A stretch of 64,000 bases of DNA from Arthrobacter sp. StoSoilB19. GTDB lineage: Bacteria; Actinomycetota; Actinomycetes; Actinomycetales; Micrococcaceae. The notes under the pieces are model-generated. The model was not told the origin of the DNA and searched no databases. It worked only from the letters and a program-made list of their open reading frames with translations. The stretch lies in the NCBI RefSeq assembly GCF_019977275.1, contig NZ_AP024650.1:1798001-1862000 (forward strand), written 5' to 3'. Shown in pieces: positions 1 through 64,000 of the stretch. The stretch's first letter is position 1; every line of letters starts with the position of its first letter. Made by a program: the position numbers and the translations under genes.

Positions 1-548
1 TCCTGGTGGCGTTCACCATCACCCGCGAGCTCACGCTGTCACTGGTGGCCGCCCTGGCATCGGCAGCCGTGTTCACCGTTGTCCGCCTGATACAGCGGCG
101 GCCTCTGACCCAGGCCCTGGCGGGGATTGTCGGCGTCGGCATCTCCGCCTGGCTGGCCAACACCACCGGCAAGGCCGAAGACTTCTACCTCCCCGGCTTC
201 TTCACCAACGCCGCCTACATCCTGGCGATGGTCATCTCTATTGCCGTGAAGTGGCCCGTGGCCGGGCTCCTCTTTGGCTTCATCCGCAACGAGGGCGTGG
301 AATGGCGTAAGGAACCTGACCGGGTCAAGGCGTACCGCCTGGGCACCTGGATCATCGTGGGCGTCCTGGCGCTCCGGCTCATTGTGCAGGTGCCCCTCTA
401 CCTGATGGGCACCGACGGCCTGGCCGCCCTCGCCACCACACGGCTCATTATGGGCGCCCCCCTGTACATCCTGGGCGTCTGGGTGGCCTGGCTGGTGACC
501 CGGCCTGCCCCGGCGGAGCCTGAAGCCGGCACAGACCAGCCCGCCTGA
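1..548 (+). CDS. DUF3159 family membrane protein (5' partial)
   Basis: This is the C-terminal part of a polytopic membrane protein that enters the window in frame; the GTG at 6 is probably internal. About five hydrophobic segments are visible, along with the family-like stretch WLANTTGKAEDFYLPGFFTN followed by membrane helices. The fragment matches my memory of the actinobacterial DUF3159 family, whose members are usually a little over 200 residues, so only a short N-terminal part is missing. Its function is unknown. It runs towards the convergent trkA pair and ends about 55 bases before it. The 3' end carries a small direct duplication (ACAGACCAGCCCGCCTGAC-like) across the stop codon. Family assignment is from memory of sequence pattern, not a search. 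Confidence 0.7.
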   Translation, partial: LVAFTITRELTLSLVAALASAAVFTVVRLIQRRPLTQALAGIVGVGISAWLANTTGKAEDFYLPGFFTNAAYILAMVISIAVKWPVAGLLFGFIRNEGVEWRKEPDRVKAYRLGTWIIVGVLALRLIVQVPLYLMGTDGLAALATTRLIMGAPLYILGVWVAWLVTRPAPAEPEAGTDQPA

Positions 549-604
549 CAGACCAGCCCGCCTGACGGCCAGGCCGCCCCGCCTCTCCCCGGGCAGCGGC
601 GGAC

Positions 605-1378
605 CTAGCCGTCGAAGCCGTCGTCCTCCGGGACCGGGCCGTATCCGCTGGCGGTGGCCGGCTGGGCGCTGCCGCCCGCCTGCTCTCCACCGTTGATGCC
701 GGCGGTGTCGATGCTGCCGGGTGCGGAGGAAAGCAGCTCCCGCAGCCGGTCCTCGGCGGCGATGGTGGTGACGAAGAAGAGTTCATCGCCGCCGTCGATC
801 ACGTCGTCGCGGCTGGGGGTAATGGGTGCCTGGTCCCGCAGGATCGCCACCAGGGTGGCGTCCTCCGGCCAGTGGATGTCGCCCACGGTCATGCCGATCA
901 CGTGCGAATCATGCGGGACGGTGAATTCCACCAGCGACGCCACGCCCGTCTGAAGCGTCAGCAGCCGGACCAGGTCGCCGATCTCCACTGCCTCTTCCAC
1001 CAGGGCCGTCATCAGCTGCGGGGTGTTCACGGCGACGTCGACACCCCATGAATCGTTGAACATCCAGTCGTTCTTGGGGTTGTTCACCCGGCCCACCGTC
1101 CGGCCAACCCCGAACTCGGTCTTGGCCAGCAGGGACACCACCAGGTTCACCTTGTCATCGCCCGTGGCGGAAACCACCACGTCGGCGTCTTCCACCTTCG
1201 CGCCCTGCAGCGTGGAGAGCTCGCAGGCGTCACCCACCAGCCAGTGAGCGCCCCGCAGGCCGCTGCGCCCGATCACTTCCGGTTTGAGGTCGATAAGGAG
1301 GATTTCGTGCTTGTGCGCCAGCAGTTCGCGGGCAATGGACGATCCGACGCTGCCGGCGCCGACAATAACGACTTTCAC
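605..1378 (-). CDS. trkA: TrkA-type K+ uptake regulatory protein (second of pair)
   Basis: A cytosolic regulatory subunit of a Trk/Ktr-type potassium channel. Residues 1-120 form an RCK/TrkA-N Rossmann domain with the NAD(H)-binding glycine motif GAGSVG at about residues 7-12 and the acidic strand end LIDLKP. Residues about 135-220 look like a TrkA-C domain (HVIGMTVGDIHWPEDATLVA). The last 30 residues are a Gly/Ala-rich tail. Its ATG lies in an ATGA overlap with the stop of the upstream trkA copy, so the two are translated together. Such pairs (CeoB/CeoC in mycobacteria) normally work with a membrane Trk subunit; none is adjacent, but a KimA-like permease is divergently placed. Family assignment is firm; the channel partner is inferred. 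Confidence 0.9.
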   Translation of the reverse strand: MKVVIVGAGSVGSSIARELLAHKHEILLIDLKPEVIGRSGLRGAHWLVGDACELSTLQGAKVEDADVVVSATGDDKVNLVVSLLAKTEFGVGRTVGRVNNPKNDWMFNDSWGVDVAVNTPQLMTALVEEAVEIGDLVRLLTLQTGVASLVEFTVPHDSHVIGMTVGDIHWPEDATLVAILRDQAPITPSRDDVIDGGDELFFVTTIAAEDRLRELLSSAPGSIDTAGINGGEQAGGSAQPATASGYGPVPEDDGFDG

Positions 1379-2049
1379 TGATACTCCTTGGCGGGGGCTT
1401 TGGCGAGGATCTGGGCGATCTGGGCGCTGCGGTCCACCTGCAGCATGGCGTGCACGGTGTCGCCATCCTGGTAGGCGGTTCCGGCGTCGGGCAGCAGGCC
1501 CTCGCCGAAGCGGGTCAGGTACGCCACGCGCACATCGGCAGCCTTCTCAATGCTGCTGATGCGGTGCCCGATCCAGCCGGCGTCGAGGTCCAGTTCGGCC
1601 AGGACCAGGCGTCCTGAGGGCTCCCGGAAGTCGCCCGCGAGGTGCTGTTCGGGAAGGATGCGGCGCAGCACCTGGTCGGCGCTCCAGCGGACGGCCGCCA
1701 CGGTGGGAATGCCAAGGCGCTGGTAAATCTCGGCGCGTCCCGGGTCATAGATCCTTGCGACGACGTGCGGGACGTGGAAGGTCTCACGGGCCACCCGGGT
1801 GGCCAGGATGTTGGAGTTGTCCCCGCTGGAGACCGCGGCGAAGGCATAGGCCTCGCCCACCCCGGCCTGCTTGAGGGTGTCCCGGTCAAAGCCAATGCCC
1901 GTGACTTTCCGTCCGGTAAAGCCCTGGCGGAGCCGGCGGAAGGCGCGGTCGTCCTGGTCGATGATGGCCACGGAATGTCCGGCATCCTCCAGCGTGTGCG
2001 CCAGCGTTGCCCCCACCCGGCCACATCCCATGATCACGAAATGCGCCAC
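1375..2049 (-). CDS. trkA: TrkA-type K+ uptake regulatory protein (first of pair)
   Basis: First gene of a two-gene trkA operon. A GTG start is chosen because GGAGGAGA lies about 6 bases upstream and the protein then begins directly with the Rossmann strand (MAHFVIMGCGRVG). The nucleotide-binding motif GCGRVG is at about residues 8-13, followed by IIDQDD, and a TrkA-C domain fills the C-terminal third (LVLAELDLDAGWIGHRISSI). At 224 residues it has the usual length of a single RCK-TrkA-C subunit. It presumably senses NAD(H) or c-di-AMP and gates a potassium channel, with its paralogue encoded by the next gene. The intergenic region shared with the divergent permease gene is short (about 120 bases), so the two transcription units may be co-regulated. 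Confidence 0.9.
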   Translation of the reverse strand: MAHFVIMGCGRVGATLAHTLEDAGHSVAIIDQDDRAFRRLRQGFTGRKVTGIGFDRDTLKQAGVGEAYAFAAVSSGDNSNILATRVARETFHVPHVVARIYDPGRAEIYQRLGIPTVAAVRWSADQVLRRILPEQHLAGDFREPSGRLVLAELDLDAGWIGHRISSIEKAADVRVAYLTRFGEGLLPDAGTAYQDGDTVHAMLQVDRSAQIAQILAKAPAKEYQ

Positions 2050-2155
2050 CGTATCTCCTCCATATGTAAGTCAGGATCGTGCAGCTAGAACTCTACCGGC
2101 ACGGCCCTGGTTAGGCCCGGCCGGGGCCCGTCATGACATCGTCCGCGATTCAGAC

Positions 2156-2161
2156 TAGCTT
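2156..2161 (+). promoter_or_regulatory. Leaderless -10 box of KimA-like permease gene
   Basis: TAGCTT fits the TANNNT actinobacterial -10 consensus and sits 6 nt before the GTG start at 2168. This predicts a transcript starting at or next to the start codon. No Shine-Dalgarno sequence is visible before that GTG, which fits a leaderless mRNA. Confidence 0.5.
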
Positions 2162-2167
2162 TGTGGG

Positions 2168-4144
2168 GTGTTGACAATACTGAACGCCGTCAAACGCGTG
2201 CTGGTGGGCAGGCCGTTCCGGAACGACCGGCTGGCCCATACCCTGCTTCCCAAGAAGATCGCACTGCCGATCTTCGCCTCCGACGCCCTTTCCTCCGTAG
2301 CCTACGCGCCGGACGAGATCCTCCTGACCCTTGCCCTGGCAGGTGTGAGCGCCGTGGCGATCTCGCCCCTGGTGGGACTGGCGGTCATGGTGGTCCTGCT
2401 GACCGTTGTCGCTTCCTACCGGCAAAACGTCCACGCGTACCCGTCGGGCGGCGGCGACTACGAGATCGCCAACGTAAACCTCGGCAAGTACGCCGGGCTG
2501 ACGGTAGCCTCGGCCCTCCTGGTGGACTATGTCCTGACCGTTGCCGTGTCCATGTCCTCGGCAGCGGCGTACCTCACCACTGCTGTACCGTCACTGCACG
2601 GTGAGCAGGCCGTCATCGCCACCATCGGCGTCGTCATCCTTGCCCTGGTCAACCTGCGCGGCATCAAGGAAGCGGGCAGCGTATTCGCCGTCCCCACCTA
2701 CATCTTCATGGCATCGATCCTGGGCATGACCGCGGTGGGCGTGTTCCAGGCCGCAACGGGGCAGCTGGGGGAGGCGCCGTCGGCGGCCTTCACCATCGTC
2801 CCCACGGAAGGCTTCGACCAGGGCCTGGTGGGCCTGGCCGGCGCGTTCCTGCTGCTCCGGGCCTTCTCCTCCGGCGCCGCAGCGCTTACGGGCGTGGAAG
2901 CGATCAGCAACGGCGTGCCGAACTTCAGGCACCCAAAGAGCAAGAATGCGGCCACCACCCTCCTGCTCCTGGGGGTGATCGGCGCCGCGATGCTGGCCGG
3001 CATCATCTACCTGGCCAACGCCACCAAGGTCCACATCGTGCTGGATCCGGCCACGGAATTCCTGCTCGACGGGAACCCGCTGCCGGAGGGATACGTCCAG
3101 AACCCGGCCATCAGCCAGATTGCCCAGACCATCTTCGGCCCGGGCAGCATCCCGTTCTACATCGTGGTGGCGGCCACCGGCGTCATCCTGGTGTTCGCGT
3201 CCAACACGGCCTTCAACGGCTTCCCGGTCCTCGGCTCCATCCTGGCCCAGGACGGCTACCTTCCCCGCCAGCTCCGGACCAGGGGCGACAGGCTTGCGTT
3301 CAGCAACGGTGTCCTTGCCCTCGCGGCAGGCGCCCTGGTGCTCATCATTTCGTTCGACGCGGACGTCACCAAGCTCATCCAGCTCTACATCGTGGGCGTC
3401 TTCATCTCCTTCACCCTCAGCCAGCTCGGCATGATCCGGCACTGGGGGCGCGAGCTGAAGCTTGCCAAGGACAAAGCCGTCCGGCGCCGGATGATGAAGT
3501 CCCGCACCATCAACAGCATCGGCTTCGGCATGACCGGGCTGGTGCTGGTCATCGTCCTCATCACCAAGTTCGAACAGGGCGCCTGGATCGCCCTCCTGGC
3601 CATGTTCGTCCTCTTCCTGATCATGTGGAGCATCCGGGCGCATTACGACAACGTGGCCAAGGAACTCGCGGTGGATGAGGACTCCTCACCCCGGGCCCTG
3701 CCCACCAGGGTGCACGCCGTCCTGCTGGTGTCCCACGTCCGCAAACCCGTCCTGCGTGCGCTGGCCTACGCCCGTGCGTCCCGGCCCTCCCGGCTGGACG
3801 CCATAACGGTGGACATCGACGCGGAGGAAACGGCCCACACCATCGCCGACTGGGAAAAGCTCGAAATCCCGGTCCCGCTGACCGTCCTGGCCAGCCCCTA
3901 CCGCGAGACGGTCACGCCCATCATGGAGTACATCAAGCAAATGCGCCTGGACTCCCCGCGGGACCTGATCGTGGTCTACATCCCGGAATACGTGGTGGGC
4001 AAGTGGTGGGAGCAGCTGGTGCATAACCAGACCGCCCTGCGCATCAAGACCCGCCTGCACTTCGAACCCGGAGTCATGGTGGCCAGTGTTCCGTGGCAGC
4101 TCAAATCATCCGAAGAAGCAAAGAACCTCCAGGACGTCCAGTGA
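2168..4144 (+). CDS. KimA/YdaO-like APC-superfamily potassium permease
   Basis: A 658-residue integral membrane protein of the APC superfamily. The N-terminus (LVGRPFRNDRLAHTLLPKKI then LPIFASDALSSVAYAPDEIL) is the hallmark of the KimA/YdaO group, experimentally known in Bacillus as high-affinity K+/H+ importers controlled by c-di-AMP. About 12 hydrophobic segments span residues 30-480, and a soluble C-terminal domain of about 150 residues follows, as in KimA. Older annotation calls such proteins amino acid permeases. Its position divergent from two TrkA-type K+ regulators supports a potassium role. The GTG start is chosen from the leaderless -10 box and the family N-terminus. The stop overlaps the start of the downstream methyltransferase (GTGA). 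Substrate specificity is inferred. Confidence 0.8.
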   Translation: MLTILNAVKRVLVGRPFRNDRLAHTLLPKKIALPIFASDALSSVAYAPDEILLTLALAGVSAVAISPLVGLAVMVVLLTVVASYRQNVHAYPSGGGDYEIANVNLGKYAGLTVASALLVDYVLTVAVSMSSAAAYLTTAVPSLHGEQAVIATIGVVILALVNLRGIKEAGSVFAVPTYIFMASILGMTAVGVFQAATGQLGEAPSAAFTIVPTEGFDQGLVGLAGAFLLLRAFSSGAAALTGVEAISNGVPNFRHPKSKNAATTLLLLGVIGAAMLAGIIYLANATKVHIVLDPATEFLLDGNPLPEGYVQNPAISQIAQTIFGPGSIPFYIVVAATGVILVFASNTAFNGFPVLGSILAQDGYLPRQLRTRGDRLAFSNGVLALAAGALVLIISFDADVTKLIQLYIVGVFISFTLSQLGMIRHWGRELKLAKDKAVRRRMMKSRTINSIGFGMTGLVLVIVLITKFEQGAWIALLAMFVLFLIMWSIRAHYDNVAKELAVDEDSSPRALPTRVHAVLLVSHVRKPVLRALAYARASRPSRLDAITVDIDAEETAHTIADWEKLEIPVPLTVLASPYRETVTPIMEYIKQMRLDSPRDLIVVYIPEYVVGKWWEQLVHNQTALRIKTRLHFEPGVMVASVPWQLKSSEEAKNLQDVQ

Positions 4145-5529
4145 CCGCAAGAACTTCAACAGCCGCGCCGCAGGCACCGGACGCTGCCGGGCATGCAGGC
4201 GAAGAGGCGGTCCTCGACGTCGGGCCCGTGGCCCATGGCGGGCACTGTGTTGCGCGGCATGAGGGCAGGGTCATCTTTGTCCGGCACGCCATCCCGGGAG
4301 AGAAAGTCCGGGTCCGGCTGACCGATGCAGCGGACGACGCCAAGTTTTGGCGGGCGGACGTCATCGAGGTGCTCGAGGCTTCCCCCGACCGGGTGGAGCA
4401 CTTTTGGCATCCTGCGGATTCCCGCCGGGCATGGGGCCACGGCCACCCGCCTGTGGGGGGTGCGGAGTTCGGGCACATGACACTGGCCCGGCAGCGCAGC
4501 CTCAAGGCGGATGTCCTGGCCGAACAGCTCACTCGGCTGGCCGGCTTTGAGCAACTGCCCGCCGCCTGGGCGGGCAGCGTGGAGGCGGTAGGGGAAAAGT
4601 ACGACGGCGGCACCGGCCTTGGGTGGCGCACACGGGCCAGCTTTTCGGTCACCCCCGGCGGCAGGCTGGGAATGCACGCTCACCGTTCCAGCCAGATCAT
4701 CCCGGTGCGGGAGATGCCCCTGGCCAGCGGCGCCATCAACGCGCTGCGCTTGTGGGACTTGGACCTCCAGGGCATCGAGCGGGTTGAGGTGGCCGCTCCG
4801 GCCAACGCTTCCCGGCCCCTGGTGCTCCTTGCGCCCGCGCCCGGGACAAAGGACAAACGGCTGAGGGCAATTGCTGCGGAAGTGGCGGGGGACGTTTCCG
4901 TGGCGGCCTTTGATGCGCTGACCGGTGACGTGACACAGCTCCGCGGCCGGACCTGGGTGCAGGAGTCCGCCGAGGGACACGATTTCCGCGTTACCGGAGA
5001 GGGCTTCTGGCAGATCCACCGCGACGCGCCCGGGACACTTGTGGGGGCTGTCACAGAATTCCTCCGGCATGGAGACTTCCTCCACCCCGGAGCCGTGGTG
5101 GCCGACCTCTACGCAGGAGCCGGGCTCTTCACCGCTGTCCTGGCCGACGCCGTGGGGGAGACCGGGTCCGTGCTCTCGGTCGAAGGGGCGCCCGGCGCCA
5201 GCCGCGACGCCCGGAAAAACCTGCACTCCGCGCCGCAGGTGGAGGTGGTCCAGGGCCGCGTGGAACGGGTCCTGCGCCAGAAGCCGCGGAATTTCGACGC
5301 CCTGGTCCTTGACCCGCCCAGGGCCGGAGCCGGGAAAGCCGTCGTCGGCCAACTCGTTGCCTCGCAGCCCCGGGCCATTGCCTACGTGTCCTGCGACCCG
5401 GCGTCGTTCGCCCGTGACCTGGGTTACTTCCGCCGCTCAGGGTGGGACCTCGCCGGCCTCCGGGCCTTCGACCTGTACCCCCACACCCACCACCTTGAGA
5501 CCGTGGCACTGCTGGCTCCGGCTCCGTGA
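4141..5529 (+). CDS. TrmA/RumA-family RNA (uracil-5) methyltransferase
   Basis: A SAM-dependent methyltransferase that converts specific uridines of tRNA or rRNA to 5-methyluridine. The N-terminus (residues about 20-85) looks like a TRAM RNA-binding domain (VLDVGPVAHGGHCVARHEGRV). The C-terminal catalytic domain contains VVADLYAGAGLFT (SAM site), LDPPRAG, and the catalytic-cysteine motif YVSCDPASFARD. The GTG at 4141 overlaps the permease stop (GTGA), giving 462 residues; an upstream in-frame ATG lies inside the permease and is less likely. The four iron-sulfur cysteines typical of RlmD are not evident near the N-terminus. I cannot tell whether the target is tRNA U54 or a 23S rRNA uridine. 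Confidence 0.88.
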   Translation: MTARTSTAAPQAPDAAGHAGEEAVLDVGPVAHGGHCVARHEGRVIFVRHAIPGEKVRVRLTDAADDAKFWRADVIEVLEASPDRVEHFWHPADSRRAWGHGHPPVGGAEFGHMTLARQRSLKADVLAEQLTRLAGFEQLPAAWAGSVEAVGEKYDGGTGLGWRTRASFSVTPGGRLGMHAHRSSQIIPVREMPLASGAINALRLWDLDLQGIERVEVAAPANASRPLVLLAPAPGTKDKRLRAIAAEVAGDVSVAAFDALTGDVTQLRGRTWVQESAEGHDFRVTGEGFWQIHRDAPGTLVGAVTEFLRHGDFLHPGAVVADLYAGAGLFTAVLADAVGETGSVLSVEGAPGASRDARKNLHSAPQVEVVQGRVERVLRQKPRNFDALVLDPPRAGAGKAVVGQLVASQPRAIAYVSCDPASFARDLGYFRRSGWDLAGLRAFDLYPHTHHLETVALLAPAP

Positions 5530-5546
5530 TGCGGCCGCGGTTTTGG

Positions 5547-5563
5547 ACTACGATGACCGTAGT
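5547..5563. promoter_or_regulatory. Inverted repeat upstream of aconitase gene
   Basis: ACTACG-ATGAC-CGTAGT is a perfect 6-bp inverted repeat with a 5-base spacer, preceded by TTTTGG and followed by AGTCC. It lies about 130 bases before acnA. It could be a regulator-binding site or a weak terminator for the methyltransferase gene; nothing in the sequence decides between these. Confidence 0.3.
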
Positions 5564-5624
5564 AGTCCCACGTCGCGCCCGAATTCTCGGCCGGCCGTGT
5601 GCAATTTTCGGGCCCTGTAACTAC

Positions 5625-5638
5625 TTAGGGCGTCCTAA
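5625..5638. promoter_or_regulatory. Short palindrome in acnA promoter region
   Basis: TTAGG-GCGT-CCTAA is a perfect 5-bp inverted repeat centred about 63 bases before the acnA start, in a locally AT-richer stretch. Aconitase genes of actinobacteria are commonly under transcriptional control, for example by AcnR in Corynebacterium, but this palindrome does not obviously match the AcnR site. It is reported as a candidate operator. Confidence 0.3.
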
Positions 5639-5694
5639 CTAGCAGGCGGTCAACCGCGCGACAAAGATGAAACTGTTGCGAGAGGAGTCCTGCG

Positions 5695-8520
5695 ATGAGC
5701 ACTGTGGACAGCTTCGGTTCAAAAGGCAAACTTAATGTAGCCGGAACCGAATACGAAATTTTCCGGTTGAACTCCGTTGAAGGTGCAGAAGCCCTTCCGT
5801 TCAGCCTCAAGGTATTGCTTGAAAACCTGCTGAGGACCGAGGACGGCGCGAACATCACTGCCGATCACGTTCGCGCTTTGGCAGGCTGGGATCCGAATGC
5901 GGAGCCCGATACAGAAATCCAGTTCACGCCGGCACGCGTGATCATGCAGGACTTCACCGGCGTTCCCTGCGTGGTTGACCTGGCGACGATGCGTGAAGCC
6001 GTCAAGGAACTGGGCGGCGACCCCAAGCGGGTCAACCCGCTGGCGCCGGCCGAGATGGTCATCGACCACTCGGTCCAGATCGATGCCTTCGGCAACTCCG
6101 GCGCGCTGGAGCGCAACATGGAGATCGAATACCAGCGCAACGGTGAGCGCTACCAGTTCCTGCGCTGGGGCCAGACCGCGTTCGACGACTTCAAGGTGGT
6201 TCCCCCGGGAACCGGCATTGTGCACCAGGTCAACATCGAGTACCTGGCCCGCACCGTCATGACCCGCGAAGTGGGCGGCGTCCTGCGCGCCTACCCTGAC
6301 ACCTGCGTAGGCACCGACTCCCACACCACCATGGTCAACGGCCTGGGCGTGCTGGGCTGGGGCGTGGGCGGCATCGAAGCCGAGGCCGCCATGCTCGGCC
6401 AGCCCGTCTCCATGCTGATCCCGCGCGTTGTGGGTTTCAAGCTCAGCGGCAGCATCCCCGCCGGCGCCACCGCAACCGACGTAGTGCTGACCATCACCGA
6501 GATGCTCCGCAAGCACGGCGTGGTGGGCAAGTTCGTGGAGTTCTACGGCGAGGGTGTCGCAGCGGTGCCGCTGGCCAACCGCGCCACCATCGGCAACATG
6601 AGCCCGGAATTCGGCTCCACGGCTGCCATGTTCCCGATCGACGACGTCACCCTGGACTACCTGCGCCTCACCGGCCGCTCCGAGCAGAACGTCGCCCTCG
6701 TGGAGGCGTACGCGAAGGAACAGGGCCTGTGGCACGACGCGTCGCGCGACATCAAGTTCTCCGAGTACCTGGAACTGGACCTGTCCACCGTTGTCCCGTC
6801 CATTGCAGGCCCCAAGCGCCCGCAGGACCGCATCGAGTTGACCGAGGCCAAGGACGAGTTCCGCCACGACCTCAAGAACTACGTGTCCCATGACGCCAAC
6901 GCGGGCACCCTGGACGAGTCCCTCGAAGAGAGCTTCCCGGCCTCCGACGCCCCGTCCTTCACCTCCGGCGGAACCCACGTCTCCGACACCGACCGCGAAC
7001 CGCCGAAGTACTCGGCGGCCCACGGCGGCGCCGGGCGGATCACCAGCCCGGTTCCCGTGAAGATGGCTGACGGACGCGAGTTCGAGCTGGACCACGGCGC
7101 GGTCACCATCGCGTCCATCACGTCCTGCACCAACACGTCCAACCCCTCGGTCATGCTGGCCGCCGCCGTCCTGGCGCGCAACGCCGTCGAAAAGGGCCTC
7201 ACCGCCAAGCCGTGGGTCAAGACCTCAGTCGCCCCGGGTTCGAAGGTTGTCACCGACTACTACGAAAAGTCCGGCCTGACCCCCTACCTGGAGAAGCTCG
7301 GCTTCTACATCGTGGGCTACGGCTGCGCCACCTGCATCGGCAACTCCGGCCCGCTGGAACCCGAGATCTCCGAGGCCATCCAGGCCAACGACCTCGCCGT
7401 CAGCGCCGTCCTGTCGGGCAACCGCAACTTCGAAGGCCGGATCAACCCGGACGTCAAGATGAACTACCTGGCGTCCCCGCCGCTGGTCATCGCCTACGCC
7501 CTGGCCGGTTCCATGGACTTCGACTTCGAGACCGACGCGCTCGGCAAGGACGAGGCCGGCAACGACGTCTTCCTGAAGGACATCTGGCCCAACCCCGTAG
7601 AGGTCCAGCAGGTCATCGATTCCTCGATCGACAAGGAAATGTTCGCCAAGGGCTACGAGGGCGTCTTCGACGGCGACGACCGCTGGAAGGCACTGGACAC
7701 CCCGGCTGGCGACACCTTCGCCTGGGATCCGAACTCCACCTACGTCCGGAAGCCCCCGTACTTCGAGGGCATGCAGGCGACGCCGGAACCGGTCAAGGAC
7801 ATCACCGGCGCCCGCGTGCTGCTGAAGCTCGGCGACTCCGTCACCACCGACCACATCTCACCGGCCGGTTCGTTCAAGTCCGACACCCCCGCCGGCCAGT
7901 ACCTGCTGGCCAACGGCGTGGAGCGCAAGGACTTCAACTCCTACGGCTCGCGCCGTGGCAACCACGAGGTGATGATCCGCGGTACGTTCGCGAACATCCG
8001 CATCAAGAACCAGCTCCTGGACGGTGTTGAGGGTGGCTTCACCCGCGACTTCACCCAGGCTGACGGCCCGCAGGCCTACGTCTACGACGCCGCGCAGAAC
8101 TACCAGGCAGCCGGCACCCCGCTGGTGGTCCTGGCCGGCAAGGAGTACGGCTCCGGTTCGTCCCGTGACTGGGCCGCCAAGGGTACCGCCCTGCTGGGTG
8201 TCAAGGCTGTCATCGCCGAAAGCTACGAGCGCATCCACCGCTCCAACCTGATCGGCATGGGCGTCCTGCCGCTGCAGTTCCCGGCCGGGGAGAACGCTGC
8301 CAGCCTGGGCCTGACCGGCACGGAAACCTTCTCGGTGGAGGGCGTCACTGCCCTGAACGAGGGCACCACGCCCAAGACCCTGAAGATCACCGCCACCGCC
8401 GAGGACGGCTCCTCGAAGTCGTTCGACGCCGTCCTGCGCATCGATACGCCGGGTGAAGCGGACTACTACCGCAACGGCGGCATCCTGCAGTACGTGCTGC
8501 GCCAGATCTCCGCCAACTAG
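5695..8520 (+). CDS. acnA: Aconitate hydratase A
   Basis: Interconverts citrate and isocitrate in the TCA cycle; cytosolic [4Fe-4S] enzyme. At 941 residues it has the length of the AcnA/IRP1 monomeric class. The cluster ligands are visible as Cys478 ([13 protein letters not shown]) and Cys544/Cys547 ([11 protein letters not shown]). The C-terminal swivel domain contains [19 protein letters not shown] lies about 7 bases before ATG. An insert near residues 400-440 contains [16 protein letters not shown], absent from the minimal family fold. The gene is monocistronic by appearance: a 165-base upstream region with two palindromes and a strong terminator downstream. Function is certain; regulation is unknown. 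Confidence 0.98.
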
Positions 8521-8547
8521 CGGTAACTGCCAGCAGGCACCATCCTC

Positions 8548-8590
8548 CCGAAGCCCCGGCCGGTCACCGACCAGCCGGGGCTTCGGCTTT
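8548..8590 (+). terminator. Rho-independent terminator after acnA
   Basis: CCGAAGCCCCGGC (8548-8560) pairs perfectly with GCCGGGGCTTCGG (8574-8586), a 13-bp GC-rich stem with a 13-base loop, followed by CTTT. It lies between the acnA stop and the dxs start and should separate the two transcription units. Confidence 0.8.
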
Positions 8591-8648
8591 GCAGCCAAGC
8601 CAAGGCGTTAGAGTTAAACGGCACGTCTACCACCCGAAGGAGGGGTCA

Positions 8649-10622
8649 TTGGGAATCTTGGACACCATCCGGAATCCGCAGGACCTGAACGAGTTGACCG
8701 AGGAACAGCTGGAACAGCTGGCCTCGGAGATCAGGGAATTCCTGATCACTAACGTTTCCCAGACGGGCGGCCACCTCGGACCCAACCTCGGCGTCGTGGA
8801 GCTGACGCTGGCCGTGCACCGCATTTTCGAATCGCCCCGCGACAGCATCGTCTTCGACACGGGCCACCAGTCCTACGTCCATAAGCTGCTGACCGGACGC
8901 CAGGACTTCAGCACCCTTCGCCAGGAAGGCGGACTCTCCGGCTACCCCGCGCGGGCCGAATCGGAGCACGACATCGTCGAAAGCTCCCACGCATCCTCCT
9001 CCCTGTCCTGGGCCGACGGCATCTCCCGCGCCCGCCAGCTCACGGGAGAAGGCGACAGGCACGTCGTCGCCATCGTGGGCGACGGCGCCCTCACCGGAGG
9101 GATGGCCTGGGAAGCCATCAACAACATCGCCGCGGACAAGAAGCGCCGCGTCGTCATCGTGGTCAACGACAACGGCCGCTCCTACGCACCCACCGTCGGC
9201 GGATTCGCCGACTACCTTGCCTCCCTGCGCCCCACCATCGACTCCTTCCGCGCCGCGCCGGCGTATGAGGGCGCACTGGACTGGTGGAAGAAGAAGCTCC
9301 AGAACGGTGGCCCGGTGGGCCAGTTCACCTACAAGAGCCTGCATGCCATGAAGAAGGGCATCAAGGACTGGTGGGCCCCGCAGGGCATGTTCGAGGACCT
9401 GGGCATGAAATACATCGGTCCGGTGGACGGGCACAACCTCCAGGCCATGGAACACGCGCTCTCCACCGCCAGGAACTACGGCGGCCCCGTCATCGTCCAC
9501 GCCATGACGGAGAAGGGCCACGGCTACGCTCCTGCCCGGGCCCATGAAGCAGACCAGTTCCACGCCGTCGGCATCATCGACCCCGAGACCGGCGAACCAA
9601 CCGGCAGTGGGGGCGCCCAGTCCTGGACCTCCGTCTTCGCCGATGAGATCGCCGCCATCGCCGACGAGCGCGAGGACATTGTCGGCATCACCGGCGCCAT
9701 GCTGATCCCGGTGGGCCTGCACAAATTTGCGGCCAAGCACCCCGAGCGCGTGATCGACGTCGGGATCGCCGAACAGCATGCGCTCACCGCGGCCGCCGGC
9801 ATGGCCTTTGGCGGGCTGCATCCGGTGGTTGCCGTCTATGCCACTTTCCTGAACCGTGCCTTCGACCAACTGCTGATGGACGTGGCCCTGCACAAGGCAG
9901 GCGTCACCATTGTCCTGGACCGTGCAGGGGTCACCGGCCCGGACGGCGCCAGCCACCACGGCATGTGGGACATGGCCATGGTCCAGATCGTCCCCGGCCT
10001 CCACCTGGCAGCGCCCCGCGACGCCACCCGGCTCCGGGAGGAACTGCGCGAAGCGGTGGCCATCAGCGACGCCCCCAGCGTGGTCCGCTTCTCCAAGGGC
10101 TCCGTTGGTCCGGCGGTCGAGGCGCTGGAGCGGTTGAGCGACGGCGTGGACATCCTTGCCCGCCGCCCCTCCGGCTCCACCGAGAACGACGTCCTGATCG
10201 TCAGCGTCGGCGCGATGTCCGAGCTGGCCCTCGACGTTTCCAACCGGCTCGGGGCGCAGGGCATCAGCACCACCGTAGTGGATCCGCGCTGGGTCCTCCC
10301 GGTCCGTCATTCCATCATCGCGCTGGCCTCGCACCACCGGCTGGTGATCTGCATCGAAGACGGCGTCCGCGCCGGTGGCGTGGGATCGCGCATCCGGCAG
10401 GAGATGCGGGCGGCAGGCGTGGACACCGCCCTGAACGAGGTTGGCCTGCCCGTCGAGTTCCTGGAGCATGGCACCCGCAACCAGGTGCTGGAGCGCGTTG
10501 GGCTGACCGCCCAGCAGATCACTCACGACGTCGTTGCGCAGGTCCTGGGAACCAAGGTTCCGTTTGCGCGGCCCCTGCCCGGGCAGCAGCACCCCACCAC
10601 CGGCAGCCTCCCGATCCTGTGA
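8649..10622 (+). CDS. dxs: 1-deoxy-D-xylulose-5-phosphate synthase
   Basis: Thiamine-diphosphate enzyme condensing pyruvate and glyceraldehyde-3-phosphate, the first step of the MEP isoprenoid pathway. The TTG start at 8649 is chosen because AAGGAGG lies 5-6 bases upstream and the protein then begins [13 protein letters not shown], the normal family N-terminus; this gives 657 residues. Visible motifs are [16 protein letters not shown] (about residue 70), the ThDP motif [16 protein letters not shown] (about residue 143), and the transketolase-like [13 protein letters not shown] and [16 protein letters not shown]. Its stop overlaps the GTG of the downstream DUF402 gene, so it probably heads an operon with the next two genes. 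Confident assignment. Confidence 0.98.
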
Positions 10623-11236
10623 GGGACGAGGACGAGCTGAAGTATCCCGGCCCCGCCGGGGAGTCCGGACCGGTCCTGCACACCACCACCACGCGCGTTC
10701 CCAACGGTCTAAAGCCGGGACAGCTGGTGGTCTCCCGGAACCGGAAGTGGAACGGCAAGGCCCACTGGGTGGTGCCGGGCCGGTACCTGGGCGAAGACCG
10801 GCACGGGTGGTGGATCTTCCAGGGCACCAACGAGTTCTGCTCCCGCCCCGGCGCCGCTTTCTACACGCGCTCCGACGCCGTCCTGCTGGTGCCGCGCGAG
10901 GGTGACTGGGTGGCCACGTTCTACGACTCCGCGCATCCGGCGGGAGTACGGGTCTACATCGACCTGGCGGTGGGCCACGAATGGACACACATCCGGCCGG
11001 CGGTGACCGAGTTCCACGTGATCGACATGGACCTGGACGTCATCCGGACGGCTGACCGCGGCGTCTTCATCGACGACCAGGACGAGTTCGCCGAACACAG
11101 CGTCTCCATGCGCTACCCGCAGCAACTGATTGAGGACATCCAAGCCGCAGCGGACGGGCTTTACCACGCCGTGAAGGCACAGCAGGCGCCATTCGACGGC
11201 ACCGACGTCGAATGGTTTACAGAAGGACGTAAATGA
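10619..11236 (+). CDS. DUF402 domain protein
   Basis: A 205-residue cytosolic protein starting at a GTG that overlaps the dxs stop (GTGA), so translation is probably coupled. The core ([20 protein letters not shown], then [18 protein letters not shown], and the acidic VIDMDLDVI ... DDQDEFAEH) matches the DUF402 fold. Some members of that family hydrolyse nucleotides, such as FomD on CMP-linked substrates and nucleoside tri/diphosphatases in Gram-positives. The acidic residues that would bind a metal are present ([17 protein letters not shown]). The substrate here is unknown. Its stop overlaps the next gene by ATGA. Confidence 0.75.
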
Positions 11237-11793
11237 GCGGCATTGTCAGGGTCTACAAGCGCGACGACGAGGGCACCCTCCACTTCCGGGAGGCCTGGTT
11301 CGACGAGGAGTACTCCCAGTTCGTCATGAACTTCGGAGCCGTGGGGCACCAGAGCAAAACCGAGGAAACCGACGTCCCGGATGCTGCTGCCGCGGAGGGC
11401 CTCCTGGACGCCTTCGCAGCCCAGTGCGCGGAGGACGGCTACGCCGGGATCCCCACCGAGGAACAGTTCTGGGTGGTGGCGCAGTTCGCGCTCAAGACCA
11501 GGGAGGGCACCGACCGGGACCGCTACCTGGAGCAGAAGGCCACGGACGCCCTGATCAGCCACCTCGCCTGGCGCGGCCTGGGCACGGTGGAGCGGTCCGA
11601 ATTCACTGACTACAAGCTCAACATCTTCTGCCTCTGCCCGGACGTGAACAAGGCCGTCAACGCCATCAAAGTCTGCGCCCGCGGCGAGGACCTTGACTTC
11701 ACCAAGCTCAGCATCGGCGCCGCCCCCTACGGCGACCCTGACCACTTCAAGCTCAAGCACTCAGCCAAGCCCGCCAGCAACTTCACCCTCTAG
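11233..11793 (+). CDS. Hypothetical protein, third gene of dxs operon
   Basis: A 186-residue soluble, acidic protein that I do not recognise. It begins [20 protein letters not shown] in an ATGA overlap with the DUF402 gene. It has no signal peptide or membrane segment. Two features stand out: a central acidic helical stretch (DAAAAEGLLDAFAAQCAEDG) and a C-terminal part with three cysteines (NIFCLCPDVNKAVNAIKVCA). The tight coupling dxs-DUF402-this gene suggests a common expression level rather than a shared pathway. No catalytic motif can be named. Codon use and GC look native. Confidence 0.7.
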   Translation: MSGIVRVYKRDDEGTLHFREAWFDEEYSQFVMNFGAVGHQSKTEETDVPDAAAAEGLLDAFAAQCAEDGYAGIPTEEQFWVVAQFALKTREGTDRDRYLEQKATDALISHLAWRGLGTVERSEFTDYKLNIFCLCPDVNKAVNAIKVCARGEDLDFTKLSIGAAPYGDPDHFKLKHSAKPASNFTL

Positions 11794-11802
11794 GAGGCGT
11801 CC

Positions 11803-12780
11803 TTGACCAGTTACCGCCGCGTTGGAAAATCCGGCCTGACCGTCTCCACCGTGGGCCTTGGCTGCAACAACCTTGGCCGCGCCAATACCGCCACCGAGAC
11901 GCAGGACGCCACGGACGCCGTCGTCCACGCAGCGGTGGATGCCGGCATCACCCTCTTCGACGTTGCCGACACCTATGGGCGGGAGCCCGGATTGAGCGAA
12001 ACCATGCTCGGCAAGGCTCTCGGAAACAAGCGCTCCGGCGTCGTCCTGGCCACCAAGTTCGGCATGGACATGAAGGGCGGCAGCGGGCCGGACTTCGGCG
12101 CCCGCGGGTCGCGGCGCTACATCATCCAGGCGGTGGAGGCCTCGCTGCGGCGCCTCGGCACGGACTGGATCGACCTCTACCAGTTCCACACCCCGGATCC
12201 GCTGACCCCCATCGATGAGACCCTCGCGGCGCTGGACACCCTGGTCCGCAGCGGCAAGGTCCGCTACATCGGCCACTCCAACCGTTCCGGCTGGCAGATC
12301 GCCCAGGCGGAGTACGTGGCCCGCGAACTGGGCACGGCCCGCTTCATCTCCACCCAGAACCACTACAACCTCCTGGACCGCCGTGCCGAGCTTGAGGTGA
12401 CGCCCGCCGCGGAGGAGTTCGGGCTCGGTGTCCTGCCGTACTTCCCGCTGGCCAACGGACTCCTCACCGGCAAGTACTCACCGGGCCATGCCCCGGAGGG
12501 GTCCCGGCTCAGCCACACCCGCACCAACATGGTGGACGACGCCGACTGGGACCAGTTGGGCCGGTTCAGCGCCTTCGCGAAGGAACGCGGGCTGACCGAA
12601 ATCGAGGTGGCCTTCTCCTGGCTTGCCGCCCAGCCCTCGGTGGCCAGCGTCATCGCCGGGGCCACCAGGCCGGAGCAGGTCAGGCAGAACGCGGAAGCGG
12701 CGAACTGGGTCCCCACGCCCGAAGACCTGGCTGACCTGGAGGGGATCTTCCCGGCAGTGCCCAAGGTCGCGCTCTTCTAG
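11803..12780 (+). CDS. Aldo/keto reductase
   Basis: NADPH-dependent oxidoreductase of the AKR superfamily, 325 residues, TIM-barrel, cytosolic. Start is a TTG 9 bases after the previous stop, with TAGGAGG just upstream. The catalytic Asp-Tyr pair is in FDVADTYGREPG and the lysine follows in VLATKFGMDMKG; DWIDLYQFHTPDP carries the family histidine, and SVIAGATRPEQVRQNAEAA is the C-terminal cofactor-binding loop. The pattern fits the YajO/MocA-type subgroup. The substrate cannot be deduced. It lies between the dxs operon and a nucleoside hydrolase with only short gaps, so it may be co-transcribed with both. Confidence 0.9.
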   Translation: MTSYRRVGKSGLTVSTVGLGCNNLGRANTATETQDATDAVVHAAVDAGITLFDVADTYGREPGLSETMLGKALGNKRSGVVLATKFGMDMKGGSGPDFGARGSRRYIIQAVEASLRRLGTDWIDLYQFHTPDPLTPIDETLAALDTLVRSGKVRYIGHSNRSGWQIAQAEYVARELGTARFISTQNHYNLLDRRAELEVTPAAEEFGLGVLPYFPLANGLLTGKYSPGHAPEGSRLSHTRTNMVDDADWDQLGRFSAFAKERGLTEIEVAFSWLAAQPSVASVIAGATRPEQVRQNAEAANWVPTPEDLADLEGIFPAVPKVALF

Positions 12781-12786
12781 GCCGCC

Positions 12787-13812
12787 GTGCCCGCCTACCT
12801 CCTGGATGTTGACACCGGGATCGACGACGCCCTGGCCCTTGCCTACCTGGCCGCCCTCCCGGACACGGAGATCGTGGCGGTCACGGCCTCTCCCGGCAAC
12901 GTGGACGCGGACCAGGTTGCCCGCAACACCCTGGCCCTGCTGGAACTGTGCGGCAGGTCCGGGGTCCAGGTGGCGGTTGGTGCCCGCCAGCCCCTGTCCA
13001 TCCCGCTGCTCACCACCCCTGAGACCCACGGACCGCAAGGGATCGGGTACGCCGTGCTGCCCGAACCCGCCGGGCGGCTCTGCGACCGGGACGCCGTGGA
13101 CCTCTGGATCGAACATGCCAGGGCCAGGCCAGGCGAGCTCACCGCGCTCATCACCGCACCGCTGACCAACTTCGCCCTGGCCCTGCGCAAGGAACCGGAA
13201 CTGCCCAACCTCCTGGCCAAGGCAGTAATCATGGGCGGCGCCTTCTACCACCAGGGCAACACCACCCCCACCGCCGAGTGGAACACGCACGTGGATCCGC
13301 ACGCCGCCAAGGAGGTCTACGCCGCGTACCGGGGATGGCCGCTGGAGAAACTCCCCATCGTCTGCTCCCTTGACACCACCGAACGCATTGAACTGCACCC
13401 GGCCCACGTCACGGCACTGGCCCGGGCCGCGGGTGCCGGCGTTCCCGAACTGCTGCTCCCGGAACAGCCGGAAGGGCGGCGCAGCACCTCCGACAACACC
13501 CTCATCAGGCACCTTTCAGATGCCCTGCGGTTCTACTTTGAATTCCACCGGCTCTACGACCAGGGATACCTGGCCCACGTCCACGACTTCTTTGCCGCAG
13601 GAGTCGCGGCAGGCACGCTCGAGTACACGGCGCGGACCGCCACCGTGGACGTCGAAACGGATTCGCCGCTCCTGGCGGGAACCACTGTGGCCGACTTCCG
13701 CGGGCTCTGGGGCACACCCCCAAACGCCAGGATTGTCGCCACCAACAACCCGGAGCAGGCGTTCCGCGAACTCGTGTCCGCCATCGGAAGCCTGGCCCGC
13801 CGGGTTGGCTGA
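12787..13812 (+). CDS. Nucleoside hydrolase (IunH-like)
   Basis: A 341-residue hydrolase that cleaves the N-glycosidic bond of nucleosides or nucleoside-like compounds. The Ca2+/ribose-binding motif is clear at the N-terminus (LLDVDTGIDDALALAYL), followed by VAVTASPGNVDADQVARNT and VIMGGAFYHQGN; WNTHVDPHAAKEVY carries the later Asp region. Start is GTG, 6 bases after the reductase stop. It directly precedes the leader and genes of an ECF importer. Two of its relatives (pyrimidine/purine hydrolases, and the queuosine hydrolase QueK of Clostridioides) work on imported or salvaged compounds. The pairing hints that the importer brings in a nucleoside-related substrate. That link is inference. Confidence 0.88.
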   Translation: MPAYLLDVDTGIDDALALAYLAALPDTEIVAVTASPGNVDADQVARNTLALLELCGRSGVQVAVGARQPLSIPLLTTPETHGPQGIGYAVLPEPAGRLCDRDAVDLWIEHARARPGELTALITAPLTNFALALRKEPELPNLLAKAVIMGGAFYHQGNTTPTAEWNTHVDPHAAKEVYAAYRGWPLEKLPIVCSLDTTERIELHPAHVTALARAAGAGVPELLLPEQPEGRRSTSDNTLIRHLSDALRFYFEFHRLYDQGYLAHVHDFFAAGVAAGTLEYTARTATVDVETDSPLLAGTTVADFRGLWGTPPNARIVATNNPEQAFRELVSAIGSLARRVG

Positions 13813-13877
13813 CAGGGCAGGGGCGGACCCGTCATGACCGGGCCACCCGGCACGGGACGCTGCCGGACGATGGCCGG

Positions 13878-13883
13878 TAGAAT
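13878..13883 (+). promoter_or_regulatory. -10 box for the ECF transporter leader
   Basis: TAGAAT lies 114 bases before the ecfS start and fits the -10 consensus; no convincing -35 box is seen. Transcription from about 13890 would produce a leader of roughly 108 nt containing the structured region at 13896-13975. This makes the ECF genes an independent unit from the nucleoside hydrolase gene. Confidence 0.5.
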
Positions 13884-13895
13884 GGGCCACGGACC

Positions 13896-13975
13896 GGCCC
13901 GGCGCAGTTGCCGCCGGCTGCTGCCGAGGTGACATAGGCAGCCACACTCCGGCCCGGCACTGCCGGGCCACTGCC
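13896..13975 (+). ncRNA. Candidate riboswitch-like leader of ECF transporter operon
   Basis: Three interlocking pairings are visible. Stem A: GCTGCC (13920-13925) with GGCAGC (13937-13942). Stem B: GGCCCGGC (13951-13958) with GCCGGGCC (13962-13969), an 8-bp perfect stem with an ACT loop, extended by GGCAG (13937-13941) with CTGCC (13971-13975). Stem A and the outer part of stem B share the same GGCAG strand and exclude each other. GGCCCGGC occurs a second time at 13896-13903, giving another partner for 13962-13969. The structure ends 7 nt before the AAAGGA ribosome-binding site. I recognise no known riboswitch class: no TPP, cobalamin or FMN boxes. The regulatory role is inferred. Confidence 0.45.
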
Positions 13976-13997
13976 TGCACCCAAAGGAACATTCCCC

Positions 13998-14885
13998 ATG
14001 TCATCGCCCTCTTTGACGCTTCCGTCCCAGGAACGCCCGGCGGCCCGCCGCCGGCTGCTGGAGATCCTCGGCGCCCTGGCCATCGCGGCCACCTATGTCT
14101 ACCTGGTGCTCAACCAGCCGGCAGACATCACCGGAGGTCCGGGCAGCGCATCGGCCCTGATCGCCCTCACCGGCTTCCTGGCAGGCGCAGTCCTGCTGAT
14201 CGTCGCCGTCCTGCCCACGCTGCCCGCGTCCACCCTGGTGCTCATTCCGGTGGCCCTGGTCCTGAACATCGTGCTCGGCCAGTTCGTTGGCAGCACCCTG
14301 GTTCCCTTCTACCTCGACGCCATCGGCACGGTGTTGATCGCGGTCCTGGCCGGCCCGGCCGCCGGTGCCGCCACCGGAGCGCTCAGCAGCATCGTCTGGT
14401 CCTTCTTCAACCCCACGGTGCTTCCGTTCGCAGCCGGCGCCGCGCTCATTGGCTGCCTCGCCGGGCTGGCAGCACGCTACGGCCTCTTCCGCCGCTTCTA
14501 CCTGGCTCCCGTGGCCGGTTTCGCCACCGGAATCATCGCCGGCGTGGTGTCCGCCCCGGTGGCCGCCTTCGTCTTCGGGGGCACCTCCGGCGTGGCCACG
14601 GGGGCCATCGTCAGCGCCTTCCGGGCCATGGGGGACACCCTCCTGGCCGCGATCACCAAGCAGGCACTGATCTCCGACCCTATGGACAAGGCCATCGTGT
14701 TCACAGTCGTGGCCATCCTGGTCTATGCGCTGCCCCGCAGGGTACGCCTGCAGTTCCCTTTCGTGCGGCGCCACCGGGTCCTGGCCGGCAACACCCCCGT
14801 GGAGGCCGCGGCTGACGCTCCCGCACAGGGGCCCGGGCACGGTCCCGCGCAGGGCACCTCCCCGGATTCTGCACGGAAGGGCTGA
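13998..14885 (+). CDS. ECF transporter S component, substrate unknown
   Basis: Substrate-binding membrane subunit of an energy-coupling factor importer, 295 residues. About seven to eight hydrophobic segments are visible, with the S-component-like run VPFYLDAIGTVLIAVLAGPA and AAGAATGALSSIVWSFFNP, and a C-terminal charged tail. ATG is preceded by AAAGGA. A T subunit and a fused ATPase follow immediately, so this is a dedicated (group I) ECF system. The nucleoside hydrolase upstream and the structured leader suggest a nucleoside, nucleobase or cofactor substrate. It does not carry signatures I would assign to RibU, ThiT, BioY, CbiM or QueT. Confidence 0.8.
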   Translation: MSSPSLTLPSQERPAARRRLLEILGALAIAATYVYLVLNQPADITGGPGSASALIALTGFLAGAVLLIVAVLPTLPASTLVLIPVALVLNIVLGQFVGSTLVPFYLDAIGTVLIAVLAGPAAGAATGALSSIVWSFFNPTVLPFAAGAALIGCLAGLAARYGLFRRFYLAPVAGFATGIIAGVVSAPVAAFVFGGTSGVATGAIVSAFRAMGDTLLAAITKQALISDPMDKAIVFTVVAILVYALPRRVRLQFPFVRRHRVLAGNTPVEAAADAPAQGPGHGPAQGTSPDSARKG

Positions 14886-14895
14886 CCGCAACGCT

Positions 14896-15684
14896 GTGAC
14901 GGCATCATCGGCAGGCAGGACGGCAGCGCCGGCCAGGCGGGAACGCCTTAACCCGCTGACGTCGCTGACGGCTGCCGCGGCCACGGCGGCCATTACGACG
15001 GCGGCCGGCACCTGGCCGTTGTCCCTCGCCGTGGTTGCCGCCTGCCTTGGCCTGTCCGTGGCGGGCGGCACGGCCCGGCGGGTGCTCCCGGCGGCTGCGG
15101 CAGTCCTGGTCCCGCTTGGCCTGTCGCTGCTGTGGCTGCACGGACTGTTCTTCCCGGAGGGCAGGACCGTCCTGGCAGAGTGGGGACCTGCCCGTATCAC
15201 CCAGGAGGGCCTGGCCTTCGCCGGGCAGCGGTTCCTGCAGCTGGCGGCCGTGGTCCTGGCCCTCCTGCTGTTCTCCTTCAGCGTCCGCGTGCCCGACCTC
15301 GTGGCGGCCTTGTCCGCCCGCGGCGTACAGGGCCGGTTCGCCTTCGTACTGGCGTCCACCCTGACCCTGCTGCCGGCCATCGCCGCCCGGGCGCAGCGTA
15401 TCCGGCAGGCCCAGGAATCACGCGGCCTGGTGGTCTCCCGCAGCCTGGTGTCCAGGTTGGGCGCGTTCCGGCTGCAGGCCGTTCCGCTGGTCCTCTCCCT
15501 GATCGATGATGCCGGCACCCGTGCTGCCGCCCTGGAAGCCCGGGGACTCAGCAACACCGGGCCGCGGACCAGCTACCGCGAGGTGGCTGATTCCGGCCGG
15601 CAGCGGACAGTACGCATCGTGCTGGTGCTCGCTGCCCTGGCGGCAGTGGTTCTCCGGGTAGTGCAGGCGGGCGCAGGTGGCTGA
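14896..15684 (+). CDS. ecfT: ECF transporter T component (EcfT)
   Basis: Transmembrane coupling subunit, 262 residues, linking the S component to the ATPases. The GTG at 14896 starts 10 bases after ecfS and gives a protein beginning with a short polar tail, then hydrophobic helices. The paired Ala-Arg-Gly-type coupling motifs are visible as SARGVQGRF and LEARGLSNTG, the latter matching the ARG signature of EcfT helices that contact the ATPases; the segment LTLLPAIAARAQRIRQAQESRG is typical too. Its last 8 bases overlap the start of the ATPase gene. Family assignment is firm from motif and context. Confidence 0.85.
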   Translation: MTASSAGRTAAPARRERLNPLTSLTAAAATAAITTAAGTWPLSLAVVAACLGLSVAGGTARRVLPAAAAVLVPLGLSLLWLHGLFFPEGRTVLAEWGPARITQEGLAFAGQRFLQLAAVVLALLLFSFSVRVPDLVAALSARGVQGRFAFVLASTLTLLPAIAARAQRIRQAQESRGLVVSRSLVSRLGAFRLQAVPLVLSLIDDAGTRAAALEARGLSNTGPRTSYREVADSGRQRTVRIVLVLAALAAVVLRVVQAGAGG

Positions 15685-17323
15685 GCCCATGGTGTCCCGC
15701 GGCCAACGCAACGCCGGTAATGCGGGCAATGCCAGCGATGCCAGTAATGCGGCCACGTCAGGCAAGCCGGTGCTGGCCGCCGGGATCCGGCACTTCACCT
15801 TCCACGACGGGCAGGTCCCGGCCCTGCAGGATGTCGCCATATCTCTTGCACCGGGCTCCTTCACGGCCATCCTGGGCGCCTCCGGAAGCGGGAAGTCCAC
15901 CCTGGGCCGCCTGCTGGCCGGGTGGCTGCCTCCGGGCGGCCACGGATCGCTGGCAGGGTTCCTTGAGTTGTCCGGCACGCGCCTTGAGTTTGCCGGCGGC
16001 GCGGGGGACCCGCGGATCGATCCCGCCCAGTGGGGCCGCCACGTGGGCTTTGTCCCCCAGGACCCCGGCGCCGTGCTGTCCACCGTCCGCGCCACGGTGG
16101 CGGAGGAACTCGCGTTTGGACTGGAGAATGCCGGTACGGGGCGTGGTGACATGCAGGCGGCGGTGCAGCGCACGGCCGGGCTGCTGGGACTTCAGGGCCT
16201 GCTGAACCAGGACCCCGGGACGCTTTCCGGTGGCCAGCTCCGCCGGCTGGCCATCGGCTGCGCCATCATCGCCGGACCTCCTGTGCTGGTCATGGACGAG
16301 CCCTTCGCCTCCCTGGACGCGGCAGGGGCGGAGGATCTTGCCACCCTGGTCCTGGACCTGCTGAAGCGGGGTACCGCCGTCGTAATCCTCAGCCAGGTGG
16401 TCGACCCCCTGCTCCTGGACGCAGACACATGGGTGGTACTCGCTGGGGGCATGGTCACGGCAGCGGGGCATCCCGCCGGTATGGGAGCGGGGCATGCCAA
16501 CGATGGCGGTGTCCCGCCAGTGCTGCCCCGGGCAATCAGGCGTCCTGCCGTGCCGGAGTCCGCGGTACCGCCAGGGCGGCCTGCAGCCCGGCAGGCGGGG
16601 CCGGCTGCCCTGCAGCTCCGCGGCGTCTCCTTCGCGTACCCGGACCCGCAGGTTCGCGGAAAAGAAAGCCGCAGAAGATGGGGCAGGGCGGCACCGGCGG
16701 GCGGCCTGAACACAGGCACCCCAGTGCTGCAGGACATCAGCCTGCAGGTCCACCCGGGGGAGATCGTGGCGGTCACCGGGCCCAACGGCGCCGGAAAATC
16801 GACGCTCCTGCGGCACTTCAACGGGCTGCTGCGACCCACCGCGGGAACTGTCCTGGTCAGCGGCAGCGACATCTCAAGCGACCCCGTCGGACGGACCGCT
16901 GCATCCGTGGGCCTGTTGTTCCAGCAGCCGCGCGACCAGCTGTTTGAACGGACCGTACTGCGGGAGGTCAGCTTCGGGCTGGAGCGATTGGTGGGCCGGG
17001 ACATGGTTGCCGGCCGCGCCGCCGCGGCGCTTCAGGCCGTCGGGCTGGCGGAGGCCGCCGACGAGCACCCCGCCGAGCTGCCGGCATCCGCCCAGCGCCT
17101 CCTGGCGCTGGCCACCGTCCTGGCGCGCAGGCCCGCCGTCCTGGCGCTGGACGAACCTACCGTGGCACTGGACGGGGACGGGCTGGCCCTGCTGGACGCC
17201 GCCGTCGGATCGGCAGCAGCGGCGGGCGCCGCCGTCGTGCTGGTCACCCATGACCTGGGCTACGCACGGACGGCGGCGCACCGGCTCCTGACGCTCGACG
17301 GCGGCCGGCTGACCCCGGCCTGA
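15677..17323 (+). CDS. ecfA: ECF transporter ATPase, fused A and A' domains
   Basis: A 548-residue cytosolic ATPase carrying two ABC domains in one chain. Domain 1: Walker A GASGSGKSTL (about 69-78), signature LSGGQLRRLAIG (about 183), Walker B VLVMDEPFASLD (about 203). Domain 2: Walker A GPNGAGKSTLL (about 368), Walker B VLALDEPTVALD (about 488), H-loop VLVTHD. The second signature is degenerate (ELPASAQRLLALA instead of LSGGQ). That implies one canonical and one altered ATP site, since signature 2 faces Walker A of domain 1. A linker of about 60 residues rich in Pro/Gly/Arg joins the halves. GTG start overlaps ecfT by 8 bases. Confidence 0.9.
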   Translation: MAEPMVSRGQRNAGNAGNASDASNAATSGKPVLAAGIRHFTFHDGQVPALQDVAISLAPGSFTAILGASGSGKSTLGRLLAGWLPPGGHGSLAGFLELSGTRLEFAGGAGDPRIDPAQWGRHVGFVPQDPGAVLSTVRATVAEELAFGLENAGTGRGDMQAAVQRTAGLLGLQGLLNQDPGTLSGGQLRRLAIGCAIIAGPPVLVMDEPFASLDAAGAEDLATLVLDLLKRGTAVVILSQVVDPLLLDADTWVVLAGGMVTAAGHPAGMGAGHANDGGVPPVLPRAIRRPAVPESAVPPGRPAARQAGPAALQLRGVSFAYPDPQVRGKESRRRWGRAAPAGGLNTGTPVLQDISLQVHPGEIVAVTGPNGAGKSTLLRHFNGLLRPTAGTVLVSGSDISSDPVGRTAASVGLLFQQPRDQLFERTVLREVSFGLERLVGRDMVAGRAAAALQAVGLAEAADEHPAELPASAQRLLALATVLARRPAVLALDEPTVALDGDGLALLDAAVGSAAAAGAAVVLVTHDLGYARTAAHRLLTLDGGRLTPA

Positions 17324-17363
17324 CAGGCAGCACCCACCGTCCTGGCTGCCGGCCTGGTGCCGG

Positions 17364-19526
17364 TTACCCTGCGGCGGGGGACGCGACGCCCGGTGCCAGG
17401 AAACGCCTGCCGTTGACCCGCTCCGCGGCCCCCACCCGGTCCAGGTACGGCGTGATGCCACCCAGGAACATGGGCCAGCCCGCGCCCAGGATCATGCACA
17501 GGTCGATGTCCTCGGGTCCGGCGACGACGCCCTCGTCCAGCATGAGGCCGATTTCCTCAGCCAGGGCATCCTGGACGCGGTGCAGCACCTGCTCCGCCGT
17601 GGACGGGCTGGAGCCAAAGGACAGCAGCTCAAGCGTGGACTGGGGGATGGTCCGCGAACCGTCCGGGGCGGTCTCCCACAGTGCTTTGACGTTGTTGTCG
17701 ATGAGCTTCTTGAGGTTATCGGAGACCGGGAAGCGGTCGCCGAAGGCGGCGTTCAGGGACTCCTGGACATGCTGCGCAACGGGCAGGCCCACCATGGCCA
17801 GCAGCGTGAACGGCGTCATGGGCAGCCCCATGGGCCGCAACGCGGCGTCCGCCACCTCCGCCGGGGTGCCCTCGTCGAAGGCCGCCGTGACTTCCCCCAT
17901 GAGCCTCAGCAGGATGCGGTTGACCACGAACGCGGCCGCATCCTTGACCAGCACGCCGTTCTTCTTCAGCGCCTTGGCCAGCTCGAAGGCGGTGGCCAGC
18001 ACGGCATCGTCCGTGCGCGGGGCGCGGACGATTTCCAGCAGCGGCATCACAGCCACGGGATTGAAGAAGTGGAAGCCCACCAGCCGTTCGGGATGCTGCA
18101 GGTCCGCGGCCATTTCCGTCACGGAGAGCGAGGACGTGTTCGTGGCCAGGATGCACTCCGGCGCCACGATGCCTTCCAGCTCGGCGAAGACCTGCTTCTT
18201 GATGTGCATTTCCTCGAAGACGGCCTCGATCACGAAGTCGGCGTCAGCGAAGGCGTCCTTTGACACCGAGCCCGTCACCAGCGCCTTGGTCCGGTTGGCC
18301 GCGTCCTGGCTTAGGCGCTGCTTGGCCAGCAGCTTGTCCACCTCGGCGTGGACGTACGCAACGCCTTTGTCCACGCGCGCCTGGTCGATGTCGGTCAGGA
18401 CCACGGGCACCTTCAGCTGGCGGGCAAAAAGCAGGGCCAGTTGGCCGGCCATCAGTCCGGCGCCCACCACGCCCACCTTGGTGACGGGCCGGGCCAGCTT
18501 GCGGTCAGGGGCGCCGGCCGGGCGTTTGGCACGCTTCTGCACCAGGTCGAGGAAGGCGTAGACGGTGGAGCGGAACTCATCCGTCTGCATCAGCCCGGCC
18601 AGTGTTTCGCATTCCAGCGCGGCGGACTCCGCCGCTGTCATGGTGCGGTTTGCCTCGAGGATGTCCAGGACCTTGGCTGGGGCTGGGGAGGCGTTGGAGG
18701 TCTTGGCCTCGACGAAGGCCCGCCCCGCGTCCACCGCGGCGGCCCAGCGGGTTGCCGCGTCAGGGGAGGAAGGGTCGACGGCGTTGGCCCGCTCCGGGAC
18801 CACCTCACCGGAGATGACACCGGCCGCCCAGGCCAGCGACTGTTCCAGGAAGTCTGCAGGCTCGAAGAGGGCGTCGGCGATGCCCATGCCGAATGCCTGC
18901 GCACCGGTGAGGGGGCGGTTGTTGCTGAGCGGGTTTTCGATCATGACCTTTACGGCATTTTCCGGGCCCACCAGGCGGGGAAGGATGTAGACGCCGCCCC
19001 AGCCGGGCACCAGGCCAAGGAAGGCTTCCGGAAGCGCCAGGGCACCCGCCCCCGTGGACACCGTGCGGTAGGTGGACTGCAGGGCGATTTCCAGGCCGCC
19101 GCCCAGCGCGGCGCCGTTGATGAAGGCGAAGCTGGGGACGCCAAGGTTTGCCAGGGTTGCATAGACGTCGTGGCCCAGCTGTGCCATCCACAGCCCGTGC
19201 TCACGCTTTTCCAGCGACTTCACGGCGGAGAGGTCCGCGCCCGCCACCAGGTAATGCGGCTTGCCGGTCACCCCGACGCCCACAATCTCGCCACGGGCCG
19301 CACGGTCGCGCAGGCCCTCCAGGACGGTGCCGAGCTCCACCAGGGTGTTGGGGCCCAGGGTGGTGGGTTTGGTGTGGTCCAGGTCGTTGTCCAGGGTGAC
19401 GAGGGCAAAGGTGCCCGGGCTGGGCCTTCCCGCCGTGCCTGGCAGGGCGATGTCCTGCACATAGGAGTGGGTCACGGTTTCGTTGGGGAAAAGGTCCGCC
19501 AACTTGCGGTAATCTGCGGCGCTCAT
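17364..19526 (-). CDS. fadB: Bifunctional enoyl-CoA hydratase / 3-hydroxyacyl-CoA dehydrogenase
   Basis: Alpha subunit of the fatty-acid beta-oxidation complex, 720 residues, beginning MSAADYRK in an ATGA overlap with the thiolase gene; a longer upstream reading lies inside that gene. The N-terminal crotonase domain contains HYLVAGADLSAVKSL and SFAFINGAALGGGLEIALQS with the oxyanion-hole glycines and LGLVPGWGG. The central NAD-binding domain has VGVVGAGLMAGQLALLFARQ and VIEAVFEEMHIKKQVF. The C-terminal domain has VGFHFFNPV (catalytic His) and FVVNRILLRLMGE. It ends 40 bases from the convergent ECF operon. Start, domains and partner all agree with FadB. Confidence 0.96.
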   Translation of the reverse strand: MSAADYRKLADLFPNETVTHSYVQDIALPGTAGRPSPGTFALVTLDNDLDHTKPTTLGPNTLVELGTVLEGLRDRAARGEIVGVGVTGKPHYLVAGADLSAVKSLEKREHGLWMAQLGHDVYATLANLGVPSFAFINGAALGGGLEIALQSTYRTVSTGAGALALPEAFLGLVPGWGGVYILPRLVGPENAVKVMIENPLSNNRPLTGAQAFGMGIADALFEPADFLEQSLAWAAGVISGEVVPERANAVDPSSPDAATRWAAAVDAGRAFVEAKTSNASPAPAKVLDILEANRTMTAAESAALECETLAGLMQTDEFRSTVYAFLDLVQKRAKRPAGAPDRKLARPVTKVGVVGAGLMAGQLALLFARQLKVPVVLTDIDQARVDKGVAYVHAEVDKLLAKQRLSQDAANRTKALVTGSVSKDAFADADFVIEAVFEEMHIKKQVFAELEGIVAPECILATNTSSLSVTEMAADLQHPERLVGFHFFNPVAVMPLLEIVRAPRTDDAVLATAFELAKALKKNGVLVKDAAAFVVNRILLRLMGEVTAAFDEGTPAEVADAALRPMGLPMTPFTLLAMVGLPVAQHVQESLNAAFGDRFPVSDNLKKLIDNNVKALWETAPDGSRTIPQSTLELLSFGSSPSTAEQVLHRVQDALAEEIGLMLDEGVVAGPEDIDLCMILGAGWPMFLGGITPYLDRVGAAERVNGRRFLAPGVASPAAG

Positions 19527-20797
19527 GCCATGGCTCCTTCGGAAACGGCGGCGGTCTTCCCGGAGGGGGTTCCGCTGTAGTCGGGGTGGTGCGGGTTCTC
19601 CCAGATCACGGTGCCGCCCATGCCAAGGCCCACGCACATGGTGGTGATCCCGTACCGCACGGAGGGGTCCTCTTCGAACTGGCGGGCCAGCTGGATCATC
19701 AGCCGGACACCGGAGGAGGCAAGGGGGTGCCCCACGGCGATGGCGCCGCCGTACCGGTTGACCCGGGGGTCGTCGTCGGCGATGCCGTAGTGGTCAAGGA
19801 AGCTCAGGACCTGGACGGCGAACGCCTCGTTGATCTCGAACAGGCCGATGTCCCCGATGGTCAGCCCGGCGTTCTTCAGTGCTTTCTCGGTGGCCGGGAC
19901 GGGGCCGATGCCCATCACTTCGGGCTCCACCCCCGCATAGGCGTAGCTCACCAGCCGCATCTTCACGGGCAGCCCCAGCTCTGCGGCGGCCTCGGAGGAG
20001 GCAAGGACAGCGGCGGTTGCGCCGTCGTTCAGGCCGGCGGCGTTTCCGGCAGTAACCCGGCCGTGGGCCCGGAACGGCGTGCGCAGGGCGGCCAGGTCGT
20101 CCATGGTGGTGCCCGGGCGCGGCGGTTCGTCCTTGCTGTGGACGGTCCAGCCCTCGCCCGGCTTCCGGGCGGCAACGGGAACCAGGTCCGGCTGGATCCT
20201 GCCGTCCTGGTAGGCGGCTGCCAGCTTGTCCTGCGAGGCCACCGCGTAGGCATCGGTGCGCTGCCTGGTGATGGCGGGGAAGCGGTCGTGCAGGTTCTCG
20301 GCCGTGTTTCCCATGTTCAGGGCTGCCGGGTCCACCAGCCGCTCGGACATGAATCGGGGGTTGGGGTCGGCGCCGGAGCCCATGGGGTGGTGGCCCATGT
20401 GTTCCACTCCGCCGGCAACCACCACGTCGTAGGCGCCGAATCCGATGCCGCCGGCCGTGGTGGTGACGGCCGTCATGGCACCGGCGCACATCCGGTCGAT
20501 GGCGAAGCCGGGGACCGTCCGGGGGAGACCGGCCAGCAGCGCGGCGGTCCGGCCCAGGGTGAGGCCCTGGTCGCCGGTCTGGGTGGTGGCGGCAATGGCC
20601 ACCTCATCGATCCGCTCCGAAGGCAGGGACGGGTTGCGGCGAAGGAGGCCGCGGATGCACTTCACGATCAGGTCGTCGGCCCGGGTTCCGGCGTAAATTC
20701 CTTTCTCGCCGGCCCTGCCGAAGGGTGTGCGGATGCCGTCCACAAAGACGACGTCGCGGACAGTGCGCGGGGATGCGCCGCTTCCGTGCTGGCTCAC
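19523..20797 (-). CDS. fadA: Acetyl-CoA C-acyltransferase (thiolase)
   Basis: Beta subunit of the beta-oxidation complex: thiolytic cleavage of 3-ketoacyl-CoA. The GTG start at 20797 is chosen because GAGGAG lies about 7 bases upstream and leaves a short N-terminus before RDVVFVDGIRTPFGRAG; 424 residues. The nucleophilic Cys is in FAIDRMCAGAMTAV, the histidine in GGAIAVGHPLASSGVR, and the second catalytic Cys in TTMCVGLGMGGTVIWEN. It is first in the fadA-fadB operon and the upstream region holds a 16-bp perfect palindrome likely to be the operator. Confident. Confidence 0.96.
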   Translation of the reverse strand: MSQHGSGASPRTVRDVVFVDGIRTPFGRAGEKGIYAGTRADDLIVKCIRGLLRRNPSLPSERIDEVAIAATTQTGDQGLTLGRTAALLAGLPRTVPGFAIDRMCAGAMTAVTTTAGGIGFGAYDVVVAGGVEHMGHHPMGSGADPNPRFMSERLVDPAALNMGNTAENLHDRFPAITRQRTDAYAVASQDKLAAAYQDGRIQPDLVPVAARKPGEGWTVHSKDEPPRPGTTMDDLAALRTPFRAHGRVTAGNAAGLNDGATAAVLASSEAAAELGLPVKMRLVSYAYAGVEPEVMGIGPVPATEKALKNAGLTIGDIGLFEINEAFAVQVLSFLDHYGIADDDPRVNRYGGAIAVGHPLASSGVRLMIQLARQFEEDPSVRYGITTMCVGLGMGGTVIWENPHHPDYSGTPSGKTAAVSEGAMA

Positions 20798-20872
20798 GTG
20801 TAACTCCTCATCGAGACGTAGCGCCGGGCGCATGCCGGAGTGCGGCACTCACCTGGCGTCGGTCACACCGAT

Positions 20873-20888
20873 GTTACTCGTGAGTAAC
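20873..20888. promoter_or_regulatory. Palindromic operator upstream of fadAB
   Basis: GTTACTC-GT-GAGTAAC is a 16-bp perfect palindrome, about 75 bases before the fadA start and 20 bases after the convergent-side end of the RNase D gene. Size and symmetry resemble TetR-family operators. Regulators of fatty-acid degradation in actinobacteria are often TetR proteins, so control of fadAB by an acyl-CoA-sensing TetR is plausible. No such regulator gene is in the window. Confidence 0.55.
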
Positions 20889-20916
20889 TTAGCCTGCAAG
20901 GGCTGACGCGAAAAGG

Positions 20917-22251
20917 TTATTGGCCGGCCGCCGCAGCGGCCTGTTTGGGTTCCTTGGGTGGAAGCGGCTGCGGGTCCAGGAAGGCGGCGGAGATCAGCGG
21001 AGCCGTGAGTTCCACCTGCCACGGGCGGGCGCCCAGGGTCCGCAATTCCGCGGAAATCGAGTCTTCAGTGACGTCCGCGGGCGGCCGCCAGGCCACGCGC
21101 CGGAGGTAGTCGGGCGTCAGGAGGTTCTCCAGCGGGAGGTTCAATTCCTCGGCTTTCGCCTGGAGCAGGGGCCGGGCCGTGGCCAGGCGGGCAGCGGCTT
21201 CCGGATCGCGGTCGGCCCAGACCCGCGGCGGCGGCGGGGCGTTGGTGGCCAGGTGCAGGGGTGGCAGGTCCTCCAGGTCCCGGGCGGCCGTGATGCAGCG
21301 CAGCCACCGCGGCGCTTCGCGCTGGGCAGCGCGCCCGTGGAACCCCTTGGTGGTGAGCAGCTGTGGGACGGTGGCGGGCATGGCCTTCGCCGCGGCGACG
21401 AGGGCCGAGTCGGGGAGCAGCCGGCCCGGTGCCACATCGCGTTTTTGCGCCAGCGAGTCGCGTTCCAGCCACAGTTCGCGGACTGCGGCCAGCTGGCGGC
21501 GGTCCCGGATCTGGTGCAGGCCCGAGGTCTTCCGCCACGGGTCAACGCGCGGGGGAGCGATGCCCGCTGCGAGGATTGCCGCAAATTCCTGCTGGGCGTA
21601 CTCCAGTTTCCCGTCCGCCTCCAGCAGCTCGATAAGTTCCTCACGCAGTTCGGTCAGGACTTCCACGTCCAGGGCGGCATAGCGCAGCCAGGGCTCCGGC
21701 AGGGGCCGGGTGGACCAGTCGGCCGCGGAGTGTTCCTTGGCAAGCCCGAATCCCAGCAGCTGCTCGATGACGGCGGCCAGGCCTACCCGGGGCAGCCCGG
21801 CCAGGCGCGCGGCGAGTTCGGTGTCAAAGAGCTTGTCCGGCCACATCCCGAGCTCGGAAAGGCAGGGCAGGTCCTGGGTGGCGGCGTGCAGGATCCATTC
21901 GACGCCCCGCAGGGCGTCGTTGATGATGTCCAGGTTCTCGAACGGTTCGGGATCGATCAGCCAGGTTCCGGCGCCCTCGCGGCGGATCTGGACCAGGAAG
22001 GCGCGCTGTCCGTAGCGGAAACCTGATGCGCGCTCGGCGTCCACGCCGGCGGGTCCGGTGCCGGCGGCAATGGCCGCGGCACACCGCTCCAGGCCGGACG
22101 CAGTTTCGATGACCAGCGGAACGCCGTCCCGGGGGGAGTCAAGGTCGATGATTTCGGGGATGGGGCTGTCAAAGCCCTCCACCGTGATGTGGGATGCGGC
22201 AGCAGCAGCCGGGACGCCGGCCGTGGTGTTTTCCGGAATGTTTGGGGTCAT
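20917..22251 (-). CDS. rnd: Ribonuclease D (HRDC-domain 3'-5' exonuclease)
   Basis: DEDD-family exonuclease that trims the 3' ends of tRNA and other structured RNAs; 444 residues, cytosolic. The nuclease domain spans about residues 45-215: GVDAERASGFRY (first Asp-Glu), ILHAATQDLPCL (second Asp) and RYAALDVEVLTEL (C-terminal Tyr and Asp). The HRDC domain follows (LQHEL-type helices, here REEL...LREL, about 235-310). A TAAACT box 9 nt before the ATG may drive a nearly leaderless transcript. The neighbour DUF3000 is a usual companion in actinobacteria. Confident for the family. Confidence 0.92.
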   Translation of the reverse strand: MTPNIPENTTAGVPAAAAASHITVEGFDSPIPEIIDLDSPRDGVPLVIETASGLERCAAAIAAGTGPAGVDAERASGFRYGQRAFLVQIRREGAGTWLIDPEPFENLDIINDALRGVEWILHAATQDLPCLSELGMWPDKLFDTELAARLAGLPRVGLAAVIEQLLGFGLAKEHSAADWSTRPLPEPWLRYAALDVEVLTELREELIELLEADGKLEYAQQEFAAILAAGIAPPRVDPWRKTSGLHQIRDRRQLAAVRELWLERDSLAQKRDVAPGRLLPDSALVAAAKAMPATVPQLLTTKGFHGRAAQREAPRWLRCITAARDLEDLPPLHLATNAPPPPRVWADRDPEAAARLATARPLLQAKAEELNLPLENLLTPDYLRRVAWRPPADVTEDSISAELRTLGARPWQVELTAPLISAAFLDPQPLPPKEPKQAAAAAGQ

Positions 22252-22263
22252 GATGCCCCCAGT

Positions 22264-22956
22264 TTACCGGGCTGCCCCATAACCGTTCTGCTGGCTTCGC
22301 CGACGGGGTGGGAGTGCGGTGACGCCGTCGGGGAGCGGCGGCAGGCCGGCGAACGTGCACACCATGTCGGACCAGGCCTCAAGGTGGGCCTGGACATCGG
22401 AGGAAGCGGGCGTCCAGGAGGCCCGGAGTTCGATGTCGATGGACCCGGGCCGCCCGGCCAGTGTCCCGAAGCTTTCGGAGAGGACGCGGGTGGCGGTGCC
22501 GCCGGCGGCCCGGTATGCCGCCTTGTGGTTTTCCAACGCCTCCACCAGCCAGGTCCACGCCACGGTTCCCAGCATCTGGTCGTTGCCCATTTCCGGTTCC
22601 AGCTCTGCACGGATGTAGGTGACGATCCGGAATTCGCCATCCCAGACCGCCGAGCCATCCGGATCGTGCAGCAGGATGAAGCGTCCGGTGGCCAGCTCCG
22701 TTTCGTCCTCGTCCGCCGGTCCCGGGGCGGCCGTTCCGGATGCGGCGGCAAACGCCATGGCCGCAGGTCCGTGGACCGGCGTGGACGGGGTTGCGGCGCC
22801 CGGTGCCATCACCTCTGCGCCCAGCGCGACGGCGAAGGGTGCCAGCCGCGCGGGGGCTGGGATCTCCGCGAGGCGAAGTTCCTTCCGGCAGCGGGCTTTC
22901 CTGAGGGTTCCCAAGGCGTGGAGAAAATCCGGGGGAACCTGGTCCAGTGCGTTCAC
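22264..22956 (-). CDS. DUF3000 domain-containing protein
   Basis: A 230-residue soluble protein of unknown function starting with GTG (MNALDQVPPDFLHALGTLRK). Recognised by the core ILLHDPDGSAVWDGEFRIVT, MGNDQMLGTVAWTWLVEALE and IELRASWTP, which I associate with actinobacterial DUF3000. A low-complexity Ala/Pro/Gly segment occupies about residues 50-85. It ends 12 bases before rnd and is probably read with it. A TAATCT box ends 6 nt before the GTG, predicting a leaderless mRNA. No catalytic motif can be named. Confidence 0.8.
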   Translation of the reverse strand: MNALDQVPPDFLHALGTLRKARCRKELRLAEIPAPARLAPFAVALGAEVMAPGAATPSTPVHGPAAMAFAAASGTAAPGPADEDETELATGRFILLHDPDGSAVWDGEFRIVTYIRAELEPEMGNDQMLGTVAWTWLVEALENHKAAYRAAGGTATRVLSESFGTLAGRPGSIDIELRASWTPASSDVQAHLEAWSDMVCTFAGLPPLPDGVTALPPRRRSQQNGYGAAR

Positions 22957-22962
22957 CTTGGC

Positions 22963-22968
22963 AGATTA
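22963..22968 (-). promoter_or_regulatory. Leaderless -10 box of DUF3000 gene
   Basis: On the minus strand this reads TAATCT, 6 nt before the GTG start codon. There is no separate Shine-Dalgarno region, so transcription and translation probably start at the same place. Confidence 0.5.
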
Positions 22969-23014
22969 CGGGGCGGGACGGGCCGGGGCAGGAAGGCTCG
23001 CCGTCGGCGGCCGC

Positions 23015-24124
23015 TCACCCGGCCTGGCCGGCGCGGTATTCCCGGAGCTCATGGCGGATCGCGGCAGCAAAGGTATCGACGTCCTCCTCCGTGGTGTCAA
23101 AGGAACACATCCACCGAACTTCCCCTTTCGCCTCATCCCAGTCGTAGAACCGGAAGGACTTCCGCAGACGGTCCGCCGTACCGGGGGGAAGGATGGCGAA
23201 GACTCCGTTGGATTCGGTTTCCTGGGTGGGCCGGACGCCCTCAATGGTGTCGACGGCGGCACGCAGCCGGGTGGCCATGGCGTTGGCGTGTGCGGCCGAG
23301 CGCAGCCACAGGTCGCCTTCCAGGAGGGCGATGAACTGGGCGGACATGAAACGCATCTTGGAGGCCAGCTGCATGTCCATCTTGCGCAGGTAGACCAGGC
23401 CGTGGGCGGCTTCCGGGTTCAGTGCCACCACTACTTCGCCGAAGAGCAGCCCGTTCTTGGTGCCGCCGAAGGAGAGGATATCGACGCCGGCGTCCCGGGT
23501 GAAGGCGCGCAGGGGCACGCCCAGGTGGGCTGCCGCGTTGGCCAGCCGCGCCCCGTCCATGTGCAGCTTCATGCCCCTGGCGTGCGCGTGGTCGGCGATG
23601 GCACGGACTTCTTCCGGCGTGTAGCAGGTGCCCAGTTCCGTGGTCTGGGTGATGGAGACGGCGAGCGGCTGGGCTCGGTGCTCGTCACCCCAGCCCCAGG
23701 CCTCCCGGTCGATCAGTTCAGGAGTCAGTTTCCCGTCCGGCGTGGGCACGTGCAGGAGTTTTAGGCCGCCGATGCGTTCCGGTGCCCCGTTCTCGTCCAT
23801 GTTGATGTGGGCGGTGGAGGCGCATACCACGGCACCCCAGCGGGGGAGCAGGGACTGCAGCGACAGGACGTTGGCGCCGGTGCCGTTAAAGACGGGGAAG
23901 CATTCGATGCCTGGGCCGAAGTGGTCAACCATCAGTTCCTGCAGCCGCGCGGTGTAGTCGTCTTCGCCGTAGGAGACCTGGTGTCCGCCATTGGCTGCGG
24001 CAAGGGCTGCCAGGACTTCCGGGTGGACCCCGGAGTAGTTGTCGGAGGCAAATCCGCGCACGTTGGGATCATGCAGCCGCAGCGCCGCACGGGTTTCTGC
24101 TGTGGTGGTCATAGGGTTGCTCAC
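23015..24124 (-). CDS. Low-specificity L-threonine aldolase
   Basis: PLP enzyme of the beta-eliminating lyase family that splits threonine or allo-threonine into glycine and acetaldehyde; 369 residues. Motifs: FASDNYSGVHPEVL at the N-terminus, VFNGTGANVLSL, HMDGARLANAA (PLP-binding Asp/Arg) and the Schiff-base lysine in LSFGGTKNGLLFGE. GTG at 24124 is preferred over the ATG four codons later because TAAACT sits exactly 6 nt upstream, a leaderless arrangement. It stands alone between an SDR gene and DUF3000. Confident at family level; the preferred isomer is not evident from sequence. Confidence 0.88.
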   Translation of the reverse strand: MSNPMTTTAETRAALRLHDPNVRGFASDNYSGVHPEVLAALAAANGGHQVSYGEDDYTARLQELMVDHFGPGIECFPVFNGTGANVLSLQSLLPRWGAVVCASTAHINMDENGAPERIGGLKLLHVPTPDGKLTPELIDREAWGWGDEHRAQPLAVSITQTTELGTCYTPEEVRAIADHAHARGMKLHMDGARLANAAAHLGVPLRAFTRDAGVDILSFGGTKNGLLFGEVVVALNPEAAHGLVYLRKMDMQLASKMRFMSAQFIALLEGDLWLRSAAHANAMATRLRAAVDTIEGVRPTQETESNGVFAILPPGTADRLRKSFRFYDWDEAKGEVRWMCSFDTTEEDVDTFAAAIRHELREYRAGQAG

Positions 24125-24130
24125 GCTTTC

Positions 24131-24136
24131 AGTTTA
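24131..24136 (-). promoter_or_regulatory. Leaderless -10 box of threonine aldolase gene
   Basis: Minus-strand TAAACT ends 6 nt before the GTG start. This spacing decides the start codon choice for the aldolase. Confidence 0.5.
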
Positions 24137-24170
24137 GGTACTGCCACGCCAGGCAAAGCCAGACAGGCGG

Positions 24171-24917
24171 TCAGTCCGCCAGCCGGAGCCGGGCGCCGTT
24201 GAGTTCGGCGGACGGAGTGGTGAAAAGCCGGACGACGGCGGCAGCCAGGTCAGTTACGTCCGTTGCCCCCGGGAATTTCCGCTGGGGATGGGCGCGGCGC
24301 AGGTCATCGTCCACCAGCGCCTTGACCACCAGGATGGTGGCGGCCGCCGGGCTACCGCTGCTCCCGGAGGCCTGGCGGAAGCCATCGGCCATGGCCATGG
24401 TCCAGGTTTCCGCGGCGGCTTTCGCCGCCACGTAGCTGGCGACCGCTGCGGCGGGCTGATCCAGGGCAGTGGATGAAACCATCGCAAACCTTCCCGACGT
24501 GGAGGCGGCGATGTCGTCGAAAAAGACGCGTGACACGTTGCGCAGCGTGGTGATGGCGCCGCGTTCCAGGAAGTCCCAGTCGTCGTCGGACTGGTCCGCG
24601 ATGCCCTTGGCCCCGCGCCAGCCGCCCACCAGGTGGATCACGCCGTCCACCGCCCCCAAGGCGCCGGTGACGTCGTCGCGCAGCCGCCGGACGTCCGCCA
24701 AAACCGCCAGGTCGCACGCAAATGGACTGACGCCGTCGCCCGCTTTCCGCGCTGCCTCCGTGATCCGGGCCTGGTCGGAGCCCGCCGTGGCCACCCGGTG
24801 CCCCGCGGCAGCCAGTGCCCGCGCCACGGCGATTCCCGACGCGCCGCTGCCGCCGGCCACCAGGACAGTGAGCGGCCGGGCGGAGGGCGCGCCCCCGGCC
24901 GGACCGGCGCTGCTCAC
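24171..24917 (-). CDS. SDR-family oxidoreductase coupled to DUF6421
   Basis: Short-chain dehydrogenase/reductase, 248 residues. The nucleotide-binding motif is VLVAGGSGASGIAVARAL, with GGSGASG replacing the usual TGxxxGxG, then FACDLAVLADV and VDGVIHLVGGW. The catalytic region reads MVSSTALDQPAAAVASYVAAKAA, giving the Ser and the YxxxK pair. GTG start overlaps the stop of the upstream DUF6421 gene (GTGA), so the two proteins are made together. Substrate and cofactor preference are not deducible. The tight coupling to a protein of unknown function is the main clue to its role. Confidence 0.82.
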   Translation of the reverse strand: MSSAGPAGGAPSARPLTVLVAGGSGASGIAVARALAAAGHRVATAGSDQARITEAARKAGDGVSPFACDLAVLADVRRLRDDVTGALGAVDGVIHLVGGWRGAKGIADQSDDDWDFLERGAITTLRNVSRVFFDDIAASTSGRFAMVSSTALDQPAAAVASYVAAKAAAETWTMAMADGFRQASGSSGSPAAATILVVKALVDDDLRRAHPQRKFPGATDVTDLAAAVVRLFTTPSAELNGARLRLAD

Positions 24918-26281
24918 AGCGCGGAGCGGCCGGTGATCCCGGCGGTGGACTCAATGACGGGGCGCATCTTCTTCTCCAGTGCCTCGTAGAACATGGACAG
25001 CGGGAACTCGTCGTCCAGCACCTGGTCCGTAAGTCCGCGGGGCGTCCCCGCCAACGGCAGCGCGTCCGGGCCCTTGGCCCAGACGGAGGCGGGGTTGGGC
25101 GTGACGGTGGCCGAAACCAGCTGGTAGGCCGCCAGCCAGTGGGCGGTCTTGGGACGGTCAATGGACCGCCAGTAGAGTTCGTCGATGCTGGCACCCAGGG
25201 CGATCACGGCGTCCGCCACCTCATCCCAGTCGATGGTAAGCCGGGTATCCGTCCAGTGCAGCACGTGGTGCTGGTGCAGCCAGGCAAAGAGGAGCTGGCC
25301 GCCCAGGCCATCGTAGTTGCGGACCCGGCTGCCGGTGATGGCGAAGCGGAAAATGCGGTCGAAGATGATTGCGTACTGTACGAGCTTCGCGTGCCGCCGT
25401 GCGTCGGGGTCGGCGTCGTCGTCCCTTTCGATCCGCACCGATTCGCGGAAGGCCGTGAGGTCGCAGCGCAGTTCTTCCAGCGAATACAGGAAGTAGGGCA
25501 TCCGCTGCTTGATCATGAACGGATCGAACGGCAGGTCCCCGCGCATATGCGTCCGGTCGTGGATCAGGTCCCACATCACGAAGGTGGCCTCGGTGAGGTC
25601 CTGGTCCGCGAGCAGTTCAGCGGCGGCCTCCGGCAGCTCCAGGGCCGTGATCTCCGCGGCGGCCTTCAGCACGCGGCGGAACCGGGCGGCTTCACGGTCG
25701 GCAAAGATGGCGCCCCATGTGAACGTGGGGGTCTGGCTGACGGCCACAGTCTCGGGGAAGAGGACGGCCGAGTTCGTGTCGTAGCCGGGAGTGAAGTCGA
25801 CGAACCGGATGGGGACGAACAGCTTGTTCGAGTAGTCCCCGGCCTCCAGTCCGGCGATGAATTCGGGCCAGATGACCTCCACCAGCACAGCCTCCACCAG
25901 CCTGTTGCTGCTGCCGTTCTGGGTGTACATCGGGAACACCACAAGGTGCTGCAGCCCGTCGCGGCGGTGCTCCTGCGGCTGGAAGGCCAGGAGCGAGGAG
26001 AGGAAGTCGGGGACAGGAAAGCCGCCGGCGGCCCATGCCTCGAAGTCTTTGCAGGCGGCGTCCAGGTAGTCGGCGTCGTGCGGAAAGGCGGGGGCCAGGG
26101 CCCGGATGGCGGCCACAATGGCATCCACGTACTGCGCTGCCTCCCCGTGGTCCGCGGGGTTGGGGACGGACCCGTCCTGGACCTGGAGCGCCTGCAGTGC
26201 GGTGGCGGCGGCCTTGAGCCGGAGCCAGTCGTGGTCCTGTGCGGAAATCCCGGTGACGGCGGTGGTCAGGGTCTCTGTCAT
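24914..26281 (-). CDS. DUF6421-like protein of unknown function
   Basis: A 455-residue soluble protein, first gene of a two-gene unit with the SDR. I relate it by memory to the DUF6421 family of Streptomyces and other actinobacteria. Striking conserved-looking stretches are MWDLIHDRTHMRGDLPFDPF, KQRMPYFLYSLEELRCDL and LFAWLHQHHVLHWTDTRL; the HDRTH and HQHH histidines could bind a metal. No signal peptide or membrane segment is visible. Together with the coupled SDR it may form an oxidoreductase pathway step, but nothing shows the substrate. A long hairpin lies just before its ribosome-binding site. Confidence 0.65.
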   Translation of the reverse strand: MTETLTTAVTGISAQDHDWLRLKAAATALQALQVQDGSVPNPADHGEAAQYVDAIVAAIRALAPAFPHDADYLDAACKDFEAWAAGGFPVPDFLSSLLAFQPQEHRRDGLQHLVVFPMYTQNGSSNRLVEAVLVEVIWPEFIAGLEAGDYSNKLFVPIRFVDFTPGYDTNSAVLFPETVAVSQTPTFTWGAIFADREAARFRRVLKAAAEITALELPEAAAELLADQDLTEATFVMWDLIHDRTHMRGDLPFDPFMIKQRMPYFLYSLEELRCDLTAFRESVRIERDDDADPDARRHAKLVQYAIIFDRIFRFAITGSRVRNYDGLGGQLLFAWLHQHHVLHWTDTRLTIDWDEVADAVIALGASIDELYWRSIDRPKTAHWLAAYQLVSATVTPNPASVWAKGPDALPLAGTPRGLTDQVLDDEFPLSMFYEALEKKMRPVIESTAGITGRSAL

Positions 26282-26295
26282 CGTCGGCTGCCTTT

Positions 26296-26335
26296 CTGGT
26301 TGCTTGCTTCTCCGGTGAGCGTAACAAGCAACCAG
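26296..26335 (-). promoter_or_regulatory. 11-bp hairpin in the 5' leader of DUF6421-SDR unit
   Basis: CTGGTTGCTTG (26296-26306) and CAAGCAACCAG (26325-26335) are perfect inverted repeats with an 18-base spacer. In the mRNA the hairpin ends directly at the AAAGG ribosome-binding site before the ATG at 26281. A stem in this place could control ribosome access or mRNA stability. No T-run follows, so it is not a terminator. Confidence 0.55.
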
Positions 26336-26452
26336 CAGGACTTATGCCAAAACAACTCATTCGTAAGAAACGCTTAGCCTCGATGGTTTCCGGGAAGGAC
26401 CGAGACTGTCCCTCCGCTGTGGGATCAGTCCCGGAACGCTGCCCTCTCCGGC

Positions 26453-27019
26453 TCAGCTTTCCGGCGTACTGTCCCCGGCATCATCCCTGGCCACCAGCCG
26501 GAGTGACACCGAATTGATGCAGTAGCGCTGGTCGGTGGGCGTTCCATACCCCTCGCCCTCAAAGACGTGGCCCAGGTGCGAGTCGCACGACGCGCACCGC
26601 ACCTCAATCCTTTCCATGCCCAGGGTCCTGTCGTGGATGTAGCGCACATTCCCCTCAGCCAGCGGAGCCCAGAAGGAAGGCCAGCCGCAGTGCGAGTCGA
26701 ACTTTTCGTTGCTGGTGAACAGTTCGGCGCCACACGCCCGGCACTGATACACACCCTCTGTGTGGGTATCCCAGTACTCACCGGTGTAAGGGCGCTCGGT
26801 TCCGGCCTGCCGCAGCACGTGGTACTCCTCCGGCGTCAGTTCCTCCCGCCACTGTTCATCGCTCTTCCTGACGACAGTTTCCGGGATGCCGGTGTCCTGC
26901 TGAGGGGTGTCCTGTGTGGCAGGGTCATGCCGGGCAGGGTCCTGCGTGGCATTGGCCGGTGCCCCGCCAACAACGCCTGCCGACTTGTTACCGAAGATGC
27001 TGTTTCCAAAGATGCTCAT
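26453..27019 (-). CDS. msrB: Peptide-methionine (R)-S-oxide reductase
   Basis: Repairs methionine-R-sulfoxide in oxidised proteins. The MsrB domain covers about residues 55-180 of 188: two zinc CxxC pairs (QCRACGAELF and VRCASCDSHLGHVF), FDSHCGWPSFW, and the catalytic cysteine in RYCINSVSLRL. An N-terminal extension of about 50 residues is Thr/Gln/Asp/Pro rich and starts with a tandem repeat (MSIFGNSIFGNKS); it is not a recognisable export signal. The gene follows a small Rossmann-like gene with 14 bases between, so they may share a transcript. Confident for the enzyme. Confidence 0.95.
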   Translation of the reverse strand: MSIFGNSIFGNKSAGVVGGAPANATQDPARHDPATQDTPQQDTGIPETVVRKSDEQWREELTPEEYHVLRQAGTERPYTGEYWDTHTEGVYQCRACGAELFTSNEKFDSHCGWPSFWAPLAEGNVRYIHDRTLGMERIEVRCASCDSHLGHVFEGEGYGTPTDQRYCINSVSLRLVARDDAGDSTPES

Positions 27020-27033
27020 AGCATTCCCAACGC

Positions 27034-27525
27034 TCAGGAGTCGCCGATAAATCCCGAGCCCGCGTACAGGTGGAGCACAGGGACACCGAGCTGGTCCTGC
27101 GCCTTGTTGGCCCAGTCGGTGTGGAAGGTATCGGCCACGGCATGCGGCCTGGTGATCACTACGGCCTGCGAGGCGCCGGTTTCCCGGACCTTCGCCACAA
27201 GGCCGTCCACCGCCTTCCCCTCCACCACCTGGCCGCTCACACCCGAGCCCAGGCCCTCCAGCGCGGCAAGCGAGGTGGCGAGCGTTTCATCCGCGTGCGC
27301 CCGCTCGGCGGCGGCGTCCGGGTTGCGGCCGGCGAGTTCCCGGAATGCCTTGGCAACGTCCAGCATGGAGAGGTTTTCGAGGAAGTCCACGAGCAGGTGG
27401 CGCTCGGTGTTCGCAGGGACCAGGACCAGCAGCCGGCTGTCCGACCCATCCACCAGCCGTTCAATGTTCACGCGGTCGTCCGCGCCCAGGGGTTCTTCGG
27501 TCAGGATGATGATCGGATCACTCAT
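27034..27525 (-). CDS. Small alpha/beta protein of unknown function
   Basis: A 163-residue soluble protein beginning MSDPIIILTEEPLGADDRVN. Alternating hydrophobic strands (RLLVLVPANTERHLLVDFLE; ASQAVVITRPHAV; VPVLHLYAG) suggest a Rossmann or universal-stress-protein-like fold, though no ATP-binding glycine motif is present. It probably leads the unit with msrB; a TAGGCT box 6 nt before the ATG predicts leaderless transcription. I cannot name a function; an oxidative-stress link is suggested only by the neighbour. Confidence 0.65.
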   Translation of the reverse strand: MSDPIIILTEEPLGADDRVNIERLVDGSDSRLLVLVPANTERHLLVDFLENLSMLDVAKAFRELAGRNPDAAAERAHADETLATSLAALEGLGSGVSGQVVEGKAVDGLVAKVRETGASQAVVITRPHAVADTFHTDWANKAQDQLGVPVLHLYAGSGFIGDS

Positions 27526-27531
27526 GGCCTT

Positions 27532-27537
27532 AGCCTA
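27532..27537 (-). promoter_or_regulatory. Leaderless -10 box for the small protein/msrB unit
   Basis: Minus-strand TAGGCT lies 6 nt before the ATG at 27525. Confidence 0.5.
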
Positions 27538-27665
27538 GCGCCGCTCGGGGGCGCCCGCACCGCACTTGGAGAAAGTGCCGGAACACGACCGGAGAGCCGT
27601 GCGCCGCCGTGCCGTTCCTGCCCGGGAATGCGGGTATCGGCGGCAACGCCGGTAAGAATAGTCCC

Positions 27666-28967
27666 ATGGCACCTTTCCGGCGAGCGCGCCCTGCAATGAC
27701 TGCAACCACCAGGGATTCCGGCGGAATGTCACCGGGGGCGAAGTGGGCCATCGGCGGAGCCGTCGCCGGCGGCTCCGTGGCCAGCCTGCTGGGCGCCGGT
27801 TCGTCCGCGCTCGCCGTGTACTTTGCCCGCCGCGTCATTACCCCGGCCCGGCAACGGGCAGCGGACAAGGAACTGCTGGCCGTAATCCGGGACGGGCAGA
27901 AGCAGCAGGTGATCCTGGCCGCCAACGACGACACCACCGTGGATGGGGTTTACGGATTCTTTTTCGACGGCGGCAAGGGCCACGCGCGGATCGGCCGCAT
28001 CATCTCCTACTCGCCGGCCGAACGCACGGTCCTGCGCGAGGTCGAAGCCGTCTACAGCGGCGACCTGTCCACGGCCCGCTGGGGATGGTGGAGCGGCGCG
28101 ACCTACCCTGACCCGGCCGCCGTCGGAATTCCTGCCGAGGACGTACTGATACCCGTGGAGCGCGGGGGAGCGCCGGCCTGGCTGGTCCGGGCCAAGGGGA
28201 CAGCCCGCACCTGGGCCATCATGGTGCACGGCCGCGGAGCCACCCGGCAGGAAGCGCTGCGGGCGGTGGGACCGGCACTGGAGTTGGGCCTGACCAGCCT
28301 GCTGGTGTCCTACCGCAACGACGGGCTGGCGCCGTCGGCCGATGACGGACGGTACGGCCTGGGCTCCACGGAGTGGCAGGACATCGAAGCCGCCATTGAG
28401 TATGCGCTGGCCGAGGGGGCCGAGGAAATTGTCCTGTTCGGCTGGTCCATGGGAGGGGCCATCTGCCTGCAGACCGCGGACCTTTCCCGGTACCGGCACC
28501 TGATCCGGGCCATGGTGCTTGACGCACCCGTGATCGACTGGGTGACCGTGTTGGCGCACCATGCACAGCTGAACCGGATTCCGTCGCTGGTGGGCCGCTA
28601 CGGGCAGCTGATGCTGGGCCACCCGCTGGGGCGCCGCCTGACCGGCCTGTCGGCACCGGTGGACCTGAAGGTCATGGATTGGGTGTCCCGGGCCGTGGAG
28701 CTGCGGACACCCACGCTGATCATCCACAGCGTTGACGACGAGTACGTGCCCTACGGACCGTCCGCGCTCCTGGCCGAACGGAACCCGGAGATGGTCACGT
28801 TCGAGACGTTCAACCACGCACGGCACACCAAGGAATGGAATGTGGACCCCGAGCGCTGGGAACGGCTGGTTAAGGCCTGGCTCCGGCAGCAGCTCGCTCC
28901 GCGCCTCAACCCCGGCACGGGGCTCACCCCTGGAACGCTGGCCGGGCACACCGCTGCGGGGGCGTGA
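27666..28967 (+). CDS. Alpha/beta hydrolase with N-terminal membrane anchor
   Basis: A 433-residue serine hydrolase. Residues about 25-55 contain one hydrophobic stretch (KWAIGGAVAGGSVASLLGAG), probably a membrane anchor or uncleaved signal. The hydrolase domain has the oxyanion motif MVHGRGATRQEAL, the nucleophile elbow LFGWSMGGAICLQ, the acid in LIIHSVDDEYVP and a terminal histidine in FNHARHTKEW. The ATG at 27666 is chosen because a TAAGAAT box ends 6 nt upstream (leaderless). It is the first of three closely spaced genes with an aldehyde dehydrogenase and an SDR. That set would suit conversion of an ester or lipid to alcohol, aldehyde and acid; the substrate is unknown. Confidence 0.82.
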   Translation: MAPFRRARPAMTATTRDSGGMSPGAKWAIGGAVAGGSVASLLGAGSSALAVYFARRVITPARQRAADKELLAVIRDGQKQQVILAANDDTTVDGVYGFFFDGGKGHARIGRIISYSPAERTVLREVEAVYSGDLSTARWGWWSGATYPDPAAVGIPAEDVLIPVERGGAPAWLVRAKGTARTWAIMVHGRGATRQEALRAVGPALELGLTSLLVSYRNDGLAPSADDGRYGLGSTEWQDIEAAIEYALAEGAEEIVLFGWSMGGAICLQTADLSRYRHLIRAMVLDAPVIDWVTVLAHHAQLNRIPSLVGRYGQLMLGHPLGRRLTGLSAPVDLKVMDWVSRAVELRTPTLIIHSVDDEYVPYGPSALLAERNPEMVTFETFNHARHTKEWNVDPERWERLVKAWLRQQLAPRLNPGTGLTPGTLAGHTAAGA

Positions 28968-28968
28968 C

Positions 28969-30609
28969 ATGGCGGACCAACTCCACGAACAACAGCCCGG
29001 GACGGCGGCCTTGAGCGCGCGGGGCCGGGATCTCGCCGCGGGACTGTCAAGGCTGGTTGCGGCAGCACCGGGCGCCCCGACGCAGGCTTCGCACGCACCC
29101 TTTGACGGCACGCTTGTGGGCGAAGTGCCCGTGTGCAGCGCACCCGACGTTGATGCCGCCGTCGGAACTGCCCGCGTGGCGCAGCGGTACTGGGCAGGCG
29201 TTTCCGTCGAAGACCGTTGCAGCGTGATCCGGCGCTTCCGCCGGCTGGTGCTGGACCGGGAGCAGGACATCCTGGACCTGGTGCAGGCAGAGAGCGGCAA
29301 GTCCCGGCTGAGCGCCTTTGAGGAACTTGCGGACGTGGTCCTGACGGCGGACTACTACGCGCGCACCGCAGAACGGCACCTTGGGCCGCGCCGCCGGAAG
29401 GGCGCCGCGCCGGTCCTGACCCGCACCACCGAACACCGTCTTCCCAAGGGAGTGGTGGGGGTCATCAGCCCTTGGAACTACCCGCTGACCCTTGCGGTCT
29501 CGGACGCCGTCCCGGCCCTGCTGGCCGGGAACGGCATCGTCCTGAAGCCGGATTCGCAGACGCCCTTCACCGCCCTGCTGATGCTCAAACTGCTCCGGCA
29601 GGCGGGGCTTCCCGCAGGCCTGTTCCAAGTGGTCACAGGGCCCGGCACTGCAATTGGCCCTGCCTTGATCGCGCGGGTCGACTTTCTGATGTTCACCGGA
29701 TCCTCGCAGACCGGCAAGACGGTGGCGCGGCAGTGCAGTGAGCGGCTGATCGGCTTCTCGGCCGAACTCGGCGGCAAGAACCCCATGCTGGTCCTGGCCG
29801 ATGCGGATGTGGGCAAAGCCGCCGCCGGCGCGGTACACGCCTGTTTTTCCAACTCCGGACAGCTGTGCGTCAGCATCGAACGGATCTACGTGCACACAGA
29901 CGTCCATGACAGCTTCCTGGCCGCCTTCGCGGCCGCGGTGAAAGGCATCCGCGTGGCTCCCGGACCGGACTGGGACATCGGCATGGGATCCCTCATCAGC
30001 CCGGGGCAGCTGGAACGGGTTGACCGCCACGTCCAGGATGCGCTCGCCAAAGGAGCCCAACTGGTCACCGGCGGACGGCACCGGCCGGATCTGGGGCCGC
30101 TGTTCTACGAGCCAACGGTCCTGACGGGAGTCACGCAGGAGATGCTCCTTGCCAGGGAAGAGACCTTTGGGCCGGTGGTGGCCGTCTACCGCACAACGGA
30201 CGACGACGAAGCCGTTGCCCTGGCCAACGATTCCGACTTCGGACTGAATGCCAGCGTCTGGTCGGCCCGGCGGGGCGAGGCAGTGGCCCGCAGGCTTCTG
30301 ACGGGAACGGTCAATGTCAATGAAGGCTACGCAGCCACCTGGGCATCCCATGATGCACCGATCGGGGGCATGAAGGAGTCCGGCGCAGGCCGCCGCCACG
30401 GCCGGGAAGGCATCCTCAAGTACACCGAGCCGCAGACCATCGCCGTGCAGCGGCTGCTCCGTGTTGCACCCCTTCCCGGCATGTCCAACCGGACCTACGC
30501 ACGGATCATGAAAGGGGCCATCAGGGTGATGGGCCGCGTACCCCGAAGCCGTCAAAGGACACTGCCCGTGGCGCCGGGACACGCGCCGCCAACATCGCAG
30601 GAGGACTGA
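28969..30609 (+). CDS. NAD(P)+-dependent aldehyde dehydrogenase (succinate-semialdehyde type)
   Basis: A 546-residue aldehyde dehydrogenase starting one base after the hydrolase stop, with AUG at 28969. Motifs: cofactor-binding GVVGVISPWNYPLTLAVSDA, VLKPDSQTPFTAL, FTGSSQTGKTVARQ, catalytic Glu in GFSAELGGKNPML and catalytic Cys in SNSGQLCVSIERIYV. The N-terminal and C-terminal extensions make it longer than the usual 450-500 residues. Actinobacterial relatives are often named succinic semialdehyde dehydrogenase, but the neighbouring hydrolase and SDR make a fatty or aromatic aldehyde equally likely. The SDR gene begins one base after its stop. Confidence 0.88.
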   Translation: MADQLHEQQPGTAALSARGRDLAAGLSRLVAAAPGAPTQASHAPFDGTLVGEVPVCSAPDVDAAVGTARVAQRYWAGVSVEDRCSVIRRFRRLVLDREQDILDLVQAESGKSRLSAFEELADVVLTADYYARTAERHLGPRRRKGAAPVLTRTTEHRLPKGVVGVISPWNYPLTLAVSDAVPALLAGNGIVLKPDSQTPFTALLMLKLLRQAGLPAGLFQVVTGPGTAIGPALIARVDFLMFTGSSQTGKTVARQCSERLIGFSAELGGKNPMLVLADADVGKAAAGAVHACFSNSGQLCVSIERIYVHTDVHDSFLAAFAAAVKGIRVAPGPDWDIGMGSLISPGQLERVDRHVQDALAKGAQLVTGGRHRPDLGPLFYEPTVLTGVTQEMLLAREETFGPVVAVYRTTDDDEAVALANDSDFGLNASVWSARRGEAVARRLLTGTVNVNEGYAATWASHDAPIGGMKESGAGRRHGREGILKYTEPQTIAVQRLLRVAPLPGMSNRTYARIMKGAIRVMGRVPRSRQRTLPVAPGHAPPTSQED

Positions 30610-30610
30610 T

Positions 30611-31489
30611 ATGCCCCAGGGAACCAGGCTTTCCGGCGCAACTGTGCTGATCACGGGAGGCGGCAGCGGGCTGGGCCGCCGCCTGGCGCTTGGAGCAGCC
30701 CGGCGCGGAAGCCGGGTGGTGATCTGGGATGTGGACGTCCAACGCGGCACGGCGGTGCGCGACGAGATCCGGGCTGCCGGCGGTTTGGCCGAAGCCCATG
30801 CCGTGGACGTCACGGACCGTGGGGGCGTGAAGGCCGCGGCGGCTGTTGCCGGACCCGTGGATATCCTGGTCAACAACGCCGGAGTGGTCAGCGGCCTGGC
30901 ACTCCTCGACGCCACGGAAGAAGCCATCGAAAGGACCATGAAGGTCAACGTCATGGCCCTGTACTGGGTCACCCGCGGCTTCCTGGGCGGAATGGTAGAC
31001 CGCCGGCGGGGAACCGTGGTCACCATTGCCAGTGCTGCAGCCCTGGTGGGCGTCGCCCGCCAGACAGACTATTCCGCCAGCAAGTTTGCCGCCTTCGGTT
31101 TCAACGAATCACTCCGTGCCGAGCTCCGCGCTGGAAAAATTGGTGTCAATACGCTGGCGGTGTGCCCTTATTACATCGACACGGGGATGTTCGACGGCGT
31201 CCGGACGCGCTGGCCCCTGCTTCTTCCCATCCTCCAGGAAGAGCAGGTGGCAACCAAGGTCCTGGATGCCATCGAAGCCGGGCGCCGAAAGCTGGTCCTG
31301 CCGCCCATCGTGAACCTGCTGCCGGCCCTGCGGGTCCTTCCGGTTGGCGTCTTCGACCGGGTCATGGATGTGCTGGGGGTCAACCAAACCATGGACCATT
31401 TCACCGGCCGGGCCGCGGGGCGGACTGGAGGGCATACCGGGGTGGCCCACCCCCTTACAGAGGGGACCCGTGACCCTATGACGGACTAA
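30611..31489 (+). CDS. SDR-family oxidoreductase
   Basis: A classical short-chain dehydrogenase, 292 residues. The NAD(P) motif is VLITGGGSGLGRRLALGAAR, followed by VDILVNNAGVVSG; catalytic residues lie in TIASAAALVG and TDYSASKFAAFGF (YxxxK). The C-terminal half (DTGMFDGVR ... LPPIVNLLPALRVLPVGVFD) resembles membrane-associated 17-beta-hydroxysteroid/retinol-type SDRs, with a hydrophobic stretch that may touch a membrane. GGAGGA precedes the ATG and the gene is coupled to the aldehyde dehydrogenase. It probably oxidises an alcohol to the aldehyde used by its neighbour, which is inference from context. Confidence 0.86.
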   Translation: MPQGTRLSGATVLITGGGSGLGRRLALGAARRGSRVVIWDVDVQRGTAVRDEIRAAGGLAEAHAVDVTDRGGVKAAAAVAGPVDILVNNAGVVSGLALLDATEEAIERTMKVNVMALYWVTRGFLGGMVDRRRGTVVTIASAAALVGVARQTDYSASKFAAFGFNESLRAELRAGKIGVNTLAVCPYYIDTGMFDGVRTRWPLLLPILQEEQVATKVLDAIEAGRRKLVLPPIVNLLPALRVLPVGVFDRVMDVLGVNQTMDHFTGRAAGRTGGHTGVAHPLTEGTRDPMTD

Positions 31490-31549
31490 AGCACAGGTTT
31501 ATCCTGCTGCCCAAGGGGGGATACCGCTGCGAAGAAATGGGGCCCCAAA

Positions 31550-33328
31550 ATGCGCATTACAAGACGACAACTGCTGCAGGCCGGCGCTGTGGCCGGTGCA
31601 GGTGTTCTGACCCAGGCTTATGGATCCGGGGCCAGCCCGGGACTGGCGGCCCCTGTTTCCCCGCCCGGCACCTTTACGGAGCAGCTTCCCGCGCTCGCCG
31701 ACCTGGGGGTTATCGACATGCGGTCCGGCGGCAACCTTGAGTTGTGGGCCCGCAACTCCCGCCACCGCTTCCAGGCCGAAATGGGCCTGACCGACACGCT
31801 GACGTACCAGGACGCTGCATCAACCAGGAGTTACCTGGGGCCGGTCATCATCGCCCGGAAGGGTACACCCCTGAGCCTCACAGTCCACAACGATATTGGG
31901 CGGCATCCCCTTGCCTTCGCCATCGACCCGGAACTGGTCCCGCCTGGCAGCAACGACGCCCGATCTCCCAGGACGGCTGTCCACCTCCACGGCGGCAACA
32001 CTGCACCAACGTCCGACGGCGGCCCTGGACAGACTTTCCGGCCCGGCGCCTCGTACACCTACCACTATGGCAACAACCAGGATGCGGCCGGCCTCTGGTA
32101 CCACGACCACGCGCTGGGCCTCACCCGCCTGAATGTCTACGCCGGGCTGGCCGGTGGCTACCTGCTCCGGGACACCCGCAGTACGGGCATCGACACCGGC
32201 GACGGGACACATCTTCCACCGCCGCCATATGAATTGCCGCTGGTCATCCAGGACCGCATGTTCAACCCGGACGGCTCGTTTGCCTACCCGCCCAACCCTG
32301 AACTAGTGGACGCAGACGGCGCAGCCCGGCCCTGGGCCCCTGAGTTCTTCGGCGATGTTGCCACGGTCAACGGAAAATGCCGGCCCAACCTGGACGTGGC
32401 CCGCGGCAAGTACCGCTTCCGGATGTTCAACGGCTCCAACGCGCGGTTCTACGACTTCAAGTTCATCGCGGACGGCACCGCAGTCACTTTCCACCAGATA
32501 GGGTCCGACGGCGGCCTGCTGGACGCCCCGGTCAGGCTCAACAGGCTGGTCATGGGACCCGGTGAGCGGGCAGACATTGTGGTGGACTTCGCCGGGCTGA
32601 AGGCAGGTTCGAAGGTGGTCCTGGCCAACAGTGCCCGGGTGCCCTTCCCGAACGGGCCGGAATCTGTCCAGCGCGGCGCCATCCCGCTCCCACAAATCAT
32701 GCAGTTCACTGTCCTCTCCGAGCCCGGCTATACGGTGCCGCTGCCGGCCCAGCTGCGGTCCGAGCCTCTCACCCGGCTCGTGGAACTGCCCACCGTGGCC
32801 ACCAGGTCCATGGCATTGGTGGAAGTGGCGAACACCGATGACGTTCCCATCATGGCGCTGCTGAACAACAGGATGTTCGACAGCCCCGACATCACGGTGG
32901 TGAAGCAAGACACACTGGAACAGTGGGAACTCATCAACACCACCGTGGACGCCCACCCGATCCACCTTCACTTCACCCAGTTCCAGGTGCTCAACCGGCA
33001 GAAGTTCGATGCCGACTCCTACCTGGAGGCCACGGACTTCGTGGACCCCAAAACCGGACTCGTCACGCCCGGAAGGGGGTGCGCTGTACCGGTCAAGCCC
33101 TTCCTGATCGGCCGTCCCAAGGCCGCGCCGGCCAATGAACAGGGATGGAAGGACACCGTGGTGGCGATGCCTGGCGAAGTGACGCGGATCCGCGTCCCCT
33201 TCGGTGCAGCCGCTGCAGGAGGTGACCCACTGGCCATCGGCTCATCCTTCACGGGTGAATACGTCTGGCACTGCCACATCCTGGAGCACGAGGACAACGA
33301 CATGATGCAGCGGTACGTCATCGAGTAG
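31550..33328 (+). CDS. Tat-exported multicopper oxidase
   Basis: A 592-residue secreted oxidase of the CotA/bilirubin-oxidase type. A twin-arginine signal is visible (ITRRQLLQAGAVAGAGVLT), with cleavage probably near residue 30-35. All four copper-ligand clusters are present: TAVHLHGGN, GLWYHDHALG, AHPIHLHFTQF and VWHCHILEHEDNDMM, the last carrying the type-1 Cys and axial Met. It should couple oxidation of phenols, bilirubin-like compounds or metal ions to reduction of O2 outside the membrane. The gene is 60 bases after the SDR and may share the transcript. Confident for the family, not the substrate. Confidence 0.93.
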   Translation: MRITRRQLLQAGAVAGAGVLTQAYGSGASPGLAAPVSPPGTFTEQLPALADLGVIDMRSGGNLELWARNSRHRFQAEMGLTDTLTYQDAASTRSYLGPVIIARKGTPLSLTVHNDIGRHPLAFAIDPELVPPGSNDARSPRTAVHLHGGNTAPTSDGGPGQTFRPGASYTYHYGNNQDAAGLWYHDHALGLTRLNVYAGLAGGYLLRDTRSTGIDTGDGTHLPPPPYELPLVIQDRMFNPDGSFAYPPNPELVDADGAARPWAPEFFGDVATVNGKCRPNLDVARGKYRFRMFNGSNARFYDFKFIADGTAVTFHQIGSDGGLLDAPVRLNRLVMGPGERADIVVDFAGLKAGSKVVLANSARVPFPNGPESVQRGAIPLPQIMQFTVLSEPGYTVPLPAQLRSEPLTRLVELPTVATRSMALVEVANTDDVPIMALLNNRMFDSPDITVVKQDTLEQWELINTTVDAHPIHLHFTQFQVLNRQKFDADSYLEATDFVDPKTGLVTPGRGCAVPVKPFLIGRPKAAPANEQGWKDTVVAMPGEVTRIRVPFGAAAAGGDPLAIGSSFTGEYVWHCHILEHEDNDMMQRYVIE

Positions 33329-33353
33329 CCAGAGGCTCCCAGCCCCTGCACTG

Positions 33354-33866
33354 CTATGGACGGGAGTTGCCCGCAGCCGGCGAACCAATGGGCGCCGCAA
33401 CAGCTTCCGTCAGCCGGATGAGGTCGGCCGGAGCTAGCTCGATGTCCAGGCCGCGGCGCCCCCCGGACACCAGCATCGTCTCCAGCCGCAACGCGGAGGA
33501 GTCCAGGACCGTGGGGGAGGGCTGGCGCTGGCCGATCGGGGAGATGCCGCCCAGCACATAGCCTGTGCGCCGCTGGGCCGCTGCGGGATCAGCCATGGCA
33601 GCCTTCTTGGCTCCGAGTGCGGCAGCCATTGCCTTCAGGTCGAGGGTTCCGCTGACAGGTACGATGCCCACGGCCAGCCGGCCCTCCACGTCCACCATCA
33701 ACGTCTTGAAGACGCGGGACGGATCAATGCCGAGGGCCTCGGCGGCCTCGGTGCCATAGCTCGCGGCCGCCGGATCGTGGGTGTAGGGGTGGAGCACAAA
33801 GGGAACCCCGGCCGCGGTCAAAGCCGCTGTGGCCGGGGTTCCCTGGGAGCCGTTCCTGCGTGCCAT
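33354..33866 (-). CDS. ybaK: Cys-tRNA(Pro)/aminoacyl-tRNA deacylase, YbaK family
   Basis: Hydrolyses mischarged Cys-tRNA(Pro), a proofreading function; 170 residues, close to the 155-170 typical of the family. Visible motifs: TPATAALTAAGVPFVLHPY, the catalytic lysine in VFKTLMVDVEG, KAAMADPAAAQRRTGYVLGG and ISPIGQRQP. The start codon ATG is 11 bases downstream of sufE; a run of eight C lies between them on this strand. Inside the first codons there is a 10-bp perfect inverted repeat, AACCCCGGCC/GGCCGGGGTT (33804-33840). Confident. Confidence 0.92.
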   Translation of the reverse strand: MARRNGSQGTPATAALTAAGVPFVLHPYTHDPAAASYGTEAAEALGIDPSRVFKTLMVDVEGRLAVGIVPVSGTLDLKAMAAALGAKKAAMADPAAAQRRTGYVLGGISPIGQRQPSPTVLDSSALRLETMLVSGGRRGLDIELAPADLIRLTEAVAAPIGSPAAGNSRP

Positions 33867-33877
33867 GGAGGGGGGGG

Positions 33878-34336
33878 TCAGGCGACCTTGGCGTCTGCGG
33901 CCACCTTGCGCTTGATCCTTCCCAGCATGGCCGTCATGCCCCTCATGCGCAGCGGGGTGATGGCCCGGGTGAGCCCCAGCAGCTCCGGCATGTCGTCCGG
34001 CACGGACAGGATCTCCTCCGCGGACAGGCCGTCCAGTCCCTCGTGCAGGACGCCGGCAAAACCCCGGGTGGTGGGAGCCTCAGCCGGGGCCTTGAAGTAC
34101 AGCCGCACGGCGCCGGCGGGACCGGCGTCGTTCTTCTCTGTCTCGATGGTGAGGAACAGCGGCGACTGGCACTCCACCACCTGCTCCAGGAGTTCGGGGT
34201 GGTCCTTGAGCCGGTCGGGGAGCTCCGGCAGTCCTTCCGAGAACTCCAGCAGCAGCTGCAGCCTCTCGGGTTCGGACAAGGCCTGGAAGTCGTCCACGAT
34301 TGCCGCCAGGGCGGAAGGCAAAGCTTGAGTAGTCAT
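33878..34336 (-). CDS. sufE: SufE-like cysteine desulfurase accessory protein
   Basis: Accepts persulfide sulfur from a SufS/CsdA-type cysteine desulfurase for Fe-S cluster assembly; 152 residues. The family cysteine lies in VVECQSPLFLTIE, and the motif GFAGVLHEGLDGLSAEEILS follows. ATG at 34336 is chosen because a TAGACT box ends 7 nt upstream, a leaderless arrangement; longer readings run into the sulfurtransferase gene region. It lies directly after a two-domain sulfurtransferase gene and before ybaK, so two sulfur-handling functions are adjacent. Confident. Confidence 0.93.
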   Translation of the reverse strand: MTTQALPSALAAIVDDFQALSEPERLQLLLEFSEGLPELPDRLKDHPELLEQVVECQSPLFLTIETEKNDAGPAGAVRLYFKAPAEAPTTRGFAGVLHEGLDGLSAEEILSVPDDMPELLGLTRAITPLRMRGMTAMLGRIKRKVAADAKVA

Positions 34337-34343
34337 CGTTCCA

Positions 34344-34349
34344 AGTCTA
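34344..34349 (-). promoter_or_regulatory. Leaderless -10 box of sufE
   Basis: Minus-strand TAGACT ends 7 nt before the sufE ATG at 34336, implying its own promoter inside the sulfurtransferase-sufE gap. Confidence 0.5.
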
Positions 34350-34365
34350 CGCGGGTGGTCCTGCG

Positions 34366-35289
34366 TCAGGCTCCGACGGCGACGGGAACGGAACCACGCT
34401 CGGCGCCCTTGACGATCGGCACCCGCACGGCGTTGCCCCACTCGGTCCACGATCCGTCGTAGTTGCGGACGGAATCAAAGCCCAGGAGGTACTTCAGGGC
34501 GAACCAGGTGTGGCTGGACCGCTCGCCGATGCGGCAGTACGCCACGACGTCGTCACCCTCGGACAGCCCGGCTTCGCCCAGGTAGATGGCCTCCAGTTCC
34601 TCCCTGCTGCGGAAGGTGCCGTCAGCTGCGGCGGCACGGGCCCAGGGAATGGATGCCGCAGTGGGGATGTGGCCGCCGCGGAGGGCGCCCTCCTCCGGGT
34701 AGGCAGGCATGTGGGTGCGCTGGCCGGTGTATTCCTCGGGGGAGCGGACGTCGATGAGGGGCTTGCCCAGGTGAGCCAGGACGTCGTCCTTGAAGGCGCG
34801 GATTGGGGCGTCGTCGCGCTCAACCACCGGGTAGCTGCCCCGGGCGGGGGCAGGCCGGTCCTTGGTCAGCTCGCGGCCTTCGGCGATCCATTTGTCCCGG
34901 CCGCCGTCGAGCAGCCGGACATCCTGGTGGCCAAAGAGCGTGAAGACCCAGAGCGCGTATGCGGCCCACCAGTTGGACTTGTCGCCATAGATGACCACGG
35001 TGCTGTCCCGGGAGATGCCCTTGGACGCCGCCAGCTCAGCGAAGGCCGCGCCGTCAATGTAGTCGCGGGACACTTCGTCGTTCAGGTCGGTGTGCCAGTC
35101 GATCTTGACGGCACCGGGGATATGGCCGGTCTCGTACAGCAGCACGTCCTCGTCGGACTCCACCACCACCAGCCCGCCATTGGCCACTGCGCCGTCCTTG
35201 ATGGCAGCCGCGAGCCACTCCGTGGAAACGAGCCGCTCCGGGTGGGCGTAGGCTGCGAACTTCTCATTCTGTTCAACCGGGTAGGGCAT
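34366..35289 (-). CDS. sseA: Thiosulfate/3-mercaptopyruvate sulfurtransferase
   Basis: A 307-residue enzyme of two rhodanese domains that transfers sulfane sulfur. The inactive N-terminal domain covers about residues 15-140 ([20 protein letters not shown]), and the active C-terminal domain about 165-295 holds the nucleophile in [19 protein letters not shown]. The CRIGERS loop is the form usual in actinobacterial sulfurtransferases. ATG at 35289 gives [22 protein letters not shown], matching the family N-terminus; an upstream in-frame ATG would add 15 unlikely residues. Whether thiosulfate or mercaptopyruvate is the substrate cannot be read here. It precedes sufE. Confidence 0.92.
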
Positions 35290-35504
35290 GGCTTGGCCTT
35301 TCAGTAAGAGCACGGGAAACCGTGGAACATGCATTGGAACCTGTTCCCACCCTAGCCAGCGCCCATGACGTTGTCCGTATTCCGTTAATAGGACGAAATG
35401 TTGCCTTCGTCACGCCCTCGGTCGGGAGGGAGGCAACCAGCCCGGGTCCGGTCCGCATTGCCGGTATCCTTTCTGGGGACCAACCACCAGCAGAACGGAC
35501 CACC

Positions 35505-36542
35505 TTGGTACAGATCGAACAGCTTGCCGCCCGCACTCCGGCAGTTTCGGTGGACGAACTCCTCAAGGGCTTCTACCCATCGCCGCGGTTCGGGGAGGTC
35601 TCCTTTGCGAGCTACCGCCCGGACCCCAAGCAGCCCAGCCAGGCCGCTGCCGTGCGCGAACTGGAAGGGTTTGCCGACGGCGTGGGGTCGGGCAACGGAG
35701 GCGGGCTGTTCAAGAAGCTGTTCGGCAAAAAGGACGATTCCCGTGCCGGCATCTACCTTGACGGCGGGTTTGGCGTGGGCAAGACCCACCTGCTCGCTTC
35801 GCTGTGGCATGCCTCGCCGGGCCCCAAGGCTTTCGGCACGTTCGTGGAGTACACCAACCTCGTGGGCGCCCTGTCCTTCCGCAAGACCGTTGACGCCCTG
35901 AGCAGCTACAAGCTGGTCTGCATCGACGAATTCGAACTGGACGATCCCGGCGACACCGTCCTGATGTCCCGGCTCATGCGGGAACTGGCCGACGCCGGCG
36001 TCAAGCTCGCCGCCACGTCCAACACCTTGCCGGGTTCCCTGGGTGACGGCCGCTTTGCCGCCGTAGACTTCCAGCGCGAAATCCAGGTCCTGGCGGACCA
36101 GTTCGAGGTCATCCGCATCGACGGCGAGGACTTCCGCCACCGCGGCCTCCCCGCCGCACCGGCCCCGCTGAGAAACAGCGAACTTAACGCCCACATGAAG
36201 GCGGAGTTCGACGGCAAGACGGTTGCCCAGGACGAATTCTCCACCCTCATCCACCACTTGGCCGGTGTCCACCCCAGCCGCTACCGCCAACTGATCGACG
36301 GCATTGACGGCGTGGTGTGGCGCAACGTGGAAACCATCAAGGAGCAGGCTGTGGCGCTGCGGTTCGTGGTCCTGGCGGACCGGCTCTACGACAAGGACGT
36401 TCCCATCCTGGCCAGCGGCGTCCCCTTCGACCAGCTGTTCACCGAGGAAATGATGACCGGCGGGTACATGAAGAAATACTTCCGCGCCGTGTCCCGCCTG
36501 ACCGCCCTGGCGCGTGAAGGGCAGAACCACGAACCGTCCTAA
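35505..36542 (+). CDS. zapE: AFG1-like ATPase (ZapE family)
   Basis: P-loop ATPase of the AFG1/ZapE family, 345 residues from a TTG start at 35505 (MVQIEQLAARTP). Walker A is in LDGGFGVGKTHLLASLW, Walker B in YKLVCIDEFELDDPGDT, sensor-1 in LAATSNTLPG, with the family end GYMKKYFRAVSRLTALARE. TTG is preferred because a TATCCT box at 35465-35470 places the transcript start between the box and this codon; a longer upstream reading would precede the promoter. In Escherichia coli ZapE affects FtsZ assembly; the actinobacterial role is not established. Its stop overlaps tail-to-tail with benE. Confidence 0.9.
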   Translation: MVQIEQLAARTPAVSVDELLKGFYPSPRFGEVSFASYRPDPKQPSQAAAVRELEGFADGVGSGNGGGLFKKLFGKKDDSRAGIYLDGGFGVGKTHLLASLWHASPGPKAFGTFVEYTNLVGALSFRKTVDALSSYKLVCIDEFELDDPGDTVLMSRLMRELADAGVKLAATSNTLPGSLGDGRFAAVDFQREIQVLADQFEVIRIDGEDFRHRGLPAAPAPLRNSELNAHMKAEFDGKTVAQDEFSTLIHHLAGVHPSRYRQLIDGIDGVVWRNVETIKEQAVALRFVVLADRLYDKDVPILASGVPFDQLFTEEMMTGGYMKKYFRAVSRLTALAREGQNHEPS

Positions 36543-37759
36543 GAGGCGGTCCCGCTGCGCCGTGGCTGCAGCACCCACCGCACCGCCAGCCCGGCAATGA
36601 GCGCCCAGAACGCGGAACCGATTCCGGCAAATGCCAGGCCTGAGGCCGCCATCAGGAACGTGACGGCCGGGGCGATGCGGTCTTCCGTGTCCGCCAGGGC
36701 AGCCGAAATCGCCGACGCAAGGGTTCCCAGCAGGGCCAACCCGGCCACTGCTTCGAGCATCCCGCCCGGCGCCCGGTTCACCACCGCCACCAAGGCAGCG
36801 GAAAAAGCGGCAAGCACCAGGTAGGCCAGCCCGGAGGTGAAGCCGGCAACCCACCGCCTGCTCCGGTCCCCGCCTGCTTCCCCGCCCGCGGCCAGCGCCG
36901 CGCTGAGCGCTGCAAGATTGATGGCGTGGCCGCCGAAGGGAGCCCCCGCAACAGTCCCCGCTCCCGTGACCAGCATCGCCGGCTGCCACGGAGTGTCATA
37001 TCCGAATGACCGCAGGACAGCCACCCCGGGAACGTTCTGCGACGCCATGGTCACCACGAACAAGGGGACGGCGATGCCCACCAGGGCCTGCAGGCTGAAC
37101 GCCGGCGTGGTCCAGGCGAGTGCGGGCATAAGGCCTCCCGCATCCACCGGCGTCCCGGCGGACGCCAGGGAAATTCCGATCACGCCCAGGGCCATGAGCA
37201 AAGCCGCGGGCACCGCCCACCGCGGAGCGAACTTCATCATCACCAGCCAGCACAGGATCACCGGCGCCACAAAACCGGGAACCGTGCCCAGGGCTTTGAA
37301 GGGGGCCAGGCAAAGCTGGAGCAGGACTCCCGCCAGCATCGCCTGCGCCAGCGGGGACGGAATCCGCGCCATCAACCTGCCAAGCGCCGGCACCATGCCG
37401 GTCAGGGCCAACAGCAGGCCTGTCGCCAGGAAGGCGCCGACGGCGGCCGGCCACCCGCCGTCGGGCATTCCCGCTGCCGCCAGCAGCGCCGCACCCGGCG
37501 TCGACCAGGCCAGAGTCACCGGAACCCGGGAGCGCCAGGCGAGGACCAGGACGCCCAGCCCGACGGCGAGGGTCAGCGCCAGCAGGCCGGACGCGGCCTG
37601 GGTGGAATCGGCGCCCACCGCCTTGAGGCCGGCGAGGACTACGGCAAAGGACGAGGTAAAGCCCACCAGGGCGGTAACGATCCCGGCGACAACGGGCCGG
37701 GAGTCGAACCGCGGCAGTCCGGCCTTGGTTGTCCTGGAGGGTGCGGGGGAGTTGGGCAT
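36539..37759 (-). CDS. benE: BenE-family benzoate/H+ symporter-like transporter
   Basis: A 406-residue membrane transporter with about 12 hydrophobic segments. Family-specific stretches include ATSGLLALTLAVGLGVLVLA-like helices, VTLAWSTPGAALLA, FVVTMASQNVPGVAVLRSFGY and APFGGHAINLAALSAAL, which correspond to the conserved substrate-site regions of BenE. ATG at 37759 begins MPNSPAPSRTTKAGLPRF, a cytosolic tail. No benzoate catabolic gene is nearby, so the true substrate may be another aromatic or organic acid. It is convergent with zapE, the two stop codons overlapping (CTAA). Confidence 0.88.
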   Translation of the reverse strand: MPNSPAPSRTTKAGLPRFDSRPVVAGIVTALVGFTSSFAVVLAGLKAVGADSTQAASGLLALTLAVGLGVLVLAWRSRVPVTLAWSTPGAALLAAAGMPDGGWPAAVGAFLATGLLLALTGMVPALGRLMARIPSPLAQAMLAGVLLQLCLAPFKALGTVPGFVAPVILCWLVMMKFAPRWAVPAALLMALGVIGISLASAGTPVDAGGLMPALAWTTPAFSLQALVGIAVPLFVVTMASQNVPGVAVLRSFGYDTPWQPAMLVTGAGTVAGAPFGGHAINLAALSAALAAGGEAGGDRSRRWVAGFTSGLAYLVLAAFSAALVAVVNRAPGGMLEAVAGLALLGTLASAISAALADTEDRIAPAVTFLMAASGLAFAGIGSAFWALIAGLAVRWVLQPRRSGTAS

Positions 37760-37924
37760 ACCCGGCAGGTTACCGGCGCGGGTTTGGGAACCGGCAATCG
37801 GGGCTGCCAAAGGCAGACTGGCCGGGCGGCCGAGGGCACTTTTAAACGCCAAAGGCGCGGGCGCCGCCTCGCGGCGGGACCCGCGCCCCGTTGACGTGCT
37901 GGGGCAAGGCCCCGGCCAAATCCT

Positions 37925-38188
37925 TTACGGAGCCCTGTCCACCGGCGGAACCGGATTTTCAGGAGCTGCCGGGGGAACCTGTCCGGGGGCAGGTGCCTGG
38001 CCCGGGGTTCCGTTCTTGTCAATGAGCTTGGAAGCGCCATCCTGGATCTTGTCGACGTGGCCTGCGTACTTGCCGCCGGTCTTCGTGTCGACGAAATCGC
38101 CGGCCTTGCTGATGCCGTCCTTGATGGCCTGCTCGTTGCCGCGGATGAGACCCTGAGCCTTGCCCTTTAGATCGTCAATCAAACCCAC
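37925..38188 (-). CDS. MT0933-like small protein (putative antitoxin family)
   Basis: An 87-residue protein beginning MGLIDDLKGKAQGLIRGNEQ, with the GTG at 38188 chosen because GGGAGG lies a few bases upstream (the earlier GTG overlaps that ribosome-binding site). The Lys/Gly/Asp-rich amphipathic region (QAIKDGISKAGDFVDTKTGG, KYAGHVDKIQDGASKLID) matches the actinobacterial MT0933/Rv0909 antitoxin family. A Pro-rich tail follows. No toxin-like gene is adjacent, and in actinobacteria these proteins are often solitary, so an antitoxin function is doubtful. It lies beside the tRNA array. Confidence 0.75.
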   Translation of the reverse strand: MGLIDDLKGKAQGLIRGNEQAIKDGISKAGDFVDTKTGGKYAGHVDKIQDGASKLIDKNGTPGQAPAPGQVPPAAPENPVPPVDRAP

Positions 38189-38295
38189 GAGCACCTCCCT
38201 TCTGTCGCGGAGCCAGGTCGCTCCTCGCGCCTTCGATCCTATCCGGGCGTGAAAGGTGTGCCAAGGGACTTCGCCTGCAGCGGATCGGGAATACG

Positions 38296-38322
38296 AAAAA
38301 AGCAGCTCCGCAGAGCTGCTTT
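38296..38322 (-). terminator. Rho-independent terminator of the tRNA array
   Basis: On the minus strand AAGCAGCTC pairs with GAGCTGCTT across a TGCG loop, followed by TTTTT. It lies immediately after the last tRNA (Val-GAC) and is the clearest T-tract terminator in the window along with the one at 39267. Confidence 0.9.
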
Positions 38323-38328
38323 ACATGG

Positions 38329-38400
38329 TGGGCGATACTGGGATCGAACCAGTGACCTCTTCCGTGTCAGGGAAGCGCGCTACCGCTGCGCCAATCGCCC
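38329..38400 (-). tRNA. tRNA-Val(GAC), copy 1
   Basis: Minus strand GGGCGATTGG...CCAGTATCGCCCA folds as a cloverleaf. The anticodon arm is CTTCC-CTGACAC-GGAAG with anticodon GAC, the T arm CTGGTTCGATCCCAG, and the acceptor GGGCGAT/ATCGCCC. The three bases after the discriminator are CCA, unlike the other tRNAs here. Identical in its 72 bases to the copy at 38560. Last gene of the five-tRNA array. Confidence 0.95.
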
Positions 38401-38432
38401 CGAACCGGAAGACCGGCTGTGGGATGTAAGAG

Positions 38433-38505
<73 letters not shown>

Positions 38506-38559
38506 GTGTGCAGGATGGACCGGTAAACCGGTGGTACTGCGGGCAAGTTGCCTTGCCAG

Positions 38560-38631
38560 TGGGCGATACTGGGATCGAACCAGTGACCTCTTCCGTGTCA
38601 GGGAAGCGCGCTACCGCTGCGCCAATCGCCC
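38560..38631 (-). tRNA. tRNA-Val(GAC), copy 2
   Basis: Same 72 bases as the copy at 38329, with anticodon GAC in CTTCC-CTGACAC-GGAAG. No CCA is encoded after the discriminator A. Third gene in transcription order. Confidence 0.95.
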
Positions 38632-38669
38632 ATTGCATCCGAAGGATCCGGAAACCATGGTTTTCACCG

Positions 38670-38740
38670 AGGTGGGTACGGGATTCGAACCCGTGTATAC
38701 GGCTTTGCAGGCCGCTGCCTCGCCTCTCGGCCAACCCACC
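38670..38740 (-). tRNA. tRNA-Cys(GCA)
   Basis: Minus strand GGTGGGTTGGCCGAGAGG...CCGTACCCACCT. Anticodon arm GCGGC-CTGCAAA-GCCGT gives anticodon GCA; the T arm is CGGGTTCGAATCCCG; the discriminator is U as expected for Cys. Single copy, second in the array. Confidence 0.95.
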
Positions 38741-38787
38741 GTGTTAGCGTCAATTCCGAAGAACCTTTGCTGTGACAGTGTCCTGCG

Positions 38788-38860
<73 letters not shown>

Positions 38861-39188
38861 ATTTTGGAGTGTTGATTCCCTGCCGTTTCCGGCATTTCCT
38901 CGCGTTCCAACGAGTAAAAACAATATCGGAGGTTCCGGGATTCTCCAAATCGCTCCGGCCCTGCGCCCATTGTGTGCCTCCAGATCGCTGCAACCACGCG
39001 GAGTTTGCGAGTTACAGGTGTGTAATTTCCGACGGCGGCAGGGGCGCCCGGGGGCGGCAGGCTGTGCTCCGCCGGGCTGCTTTCGAGGATTCCCGGCCAG
39101 GCAGAGGCTGCGGCGCGGTACCGGTCAGCGGGGTGTGTTGTTCGATTTTTGAAATAGGGCAGAGGTGGGCTAGCATTCAAATGCATCG
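38861..39188. other. Gene-free region between the divergent tRNA units
   Basis: These 328 bases hold the promoters of both tRNA units and no convincing gene. The part next to the minus-strand array is AT-richer (GATATTGTTTTTACTC on the minus strand near 38920-38935 could include a -10 box). The plus-strand promoter is at 39149-39176. The middle is GC-rich, without repeats or reading frames I would defend. Confidence 0.6.
39149..39176 (+). promoter_or_regulatory. Promoter of tRNA-Val(CAC)
   Basis: TTGAAA (39149-39154) and TAGCAT (39171-39176) with a 16-base spacer match the -35 and -10 consensus of housekeeping sigma factor. The predicted start is about 6 bases before the tRNA 5' end. Confidence 0.75.
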
Positions 39189-39260
39189 GGGCGATTGGCG
39201 CAGTGGTAGCGCGCTTCGTTCACACCGAAGAGGTCACTGGTTCGAACCCAGTATCGCCCA
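39189..39260 (+). tRNA. tRNA-Val(CAC)
   Basis: GGGCGATTGGCGCAGTGG...AGTATCGCCCA folds as a cloverleaf. Anticodon arm CTTCG-TTCACAC-CGAAG gives anticodon CAC. It shares the acceptor, D-arm and T-arm pattern with the tRNA-Val(GAC) genes across the divergent region but differs in the anticodon stem and at few other bases, suggesting a common origin. It has its own promoter and terminator. Confidence 0.95.
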
Positions 39261-39266
39261 CCGCAG

Positions 39267-39307
39267 AGGCCCGTTTCCGCTCATCAGCAGCGGAGACGGG
39301 CCTTTTT
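39267..39307 (+). terminator. Rho-independent terminator of tRNA-Val(CAC)
   Basis: AGGCCCGT..CCGCT pairs with AGCGG..ACGGGCCT around a short loop (one internal mismatch region), followed by TTTTT. It directly follows the tRNA. Confidence 0.9.
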
Positions 39308-39365
39308 CATGTGCAGCGCCTGCCTCCCGGAGCTTTTGTCGGCCCCCTGTGAAAGAGTCTTTTGT

Positions 39366-40226
39366 ATGACTGATCCGCTTCTCGCCCACGCCACCGAATA
39401 CGGCCGGATGTACGCACGGTCAACGTCTGAGCAGTTTTCCGTACCTTCCATCACCACGGTTATCAGCCAGCAGCCGCATGGCCTTGACGGCTGGTTCGGT
39501 TACATGGGTGCCAGCAGCCTGGCCAATGATCCGCTGCTGTCGGACTGCCTGGGCAGCCCGGCCAAAATCAAGCAGGCCATCAACCGTGCGGCCAAGGCTG
39601 CGGAAACCTATCGTGATGATGCCGCCCGGCGCGGGGACCGCGTCCACAATTACTGCGAGCAGGTGGCGTTGCGCGCGCTGGGACGTCCCCACGCCATGAA
39701 GGAGGCCCGTGAGGCGTTGGCCGCCAACGGGGAGGAAGCGTTCGCGGTCCGCTTCGACGAGTGGTGGGAGCTCTTCCAGGTGGAGCCCATCGCCCCCGAG
39801 ATCACGGTCTGGAACAACACCGTGGGCTACGCCGGCACCCTTGACCTTGTGGCGCGGATCAACGGACGCATTTGCCTGATCGACTACAAGACCAAGGGCA
39901 CAACGCGCGACGGCCTGGTCAAACCGCTGGACGACAAAGTAGTGATGCAGCTGGTGGCCGGCATGAAGGCGGAGGAAAGCCTGGTGGATGCGGAGGCGGG
40001 AACCTGGGAGCCCTGGAAGTACGGCGAAAACCCGGTCCTGCTGGCCGTCGCCATCGGGGAGACGGAGGTCCGGCCCGTCCGTGCCAACCCCGAGGTCCTC
40101 AAGCACCACTGGTGGAAATTCTGCGCCTTGCGCCGGGTCTGGGAACTGTCGGCGGACACCATCAGTGCAGGCACCGCGCTGCTGCCCATCGCACCCCCGC
40201 CGCTGGCACAGGCCCGTACCGCCTAA
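39366..40226 (+). CDS. PD-(D/E)XK nuclease-family protein
   Basis: A 286-residue protein whose centre has the core motif of the PD-(D/E)XK nuclease fold: GYAGTLDLVARINGRICLID then YKTKG, with the metal-binding Asp and the Asp-x-Lys pair, preceded by a Glu (AVRFDEWWELF and APEITVW). A helix with GDRVHNYCEQVALRALG earlier resembles RecB/Cas4-like nucleases. ATG at 39366 begins MTDPLLAHATEYGRMYARST. No helicase, Cas gene or phage gene is near. Such solitary nucleases occur in phages and in bacterial chromosomes; the location next to a tRNA gene raises the question of an old integration. The function is unknown. Confidence 0.72.
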   Translation: MTDPLLAHATEYGRMYARSTSEQFSVPSITTVISQQPHGLDGWFGYMGASSLANDPLLSDCLGSPAKIKQAINRAAKAAETYRDDAARRGDRVHNYCEQVALRALGRPHAMKEAREALAANGEEAFAVRFDEWWELFQVEPIAPEITVWNNTVGYAGTLDLVARINGRICLIDYKTKGTTRDGLVKPLDDKVVMQLVAGMKAEESLVDAEAGTWEPWKYGENPVLLAVAIGETEVRPVRANPEVLKHHWWKFCALRRVWELSADTISAGTALLPIAPPPLAQARTA

Positions 40227-40303
40227 GCGCCGGATGGACCCGGAGAGACTGCACCTAAACTGGATAGGTTCCCTTTGCCGCCAACCGTGAGGACAAACAG
40301 CGC

Positions 40304-40906
40304 ATGGCTATTCTGAATATCCGCATCATCGGTGATCCTGTGCTGCGCACAGTTGCCGATCCCGTGACGGAATTCGGACCCGAGCTTGCCAAACTGGTGG
40401 CCGACATGACCGAAACCATGGAGGACGTGGACGGTGCAGGGCTTGCCGCCCCGCAGGTCGGCGTCAGCAAGCGCGTCTTCACCTACCGCATCGACGGTGT
40501 GGAAGGGCACATCATCAATCCGGTCCTGGAGAACAGCGGGGACTACCAGCCGGACCAGGTGGAAGGCTGCCTGTCCATTCCGGGCCTCGGTTTCCCTGTC
40601 CGCCGCTTCCGCGCCACCCGGGTCACCGGTGTGGACATGCATGGACATCCGGTGTCCATCGACGGGGAGGGCATGCTGGCACGCTGCTTCCAGCACGAAA
40701 ATGACCACCTGGACGGCATCCTCTACACCGACCGCCTCGAAGGCGAAGACCGGAAGGCTGCCTTGCGGTCCATCCGCAACGCCAATTACGACGCCGTCGC
40801 CGGTCGGACCACAGCCAAGCGCGCCAAGAACGTGGGATCGAGTTTCGGCGGTGCCGGCTTTGGCCAAACCAGCACCCCCGGCTCCAGCTTTGGCGGAGCA
40901 GGGTGA
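40304..40906 (+). CDS. def: Peptide deformylase
   Basis: Removes the formyl group from the N-terminal methionine of new proteins; metal enzyme. All three family motifs are present: GAGLAAPQVG, EGCLSIPG (metal Cys) and QHENDHLDGIL (metal histidines, catalytic Glu). The catalytic domain ends near residue 165; a C-terminal tail of about 30 residues contains two copies of GSSFGGAG separated by a short linker, not found in typical Def. GTGAGGA lies upstream of the ATG. The stop overlaps fmt (GTGA), the usual def-fmt coupling. Confidence 0.97.
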   Translation: MAILNIRIIGDPVLRTVADPVTEFGPELAKLVADMTETMEDVDGAGLAAPQVGVSKRVFTYRIDGVEGHIINPVLENSGDYQPDQVEGCLSIPGLGFPVRRFRATRVTGVDMHGHPVSIDGEGMLARCFQHENDHLDGILYTDRLEGEDRKAALRSIRNANYDAVAGRTTAKRAKNVGSSFGGAGFGQTSTPGSSFGGAG

Positions 40907-41823
40907 GGGTCCTCTTCGCGGGGACGCCCGCCGTCGCCGTGCCATCCCTGGACGCCCTCGTCAATGCCGGCTTCAACGTGGTCGCGGTCCTGACCCGTCC
41001 CGATGCCCCGGTAGGCCGCAAACGCGTACTGACGCCGTCGCCGGTGGCACAACGGGCCGGGGAACTGGGCATTGATGTCATCCGTGCCGCCCGGGTCGAC
41101 GCCGACGCCGTCGCCGCCATCGCCGCAGTGCAGCCGGACGTCGCGGCCATCGTTGCTTATGGCGGACTGGTCCCCCCTGCGGCCCTGGGCATACCGGCGC
41201 ACGGCTGGGTCAATCTGCATTTCTCCCTGCTGCCGGCCTGGCGAGGCGCGGCACCGGTCCAGCGGTCCGTCATTGCCGGAGACGATGTCACAGGTGCCGT
41301 GACCTTCCAGCTTGAAGAGGGACTCGACACCGGTCCTGTTTTTGGCACCCTCACCGAGGCGGTCAGGCCCCAGGACACGGCAGGAGACCTGCTTGAGCGG
41401 CTGTCCCACAGCGGTGCCGTCCTGCTGGCGCAGACACTGTCCGCCATCGAGGCCGGAAAAGCGTCGCCGCAGCCGCAGGCCGGAGAGGTCTCCCTGGCAC
41501 CCAAACTGACTCTGGAGGACGGACACCTTAACTGGTCCCACCCGGCCCTTGCCATCAACAGGCAGGCACGCGGAGTCACCCCTGAGCCCGGCGCCTGGAC
41601 CCTGCTGGACGGGCAGCGGGTCAAGCTCGAACCTGTCCGGCTCCGGCCGGATATTTCAGGACTTGCCCCTGGCTCAGTGGCATTGCAGGGGAAAGCCGTG
41701 TTGGTGGGAACAGGTTCACACGCCGTGGAACTCACCCGGGTCCAGCCCGCTGGGAAAAAGATGATGGCTGCAGCCGACTGGGCACGCGGCATGGCTTCAC
41801 TGGAGGGTGTGGTGTTCGAATGA
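40903..41823 (+). CDS. fmt: Methionyl-tRNA formyltransferase
   Basis: Formylates initiator Met-tRNA using 10-formyl-THF. GTG start overlaps def. Motifs include FAGTPAVAVPSLDAL at the N-terminus, the formyl-THF site VNLHFSLLPAWRGAAPVQRS (Asn, His) and GAVTFQLEEGLDTGPVF with the catalytic Asp; the C-terminal tRNA-binding domain covers about residues 205-300. 306 residues is the standard length. The stop forms an ATGA overlap with rsmB. Confident. Confidence 0.97.
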   Translation: MRVLFAGTPAVAVPSLDALVNAGFNVVAVLTRPDAPVGRKRVLTPSPVAQRAGELGIDVIRAARVDADAVAAIAAVQPDVAAIVAYGGLVPPAALGIPAHGWVNLHFSLLPAWRGAAPVQRSVIAGDDVTGAVTFQLEEGLDTGPVFGTLTEAVRPQDTAGDLLERLSHSGAVLLAQTLSAIEAGKASPQPQAGEVSLAPKLTLEDGHLNWSHPALAINRQARGVTPEPGAWTLLDGQRVKLEPVRLRPDISGLAPGSVALQGKAVLVGTGSHAVELTRVQPAGKKMMAAADWARGMASLEGVVFE

Positions 41824-43400
41824 GCGTGTCCGGCGGTAATACAGGTGGACGGAACACGGGCGGACCAAACACCGGCGGAGGGGGAAGCGCCGGAGGAGGC
41901 GGCCGCGGCAAGGGCGGACCCCGGGATGCCAGCAGAAGGGATGCCAAAGGGCGGGAACGCAACCGCGGGCCGCAGCGGAACTTCACCGGGCAGGCGCCGT
42001 CGCAGCGGACCAGGCGCGCCGATCCAGCCCGCCTGGTGGCCTTCGAAGTGCTGCGTGCCGTGGCTGAGGAGGACGCCTACGCCAACCTCGTGCTGCCCGC
42101 GCGGATCCGGCACCACCGGCTGGACAAACGCGACGCCGGATTCGCCACGGAACTAAGCTACGGAGCCCTGCGCGGCCAAGGCACCTACGACGCCATCCTG
42201 GCGCGGTGCGTGGACCGGCCCCTGGCCCAGCTTGACCCCGCCGTCCTCGACGCCCTCCGTATCGGCGCCCACCAGCTGCTGGCCATGCGGGTCCCCGCGC
42301 ACGCCGCACTGGACCAGACGGTTGGACTTGCCCGTGCCGTCATCGGGGCGGGACCCTCGGCGCTGATCAATGCCGTCCTCCGCAAGGTCACTGCCCACCC
42401 CCTTGAGGAATGGCTGGACCTGCTGGTGGAGGGCGAAACCGACGAGACGAAGATTGCCTCGCTCAGGTACGCCCACCCCGAATGGATTGTCCGGGCAATG
42501 CGCCAGTCGCTCGTGGCCCATGGCCGGCCCGCAGCCGAGATCAACGACCTGCTCGAAGCGGACAACGCCGCCCCTGTGGTCAACCTTGTGGCCCTGCCGG
42601 GGCTGGGCAGCCTCGACGAAGCGCTGGAAAACGGTGCCACCCCCGGGGAACTGGTGGAAGGCTCCGCGCTCTCCAGCGGCGGTGACCTGGGGCGGTTGGC
42701 ATCCGTACGCGCCGGTACCCTCCGGGTGCAGGATGTCGGTTCCCAGCTGGTGGCCAGGGCCCTGGCCGCGGTGAACCTCGGCCAGGCGGCCGATGGTGCC
42801 GGTGAAGCGTGGCTCGACCTCTGCGCAGGCCCGGGTGGAAAGGCGGCACTCCTTGGTGCCCTTGCGCACCAGCGGGGGGCCACGCTTCTTGCGAACGAGC
42901 CCGCCCCGCACCGCGCAAAGCTTGTCAGTCAGGCACTGTCCGCCGTACCGCAGGACAGCTGGCAGGTCCGGACCGGCGACGGCCGGGATGTAGGCGCCGA
43001 ACAGCCGGGGCAATACTCCCGTGTCCTGGTGGACGTTCCCTGCACCGGCCTGGGGGCACTTCGGCGCAGGCCCGAGTCCCGGTGGCGTCGCTCGCCCAAG
43101 GACATTGCAGACCTGGGCCCACTGCAGCGCGAGCTGCTGAACTCTGCCCTGGCCGCGGTTCGGCCCGGAGGAGTGGTGGCCTACGTGACGTGTTCACCGC
43201 ACCCGGCAGAGACCACAGCTGTTGTGGCCGACGTGCTCCGGAAGCGCGGCCACCTGGAACTCCTCGATGCCGGCGCCGCACTTGACGCAGTCAGCCTCAC
43301 TGGAAGCCTTGGCGCGGGCCATGAACTGACCGCGCAGCTCTGGCCCCACATCCACCACACCGATGCCATGTTCCTGGCCCTGATACAGAAAAAATCCTGA
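41820..43400 (+). CDS. rsmB: 16S rRNA (cytosine-967-C5)-methyltransferase
   Basis: SAM-dependent methyltransferase acting on 16S rRNA C967. An unusual N-terminal stretch of about 60 residues is Gly/Asn/Arg rich and probably disordered. A NusB-like RNA-binding domain follows (about 65-205: ARLVAFEVLRAVAEEDAYAN, FATELSYGALR), then the catalytic domain: WLDLCAGPGGKAALLGAL, VLVDVPCTGLGALRRRPE (motif VI Cys-like) and VAYVTCSPHPAETTAVV (catalytic Cys). 526 residues. It is the last gene of def-fmt-rsmB. Family assignment is firm. Confidence 0.95.
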   Translation: MSVSGGNTGGRNTGGPNTGGGGSAGGGGRGKGGPRDASRRDAKGRERNRGPQRNFTGQAPSQRTRRADPARLVAFEVLRAVAEEDAYANLVLPARIRHHRLDKRDAGFATELSYGALRGQGTYDAILARCVDRPLAQLDPAVLDALRIGAHQLLAMRVPAHAALDQTVGLARAVIGAGPSALINAVLRKVTAHPLEEWLDLLVEGETDETKIASLRYAHPEWIVRAMRQSLVAHGRPAAEINDLLEADNAAPVVNLVALPGLGSLDEALENGATPGELVEGSALSSGGDLGRLASVRAGTLRVQDVGSQLVARALAAVNLGQAADGAGEAWLDLCAGPGGKAALLGALAHQRGATLLANEPAPHRAKLVSQALSAVPQDSWQVRTGDGRDVGAEQPGQYSRVLVDVPCTGLGALRRRPESRWRRSPKDIADLGPLQRELLNSALAAVRPGGVVAYVTCSPHPAETTAVVADVLRKRGHLELLDAGAALDAVSLTGSLGAGHELTAQLWPHIHHTDAMFLALIQKKS

Positions 43401-43440
43401 CAGGAGAAGAAACCCTGACAGGCAAAGAAACCTGATCAGG
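43396..43440. repeat. Three tandem palindromic repeats after rsmB
   Basis: CCTGACAGG (43396-43404), CCTGACAGG (43414-43422) and CCTGATCAGG (43431-43440) are each inverted repeats, spaced 17-18 bases apart and separated by AGAAGAAAC- or CAAAGAAAC-type linkers. The first contains the rsmB stop codon. The array is A-rich and unlike its GC-rich surroundings. A regulator array or a slippage duplication is possible; I see no terminator signature. Confidence 0.45.
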
Positions 43441-43544
43441 AAGAATTCCCGGCTTCCCGACCTGCGGCTACCAGCCCCGCCCGCTCCCTGCAGCGGGCTG
43501 GAACTTCCCTGCGACCAACGCACGTTCATCCGAAAGGCAACCCT

Positions 43545-44222
43545 GTGACGCAATGCTGCATCAACCCGAGCATCCTCTCCGCCGACTTCGTCAACCTTGA
43601 GGCCGAACTGCGGCGGATCAGCAACGCCGACGCCGTGCACGTGGACGTCATGGACAACCACTTCGTCCCCAACCTGACCATCGGGCTGCCGGTGGTGCAG
43701 CGGATCCAGGCCGTCAGCCCGGTTCCACTCGACGCCCACCTGATGATTGCCGACGCGGACCGCTGGGCGCCCGGGTTCGCCGACGCAGGCCTGGCATCGG
43801 TCACGTTCCACGCCGAGGCATCCATTGCGCCCATCAAGCTGGCGCGGGAACTGCGCAGCAGGGGGGCCAAAGCGGGTATGGCGCTTCGCCCCGCCACCCC
43901 CGTGGAGCCGTACCTCGACATGCTGCCGGAGCTGGACATGCTGCTCATCATGACTGTGGAACCGGGCTTTGGCGGCCAGGCGTTCCTGGACGTCACGCTC
44001 CCCAAAATCCGCCGGGCCCGCGAAGCTGTGGAAGGCTCCGGGCTCGGAGTTGCCATCCAGGTGGACGGCGGGATCACCGAGGAAACCATCACCCGCGCCG
44101 CCGAGGCCGGCGCCAACGTCTTTGTGGCGGGCTCTGCCGTCTACGGCGCCGATGACCCCGCCGCAGCCATCGACCTGCTGCGCCACAAGGGCAGCCGGAC
44201 ATTACGCGGGGCGACGGAATAA
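43545..44222 (+). CDS. rpe: Ribulose-phosphate 3-epimerase
   Basis: Interconverts ribulose-5-phosphate and xylulose-5-phosphate in the pentose phosphate pathway; TIM-barrel, metal dependent. 225 residues from a GTG start. Motifs: [37 protein letters not shown] (metal Asp), [33 protein letters not shown] and the phosphate-binding [20 protein letters not shown]. It sits just before the FMN riboswitch; ribulose-5-phosphate, its substrate, is also the RibB substrate, so the neighbourhood makes metabolic sense. Confident. Confidence 0.97.
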
Positions 44223-44263
44223 CCGGGTGCCCCTGCCGGTTGTGGCACAATAACAACACACAT

Positions 44264-44408
44264 ACGTGCTCCGGGGTCGGTGTAAGTCCGAACCGGCGGT
44301 GACAGTCCGCGACCCGCGAGCCGGCTTCCTCCCAGGAGGATTCCGGCGGACGGTTGAACCGGTGGAATTCCGGTACCGACAGTTAAAGTCTGGATGAGAG
44401 AAGCACGT
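44264..44408 (+). ncRNA. FMN riboswitch (RFN element)
   Basis: The closing stem is ACGTGCT at the 5' end with AGCACGT at the 3' end. Conserved core segments are readable: CCGGGGTCGGTGTAAGTCC, GAACCGGCGGT, GACAGTCCGCGACCC, the variable hairpin, then ACCGACAGTTAAAGTCTGG followed by ATGAGAGAAGC. This is the classic RFN pattern that binds FMN and represses riboflavin genes. It lies about 170 bases before ribD and controls the rib operon. A possible -10 (CACAAT, 44246-44251) lies 12 bases upstream. Class recognition is certain; the mechanism (translation or termination) is not. Confidence 0.97.
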
Positions 44409-44462
44409 ACAGCTGTATCAGTGGGCCCGTTGGGTCCGCAACGTTCTGCTGTCGTATCCCCG

Positions 44463-44518
44463 GAGCCATCGCGGTTCGACAGGGAAGGAACGCACGCATG
44501 AACCCCCAGCGATGGCTC
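44463..44518 (+). promoter_or_regulatory. Expression-platform hairpin of the FMN riboswitch
   Basis: GAGCCATCGC (44463-44472) is perfectly complementary to GCGATGGCTC (44509-44518); inside it GGTTC (44473-44477) can also pair with GAACC (44500-44504). The loop carries AGGGAAGGAA, a strong ribosome-binding sequence, and the G of the ATG at 44498 is in the inner stem. No T-tract follows. A stem closing around the ribosome-binding site and start codon suggests translational control by the riboswitch. Confidence 0.55.
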
Positions 44519-44581
44519 TTAACCGCCGAAAATACTGCCGCCTCCAAGGCAGGCACCCCATCCGTCCGGGCCGCCGCATGA
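44498..44581 (+). CDS. Candidate 27-codon leader ORF coupled to ribD
   Basis: ATG at 44498 follows AGGGAAGGAA by about 7 bases and opens a reading frame of 27 codons (MNPQRWLLTAENTAASKAGT, then PSVRAAA) whose TGA overlaps the ribD ATG in ATGA form. The region between riboswitch and ribD has no other good ribosome-binding site, and ribD itself has none. The frame may serve to bring ribosomes to ribD by coupling, placing translation under control of the 44463-44518 hairpin. The peptide resembles nothing I know. It could be a chance frame; the overlap and strong ribosome-binding site are the case for it. Confidence 0.4.
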   Translation: MNPQRWLLTAENTAASKAGTPSVRAAA

Positions 44582-45717
44582 CGGGCCCGGTGGAACTGAA
44601 GCCCGCGGCCGGGGTGGTTACCGCCTTCAGCGCCGACGAAACCCGCGCCATGGAGCACGCCCTGCAGGCAGCCCTGCAGGGTGCGCGCGGAGCGAATCCC
44701 CTGGTGGGCGCCGTCGTCGTCGGTCCTGACGGGCGCCAACTTGTCACCGGCTACCACCGCGGTGCCGGCACTGCGCATGCCGAAGCGGACGCAATCGCCC
44801 AGGCCGCCGCCGTCGGCCTTGATCTTTCCGGCTGCACCATGGTGGTCACGCTGGAGCCCTGCGACCACGTGGGCCGCACCGGGCCGTGCACGCAGGCGAT
44901 CATCGACGCCGGCATCACGGACGTGGTGTACGCCGTCGACGACCCCCATGACCCGGCGGCCGGTGGCGCAGCAACACTGCGGGCGGCCGGCGTCCGGGTC
45001 CGCAGTGGCCTCGGCGCCGACGAATCCCTGGACCTGAACCGCCAGTGGTTTGAGGCAGTCGCCGCCAAGCGCCCGTTCGTCACCCTCCACATCGCCCAGA
45101 CCCTGGACGCCCGGATAGCAGCCGAAGACGGCACCAGCCAATGGATCTCCAGCCCTGAGTCGCTGGCAGACAACCACGGAATCCGGGGCCGCATCGACGC
45201 CATCCTGGTGGGCACCCAGACCGTGCTGGTGGACAACCCCCGCCTGACCGCCCGGGAACCCTCCGGAGACCCCGCACCCAAACAGCCGGTACGGGCCGTC
45301 ATGGGACTGCGCGGAATTCCGGACGACGCCGCGATCCACGGCGATGACGGCCTGGCTGTCCACCTCCCCACCCGGAACCCCCGCGAAGCGTTGACCCTGC
45401 TGTACAAAGCCGGGATCCGGCATGTGATGGTGGAAGGCGGCTCACGGATCCTCAGCTCCTTCCTCTCTGCCGGCCTGGTAGACGAACTCATCGTCTACCT
45501 TGCCCCCACCCTGCTGGGATCCGGCACCCCCGCCCTGAACGGGCTGGGCATCACCAGCCTCCCGGACGCCCAGCAATGGGAATGGGACGAGGCCGACGGC
45601 GGCGCCGTCCGGACGCTCGGCCGGGACCTCAGGCTTCACCTCAGACCGCAACGGAAAGTTGCACTCGACCACCCACCAACCCGCGGCAGCGCGGAGCAAG
45701 CCGAGAGAGGCTACTGA
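44578..45717 (+). CDS. ribD: Bifunctional riboflavin deaminase/reductase
   Basis: Second and third steps of riboflavin synthesis: deamination of the GTP-derived pyrimidine and reduction of its ribose. The deaminase domain has zinc ligands in TAHAEADAIAQAA and VTLEPCDHVGRTGPCTQAI; the reductase domain (about residue 150 onward) has LHIAQTLDARIAAEDGTSQW, the SLADNHGIRGRIDAILVG loop and VMVEGGSRILSSFLSAGLVD. ATG at 44578 (ATGA with the leader ORF) gives 379 residues; an in-frame ATG at 44512 would add 22 atypical residues and has no ribosome-binding site. Family homology begins at FSADETRAM. Confidence 0.94.
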   Translation: MTGPVELKPAAGVVTAFSADETRAMEHALQAALQGARGANPLVGAVVVGPDGRQLVTGYHRGAGTAHAEADAIAQAAAVGLDLSGCTMVVTLEPCDHVGRTGPCTQAIIDAGITDVVYAVDDPHDPAAGGAATLRAAGVRVRSGLGADESLDLNRQWFEAVAAKRPFVTLHIAQTLDARIAAEDGTSQWISSPESLADNHGIRGRIDAILVGTQTVLVDNPRLTAREPSGDPAPKQPVRAVMGLRGIPDDAAIHGDDGLAVHLPTRNPREALTLLYKAGIRHVMVEGGSRILSSFLSAGLVDELIVYLAPTLLGSGTPALNGLGITSLPDAQQWEWDEADGGAVRTLGRDLRLHLRPQRKVALDHPPTRGSAEQAERGY

Positions 45718-46379
45718 TGTTCACCGGAATTATTGCCGAGCAGGGGCAGGTGCTGTCCGTCGAGCGTGACGGTAACACCAGCGCCACCGTGCGGCTGCAC
45801 GCCCCCGGCTCCACCGAAGGCCTGGCACTTGGCGGCTCCATCGCCGTGAACGGGGTCTGCCTCACGGCAACCGCCATCGACGGCAAGGAGTTCAGCGTGG
45901 ACGTCATGGGGGAGACCCTGGTCCGGAGCACCATCGGCGAACTCGCGGCCGGCGATTCGGTCAACCTGGAGCGCTGTGTTCCCGCGGGCGGCCGACTGGA
46001 CGGACACGTGGTCCAGGGCCACGTGGACGGCGTGGGGGTCCTGCTGGAACGCGAACCCCAGGGCAACTGGGAGCGGCTGCGTTTTGGCGTCCCCGCCAAC
46101 CTGGCCCGCTACATTGCCGAGAAAGGCTCCATCGCCATCGACGGTGTCTCCCTCACCGTGACAACCGTCAGCCCGGCTTCGGAGCAGGAACCCTGGTTCG
46201 AGGTAGGCCTGATCCCCACCACGCTGGCAGAAACGGGCCTGGGGACCAAAACCACCGGCAGCCGGGTGAACCTGGAGGTCGACGTGCTGGCAAAGTACAC
46301 CGAGCGGCTGCTGGCCTTCCGCGACGCGGATGCAGCAACCGGTACCGGTGGCGCCGCGGTTGCAGGAGGTGCACGGTGA
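45717..46379 (+). CDS. ribE: Riboflavin synthase alpha subunit
   Basis: Dismutates two 6,7-dimethyl-8-ribityllumazine molecules to riboflavin. 220 residues, the standard length, from ATG overlapping the ribD stop by one base (TGATG), with GAGAGAGG upstream. The two lumazine-binding repeats are clear: [14 protein letters not shown] with [15 protein letters not shown], then [20 protein letters not shown] with [15 protein letters not shown]. Also called ribC in some species. Its stop overlaps the GTG of ribB. Confidence 0.97.
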
Positions 46380-47125
46380 ACGCCGCCGTACGCCTGGAAC
46401 CCGCCGCATCCGCGGAGGCTGTCACTGTGACCGATGGACGGACGTCCGCGCCTGCCGTGGGACTGGACTCCGTTGAGGACGCAGTCCGGGCCATGGCCGC
46501 CGGCCGGCCCGTGCTCGTCGTCGACAACGAGGACCGCGAAAACGAAGGCGACATCATCTTCGCCGCCCAGCACGCCACGCCCGCCCTGATGGGCTGGACC
46601 ATCCGGTACAGCTCCGGCGTCATTTGCGTGCCGCTGACCGGAGACCGCGCGGATGCACTGGCACTGCCTCCCATGACGGCGATCAACGAGGACGCCAAAG
46701 GCACGGCCTACACGGTGTCCTGCGACGCCGCCACCGGCGTCAGCACCGGAATCTCCGCCACGGACCGGGCCCTGACCGCCCGGATTCTGGCCGACCCGCA
46801 CGCCGGTCCTGCATCCGTGACCCGCCCGGGGCATATTTTCCCGCTCCGCGCGGTTGACGGTGGAGTGCGGGAACGCCAGGGCCACACCGAGGCCGCGGTG
46901 GATCTGTGCCGCCTTGCAGGCTTGGAGCCTGTCGGGGTGATCGCGGAAGTGGTGTATGACGACGGTGAAATGATGCGCCTGGACGGGCTCCGTTCGTTCG
47001 CAGCTGAACATGGATGCCCCCTGATCTCCATCGAGGACCTGGTGGCGTATCTTGAAGCCGGGGCCGGGGGAACCCAGCGTGAGGATGTCCGGGTAACGCC
47101 GGGCGAAGAGAAGGAGAAGCGATGA
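46376..47125 (+). CDS. ribB: 3,4-Dihydroxy-2-butanone-4-phosphate synthase
   Basis: Makes the four-carbon unit of riboflavin from ribulose-5-phosphate. 249 residues from GTG. The metal/substrate loop is [19 protein letters not shown]; later [21 protein letters not shown]-like motif ([20 protein letters not shown]), and [20 protein letters not shown] with [20 protein letters not shown]. It is separate from GTP cyclohydrolase II, not fused as in many bacteria, but the two overlap by ATGA. N-terminal 25 residues are extra and Ala/Thr rich. Confident. Confidence 0.96.
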
Positions 47126-47856
47126 CGGCAGCGGCAGCCAGCGACGACAGCCACCAGAACGGCCACCGGAAACACCACACGGTGTCCGGCGCAGCGCCCC
47201 ATCCCGTCAGCGGAGGGCCGGTTGTACAGTTGCCCACGGCCTTCGGCGAGTTCGTGGCACAGGCATGGACGGACCTGGTGACGGGTGTGGAACACCTCGC
47301 CGTCAGTTCCCCCAACGCTCCCACTGACGGTAAAGCACCACTGGTGCGGCTGCACTCCGAGTGCCTCACCGGCGACGTCTTCGGTTCCTACCGCTGCGAC
47401 TGCGGCGAACAACTTGCCTTCGCGCTGGAACTGATCCGGGACAACGGCGGCACGCTGCTCTACCTGCGCGGCCAGGAAGGCCGCGGCATTGGCCTGGCCA
47501 ACAAGATCAAGGCCTACGCCCTGCAGGAGGCCGGCTTCGACACCGTTGAGGCGAACGAGCAGCTGGGCCTCCCCGTTGACGCCCGGTGCTACAAGGCCGC
47601 AGCCCAGATCCTGGCCGAAATGGGCCTGCATGAGGTGCGGCTGCTGAGCAACAACCCGGACAAGCAGAACAGGCTGGCCAAGGCGGGCGTGAAGGTCGTG
47701 GAAATGGTGCCTACGGAGGTGCCGTCCCGCGAACAGAACATCCGCTACCTGCGCACCAAGAAGGACCGCATGGAACACCGGCTGCTGCTGGACACCGGGG
47801 TGGCTCCCGTGCCCGTGCCCGCCCCTGAAACCCCTTTCGACCACGAACAAGACTGA
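47122..47856 (+). CDS. ribA: GTP cyclohydrolase II
   Basis: First committed step of riboflavin synthesis, opening the GTP imidazole ring. The zinc cysteines are in [19 protein letters not shown], the catalytic region in [20 protein letters not shown], and [20 protein letters not shown] with [12 protein letters not shown] completes the family pattern. 244 residues, with a His/Gly-rich N-terminal extension of about 35 residues before the domain. ATGA overlap with ribB. Confident. Confidence 0.97.
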
Positions 47857-47871
47857 ACGGAACAAGAACCC

Positions 47872-48360
47872 ATGAGTGGACACGGCGCCCCCGACATCGA
47901 CCTCAGCACCCTCAACCCGGCCGAGACGTCGCAGCTGAAACTGGCCATCATCGCAGCAAGCTGGCACACACAGATCATGGACGGGCTCCTGGACGGCGCA
48001 CTCCGGGCCGCCAAGGACGCCGGCATCGCGGAGCCCACAGTGCTGCGGGTTCCCGGCAGCTTCGAGCTCCCGGTTGCCGCAGCGCGGCTGGCACCGCACT
48101 TTGACGCCGTTGTTGCCCTCGGCGTCGTAATCCGCGGCGGAACCCCGCACTTTGACTACGTCTGCCAGGCCGCGACGTCGGGCCTCACCGACGTCAGCGT
48201 GTCCACGGGCGTGCCGGTGGGTTTCGGCGTGCTCACCTGCGACAACGAACAGCAGGGGCTGGACCGGGCAGGCCTGCCCGGCTCCAAGGAAGACAAGGGC
48301 CATGAGGCCGTGACAGCTGCGCTGGCTACCGCCGTCGTCCTCAAGCAGTACCGGAGCTAG
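47872..48360 (+). CDS. ribH: 6,7-Dimethyl-8-ribityllumazine synthase
   Basis: Condenses the RibD and RibB products to lumazine; forms pentameric or icosahedral assemblies. 162 residues. Motifs: [20 protein letters not shown] at the N-terminus, [36 protein letters not shown] (catalytic His) and [20 protein letters not shown]. The ATG follows AACAAGAACCC at 15 bases after ribA. Last gene of the riboflavin operon; a strong hairpin follows. Confident. Confidence 0.97.
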
Positions 48361-48392
48361 GCGCAGCGCCGGACCCGGCGTCAGGTTGTCGC

Positions 48393-48430
48393 ACGGGCGC
48401 GGTGTGTGTATTCGCTCACATCGCGCCCGT
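48393..48430 (+). terminator. Long hairpin after ribH, probable terminator
   Basis: ACGGGCGCGGTGTG (48393-48406) pairs with CACATCGCGCCCGT (48417-48430) over 14 positions with one G-U pair and a 10-base loop. No T-tract follows, so it is a terminator or a 3'-end stabilising stem of an atypical kind. It separates the rib operon from hisE. Confidence 0.55.
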
Positions 48431-48470
48431 CATGCAACGGCCCGGGAAGCGCCGCTGCGGCTGCACCAAG

Positions 48471-48476
48471 TAGGCT
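48471..48476 (+). promoter_or_regulatory. Leaderless -10 box of hisE
   Basis: TAGGCT ends 7 nt before the GTG of hisE at 48484, placing the transcript start at the start codon. Confidence 0.5.
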
Positions 48477-48483
48477 GGAGGGC

Positions 48484-48747
48484 GTGAAGAATTTCGAGAC
48501 GCTGTTCGCTGAGCTCAGCGAGAAGGCAGCCACCCGCCCGGAAGGCTCCCGCACCGTCGCTGAATTGGAGTCCGGTGTTCACGGCATCGGCAAAAAAGTC
48601 GTTGAGGAAGCAGCCGAAGTGTGGATGGCTGCCGAATATGAATCCGATGAAGCCGCGGCCGAGGAAATCTCCCAGCTGCTGTACCACCTGCAGGTTCTGA
48701 TGCTCGCCAAAGGCCTGACCCTGGAAGACGTCTACAAGCATCTGTAG
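48484..48747 (+). CDS. hisE: Phosphoribosyl-ATP diphosphatase
   Basis: Second step of histidine synthesis, hydrolysing phosphoribosyl-ATP to the monophosphate. 87 residues from GTG ([15 protein letters not shown]), the usual length for a separate HisE. The MazG-like metal motif [20 protein letters not shown] is present with [20 protein letters not shown]. The start is set by the leaderless -10 box. It precedes hisG with an 85-base gap. Confident. Confidence 0.95.
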
Positions 48748-48832
48748 CCACCGGTCCGGCGCACTGCCGCCGGGCCCGCCGTGGCCTGCACTGCCTGAAA
48801 ACCCAGACCTTCCACCCCAGAAAGAATTTCCC

Positions 48833-49693
48833 ATGCTGCGAGTAGCCGTCCCCAACAAGGGCTCCCTGTCCGAAGCCGCCTCCGCCATGCTCTCCGAAGC
48901 CGGCTACCGCCAGCGCCGCGACACGCGCGAACTGGTCATGGTGGACCCTGACAACGAGATCGAGTTCTTCTTCCTCCGCCCCCGCGATATTGCGGTCTAT
49001 GTCGGCCAGGGAACACTCGACGTCGGCATCACCGGACGCGACCTGCTCCTGGACGCCGGCGTGGAAGCCGAAGAGCTGCTGCCGCTGGGTTTCGCCGGCT
49101 CCACCTTCCGTTTTGCCGGACCCGTCGGCGACTTCAGCAAGGTGGAGGAACTCGAGGGCAAGCGCCTGGCCACCAGCTACGACGGACTGCTGCGCAACTA
49201 CCTGGCCGAACGCGGCATCAACGCCAAGGTGGTCCGGCTGGATGGCGCGGTTGAATCCTCGGTCCGCCTGGGCGTCGCCGACGCCATCGCCGACGTCGTG
49301 GAAACCGGCAACACCCTCAAGGCCGCCGGCATGGAAATCTTCGGCGACCCCATCCTCAAATCCGAGGCCGTCCTGATCCGCCGCACCGGCAACGGGGGCG
49401 CCGCCAACGGCACCGCCAAGGAAATCGACGTCCTCATCCGCCGGCTCCAGGGCGTCCTGGTGGCACGCCAGTACGTGCTGATGGACTACGACATCCGCAA
49501 GGAACTCGTGGAGAAGGCGGCCGGCCTGACGCCTGGCCTCGAATCGCCCACGGTTTCGCCGCTGCGCGACTCCGACTGGGTGGCCGTCCGGTCCATGGTT
49601 CCCAAGAAGGAAACCAACCGCATCATGGATGAACTGTACGACCTCGGCGCCCGCGCCATCCTGGTCAGCAGCATCCACGCCTGCCGCATCTGA
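48833..49693 (+). CDS. hisG: ATP phosphoribosyltransferase (long form)
   Basis: First and feedback-controlled step of histidine synthesis. 286 residues, so the long form (HisGL) with its own C-terminal ACT-like regulatory domain (about 215-286, ending [11 protein letters not shown]) and no need of HisZ. The N-terminus [20 protein letters not shown] and the PRPP motif region ([21 protein letters not shown]) are typical. AAGAA-type sequence lies just upstream. Histidine binding to the C-terminal domain should inhibit it, a known property of HisGL. Confident. Confidence 0.96.
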
Positions 49694-49734
49694 GCCGGCC
49701 CCGCAGCAACCAACACAGACTCCAGGAGTACCCC

Positions 49735-50511
49735 ATGGCAGTAGCAGTACGCGTCATTCCCTGCCTCGACGTCGACGCCGGACGCGTCGTCAAGGGCGTC
49801 AACTTCGAGGGCCTGCGCGATGCCGGCGACCCCGTGGAACTCGCCCACCGCTACGACAACGCCGGCGCCGACGAACTGACCTTCCTTGACGTCACAGCTT
49901 CCTCGGGCAACCGCGAGACCACGTTTGACGTTGTCCGCCGCACGGCCGAAGAAGTATTCATCCCGCTGACGGTGGGCGGCGGCGTCCGCGGCGTGGCGGA
50001 AGTGGACAAGCTCCTGCGCTACGGCGCCGACAAGGCCTCCATCAACACCGCGGCCGTGGCCCGCCCCGACGTCATCGACGAAATTACCCGGCACTTCGGT
50101 TCCCAAGTGCTCGTCCTGTCCGTTGACGCCCGCCGCACCCGCCCGGGGTCCCAGCCCACGCCGTCGGGATTCGAAGTGACTACCCACGGCGGCCGCACCG
50201 GTACCGGCATCGACGCCATCGAGTGGGCCAGGGAAGCGGCCGACCGCGGGGTGGGGGAGATCCTGCTGAACTCCATCGACGCCGACGGCACCAAGGACGG
50301 GTTCGACCTCGAACTCATCAAGCTGGTCCGGGCTGCCGTCAGGGTCCCGATCATCGCGTCCGGCGGTGCCGGAGAGCCCGCACACTTCCCGCCGGCCGTC
50401 GCAGCCGGCGCGGACGCCGTCCTGGCGGCTTCGATTTTCCACTGGGGACCGGACAACATGATGTCCCAGGTCAAGGAAGCGATCCGGGAAGCCGGCTTCG
50501 AAGTCCGCTAA
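49735..50511 (+). CDS. hisF: Imidazole glycerol-phosphate synthase cyclase subunit
   Basis: Uses ammonia from HisH to close the imidazole ring; TIM-barrel, 258 residues. Motifs: [20 protein letters not shown] with the catalytic Asp, [58 protein letters not shown] with the second Asp, and [23 protein letters not shown] precedes the ATG. HisH and HisA are not in the window. A very long inverted repeat follows directly. Confident. Confidence 0.97.
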
Positions 50512-50521
50512 CCCGACTGAC

Positions 50522-50567
50522 TCGCATTTGTTGTCGTTATGAACGCTCATAACGACAACAACTGCGA
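50522..50567. repeat. 20-bp near-perfect inverted repeat between hisF and TIGR03085 gene
   Basis: TTGTTGTCGTTATGA (50528-50542) and TCATAACGACAACAA (50547-50561) are perfectly complementary over 15 bp with an ACGC loop. TCGCA (50522-50526) and TGCGA (50563-50567) extend it after one T/C mismatch. It lies in the gap between the convergent ends of hisF and the minus-strand gene, is AT-richer than its surroundings and has no T-tract. Its symmetry suits a bidirectional transcript end or a dispersed palindromic element of the REP/MITE type. Confidence 0.7.
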
Positions 50568-50577
50568 CCCAGTTGGG

Positions 50578-51222
50578 TCAGAGGCCTACTTCGGCTGACT
50601 GGAGGAGGGCGACGGCGTCGGGCTGGCCTTCGAAGGTGACCAGCGCGTGGCGTGTCCGGCCGTGGGCGTGCATCAGCAGTTCGCCCGGCTCGCCGACGAT
50701 CGCCACCGAAACGGGGGCGCGCTTGGCAACATGCCGCGGACCGGACGGACGGACCAGGACAATGCCCAGGTCCACGCCGCGGTAGAGGATGGCGGCACGC
50801 TTGACCAGTTCGTCCCACAGTGCGTCAGAGTACGCTTCATCAAGTGCCCTGGGCGCCCACCGGTCCACGGCCCGCCGGACATCCTCGGTGTGCACGAAGT
50901 ATTCGATCAGGTTGGAACTTTCGTCCAGTGCCTTGATCTTCATCGGCGACAGCGCCGGTGGACCGGCGCGGAAGGTGTTGACCAGCCGGGCGTAGTCCTC
51001 GTTGGTGGTCAGCTTGGCTGCCAGCTTGGCGGTTGCCTGGTCCGAGGCCTTGGCCAGGCGCTTGATGATCAAACCGAGCCCGACGGCGGCCTTCCGCTCG
51101 CGCAGGTAAAGGTGCGCGGCAAGGTCCCTGGTACGCCAGCCCTTGCACAGAGTGGGCGCATCAGGGCCGGCCGCAAGCAGGGTTTCGGCCAGGACTTCTC
51201 GGGACGGTTCGACGAAATGCAT
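50578..51222 (-). CDS. TIGR03085-family metal-binding protein
   Basis: A 214-residue cytosolic protein of the DinB/mycothiol-dependent maleylpyruvate-isomerase-like fold, matching actinobacterial TIGR03085 by pattern: [40 protein letters not shown] (metal His), [19 protein letters not shown] (His, Glu) and [13 protein letters not shown]. The family probably binds a divalent metal with three His; some relatives use mycothiol. Substrate unknown. ATG at 51222 is used; a GTG three bases earlier has a TAGTTT box 6 nt upstream and could be the leaderless start. It interrupts the his cluster on the opposite strand. Confidence 0.82.
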
Positions 51223-51321
51223 CACTTGGAAAACTAGCACGACAGGCGCGGAGTTGGGCAGCAGCGCAGGGGCAGGTGGCGTGCCGTTGTTCACAACAGG
51301 AGGACGGGCACGTGAAGGCAC

Positions 51322-51327
51322 TAGACT
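51322..51327 (+). promoter_or_regulatory. Leaderless -10 box of hisI
   Basis: TAGACT ends 7 nt before the ATG of hisI at 51335. Confidence 0.5.
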
Positions 51328-51334
51328 TGACCCG

Positions 51335-51787
51335 ATGTCTGAGCAGCCAACCCCCGTCCCCACCGCAGGATCCGCCGTGTCCCAGCCTGTGGCATCCGTG
51401 CCGCCGTCGTCCGGGGAATCCGTCCCGGCCAGCCCGCTGCCCATGGAGGTAGCCGCGGCACTCAAGCGCGACGCCGCCGGCCTGGTGGCCGCGGTGGTGC
51501 AGCAGTACGACACCAATGAAGTCCTCATGCTCGGCTGGATGGACGACGAGGCGCTGCACCGCACCATGACCACCGGCCGGGTGACCTTCTACTCCCGCTC
51601 ACGGCAGGAGTACTGGCGCAAGGGTGATACCTCGGGGCATGTGCAATGGGTCAAATCCGTGGCCATGGACTGCGACGGCGACGCACTGCTGGTGCGCGTG
51701 GACCAGGTGGGCGCGGCCTGCCACACGGGCACCCGCACCTGCTTCGACGGCAGGGACCTCGACGTGGTGGCAGGCCACGCAGGCTAG
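51335..51787 (+). CDS. hisI: Phosphoribosyl-AMP cyclohydrolase
   Basis: Third step of histidine synthesis; zinc enzyme. The catalytic domain (about residues 42-150) contains [40 protein letters not shown], the Asp/Cys metal site [18 protein letters not shown] and [12 protein letters not shown] Pro/Ser/Val-rich N-terminal extension of about 40 residues precedes it. The ATG is set by the leaderless -10 box. Separate from hisE, as expected in actinobacteria. It precedes trpE by 111 bases. Confident. Confidence 0.96.
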
Positions 51788-51898
51788 GCGGACACGCTGC
51801 CCGGCCGGGCTTCCTCCACAGCCCCGGCCACCCCAGCAAGCACACCAAGGCGCCCGGCAATGCCGGCCCTTTCGAAGAACAGGCGGACAAGCATAACC

Positions 51899-53461
51899 AT
51901 GCAGGACCTTGGAACCATCAGCCCGAGCCTCGAGGAATTCCGGGAACTTGCCGGCCACAGCCGCGTCATTCCCGTCCGGCTCAAGGTCCTCGCCGACGCC
52001 GAAACCCCCATCGGGCTGTACCGGAAGCTGGCGCAGGGGCAGCCCGGCACCTTCCTGATGGAATCGGCAGCGGTGGGCGGAGCCTGGTCCCGGTACTCCT
52101 TCATCGGCGCCAAGTCCCGTGCCACCCTGACCACCAAGGACGGCCAGGCGCACTGGCTGGGCCAGCCGCCCGCGGGCGTGCCGGTCAGCGGCAGTCCGGT
52201 GGACGCCATCCGCGACACCGTGGAGGCGCTGCGCACCGACCGTTTCGAAGGGCTGCCGCCCTTTACCTCCGGGCTGGTGGGCTTCCTCGGCTGGGAAACC
52301 GTCCGGCACTGGGAACGGCTGGTCAGCCCGCCCGAGGATGACCTGCAGCTGCCGGAAATGGCCCTGAACCTGGTCACCGACATGGCCGTGCATGACAACG
52401 TGGACGGTACGGTCCTGCTCATCGCAAACGCCATCAACTTCGACAACAGTTCCGAACGCGTTGACGAGGCCTGGCACGACGCCGTGCGCCGGGTCAAGGA
52501 ACTCCTGGCCAAAATCAGCACCCCGGTGGTGCAGCCGGTCTCCGTCCTGACGCCGGCGGCCCTGGACTTTGCCTCCAGCGTCCAGGAACGCTGGGACGAG
52601 GCTGAATACCTTGCGGCGCTGGACCGCGGCAAGGAAGCGATCGTGGACGGCGAGGTCTTCCAGGTGGTGATTTCGCGCCGGTTCGAGATGGAGTGCAAGG
52701 CGTCCGCGCTGGACGTCTACAGGGTCCTGCGCAACACCAACCCCAGCCCGTACATGTACATCTTCAGCCTGGCCGACGCCGAGGGCCGCGAGTACTCGAT
52801 CGTCGGCTCCTCGCCCGAAGCCTTGGTCACGGTCACCGGCGAGGAAGTCATCACCCACCCCATCGCCGGCTCGCGTCCGCGCGGCAAGACGGTCGAGGCG
52901 GACAAGGCCCTGGCCGAGGAGCTCCTGGCGGACCAGAAGGAACGCGCCGAGCACCTGATGCTGGTGGACCTGTCCCGCAACGACCTGTCCAAGGTCTGCG
53001 TGGCGGGAACGGTGGACGTCACCCAGTTCATGGAGGTGGAGCGCTTCAGCCACATCATGCACCTGGTGTCCACCGTGGTGGGCCGCTTGGCTCCGCAGGC
53101 CAAAGCCTATGACGTGCTGAAGGCCACCTTCCCGGCCGGCACCCTCTCCGGCGCACCCAAGCCCCGTGCCCTGCGGCTGCTGGACGAGCTGGAACCGCAC
53201 CGCCGCGGCATCTATGGCGGCGTGGTGGGCTACCTCGACTTTGCCGGCGACATGGATATGGCCATCGCCATCAGGTCCGCCCTGATCCGGGAAGGACGCG
53301 CCTACGTCCAGGCAGGGGGTGGCATCGTGGCAGACTCCGTGAACCCCACCGAGGCCCTGGAAACGGTCAACAAGGCCGCCGCTCCGTTGCGCGCCGTGCA
53401 CACGGCCGGATCGCTGCACAACATTTCCGCGGAATCCCTTCCCGACGGGTCGGTTTCCTGA
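51899..53461 (+). CDS. trpE: Anthranilate synthase component I
   Basis: Converts chorismate and ammonia from TrpG to anthranilate, the first step of tryptophan synthesis; 520 residues. Chorismate-binding motifs: FLMESAAVGGAWSRYSFIG near the N-terminus (Trp-feedback region), YIFSLADAEGREYSIVGSSP, HPIAGSRPRGKTVEAD, LVDLSRNDLSKV, and AGTLSGAPKPRALRLLDE at the C-terminal active site. ATG at 51899 begins MQDLGTISPSLEEF; an in-frame ATG at 51860 is possible. The upstream gap has no Trp-rich leader peptide, so classic attenuation is not evident. Its stop overlaps the next gene (TGATG). Confidence 0.96.
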   Translation: MQDLGTISPSLEEFRELAGHSRVIPVRLKVLADAETPIGLYRKLAQGQPGTFLMESAAVGGAWSRYSFIGAKSRATLTTKDGQAHWLGQPPAGVPVSGSPVDAIRDTVEALRTDRFEGLPPFTSGLVGFLGWETVRHWERLVSPPEDDLQLPEMALNLVTDMAVHDNVDGTVLLIANAINFDNSSERVDEAWHDAVRRVKELLAKISTPVVQPVSVLTPAALDFASSVQERWDEAEYLAALDRGKEAIVDGEVFQVVISRRFEMECKASALDVYRVLRNTNPSPYMYIFSLADAEGREYSIVGSSPEALVTVTGEEVITHPIAGSRPRGKTVEADKALAEELLADQKERAEHLMLVDLSRNDLSKVCVAGTVDVTQFMEVERFSHIMHLVSTVVGRLAPQAKAYDVLKATFPAGTLSGAPKPRALRLLDELEPHRRGIYGGVVGYLDFAGDMDMAIAIRSALIREGRAYVQAGGGIVADSVNPTEALETVNKAAAPLRAVHTAGSLHNISAESLPDGSVS

Positions 53462-54165
53462 TGCCGGACTCCGGCATGGCGGCAGGCCGCCCCGAAGAGG
53501 CGGCCAAGGCAGGACAGGCGGATACGGCGGCCAGGGCCGGCAAAGCCGGCAAGGCCCGGGCCGTGCCGGTCTGGGCGCGCAAGTCCACCCTGGTCATGCT
53601 GATTACCCTCCTGGCGCTGGCCGCCTTCGGCACCACCACCCAGACCTGGATGACCGCCACCCTGGACCCCAACCAGGTGGGACAGACCGGAGCCGCCCAA
53701 AGCACCATCCAGGTGCAGGGCAGCAAGGCCGCCACCACGGTGACGGCCCTGGCCCTGGTGGCCCTGGCAGGCGGGCTCGCAGCGGCCATCGCCGGCAGGA
53801 TCGCCCGGTGGGTGATCACGGCCATCATCGTCCTTGCCTCCGCAGGCGTGGTGACGGCGGCGGCCACCGTCCTGGCCGATCCGCTCGCCGCGGCGCAAGG
53901 TTCCATTGCGGCAGCCACCGGCGTCTCCGGCAGCCAGGCGCACGTGGACGTTACCCCGTTCCCGCTGCTCGCCGTCGTCGCGGGCTGCCTTCTCGCCCTG
54001 TCAGCCCTGCTGATCCTGCCCGCCTCCCGTTACTGGAAGACGCGCACCAAATATGACGCGGCCGGAGCGGCAGCACCCACGGCCGCCGGCGCCACGGCGG
54101 TGGCCGGCCCCGTGGACGAGATCGACAGCTGGGACCGGCTTTCCCGGGGCGAGGACCCCACCTAA
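53461..54165 (+). CDS. TIGR02234-family Trp-associated membrane protein
   Basis: A 234-residue membrane protein overlapping the trpE stop by one base. Four hydrophobic segments: STLVMLITLLALAAFGTTTQ, TVTALALVALAGGLAAAIAG, WVITAIIVLASAGVVTAAAT and FPLLAVVAGCLLALSALLIL. It has Ala-rich polar ends on the cytosolic side. The pattern and position match TIGR02234, named for its constant location in actinobacterial trp operons. Its function is unknown; tryptophan transport or membrane anchoring of an enzyme complex are guesses. Confidence 0.85.
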   Translation: MPDSGMAAGRPEEAAKAGQADTAARAGKAGKARAVPVWARKSTLVMLITLLALAAFGTTTQTWMTATLDPNQVGQTGAAQSTIQVQGSKAATTVTALALVALAGGLAAAIAGRIARWVITAIIVLASAGVVTAAATVLADPLAAAQGSIAAATGVSGSQAHVDVTPFPLLAVVAGCLLALSALLILPASRYWKTRTKYDAAGAAAPTAAGATAVAGPVDEIDSWDRLSRGEDPT

Positions 54166-54269
54166 GACCGGCGGACGCCGGCGCCGGCAGGGGCGGCAGG
54201 CCCTGCGGTACGCGGGCGGCAGCCAAAAAATGGCAGAATGTAAGCAGTATCCATCCTGAGGAGATTTCC

Positions 54270-54557
54270 ATGAGCAAAGCACCTGCGTCCGTTTCCAAGT
54301 CAGGCACCCGCACCGTTGCCCCCGGCGCCATTGACCACAGCCAGGAACTGGGCCACGGCAACAGCCCGGCCGCGTGGACCTGCGTCATCGTCATGCTCGT
54401 CGGCGCGCTCATCGCAGCCATCGCCTTCGTCATCGCCAGCACCCCCATCTTCATCGGCGGCGCCGTTGTCATGGTCGTCGGACTGATCCTCGGATACGTC
54501 ATGCGCAAGGCAGGCTACGGCGTCGAAGGCAGCAAGCTGAAGAACTCCGGCCACTGA
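54270..54557 (+). CDS. HGxxPAAW-motif small membrane protein
   Basis: A 95-residue protein with two membrane helices (VIVMLVGALIAAIAFVIAST and IFIGGAVVMVVGLILGYVMR) and the defining motif HGNSPAAW just before the first helix. ATG at 54270 follows GAGGAG by about 9 bases. Its stop overlaps trpC (TGATG), so it is translated with the trp genes. The family is widespread in actinobacteria with no known function; the conserved motif at the membrane surface suggests a binding or interaction site. Confidence 0.9.
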   Translation: MSKAPASVSKSGTRTVAPGAIDHSQELGHGNSPAAWTCVIVMLVGALIAAIAFVIASTPIFIGGAVVMVVGLILGYVMRKAGYGVEGSKLKNSGH

Positions 54558-55378
54558 TGGCGACTGTTCTCGACGACATCAACGCCGGTGTCAGGGAGGA
54601 TATGGAGGCCAGGAAACGGCTCGTTTCCCTGGCTGAGCTGAAGGACCTGGCCCAGGCCGCGGCACCTGCCCGTGACGCGTGGGCAGCCCTCGGCGGCACC
54701 TCCCGAACCCGGGAACAGCTGAAAGTCATTGCCGAAATCAAACGCCGCAGCCCCTCCAAGGGCGATCTCGCCAGCATCGGGGATCCGGCGTCGCTCGCCC
54801 GGCAGTATGCCGACGGCGGTGCCTCCGTCATCAGCGTCCTCACCGAACAGCGCCGCTTCAACGGGTCCCTGGCCGACCTCGACGCCGTGCGCGCCGCCGT
54901 CGACATCCCGCTGCTGCGGAAGGACTTCACGCTCGACGAGTACCAGATCTGGGAGGCCCGTTCCCACGGCGCCGACCTCATCCTGCTCATCGTGGCTGCC
55001 CTCTCGGACGCCCAGCTCGCCGAATTCAGCGGCCTCAGCCGGGACCTGGGCATGAACGTGCTCGTGGAGACCCACACGGAAGAGGAAATCGAGCGGGCCG
55101 TGGCCGCCAACGCGCGGATCATCGGCGTCAACGTGCGCAACCTCAAAACGCTCGACGTCGACCGTTCCGTCTTTGCCGCACTGGCGGGGCTGATTCCGGC
55201 CGAGGCCGTGGTGGTTGCCGAATCCGGCGTCCGCGACGCCGCCGACGTCACGCACTACGCCGGCAGCGGCGCCAACGCCATACTGGTGGGCGAGGCACTG
55301 GTAAGCCACGCCACGCCCCGGGAACGCATCGCAGAGTTCACTGCCGCAGGTGCCGCCGCCATCGCCGCCCGCGGCTGA
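54557..55378 (+). CDS. trpC: Indole-3-glycerol-phosphate synthase
   Basis: Ring closure step of tryptophan synthesis, a TIM barrel of 273 residues. Motifs: VIAEIKRRSPSKGDLASIGD with catalytic Glu and Lys, LRKDFTLDEYQIWEARSHGAD, ILLIVAALSDAQL, IIGVNVRNLKTLDVD and VVAESGVRDAADV. ATG overlaps the previous stop by one base. Single-function enzyme, not fused with TrpF. A 12-bp hairpin lies between it and trpB. Confident. Confidence 0.97.
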   Translation: MATVLDDINAGVREDMEARKRLVSLAELKDLAQAAAPARDAWAALGGTSRTREQLKVIAEIKRRSPSKGDLASIGDPASLARQYADGGASVISVLTEQRRFNGSLADLDAVRAAVDIPLLRKDFTLDEYQIWEARSHGADLILLIVAALSDAQLAEFSGLSRDLGMNVLVETHTEEEIERAVAANARIIGVNVRNLKTLDVDRSVFAALAGLIPAEAVVVAESGVRDAADVTHYAGSGANAILVGEALVSHATPRERIAEFTAAGAAAIAARG

Positions 55379-55397
55379 CGAAACGCACCAAACCGTC

Positions 55398-55432
55398 GTC
55401 CTGCGGGCCCGTGGCACGCCGGCCCGCAGGAC
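55398..55432. promoter_or_regulatory. 12-bp inverted repeat between trpC and trpB
   Basis: GTCCTGCGGGCC (55398-55409) is the perfect complement of GGCCCGCAGGAC (55421-55432) with an 11-base loop. No T-tract follows. It may partly end or stabilise the trpC transcript and set the trpC/trpB ratio. Confidence 0.5.
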
Positions 55433-55504
55433 AGCACACCATTCCGGCCGCCACCGCCGGAACAGCAACTTTTTGACCAACCACCACCGAACAGGACAGG
55501 ACTG

Positions 55505-56824
55505 ATGGCTGACGCACCCTCAGGAAACGCTGACAACAACACCGCGGAAGCATTCCTGCAGGGCGGATCCCTCCGCCACGCCCCGGGGCCGTACTTCGGA
55601 AACTACGGCGGGCGATGGATGCCCGAGTCCCTCATCGCCGCCCTGGACGAACTTGAAGAGACCTTCAACAAGGCCAAGGACGATCCCGACTTCCGTGCGC
55701 AGATCGCTGACCTGAACAAGAACTACTCCGGCCGGCCGTCCCTCCTGACCGAAGCCAAGCGGTTCTCCCAGCACGCCGGGGGAGTGCGCATCTTCCTCAA
55801 GCGCGAAGACCTCAACCACACGGGTTCGCACAAGATCAACAATGTCCTTGGCCAGGCGCTGCTCGCCAAGCGCATGGGCAAGACGCGCGTCATCGCCGAG
55901 ACCGGCGCAGGCCAGCACGGCGTGGCAAGCGCTACCGCTGCCGCCCTGATGGGCCTGGAGTGCGTGGTGTACATGGGCGCCGAGGACTGCCGCCGCCAGG
56001 CGCTTAACGTCGCCCGCATGGAACTCCTGGGCGCCAAGGTGATTCCCGTCACCAGCGGATCCCAGACCCTCAAGGACGCCATCAACGAGGCCCTCCGGGA
56101 CTGGGTGGCCAACGTTGGCAACACCCACTACCTGTTGGGCACCGCTGCCGGAGCCCACCCGTTCCCGGCCATGGTCCGTTACTTCCACGAGGTCATCGGC
56201 GAGGAAGCCCGCGCCCAGATCCTGGAGCAGGAGGGCCGCCTCCCGGACGCCGTCTGCGCCTGCATCGGCGGCGGCTCGAACGCCATCGGCATCTTCCACG
56301 GGTTCCTGGATGATCCCTCCGTGAAGATCTACGGTTTCGAGGCCGGCGGCGACGGCGTCGAAACCGGCCGGCACGCCGCCACCATCACCCTGGGCAAGCC
56401 CGGCGTGCTGCACGGCGCACGCTCCTACCTGATGCAGGACGACGACGGCCAGACGATCGAGTCGCACTCCATCTCCGCCGGCCTGGACTACCCCGGCGTG
56501 GGACCCGAGCACTCCTACCTGGCCGACATCGGACGGGTCAGCTACGAGCCCATCACGGACAGCGAAGCCATGGAGGCCTTCCGCCTCCTGTGCCGCACCG
56601 AGGGCATCATCCCCGCCATCGAGTCCTCGCACGCGCTGGCCGGAGCCATCAAGGTGGGACAGCGGCTTGCTGCCGAAGACCCGGCGGCCGCGGTCGAAAA
56701 GATCGTCATCGTCAACCTGTCCGGACGCGGAGACAAGGACGTGGCCACCGCCGCCGAATGGTTTGACCTGTTGGACAAGAATTCCGCCGAATCCGAGATC
56801 GGCAAAGAGGGGGAGCAGCTGTGA
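55505..56824 (+). CDS. trpB: Tryptophan synthase beta subunit
   Basis: PLP enzyme that joins indole and serine to tryptophan; 439 residues. PLP lysine in [20 protein letters not shown], phosphate loop [12 protein letters not shown], the [20 protein letters not shown] motif and [17 protein letters not shown] at the C-terminus. The N-terminal 30 residues (Asp/Asn rich) precede the family region [17 protein letters not shown]. It has a 126-base gap after trpC. Stop overlaps trpA (GTGA), typical for the alpha-beta pair. Confident. Confidence 0.98.
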
Positions 56825-57669
56825 GCAGTGCAGAAATGGCCAACCGGGCAGAGATGACCAGCAAGTCGGCAGCAGCCATCGACAGGGCGCGCTCCCAGGG
56901 ACGCTCCGCCCTCATCGGCTACCTCCCCGCCGGCTACCCCAGTGTGGAGGACACCATCGCCGCAGGCATTGCCCTGGCGGAAAACGGCGCGGACCTGATC
57001 GAGATCGGCATTCCCTACTCGGACCCCGTCATGGATGGCCAGGTCATCCAGGCCGCCACCACCGAGGCACTGGCCAAGGGCTTCCACGTCAGCCAGGTGT
57101 TCGACGTCGTGGCCGGCATCACCAGCAGGACCGACGCCGCCGTCCTGGTCATGACGTACTGGAACCCGGTGGTCCGGATGGGCGTGGATGAGTTCTCGCG
57201 CCGGCTGGCCGAAGCCGGGGGAGCCGGGCTGATCACCCCGGACCTGATTCCGGACGAGGCCGCCGAGTGGATGGAAGCCTCGGACAAGTACAGCCTGGAC
57301 CGTGTGTTCCTCGTGGCGCCGTCCTCCACCGCGGAGCGCATGCAGCGGACCGTGGATGCCAGCCGTGGATTCGTGTACGCCGTCTCCATCATGGGCGTCA
57401 CCGGTGCCCGCACCTCCGTCAGCACCGCAGCCAAGGACGTTGTGGCGGCGGCGCACGGCGCCGGCGCCGAGCGCGTCTGCGTCGGGCTGGGCGTCTCCAC
57501 CGCGGACCAGGTCCGCGAAATCGCCGCCTACGCCGAAGGCGTCATCGTGGGCACCGCCCTGGTGGCGGCCCTCCGCGACGGGGGAGTGGATGCCGTCGCC
57601 GCCCTCACCAAGGACCTGAGCACCGGCCTGGCGCCTGAACCGGGCCTGGCGCAGGAAGCCGGGGCCTAG
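56821..57669 (+). CDS. trpA: Tryptophan synthase alpha subunit
   Basis: Cleaves indole-3-glycerol phosphate to indole and glyceraldehyde-3-phosphate; TIM barrel, 282 residues from GTG. Motifs: [37 protein letters not shown] (catalytic Glu and Asp region), [28 protein letters not shown], and [17 protein letters not shown]. Ends 3 bases before lgt, so translation or transcription probably runs through. Confident. Confidence 0.97.
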
Positions 57670-57672
57670 GAC

Positions 57673-58839
57673 ATGCAGCCACTCCTTCAGGCAGCCGCGC
57701 TGGTACCCACGATGGTGCCGGCCAGCATCCCCAGCCCGGACTGGTCCGGCTTCGACATTCCCCTGCCTTGGGGCAGCCTCCGGATCCACGCCTACGCGCT
57801 GTGCATCCTCGCGGGGATCGTCGCGGGGCTCTGGCTCACATCCGTCCGCTGGGCCAGGCGCGGCGCCCCTGAAGGCAGCGTCTGGGACATCGTCATCTGG
57901 GCCATCCCCTTCGGCATCATCGGAGGCCGGCTCTACCACGTGGTGTCATCACCGGACGCTTACTTCGGCCCGGGGTTCGACGGCACCGGAGACCTCTCGC
58001 TGATCCCGCAGATCCAGCGCGGCGGGCTGGGAATCTGGGGCGCCGTGGTCCTTGGGGCCCTTGGCGCCTGGATCGGCTGCCGCCGCAGCGGAGTGAAGCT
58101 GAGCGCATTCGCCGACGCAGCGGCCCCGGGCCTGCTCCTGGCCCAGGCCATAGGCCGGTGGGGCAACTACTTCAACCAGGAACTTTTCGGCGGTCCCACC
58201 ACGCTGCCGTGGGGCCTGCAGGTGGACGCCGACAACCCCAACTTCCCCGCCGGCATGCCCGCGGACACCCTCTTCCACCCCACGTTCCTCTACGAGTCCC
58301 TGTGGAACCTGGCCGGCGTCCTGATCCTGCTGGCCCTGGACCGGCGCTTCAACTTCCGCCGGAGCCGGCTTTTCTGGCTGTACGCCATGTACTACACCCT
58401 GGGCCGGGTCTGGATCGAGGCAATGCGCATCGACGACGCCGAACAGATCACCATCTTCGGCATCACCACCAGGCTCAACGTGTGGACCAGCATCTTCGTG
58501 TTCCTGGCGGCCCTGGTCGCCTTCATCCTGTTGGGCCTCAAAAGCCGGACGGACCCGGACACCGTGTACCTTCCGGGGCACGGAGCGGAGAAAGCCGTGG
58601 AACCGGGAACCGATTCCGTGGCCAGTCATGAAGTCCGTGATCCGGACGATGTTGTCTCAGATAGTGATTCGCGTGGTAATCTCCCTGATAACCACAGCGG
58701 TTCCAGGCATGCTTCCGACCCCACGGAAGAAGCCGCGGCGGCACCGGCGGGCTCAAAGCCCGGAACGGATGCAACGGCTGCCGGACACTCCGGCAGCACA
58801 GCCACAGGACCCGCACCGGAGGCCGGCACCGGCAAGTAG
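57673..58839 (+). CDS. lgt: Prolipoprotein diacylglyceryl transferase
   Basis: Membrane enzyme that attaches diacylglycerol to the lipobox cysteine of prolipoproteins. Around seven membrane helices lie within residues 1-300. The catalytic signature is [16 protein letters not shown], with [19 protein letters not shown] before it and [20 protein letters not shown] after (conserved Arg and Tyr). A C-terminal tail of about 90 residues is rich in Asp/Ser/Pro/Ala and probably disordered, as in other actinobacterial Lgt. ATG is 3 bases after trpA. Confident. Confidence 0.97.
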
Positions 58840-58995
58840 GGCGCCGGCCAGGCAGGGCAGCAGAGCCACCGCTCGAAGCGCCCGAAAACCACAATGTCGT
58901 GGCATGGGGCACCGTCCGCCCAGCATGGATTTGCTGGCTGATGATGCCTCGGGCAGGGGCCTGCGTAACCGTTAGTTCAGCAGGCTGCGCTGACC

Positions 58996-59001
58996 TACAA
59001 T
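58996..59001 (+). promoter_or_regulatory. -10 box of gltBD
   Basis: TACAAT is near-consensus; an upstream TTAGTT (58972-58977) at 18-base spacing is a weak -35. The predicted leader is about 95 nt before the gltB ATG at 59103. The 263-base lgt-gltB gap shows no other gene. Confidence 0.5.
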
Positions 59002-59102
59002 TTCCAGTAATCAACACTTTGTTGTGCCCACCGCAGCGGCGCCGACGAGTGGGGCCAACGGTGTCCCTTCCATACGCACGATCAGGAGGAAGGACGTCTC
59101 CC

Positions 59103-63708
<4,606 letters not shown>

Positions 63709-63716
<8 letters not shown>

Positions 63717-64000
63717 TCCACGCGGATTTCTGAAAGTACGCCAGCGTGAAACCCAGCCACGCCGTCCTGTTCCCGTCCGCATCATGGACTGGAAAGAGGT
63801 CTATGAGGCGCAGGAAAAAGGCACGCTGAAGGCCCAGGCCGGACGCTGCATGGACTGCGGCGTCCCGTTCTGCCACCAGGGCTGCCCGCTGGGCAACCTC
63901 ATTCCCGAGTGGAACGACCTCATGTGGCGGGACAAGGGTGAGGAAGCGATCGAGCGCCTGCACGCCACGAACAACTTCCCCGAGTTCACCGGACGGCTCT
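63709..64000 (+). CDS. gltD: Glutamate synthase small subunit (3' partial)
   Basis: NADPH-oxidising subunit of glutamate synthase, cut by the window edge after 97 residues. GTG start overlaps gltB by 8 bases and gives [20 protein letters not shown]. The two-cluster ferredoxin-like motif is present: [18 protein letters not shown], with cysteines for the 4Fe-4S centres that pass electrons to the large subunit. FAD and NADPH domains lie beyond the window. Confident from motif and position. Confidence 0.96.

Follow-up and report, generated by a model that had tools for sequence, protein, structure and literature searches.

The ecfS locus

The leader RNA described here precedes the ECF importer operon of Arthrobacter sp. 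StoSoilB19 and was analysed within a stretch of 64,000 nucleotides, termed the window (coordinates of the features are collected in Table 1). The product of the first gene, ecfS, is a CD3073-like S component that scores 90.5 bits against NF045596, which is under the equivalog cut-off of 180; a Pfam search of this product gave no match, and a distant PDB match to folate S components was obtained (E 4e-5). The T component, the true start of which lies inside the listed ORF, and the A component follow. The upstream neighbour of ecfS matches inosine/uridine/pyrimidine hydrolases. Directly past the stop codon of this nucleoside hydrolase gene there is a GC-rich inverted repeat, CCCGT...ACGGG (13828-13856), that has no U run and is a possible transcript end of the gene. 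A GC-rich stem with an adjoining U run, the signature of an intrinsic terminator, was not found in 13780-14020. The window also contains a bona fide FMN riboswitch (44262-44410, plus strand; RF00050, 96 bits) and a cluster of six tRNA genes at 38329-39260, five on the minus strand and one on the plus strand.

Table 1. Genes and leader elements at the ecfS locus (window positions)
Feature	Position	Strand	Basis
Nucleoside hydrolase gene, upstream neighbour, outside the proposed switch	12787..13812	+	PF01156, 268 bits
Predicted -10 hexamer TAGAAT	13878..13883	+	Fixed spacing upstream of hairpin A in relatives
Extra 5′ hairpin segment, holds the second GGCCCGGC	13890..13919	+	Hairpin in predicted MFE
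Stem A, 5′ arm GCUGCC (GCTGCC in DNA)	13920..13925	+	Covaries with 13937-13942
Loop of hairpin A, GAGGUGACAUA (GAGGTGACATA in DNA)	13926..13936	+	AGGUGACAU invariant
Putative helix S (sequestor), 5′ strand GGUGACAU (GGTGACAT in DNA), within loop A	13928..13935	+	Complementarity
Stem A, 3′ arm GGCAGC	13937..13942	+	Covaries with 5′ arm
Stem B hairpin GGCCCGGC/GCCGGGCC	13951..13969	+	Arms 13951-13958 with 13962-13969
CTGCC, alternative partner of GGCAG 13937-13941 (stem A 3′ arm)	13971..13975	+	Complementarity
Ribosome-binding site AAAGGAA	13983..13989	+	Sequence; AAGGA-type site kept in orthologues
Putative helix S, 3′ strand AUGUCAUC (ATGTCATC in DNA), start codon and codons 2-3 of ecfS	13998..14005	+	Complementarity
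ecfS, ECF transporter S component, CD3073-like	13998..14885	+	NF045596, 90.5 bits
ECF T component, CbiQ family (ORF)	14725..15684	+	PF02361, 66 bits from residue 73 on
ECF A component, two fused ATPase domains	15677..17323	+	PF00005, two stretches

From the position of the -10 hexamer, which takes the forms TAGAAT, TAGACT and TAGGAT across relatives, the ecfS transcript is predicted to start at about 13890; a consensus -35 was not found upstream of the predicted -10. Loop A follows the -10 at 18-19 nt in most genera; in the window's clade the spacing is about 48 nt. At 18-19 nt the first base of stem A would approximately coincide with the transcript start, thus in most genera hairpin A is predicted to lie at or near the 5′ end of the mRNA. 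The extra 5′ hairpin of ~30 nt is confined to the long-leader clades and is absent where the -10 sits 18-19 nt before the loop.

A conserved and covarying leader hairpin

The leader of the window folds better than its dinucleotide shuffles (z -2.49; 2 out of 200 shuffles were equally good), and the comparison with relatives assigns the conserved structure to hairpin A, with its stem of 6 bp. Approximately 140 distinct leaders from ~12 genera of one Micrococcales family (Arthrobacter, Pseudarthrobacter, Paenarthrobacter, Glutamicibacter and others) were compared. Compensatory changes, which the sequence-only reading of this DNA had named as the check on its proposal, were indeed found in stem A: in the larger set of leaders the covariation score was 0.544 against 0.214 for shuffled alignments, 88% of cells were paired and five of the six pairs were altered on both sides. 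The first set had given a similar picture (0.556 vs. 0.196±0.027 shuffled, with 0 out of 500 shuffles reaching the score), and the signal was lost when the partner arm was slid by 1-3 columns. Hairpin A is therefore held as established as a conserved, covarying RNA hairpin, and it constitutes a structured 5′ leader element with covariation, as is expected of a riboswitch.

While the arms vary, the loop does not. Every leader read in which the nucleoside hydrolase gene and ecfS are separated by intergenic space carries the hairpin, with a loop that consists of (R)AGGUGACAU and a terminal A, GA or UA. Loop A is 11-12 nt long and accommodates one extra base (ACAU-A, ACAU-GA, ACAU-UA), and the nine bases AGGUGACAU are the same in 42 out of 42 distinct sequences. 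Because the initial retrieval pattern and the model both included the loop motif, ascertainment slightly favours this invariance; in leaders found through the protein match alone the loop is equally invariant. Regulation through a leader peptide or mini-ORF was considered and rejected, because a mini-ORF GUG-ACA-UAG/UGA is interrupted in the UA-variant loops and the frames of mini-ORFs from AUN starts are not conserved.

Orthologues of ecfS were detected in 46 of 99 relatives and, within the family, in 139 of 295 genomes and 16 of 32 genera; the leaders of L227 (Glutamicibacter) and of the g52 genomes belong to the same orthologue set, and several g51/g52 genomes carry a second, distant S homologue. 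A covariance model trained on 30 distinct hairpins gave exactly one match in each of the 100 sources of orthologous leaders searched, 68 of which are named genome records, nearly all from Arthrobacter, Pseudarthrobacter or Paenarthrobacter. Hairpin A thus occurs in a single copy per genome, in front of the gene for the CD3073-type ECF S component, and it is absent where the nucleoside hydrolase gene and ecfS abut or where the homologue is distant (L045, L070-L078, L086). Run against the order (297 genomes) and the class (394 genomes), the model found no convincing site beyond the family or at another gene, and the non-family matches, where inspected, were weak or within coding sequence. The strongest of them (L087, 39 bits) is antisense within a coding region encoding AYVTSA, and the remaining ones inspected are weak and have an unrelated loop sequence. 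Among the genomes searched hairpin A is restricted to one Micrococcales family.

Loop A is complementary to the ecfS start codon

Loop A can pair with the start codon and codons 2-3 of ecfS, a complementarity that is missing from the sequence-only reading. The resulting helix S comprises 8 bp (-9.9 kcal/mol), and in the leader of the window the partition function gives a probability of about 0.94 for the loop:start pairing. The mean predicted probability that the start codon is unpaired was 0.14 in 143 distinct leaders, and it rose to 0.57 in the same leaders when the ten loop bases were permuted and to 0.58, compared with 0.14 in the free ensemble, when stem A was enforced; leader ends, start codons and transcript start are predicted ones in all these comparisons. 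The start codons of 97 other genes of the StoSoilB19 genome, drawn from 20 stretches of it, are unpaired at 0.49 on average. By genus, mean start accessibility was 0.00-0.25 in ten of twelve, and permuted loops equalled the native occlusion in 0-10% of cases in nine genera.

Lineages differ in the register of this pairing, yet the start codon stays covered: in g51/g52 (Glutamicibacter included) and the window's genus GGUGACAU faces AUGUCA(C/U)C, GACAUAGG faces CCUAUGUC in g37/g49 and CGAGGUGA faces UCACCUCG in g32. In L053, L055, L058 and other g51/g52 leaders the start AUGUCACC is fully complementary to the loop over 8 bp. Among the 40 congeneric orthologues with Ser at codon 2, 39 use the rare TCA, and this is the only conserved Ser column in which TCA dominates, the background of TCA being 6% inside genes and 5/30 at codon 2 (sampled genome, heuristic gene calls). 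With AUGUC held fixed, complementarity of the flanks was only modestly above that of flank shuffles (genus medians of p 0.07-0.64, only g32 at 0.004), and the genera do not count as independent cases here because common descent accounts for the shared loop and AUGUC core. Taken together, helix S is likely the partner of loop A, and the predicted ensembles point to the ecfS start codon as the conserved competitor of hairpin A.

In the leaders of g60 and in the single g34 leader the invariant loop is kept and the start is mostly unpaired (0.5-0.65), which implies that the loop must have an additional role. The g60 leaders (for example L230, L235 and L239) have a GUG or AUG start followed by AGY, with codon 3 nearly always the rare TCA; UCA(C/U)C is still able to meet GGUGA of the loop there and may amount to the start-codon helix in shifted form.

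Proposed switch and alternative explanations

Under nested-only folding stem A and helix S are mutually exclusive, and they are also geometrically compatible with an H-type pseudoknot (L1 = RA, L2 = A/GA/UA). It is proposed, with moderate confidence, that the leader hairpin is a translational switch. With hairpin A closed (ON) the ecfS start codon would be free, while pairing of the loop GGUGACAU with AUGUCAUC would block initiation (OFF), stem A being either displaced or locked in the H-type pseudoknot. The balance could be shifted by the substrate that is transported, by a metabolite related to it, by an RNA-binding factor or by ribosome competition. The formation of helix S in cells, its direction of action and the involvement of a signal are what we infer. 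The riboswitch-like layout suggested earlier stands insofar as there is a conserved leader RNA with exclusive pairings that touch initiation; the conserved partner, however, is probably the start codon and neither stem B nor the ribosome-binding site.

A rather unlikely alternative is that a trans-acting factor, an RNA-binding protein or a seed-matched small RNA, recognises the invariant loop and that the pairing with the start is secondary or incidental. Such a factor would account for the loop being invariant even in g60 and g34, where start pairing is mostly lacking, and 9-10 invariant loop bases on freely covarying arms look like a typical recognition site, the hairpin being 5′-terminal by prediction in most genera. 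However, this explanation leaves the loop-dependent occlusion of the start codon aside, no regulator gene is present in the immediate neighbourhood of the operon, and one copy per genome is odd for a general factor and fits a metabolite sensor or a dedicated site.

The sequence-only reading had proposed a switch between stem A and a stem B extended by GGCAG:CTGCC. All of the complementarities that it listed (stem A, stem B, GGCAG:CTGCC and a second GGCCCGGC copy, at 13896-13903) are present, the predicted ensemble of the window leader prefers extended stem B to stem A, and both CTGCC and the B hairpin are retained in the 11 closest species. The extension, however, is limited to these species and is missing in the rest of the same clade, and it may have arisen by chance. 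The GC-rich stem B hairpin itself, variable in sequence, is general in the window's clade, and the short-leader genera lack it. A switch of this kind would leave both the invariant loop and the stem A covariation seen elsewhere unexplained, and it is now very improbable; stem B is probably a lineage-specific spacer hairpin and not the switch partner.

Two further explanations are more improbable still. In most genera the element coincides with the predicted start of transcription, and its sequence (CCnAnGTGACnTnGG) is approximately palindromic, as that of a repressor-bound DNA operator would be, but its arms vary in sequence yet remain complementary, the loop is asymmetric and accepts a one-base insertion, and the distance from hairpin to promoter differs among leaders from 18 to 60 nt. 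Equally hard to sustain is a hairpin devoid of regulatory function, its loop kept by other constraints: 5′-terminal hairpins are able to stabilise mRNA, but an invariant loop is not needed for that, and the occlusion of the start codon and the conserved rare codon would be unexplained.

Possible signal

Returning to the translational switch, the narrower proposal that it represents a new Micrococcaceae riboswitch class, in which the aptamer consists entirely of a ~23-nt 5′-terminal hairpin whose ligand-binding loop, itself antisense to the start codon, senses the substrate of the CD3073-type importer, is put forward only tentatively and is doubtful. ECF importers and nucleoside hydrolases occur in queuosine salvage (PMC11130926). 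Queuosine was considered as the ligand and rejected, because tgt is present in nearly all members of the family, with or without the importer; the co-occurrence of tgt and the importer gives no support and queuosine is not linked to the importer. In the StoSoilB19 genome (L139, 5580-6341 and 8346-9641) an ORF near tgt resembles by eye a queuosine-precursor transporter (QPTR/YhhQ-like) and likely is one. Identification of what triggers the switch would hint at the cargo of the CD3073-type ECF importer that is encoded beside a nucleoside hydrolase.

Relation to known regulatory RNAs

The leader RNA is a well-supported, apparently uncatalogued addition to one actinobacterial family. In agreement with the earlier impression that it belongs to no recognisable class, Rfam 15 gave nothing for the leader at the gathering threshold and chance-level matches below it, no family was consistent across ten orthologous loci, and a literature search on the hairpin A motif found no report. 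Its layout is unusually compact, setting a hairpin loop against a start codon.

Genes for the S components of ECF vitamin importers are known to carry FMN/RFN, TPP and THF riboswitches in their leaders. Hairpin A shares with them the position, as a leader RNA preceding an ECF S-component gene, but differs entirely in sequence and size. Closer in architecture are preQ1-II and SAM-II, small H-type pseudoknot riboswitches that act on translation and typically precede importer or biosynthesis genes, and in which a short 5′ hairpin uses its loop to pair with a strand further downstream, around the site of initiation. The loop of hairpin A would be able to pair at the initiation region in the same manner, yet its partner is the start codon and not the Shine-Dalgarno sequence, and a conserved downstream aptamer core is missing.

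ANTAR-target RNAs likewise form hairpins in the leaders of transport genes in relatives of Arthrobacter and can mask initiation sites (PMC8164766). Assignment of hairpin A to this group was rejected, since ANTAR targets are dual stem-loops, required in tandem, with hexanucleotide loops that carry A1 and G4 (PMC8164766), whereas the leader of ecfS has a single conserved hairpin with a loop of 11-12 nt.
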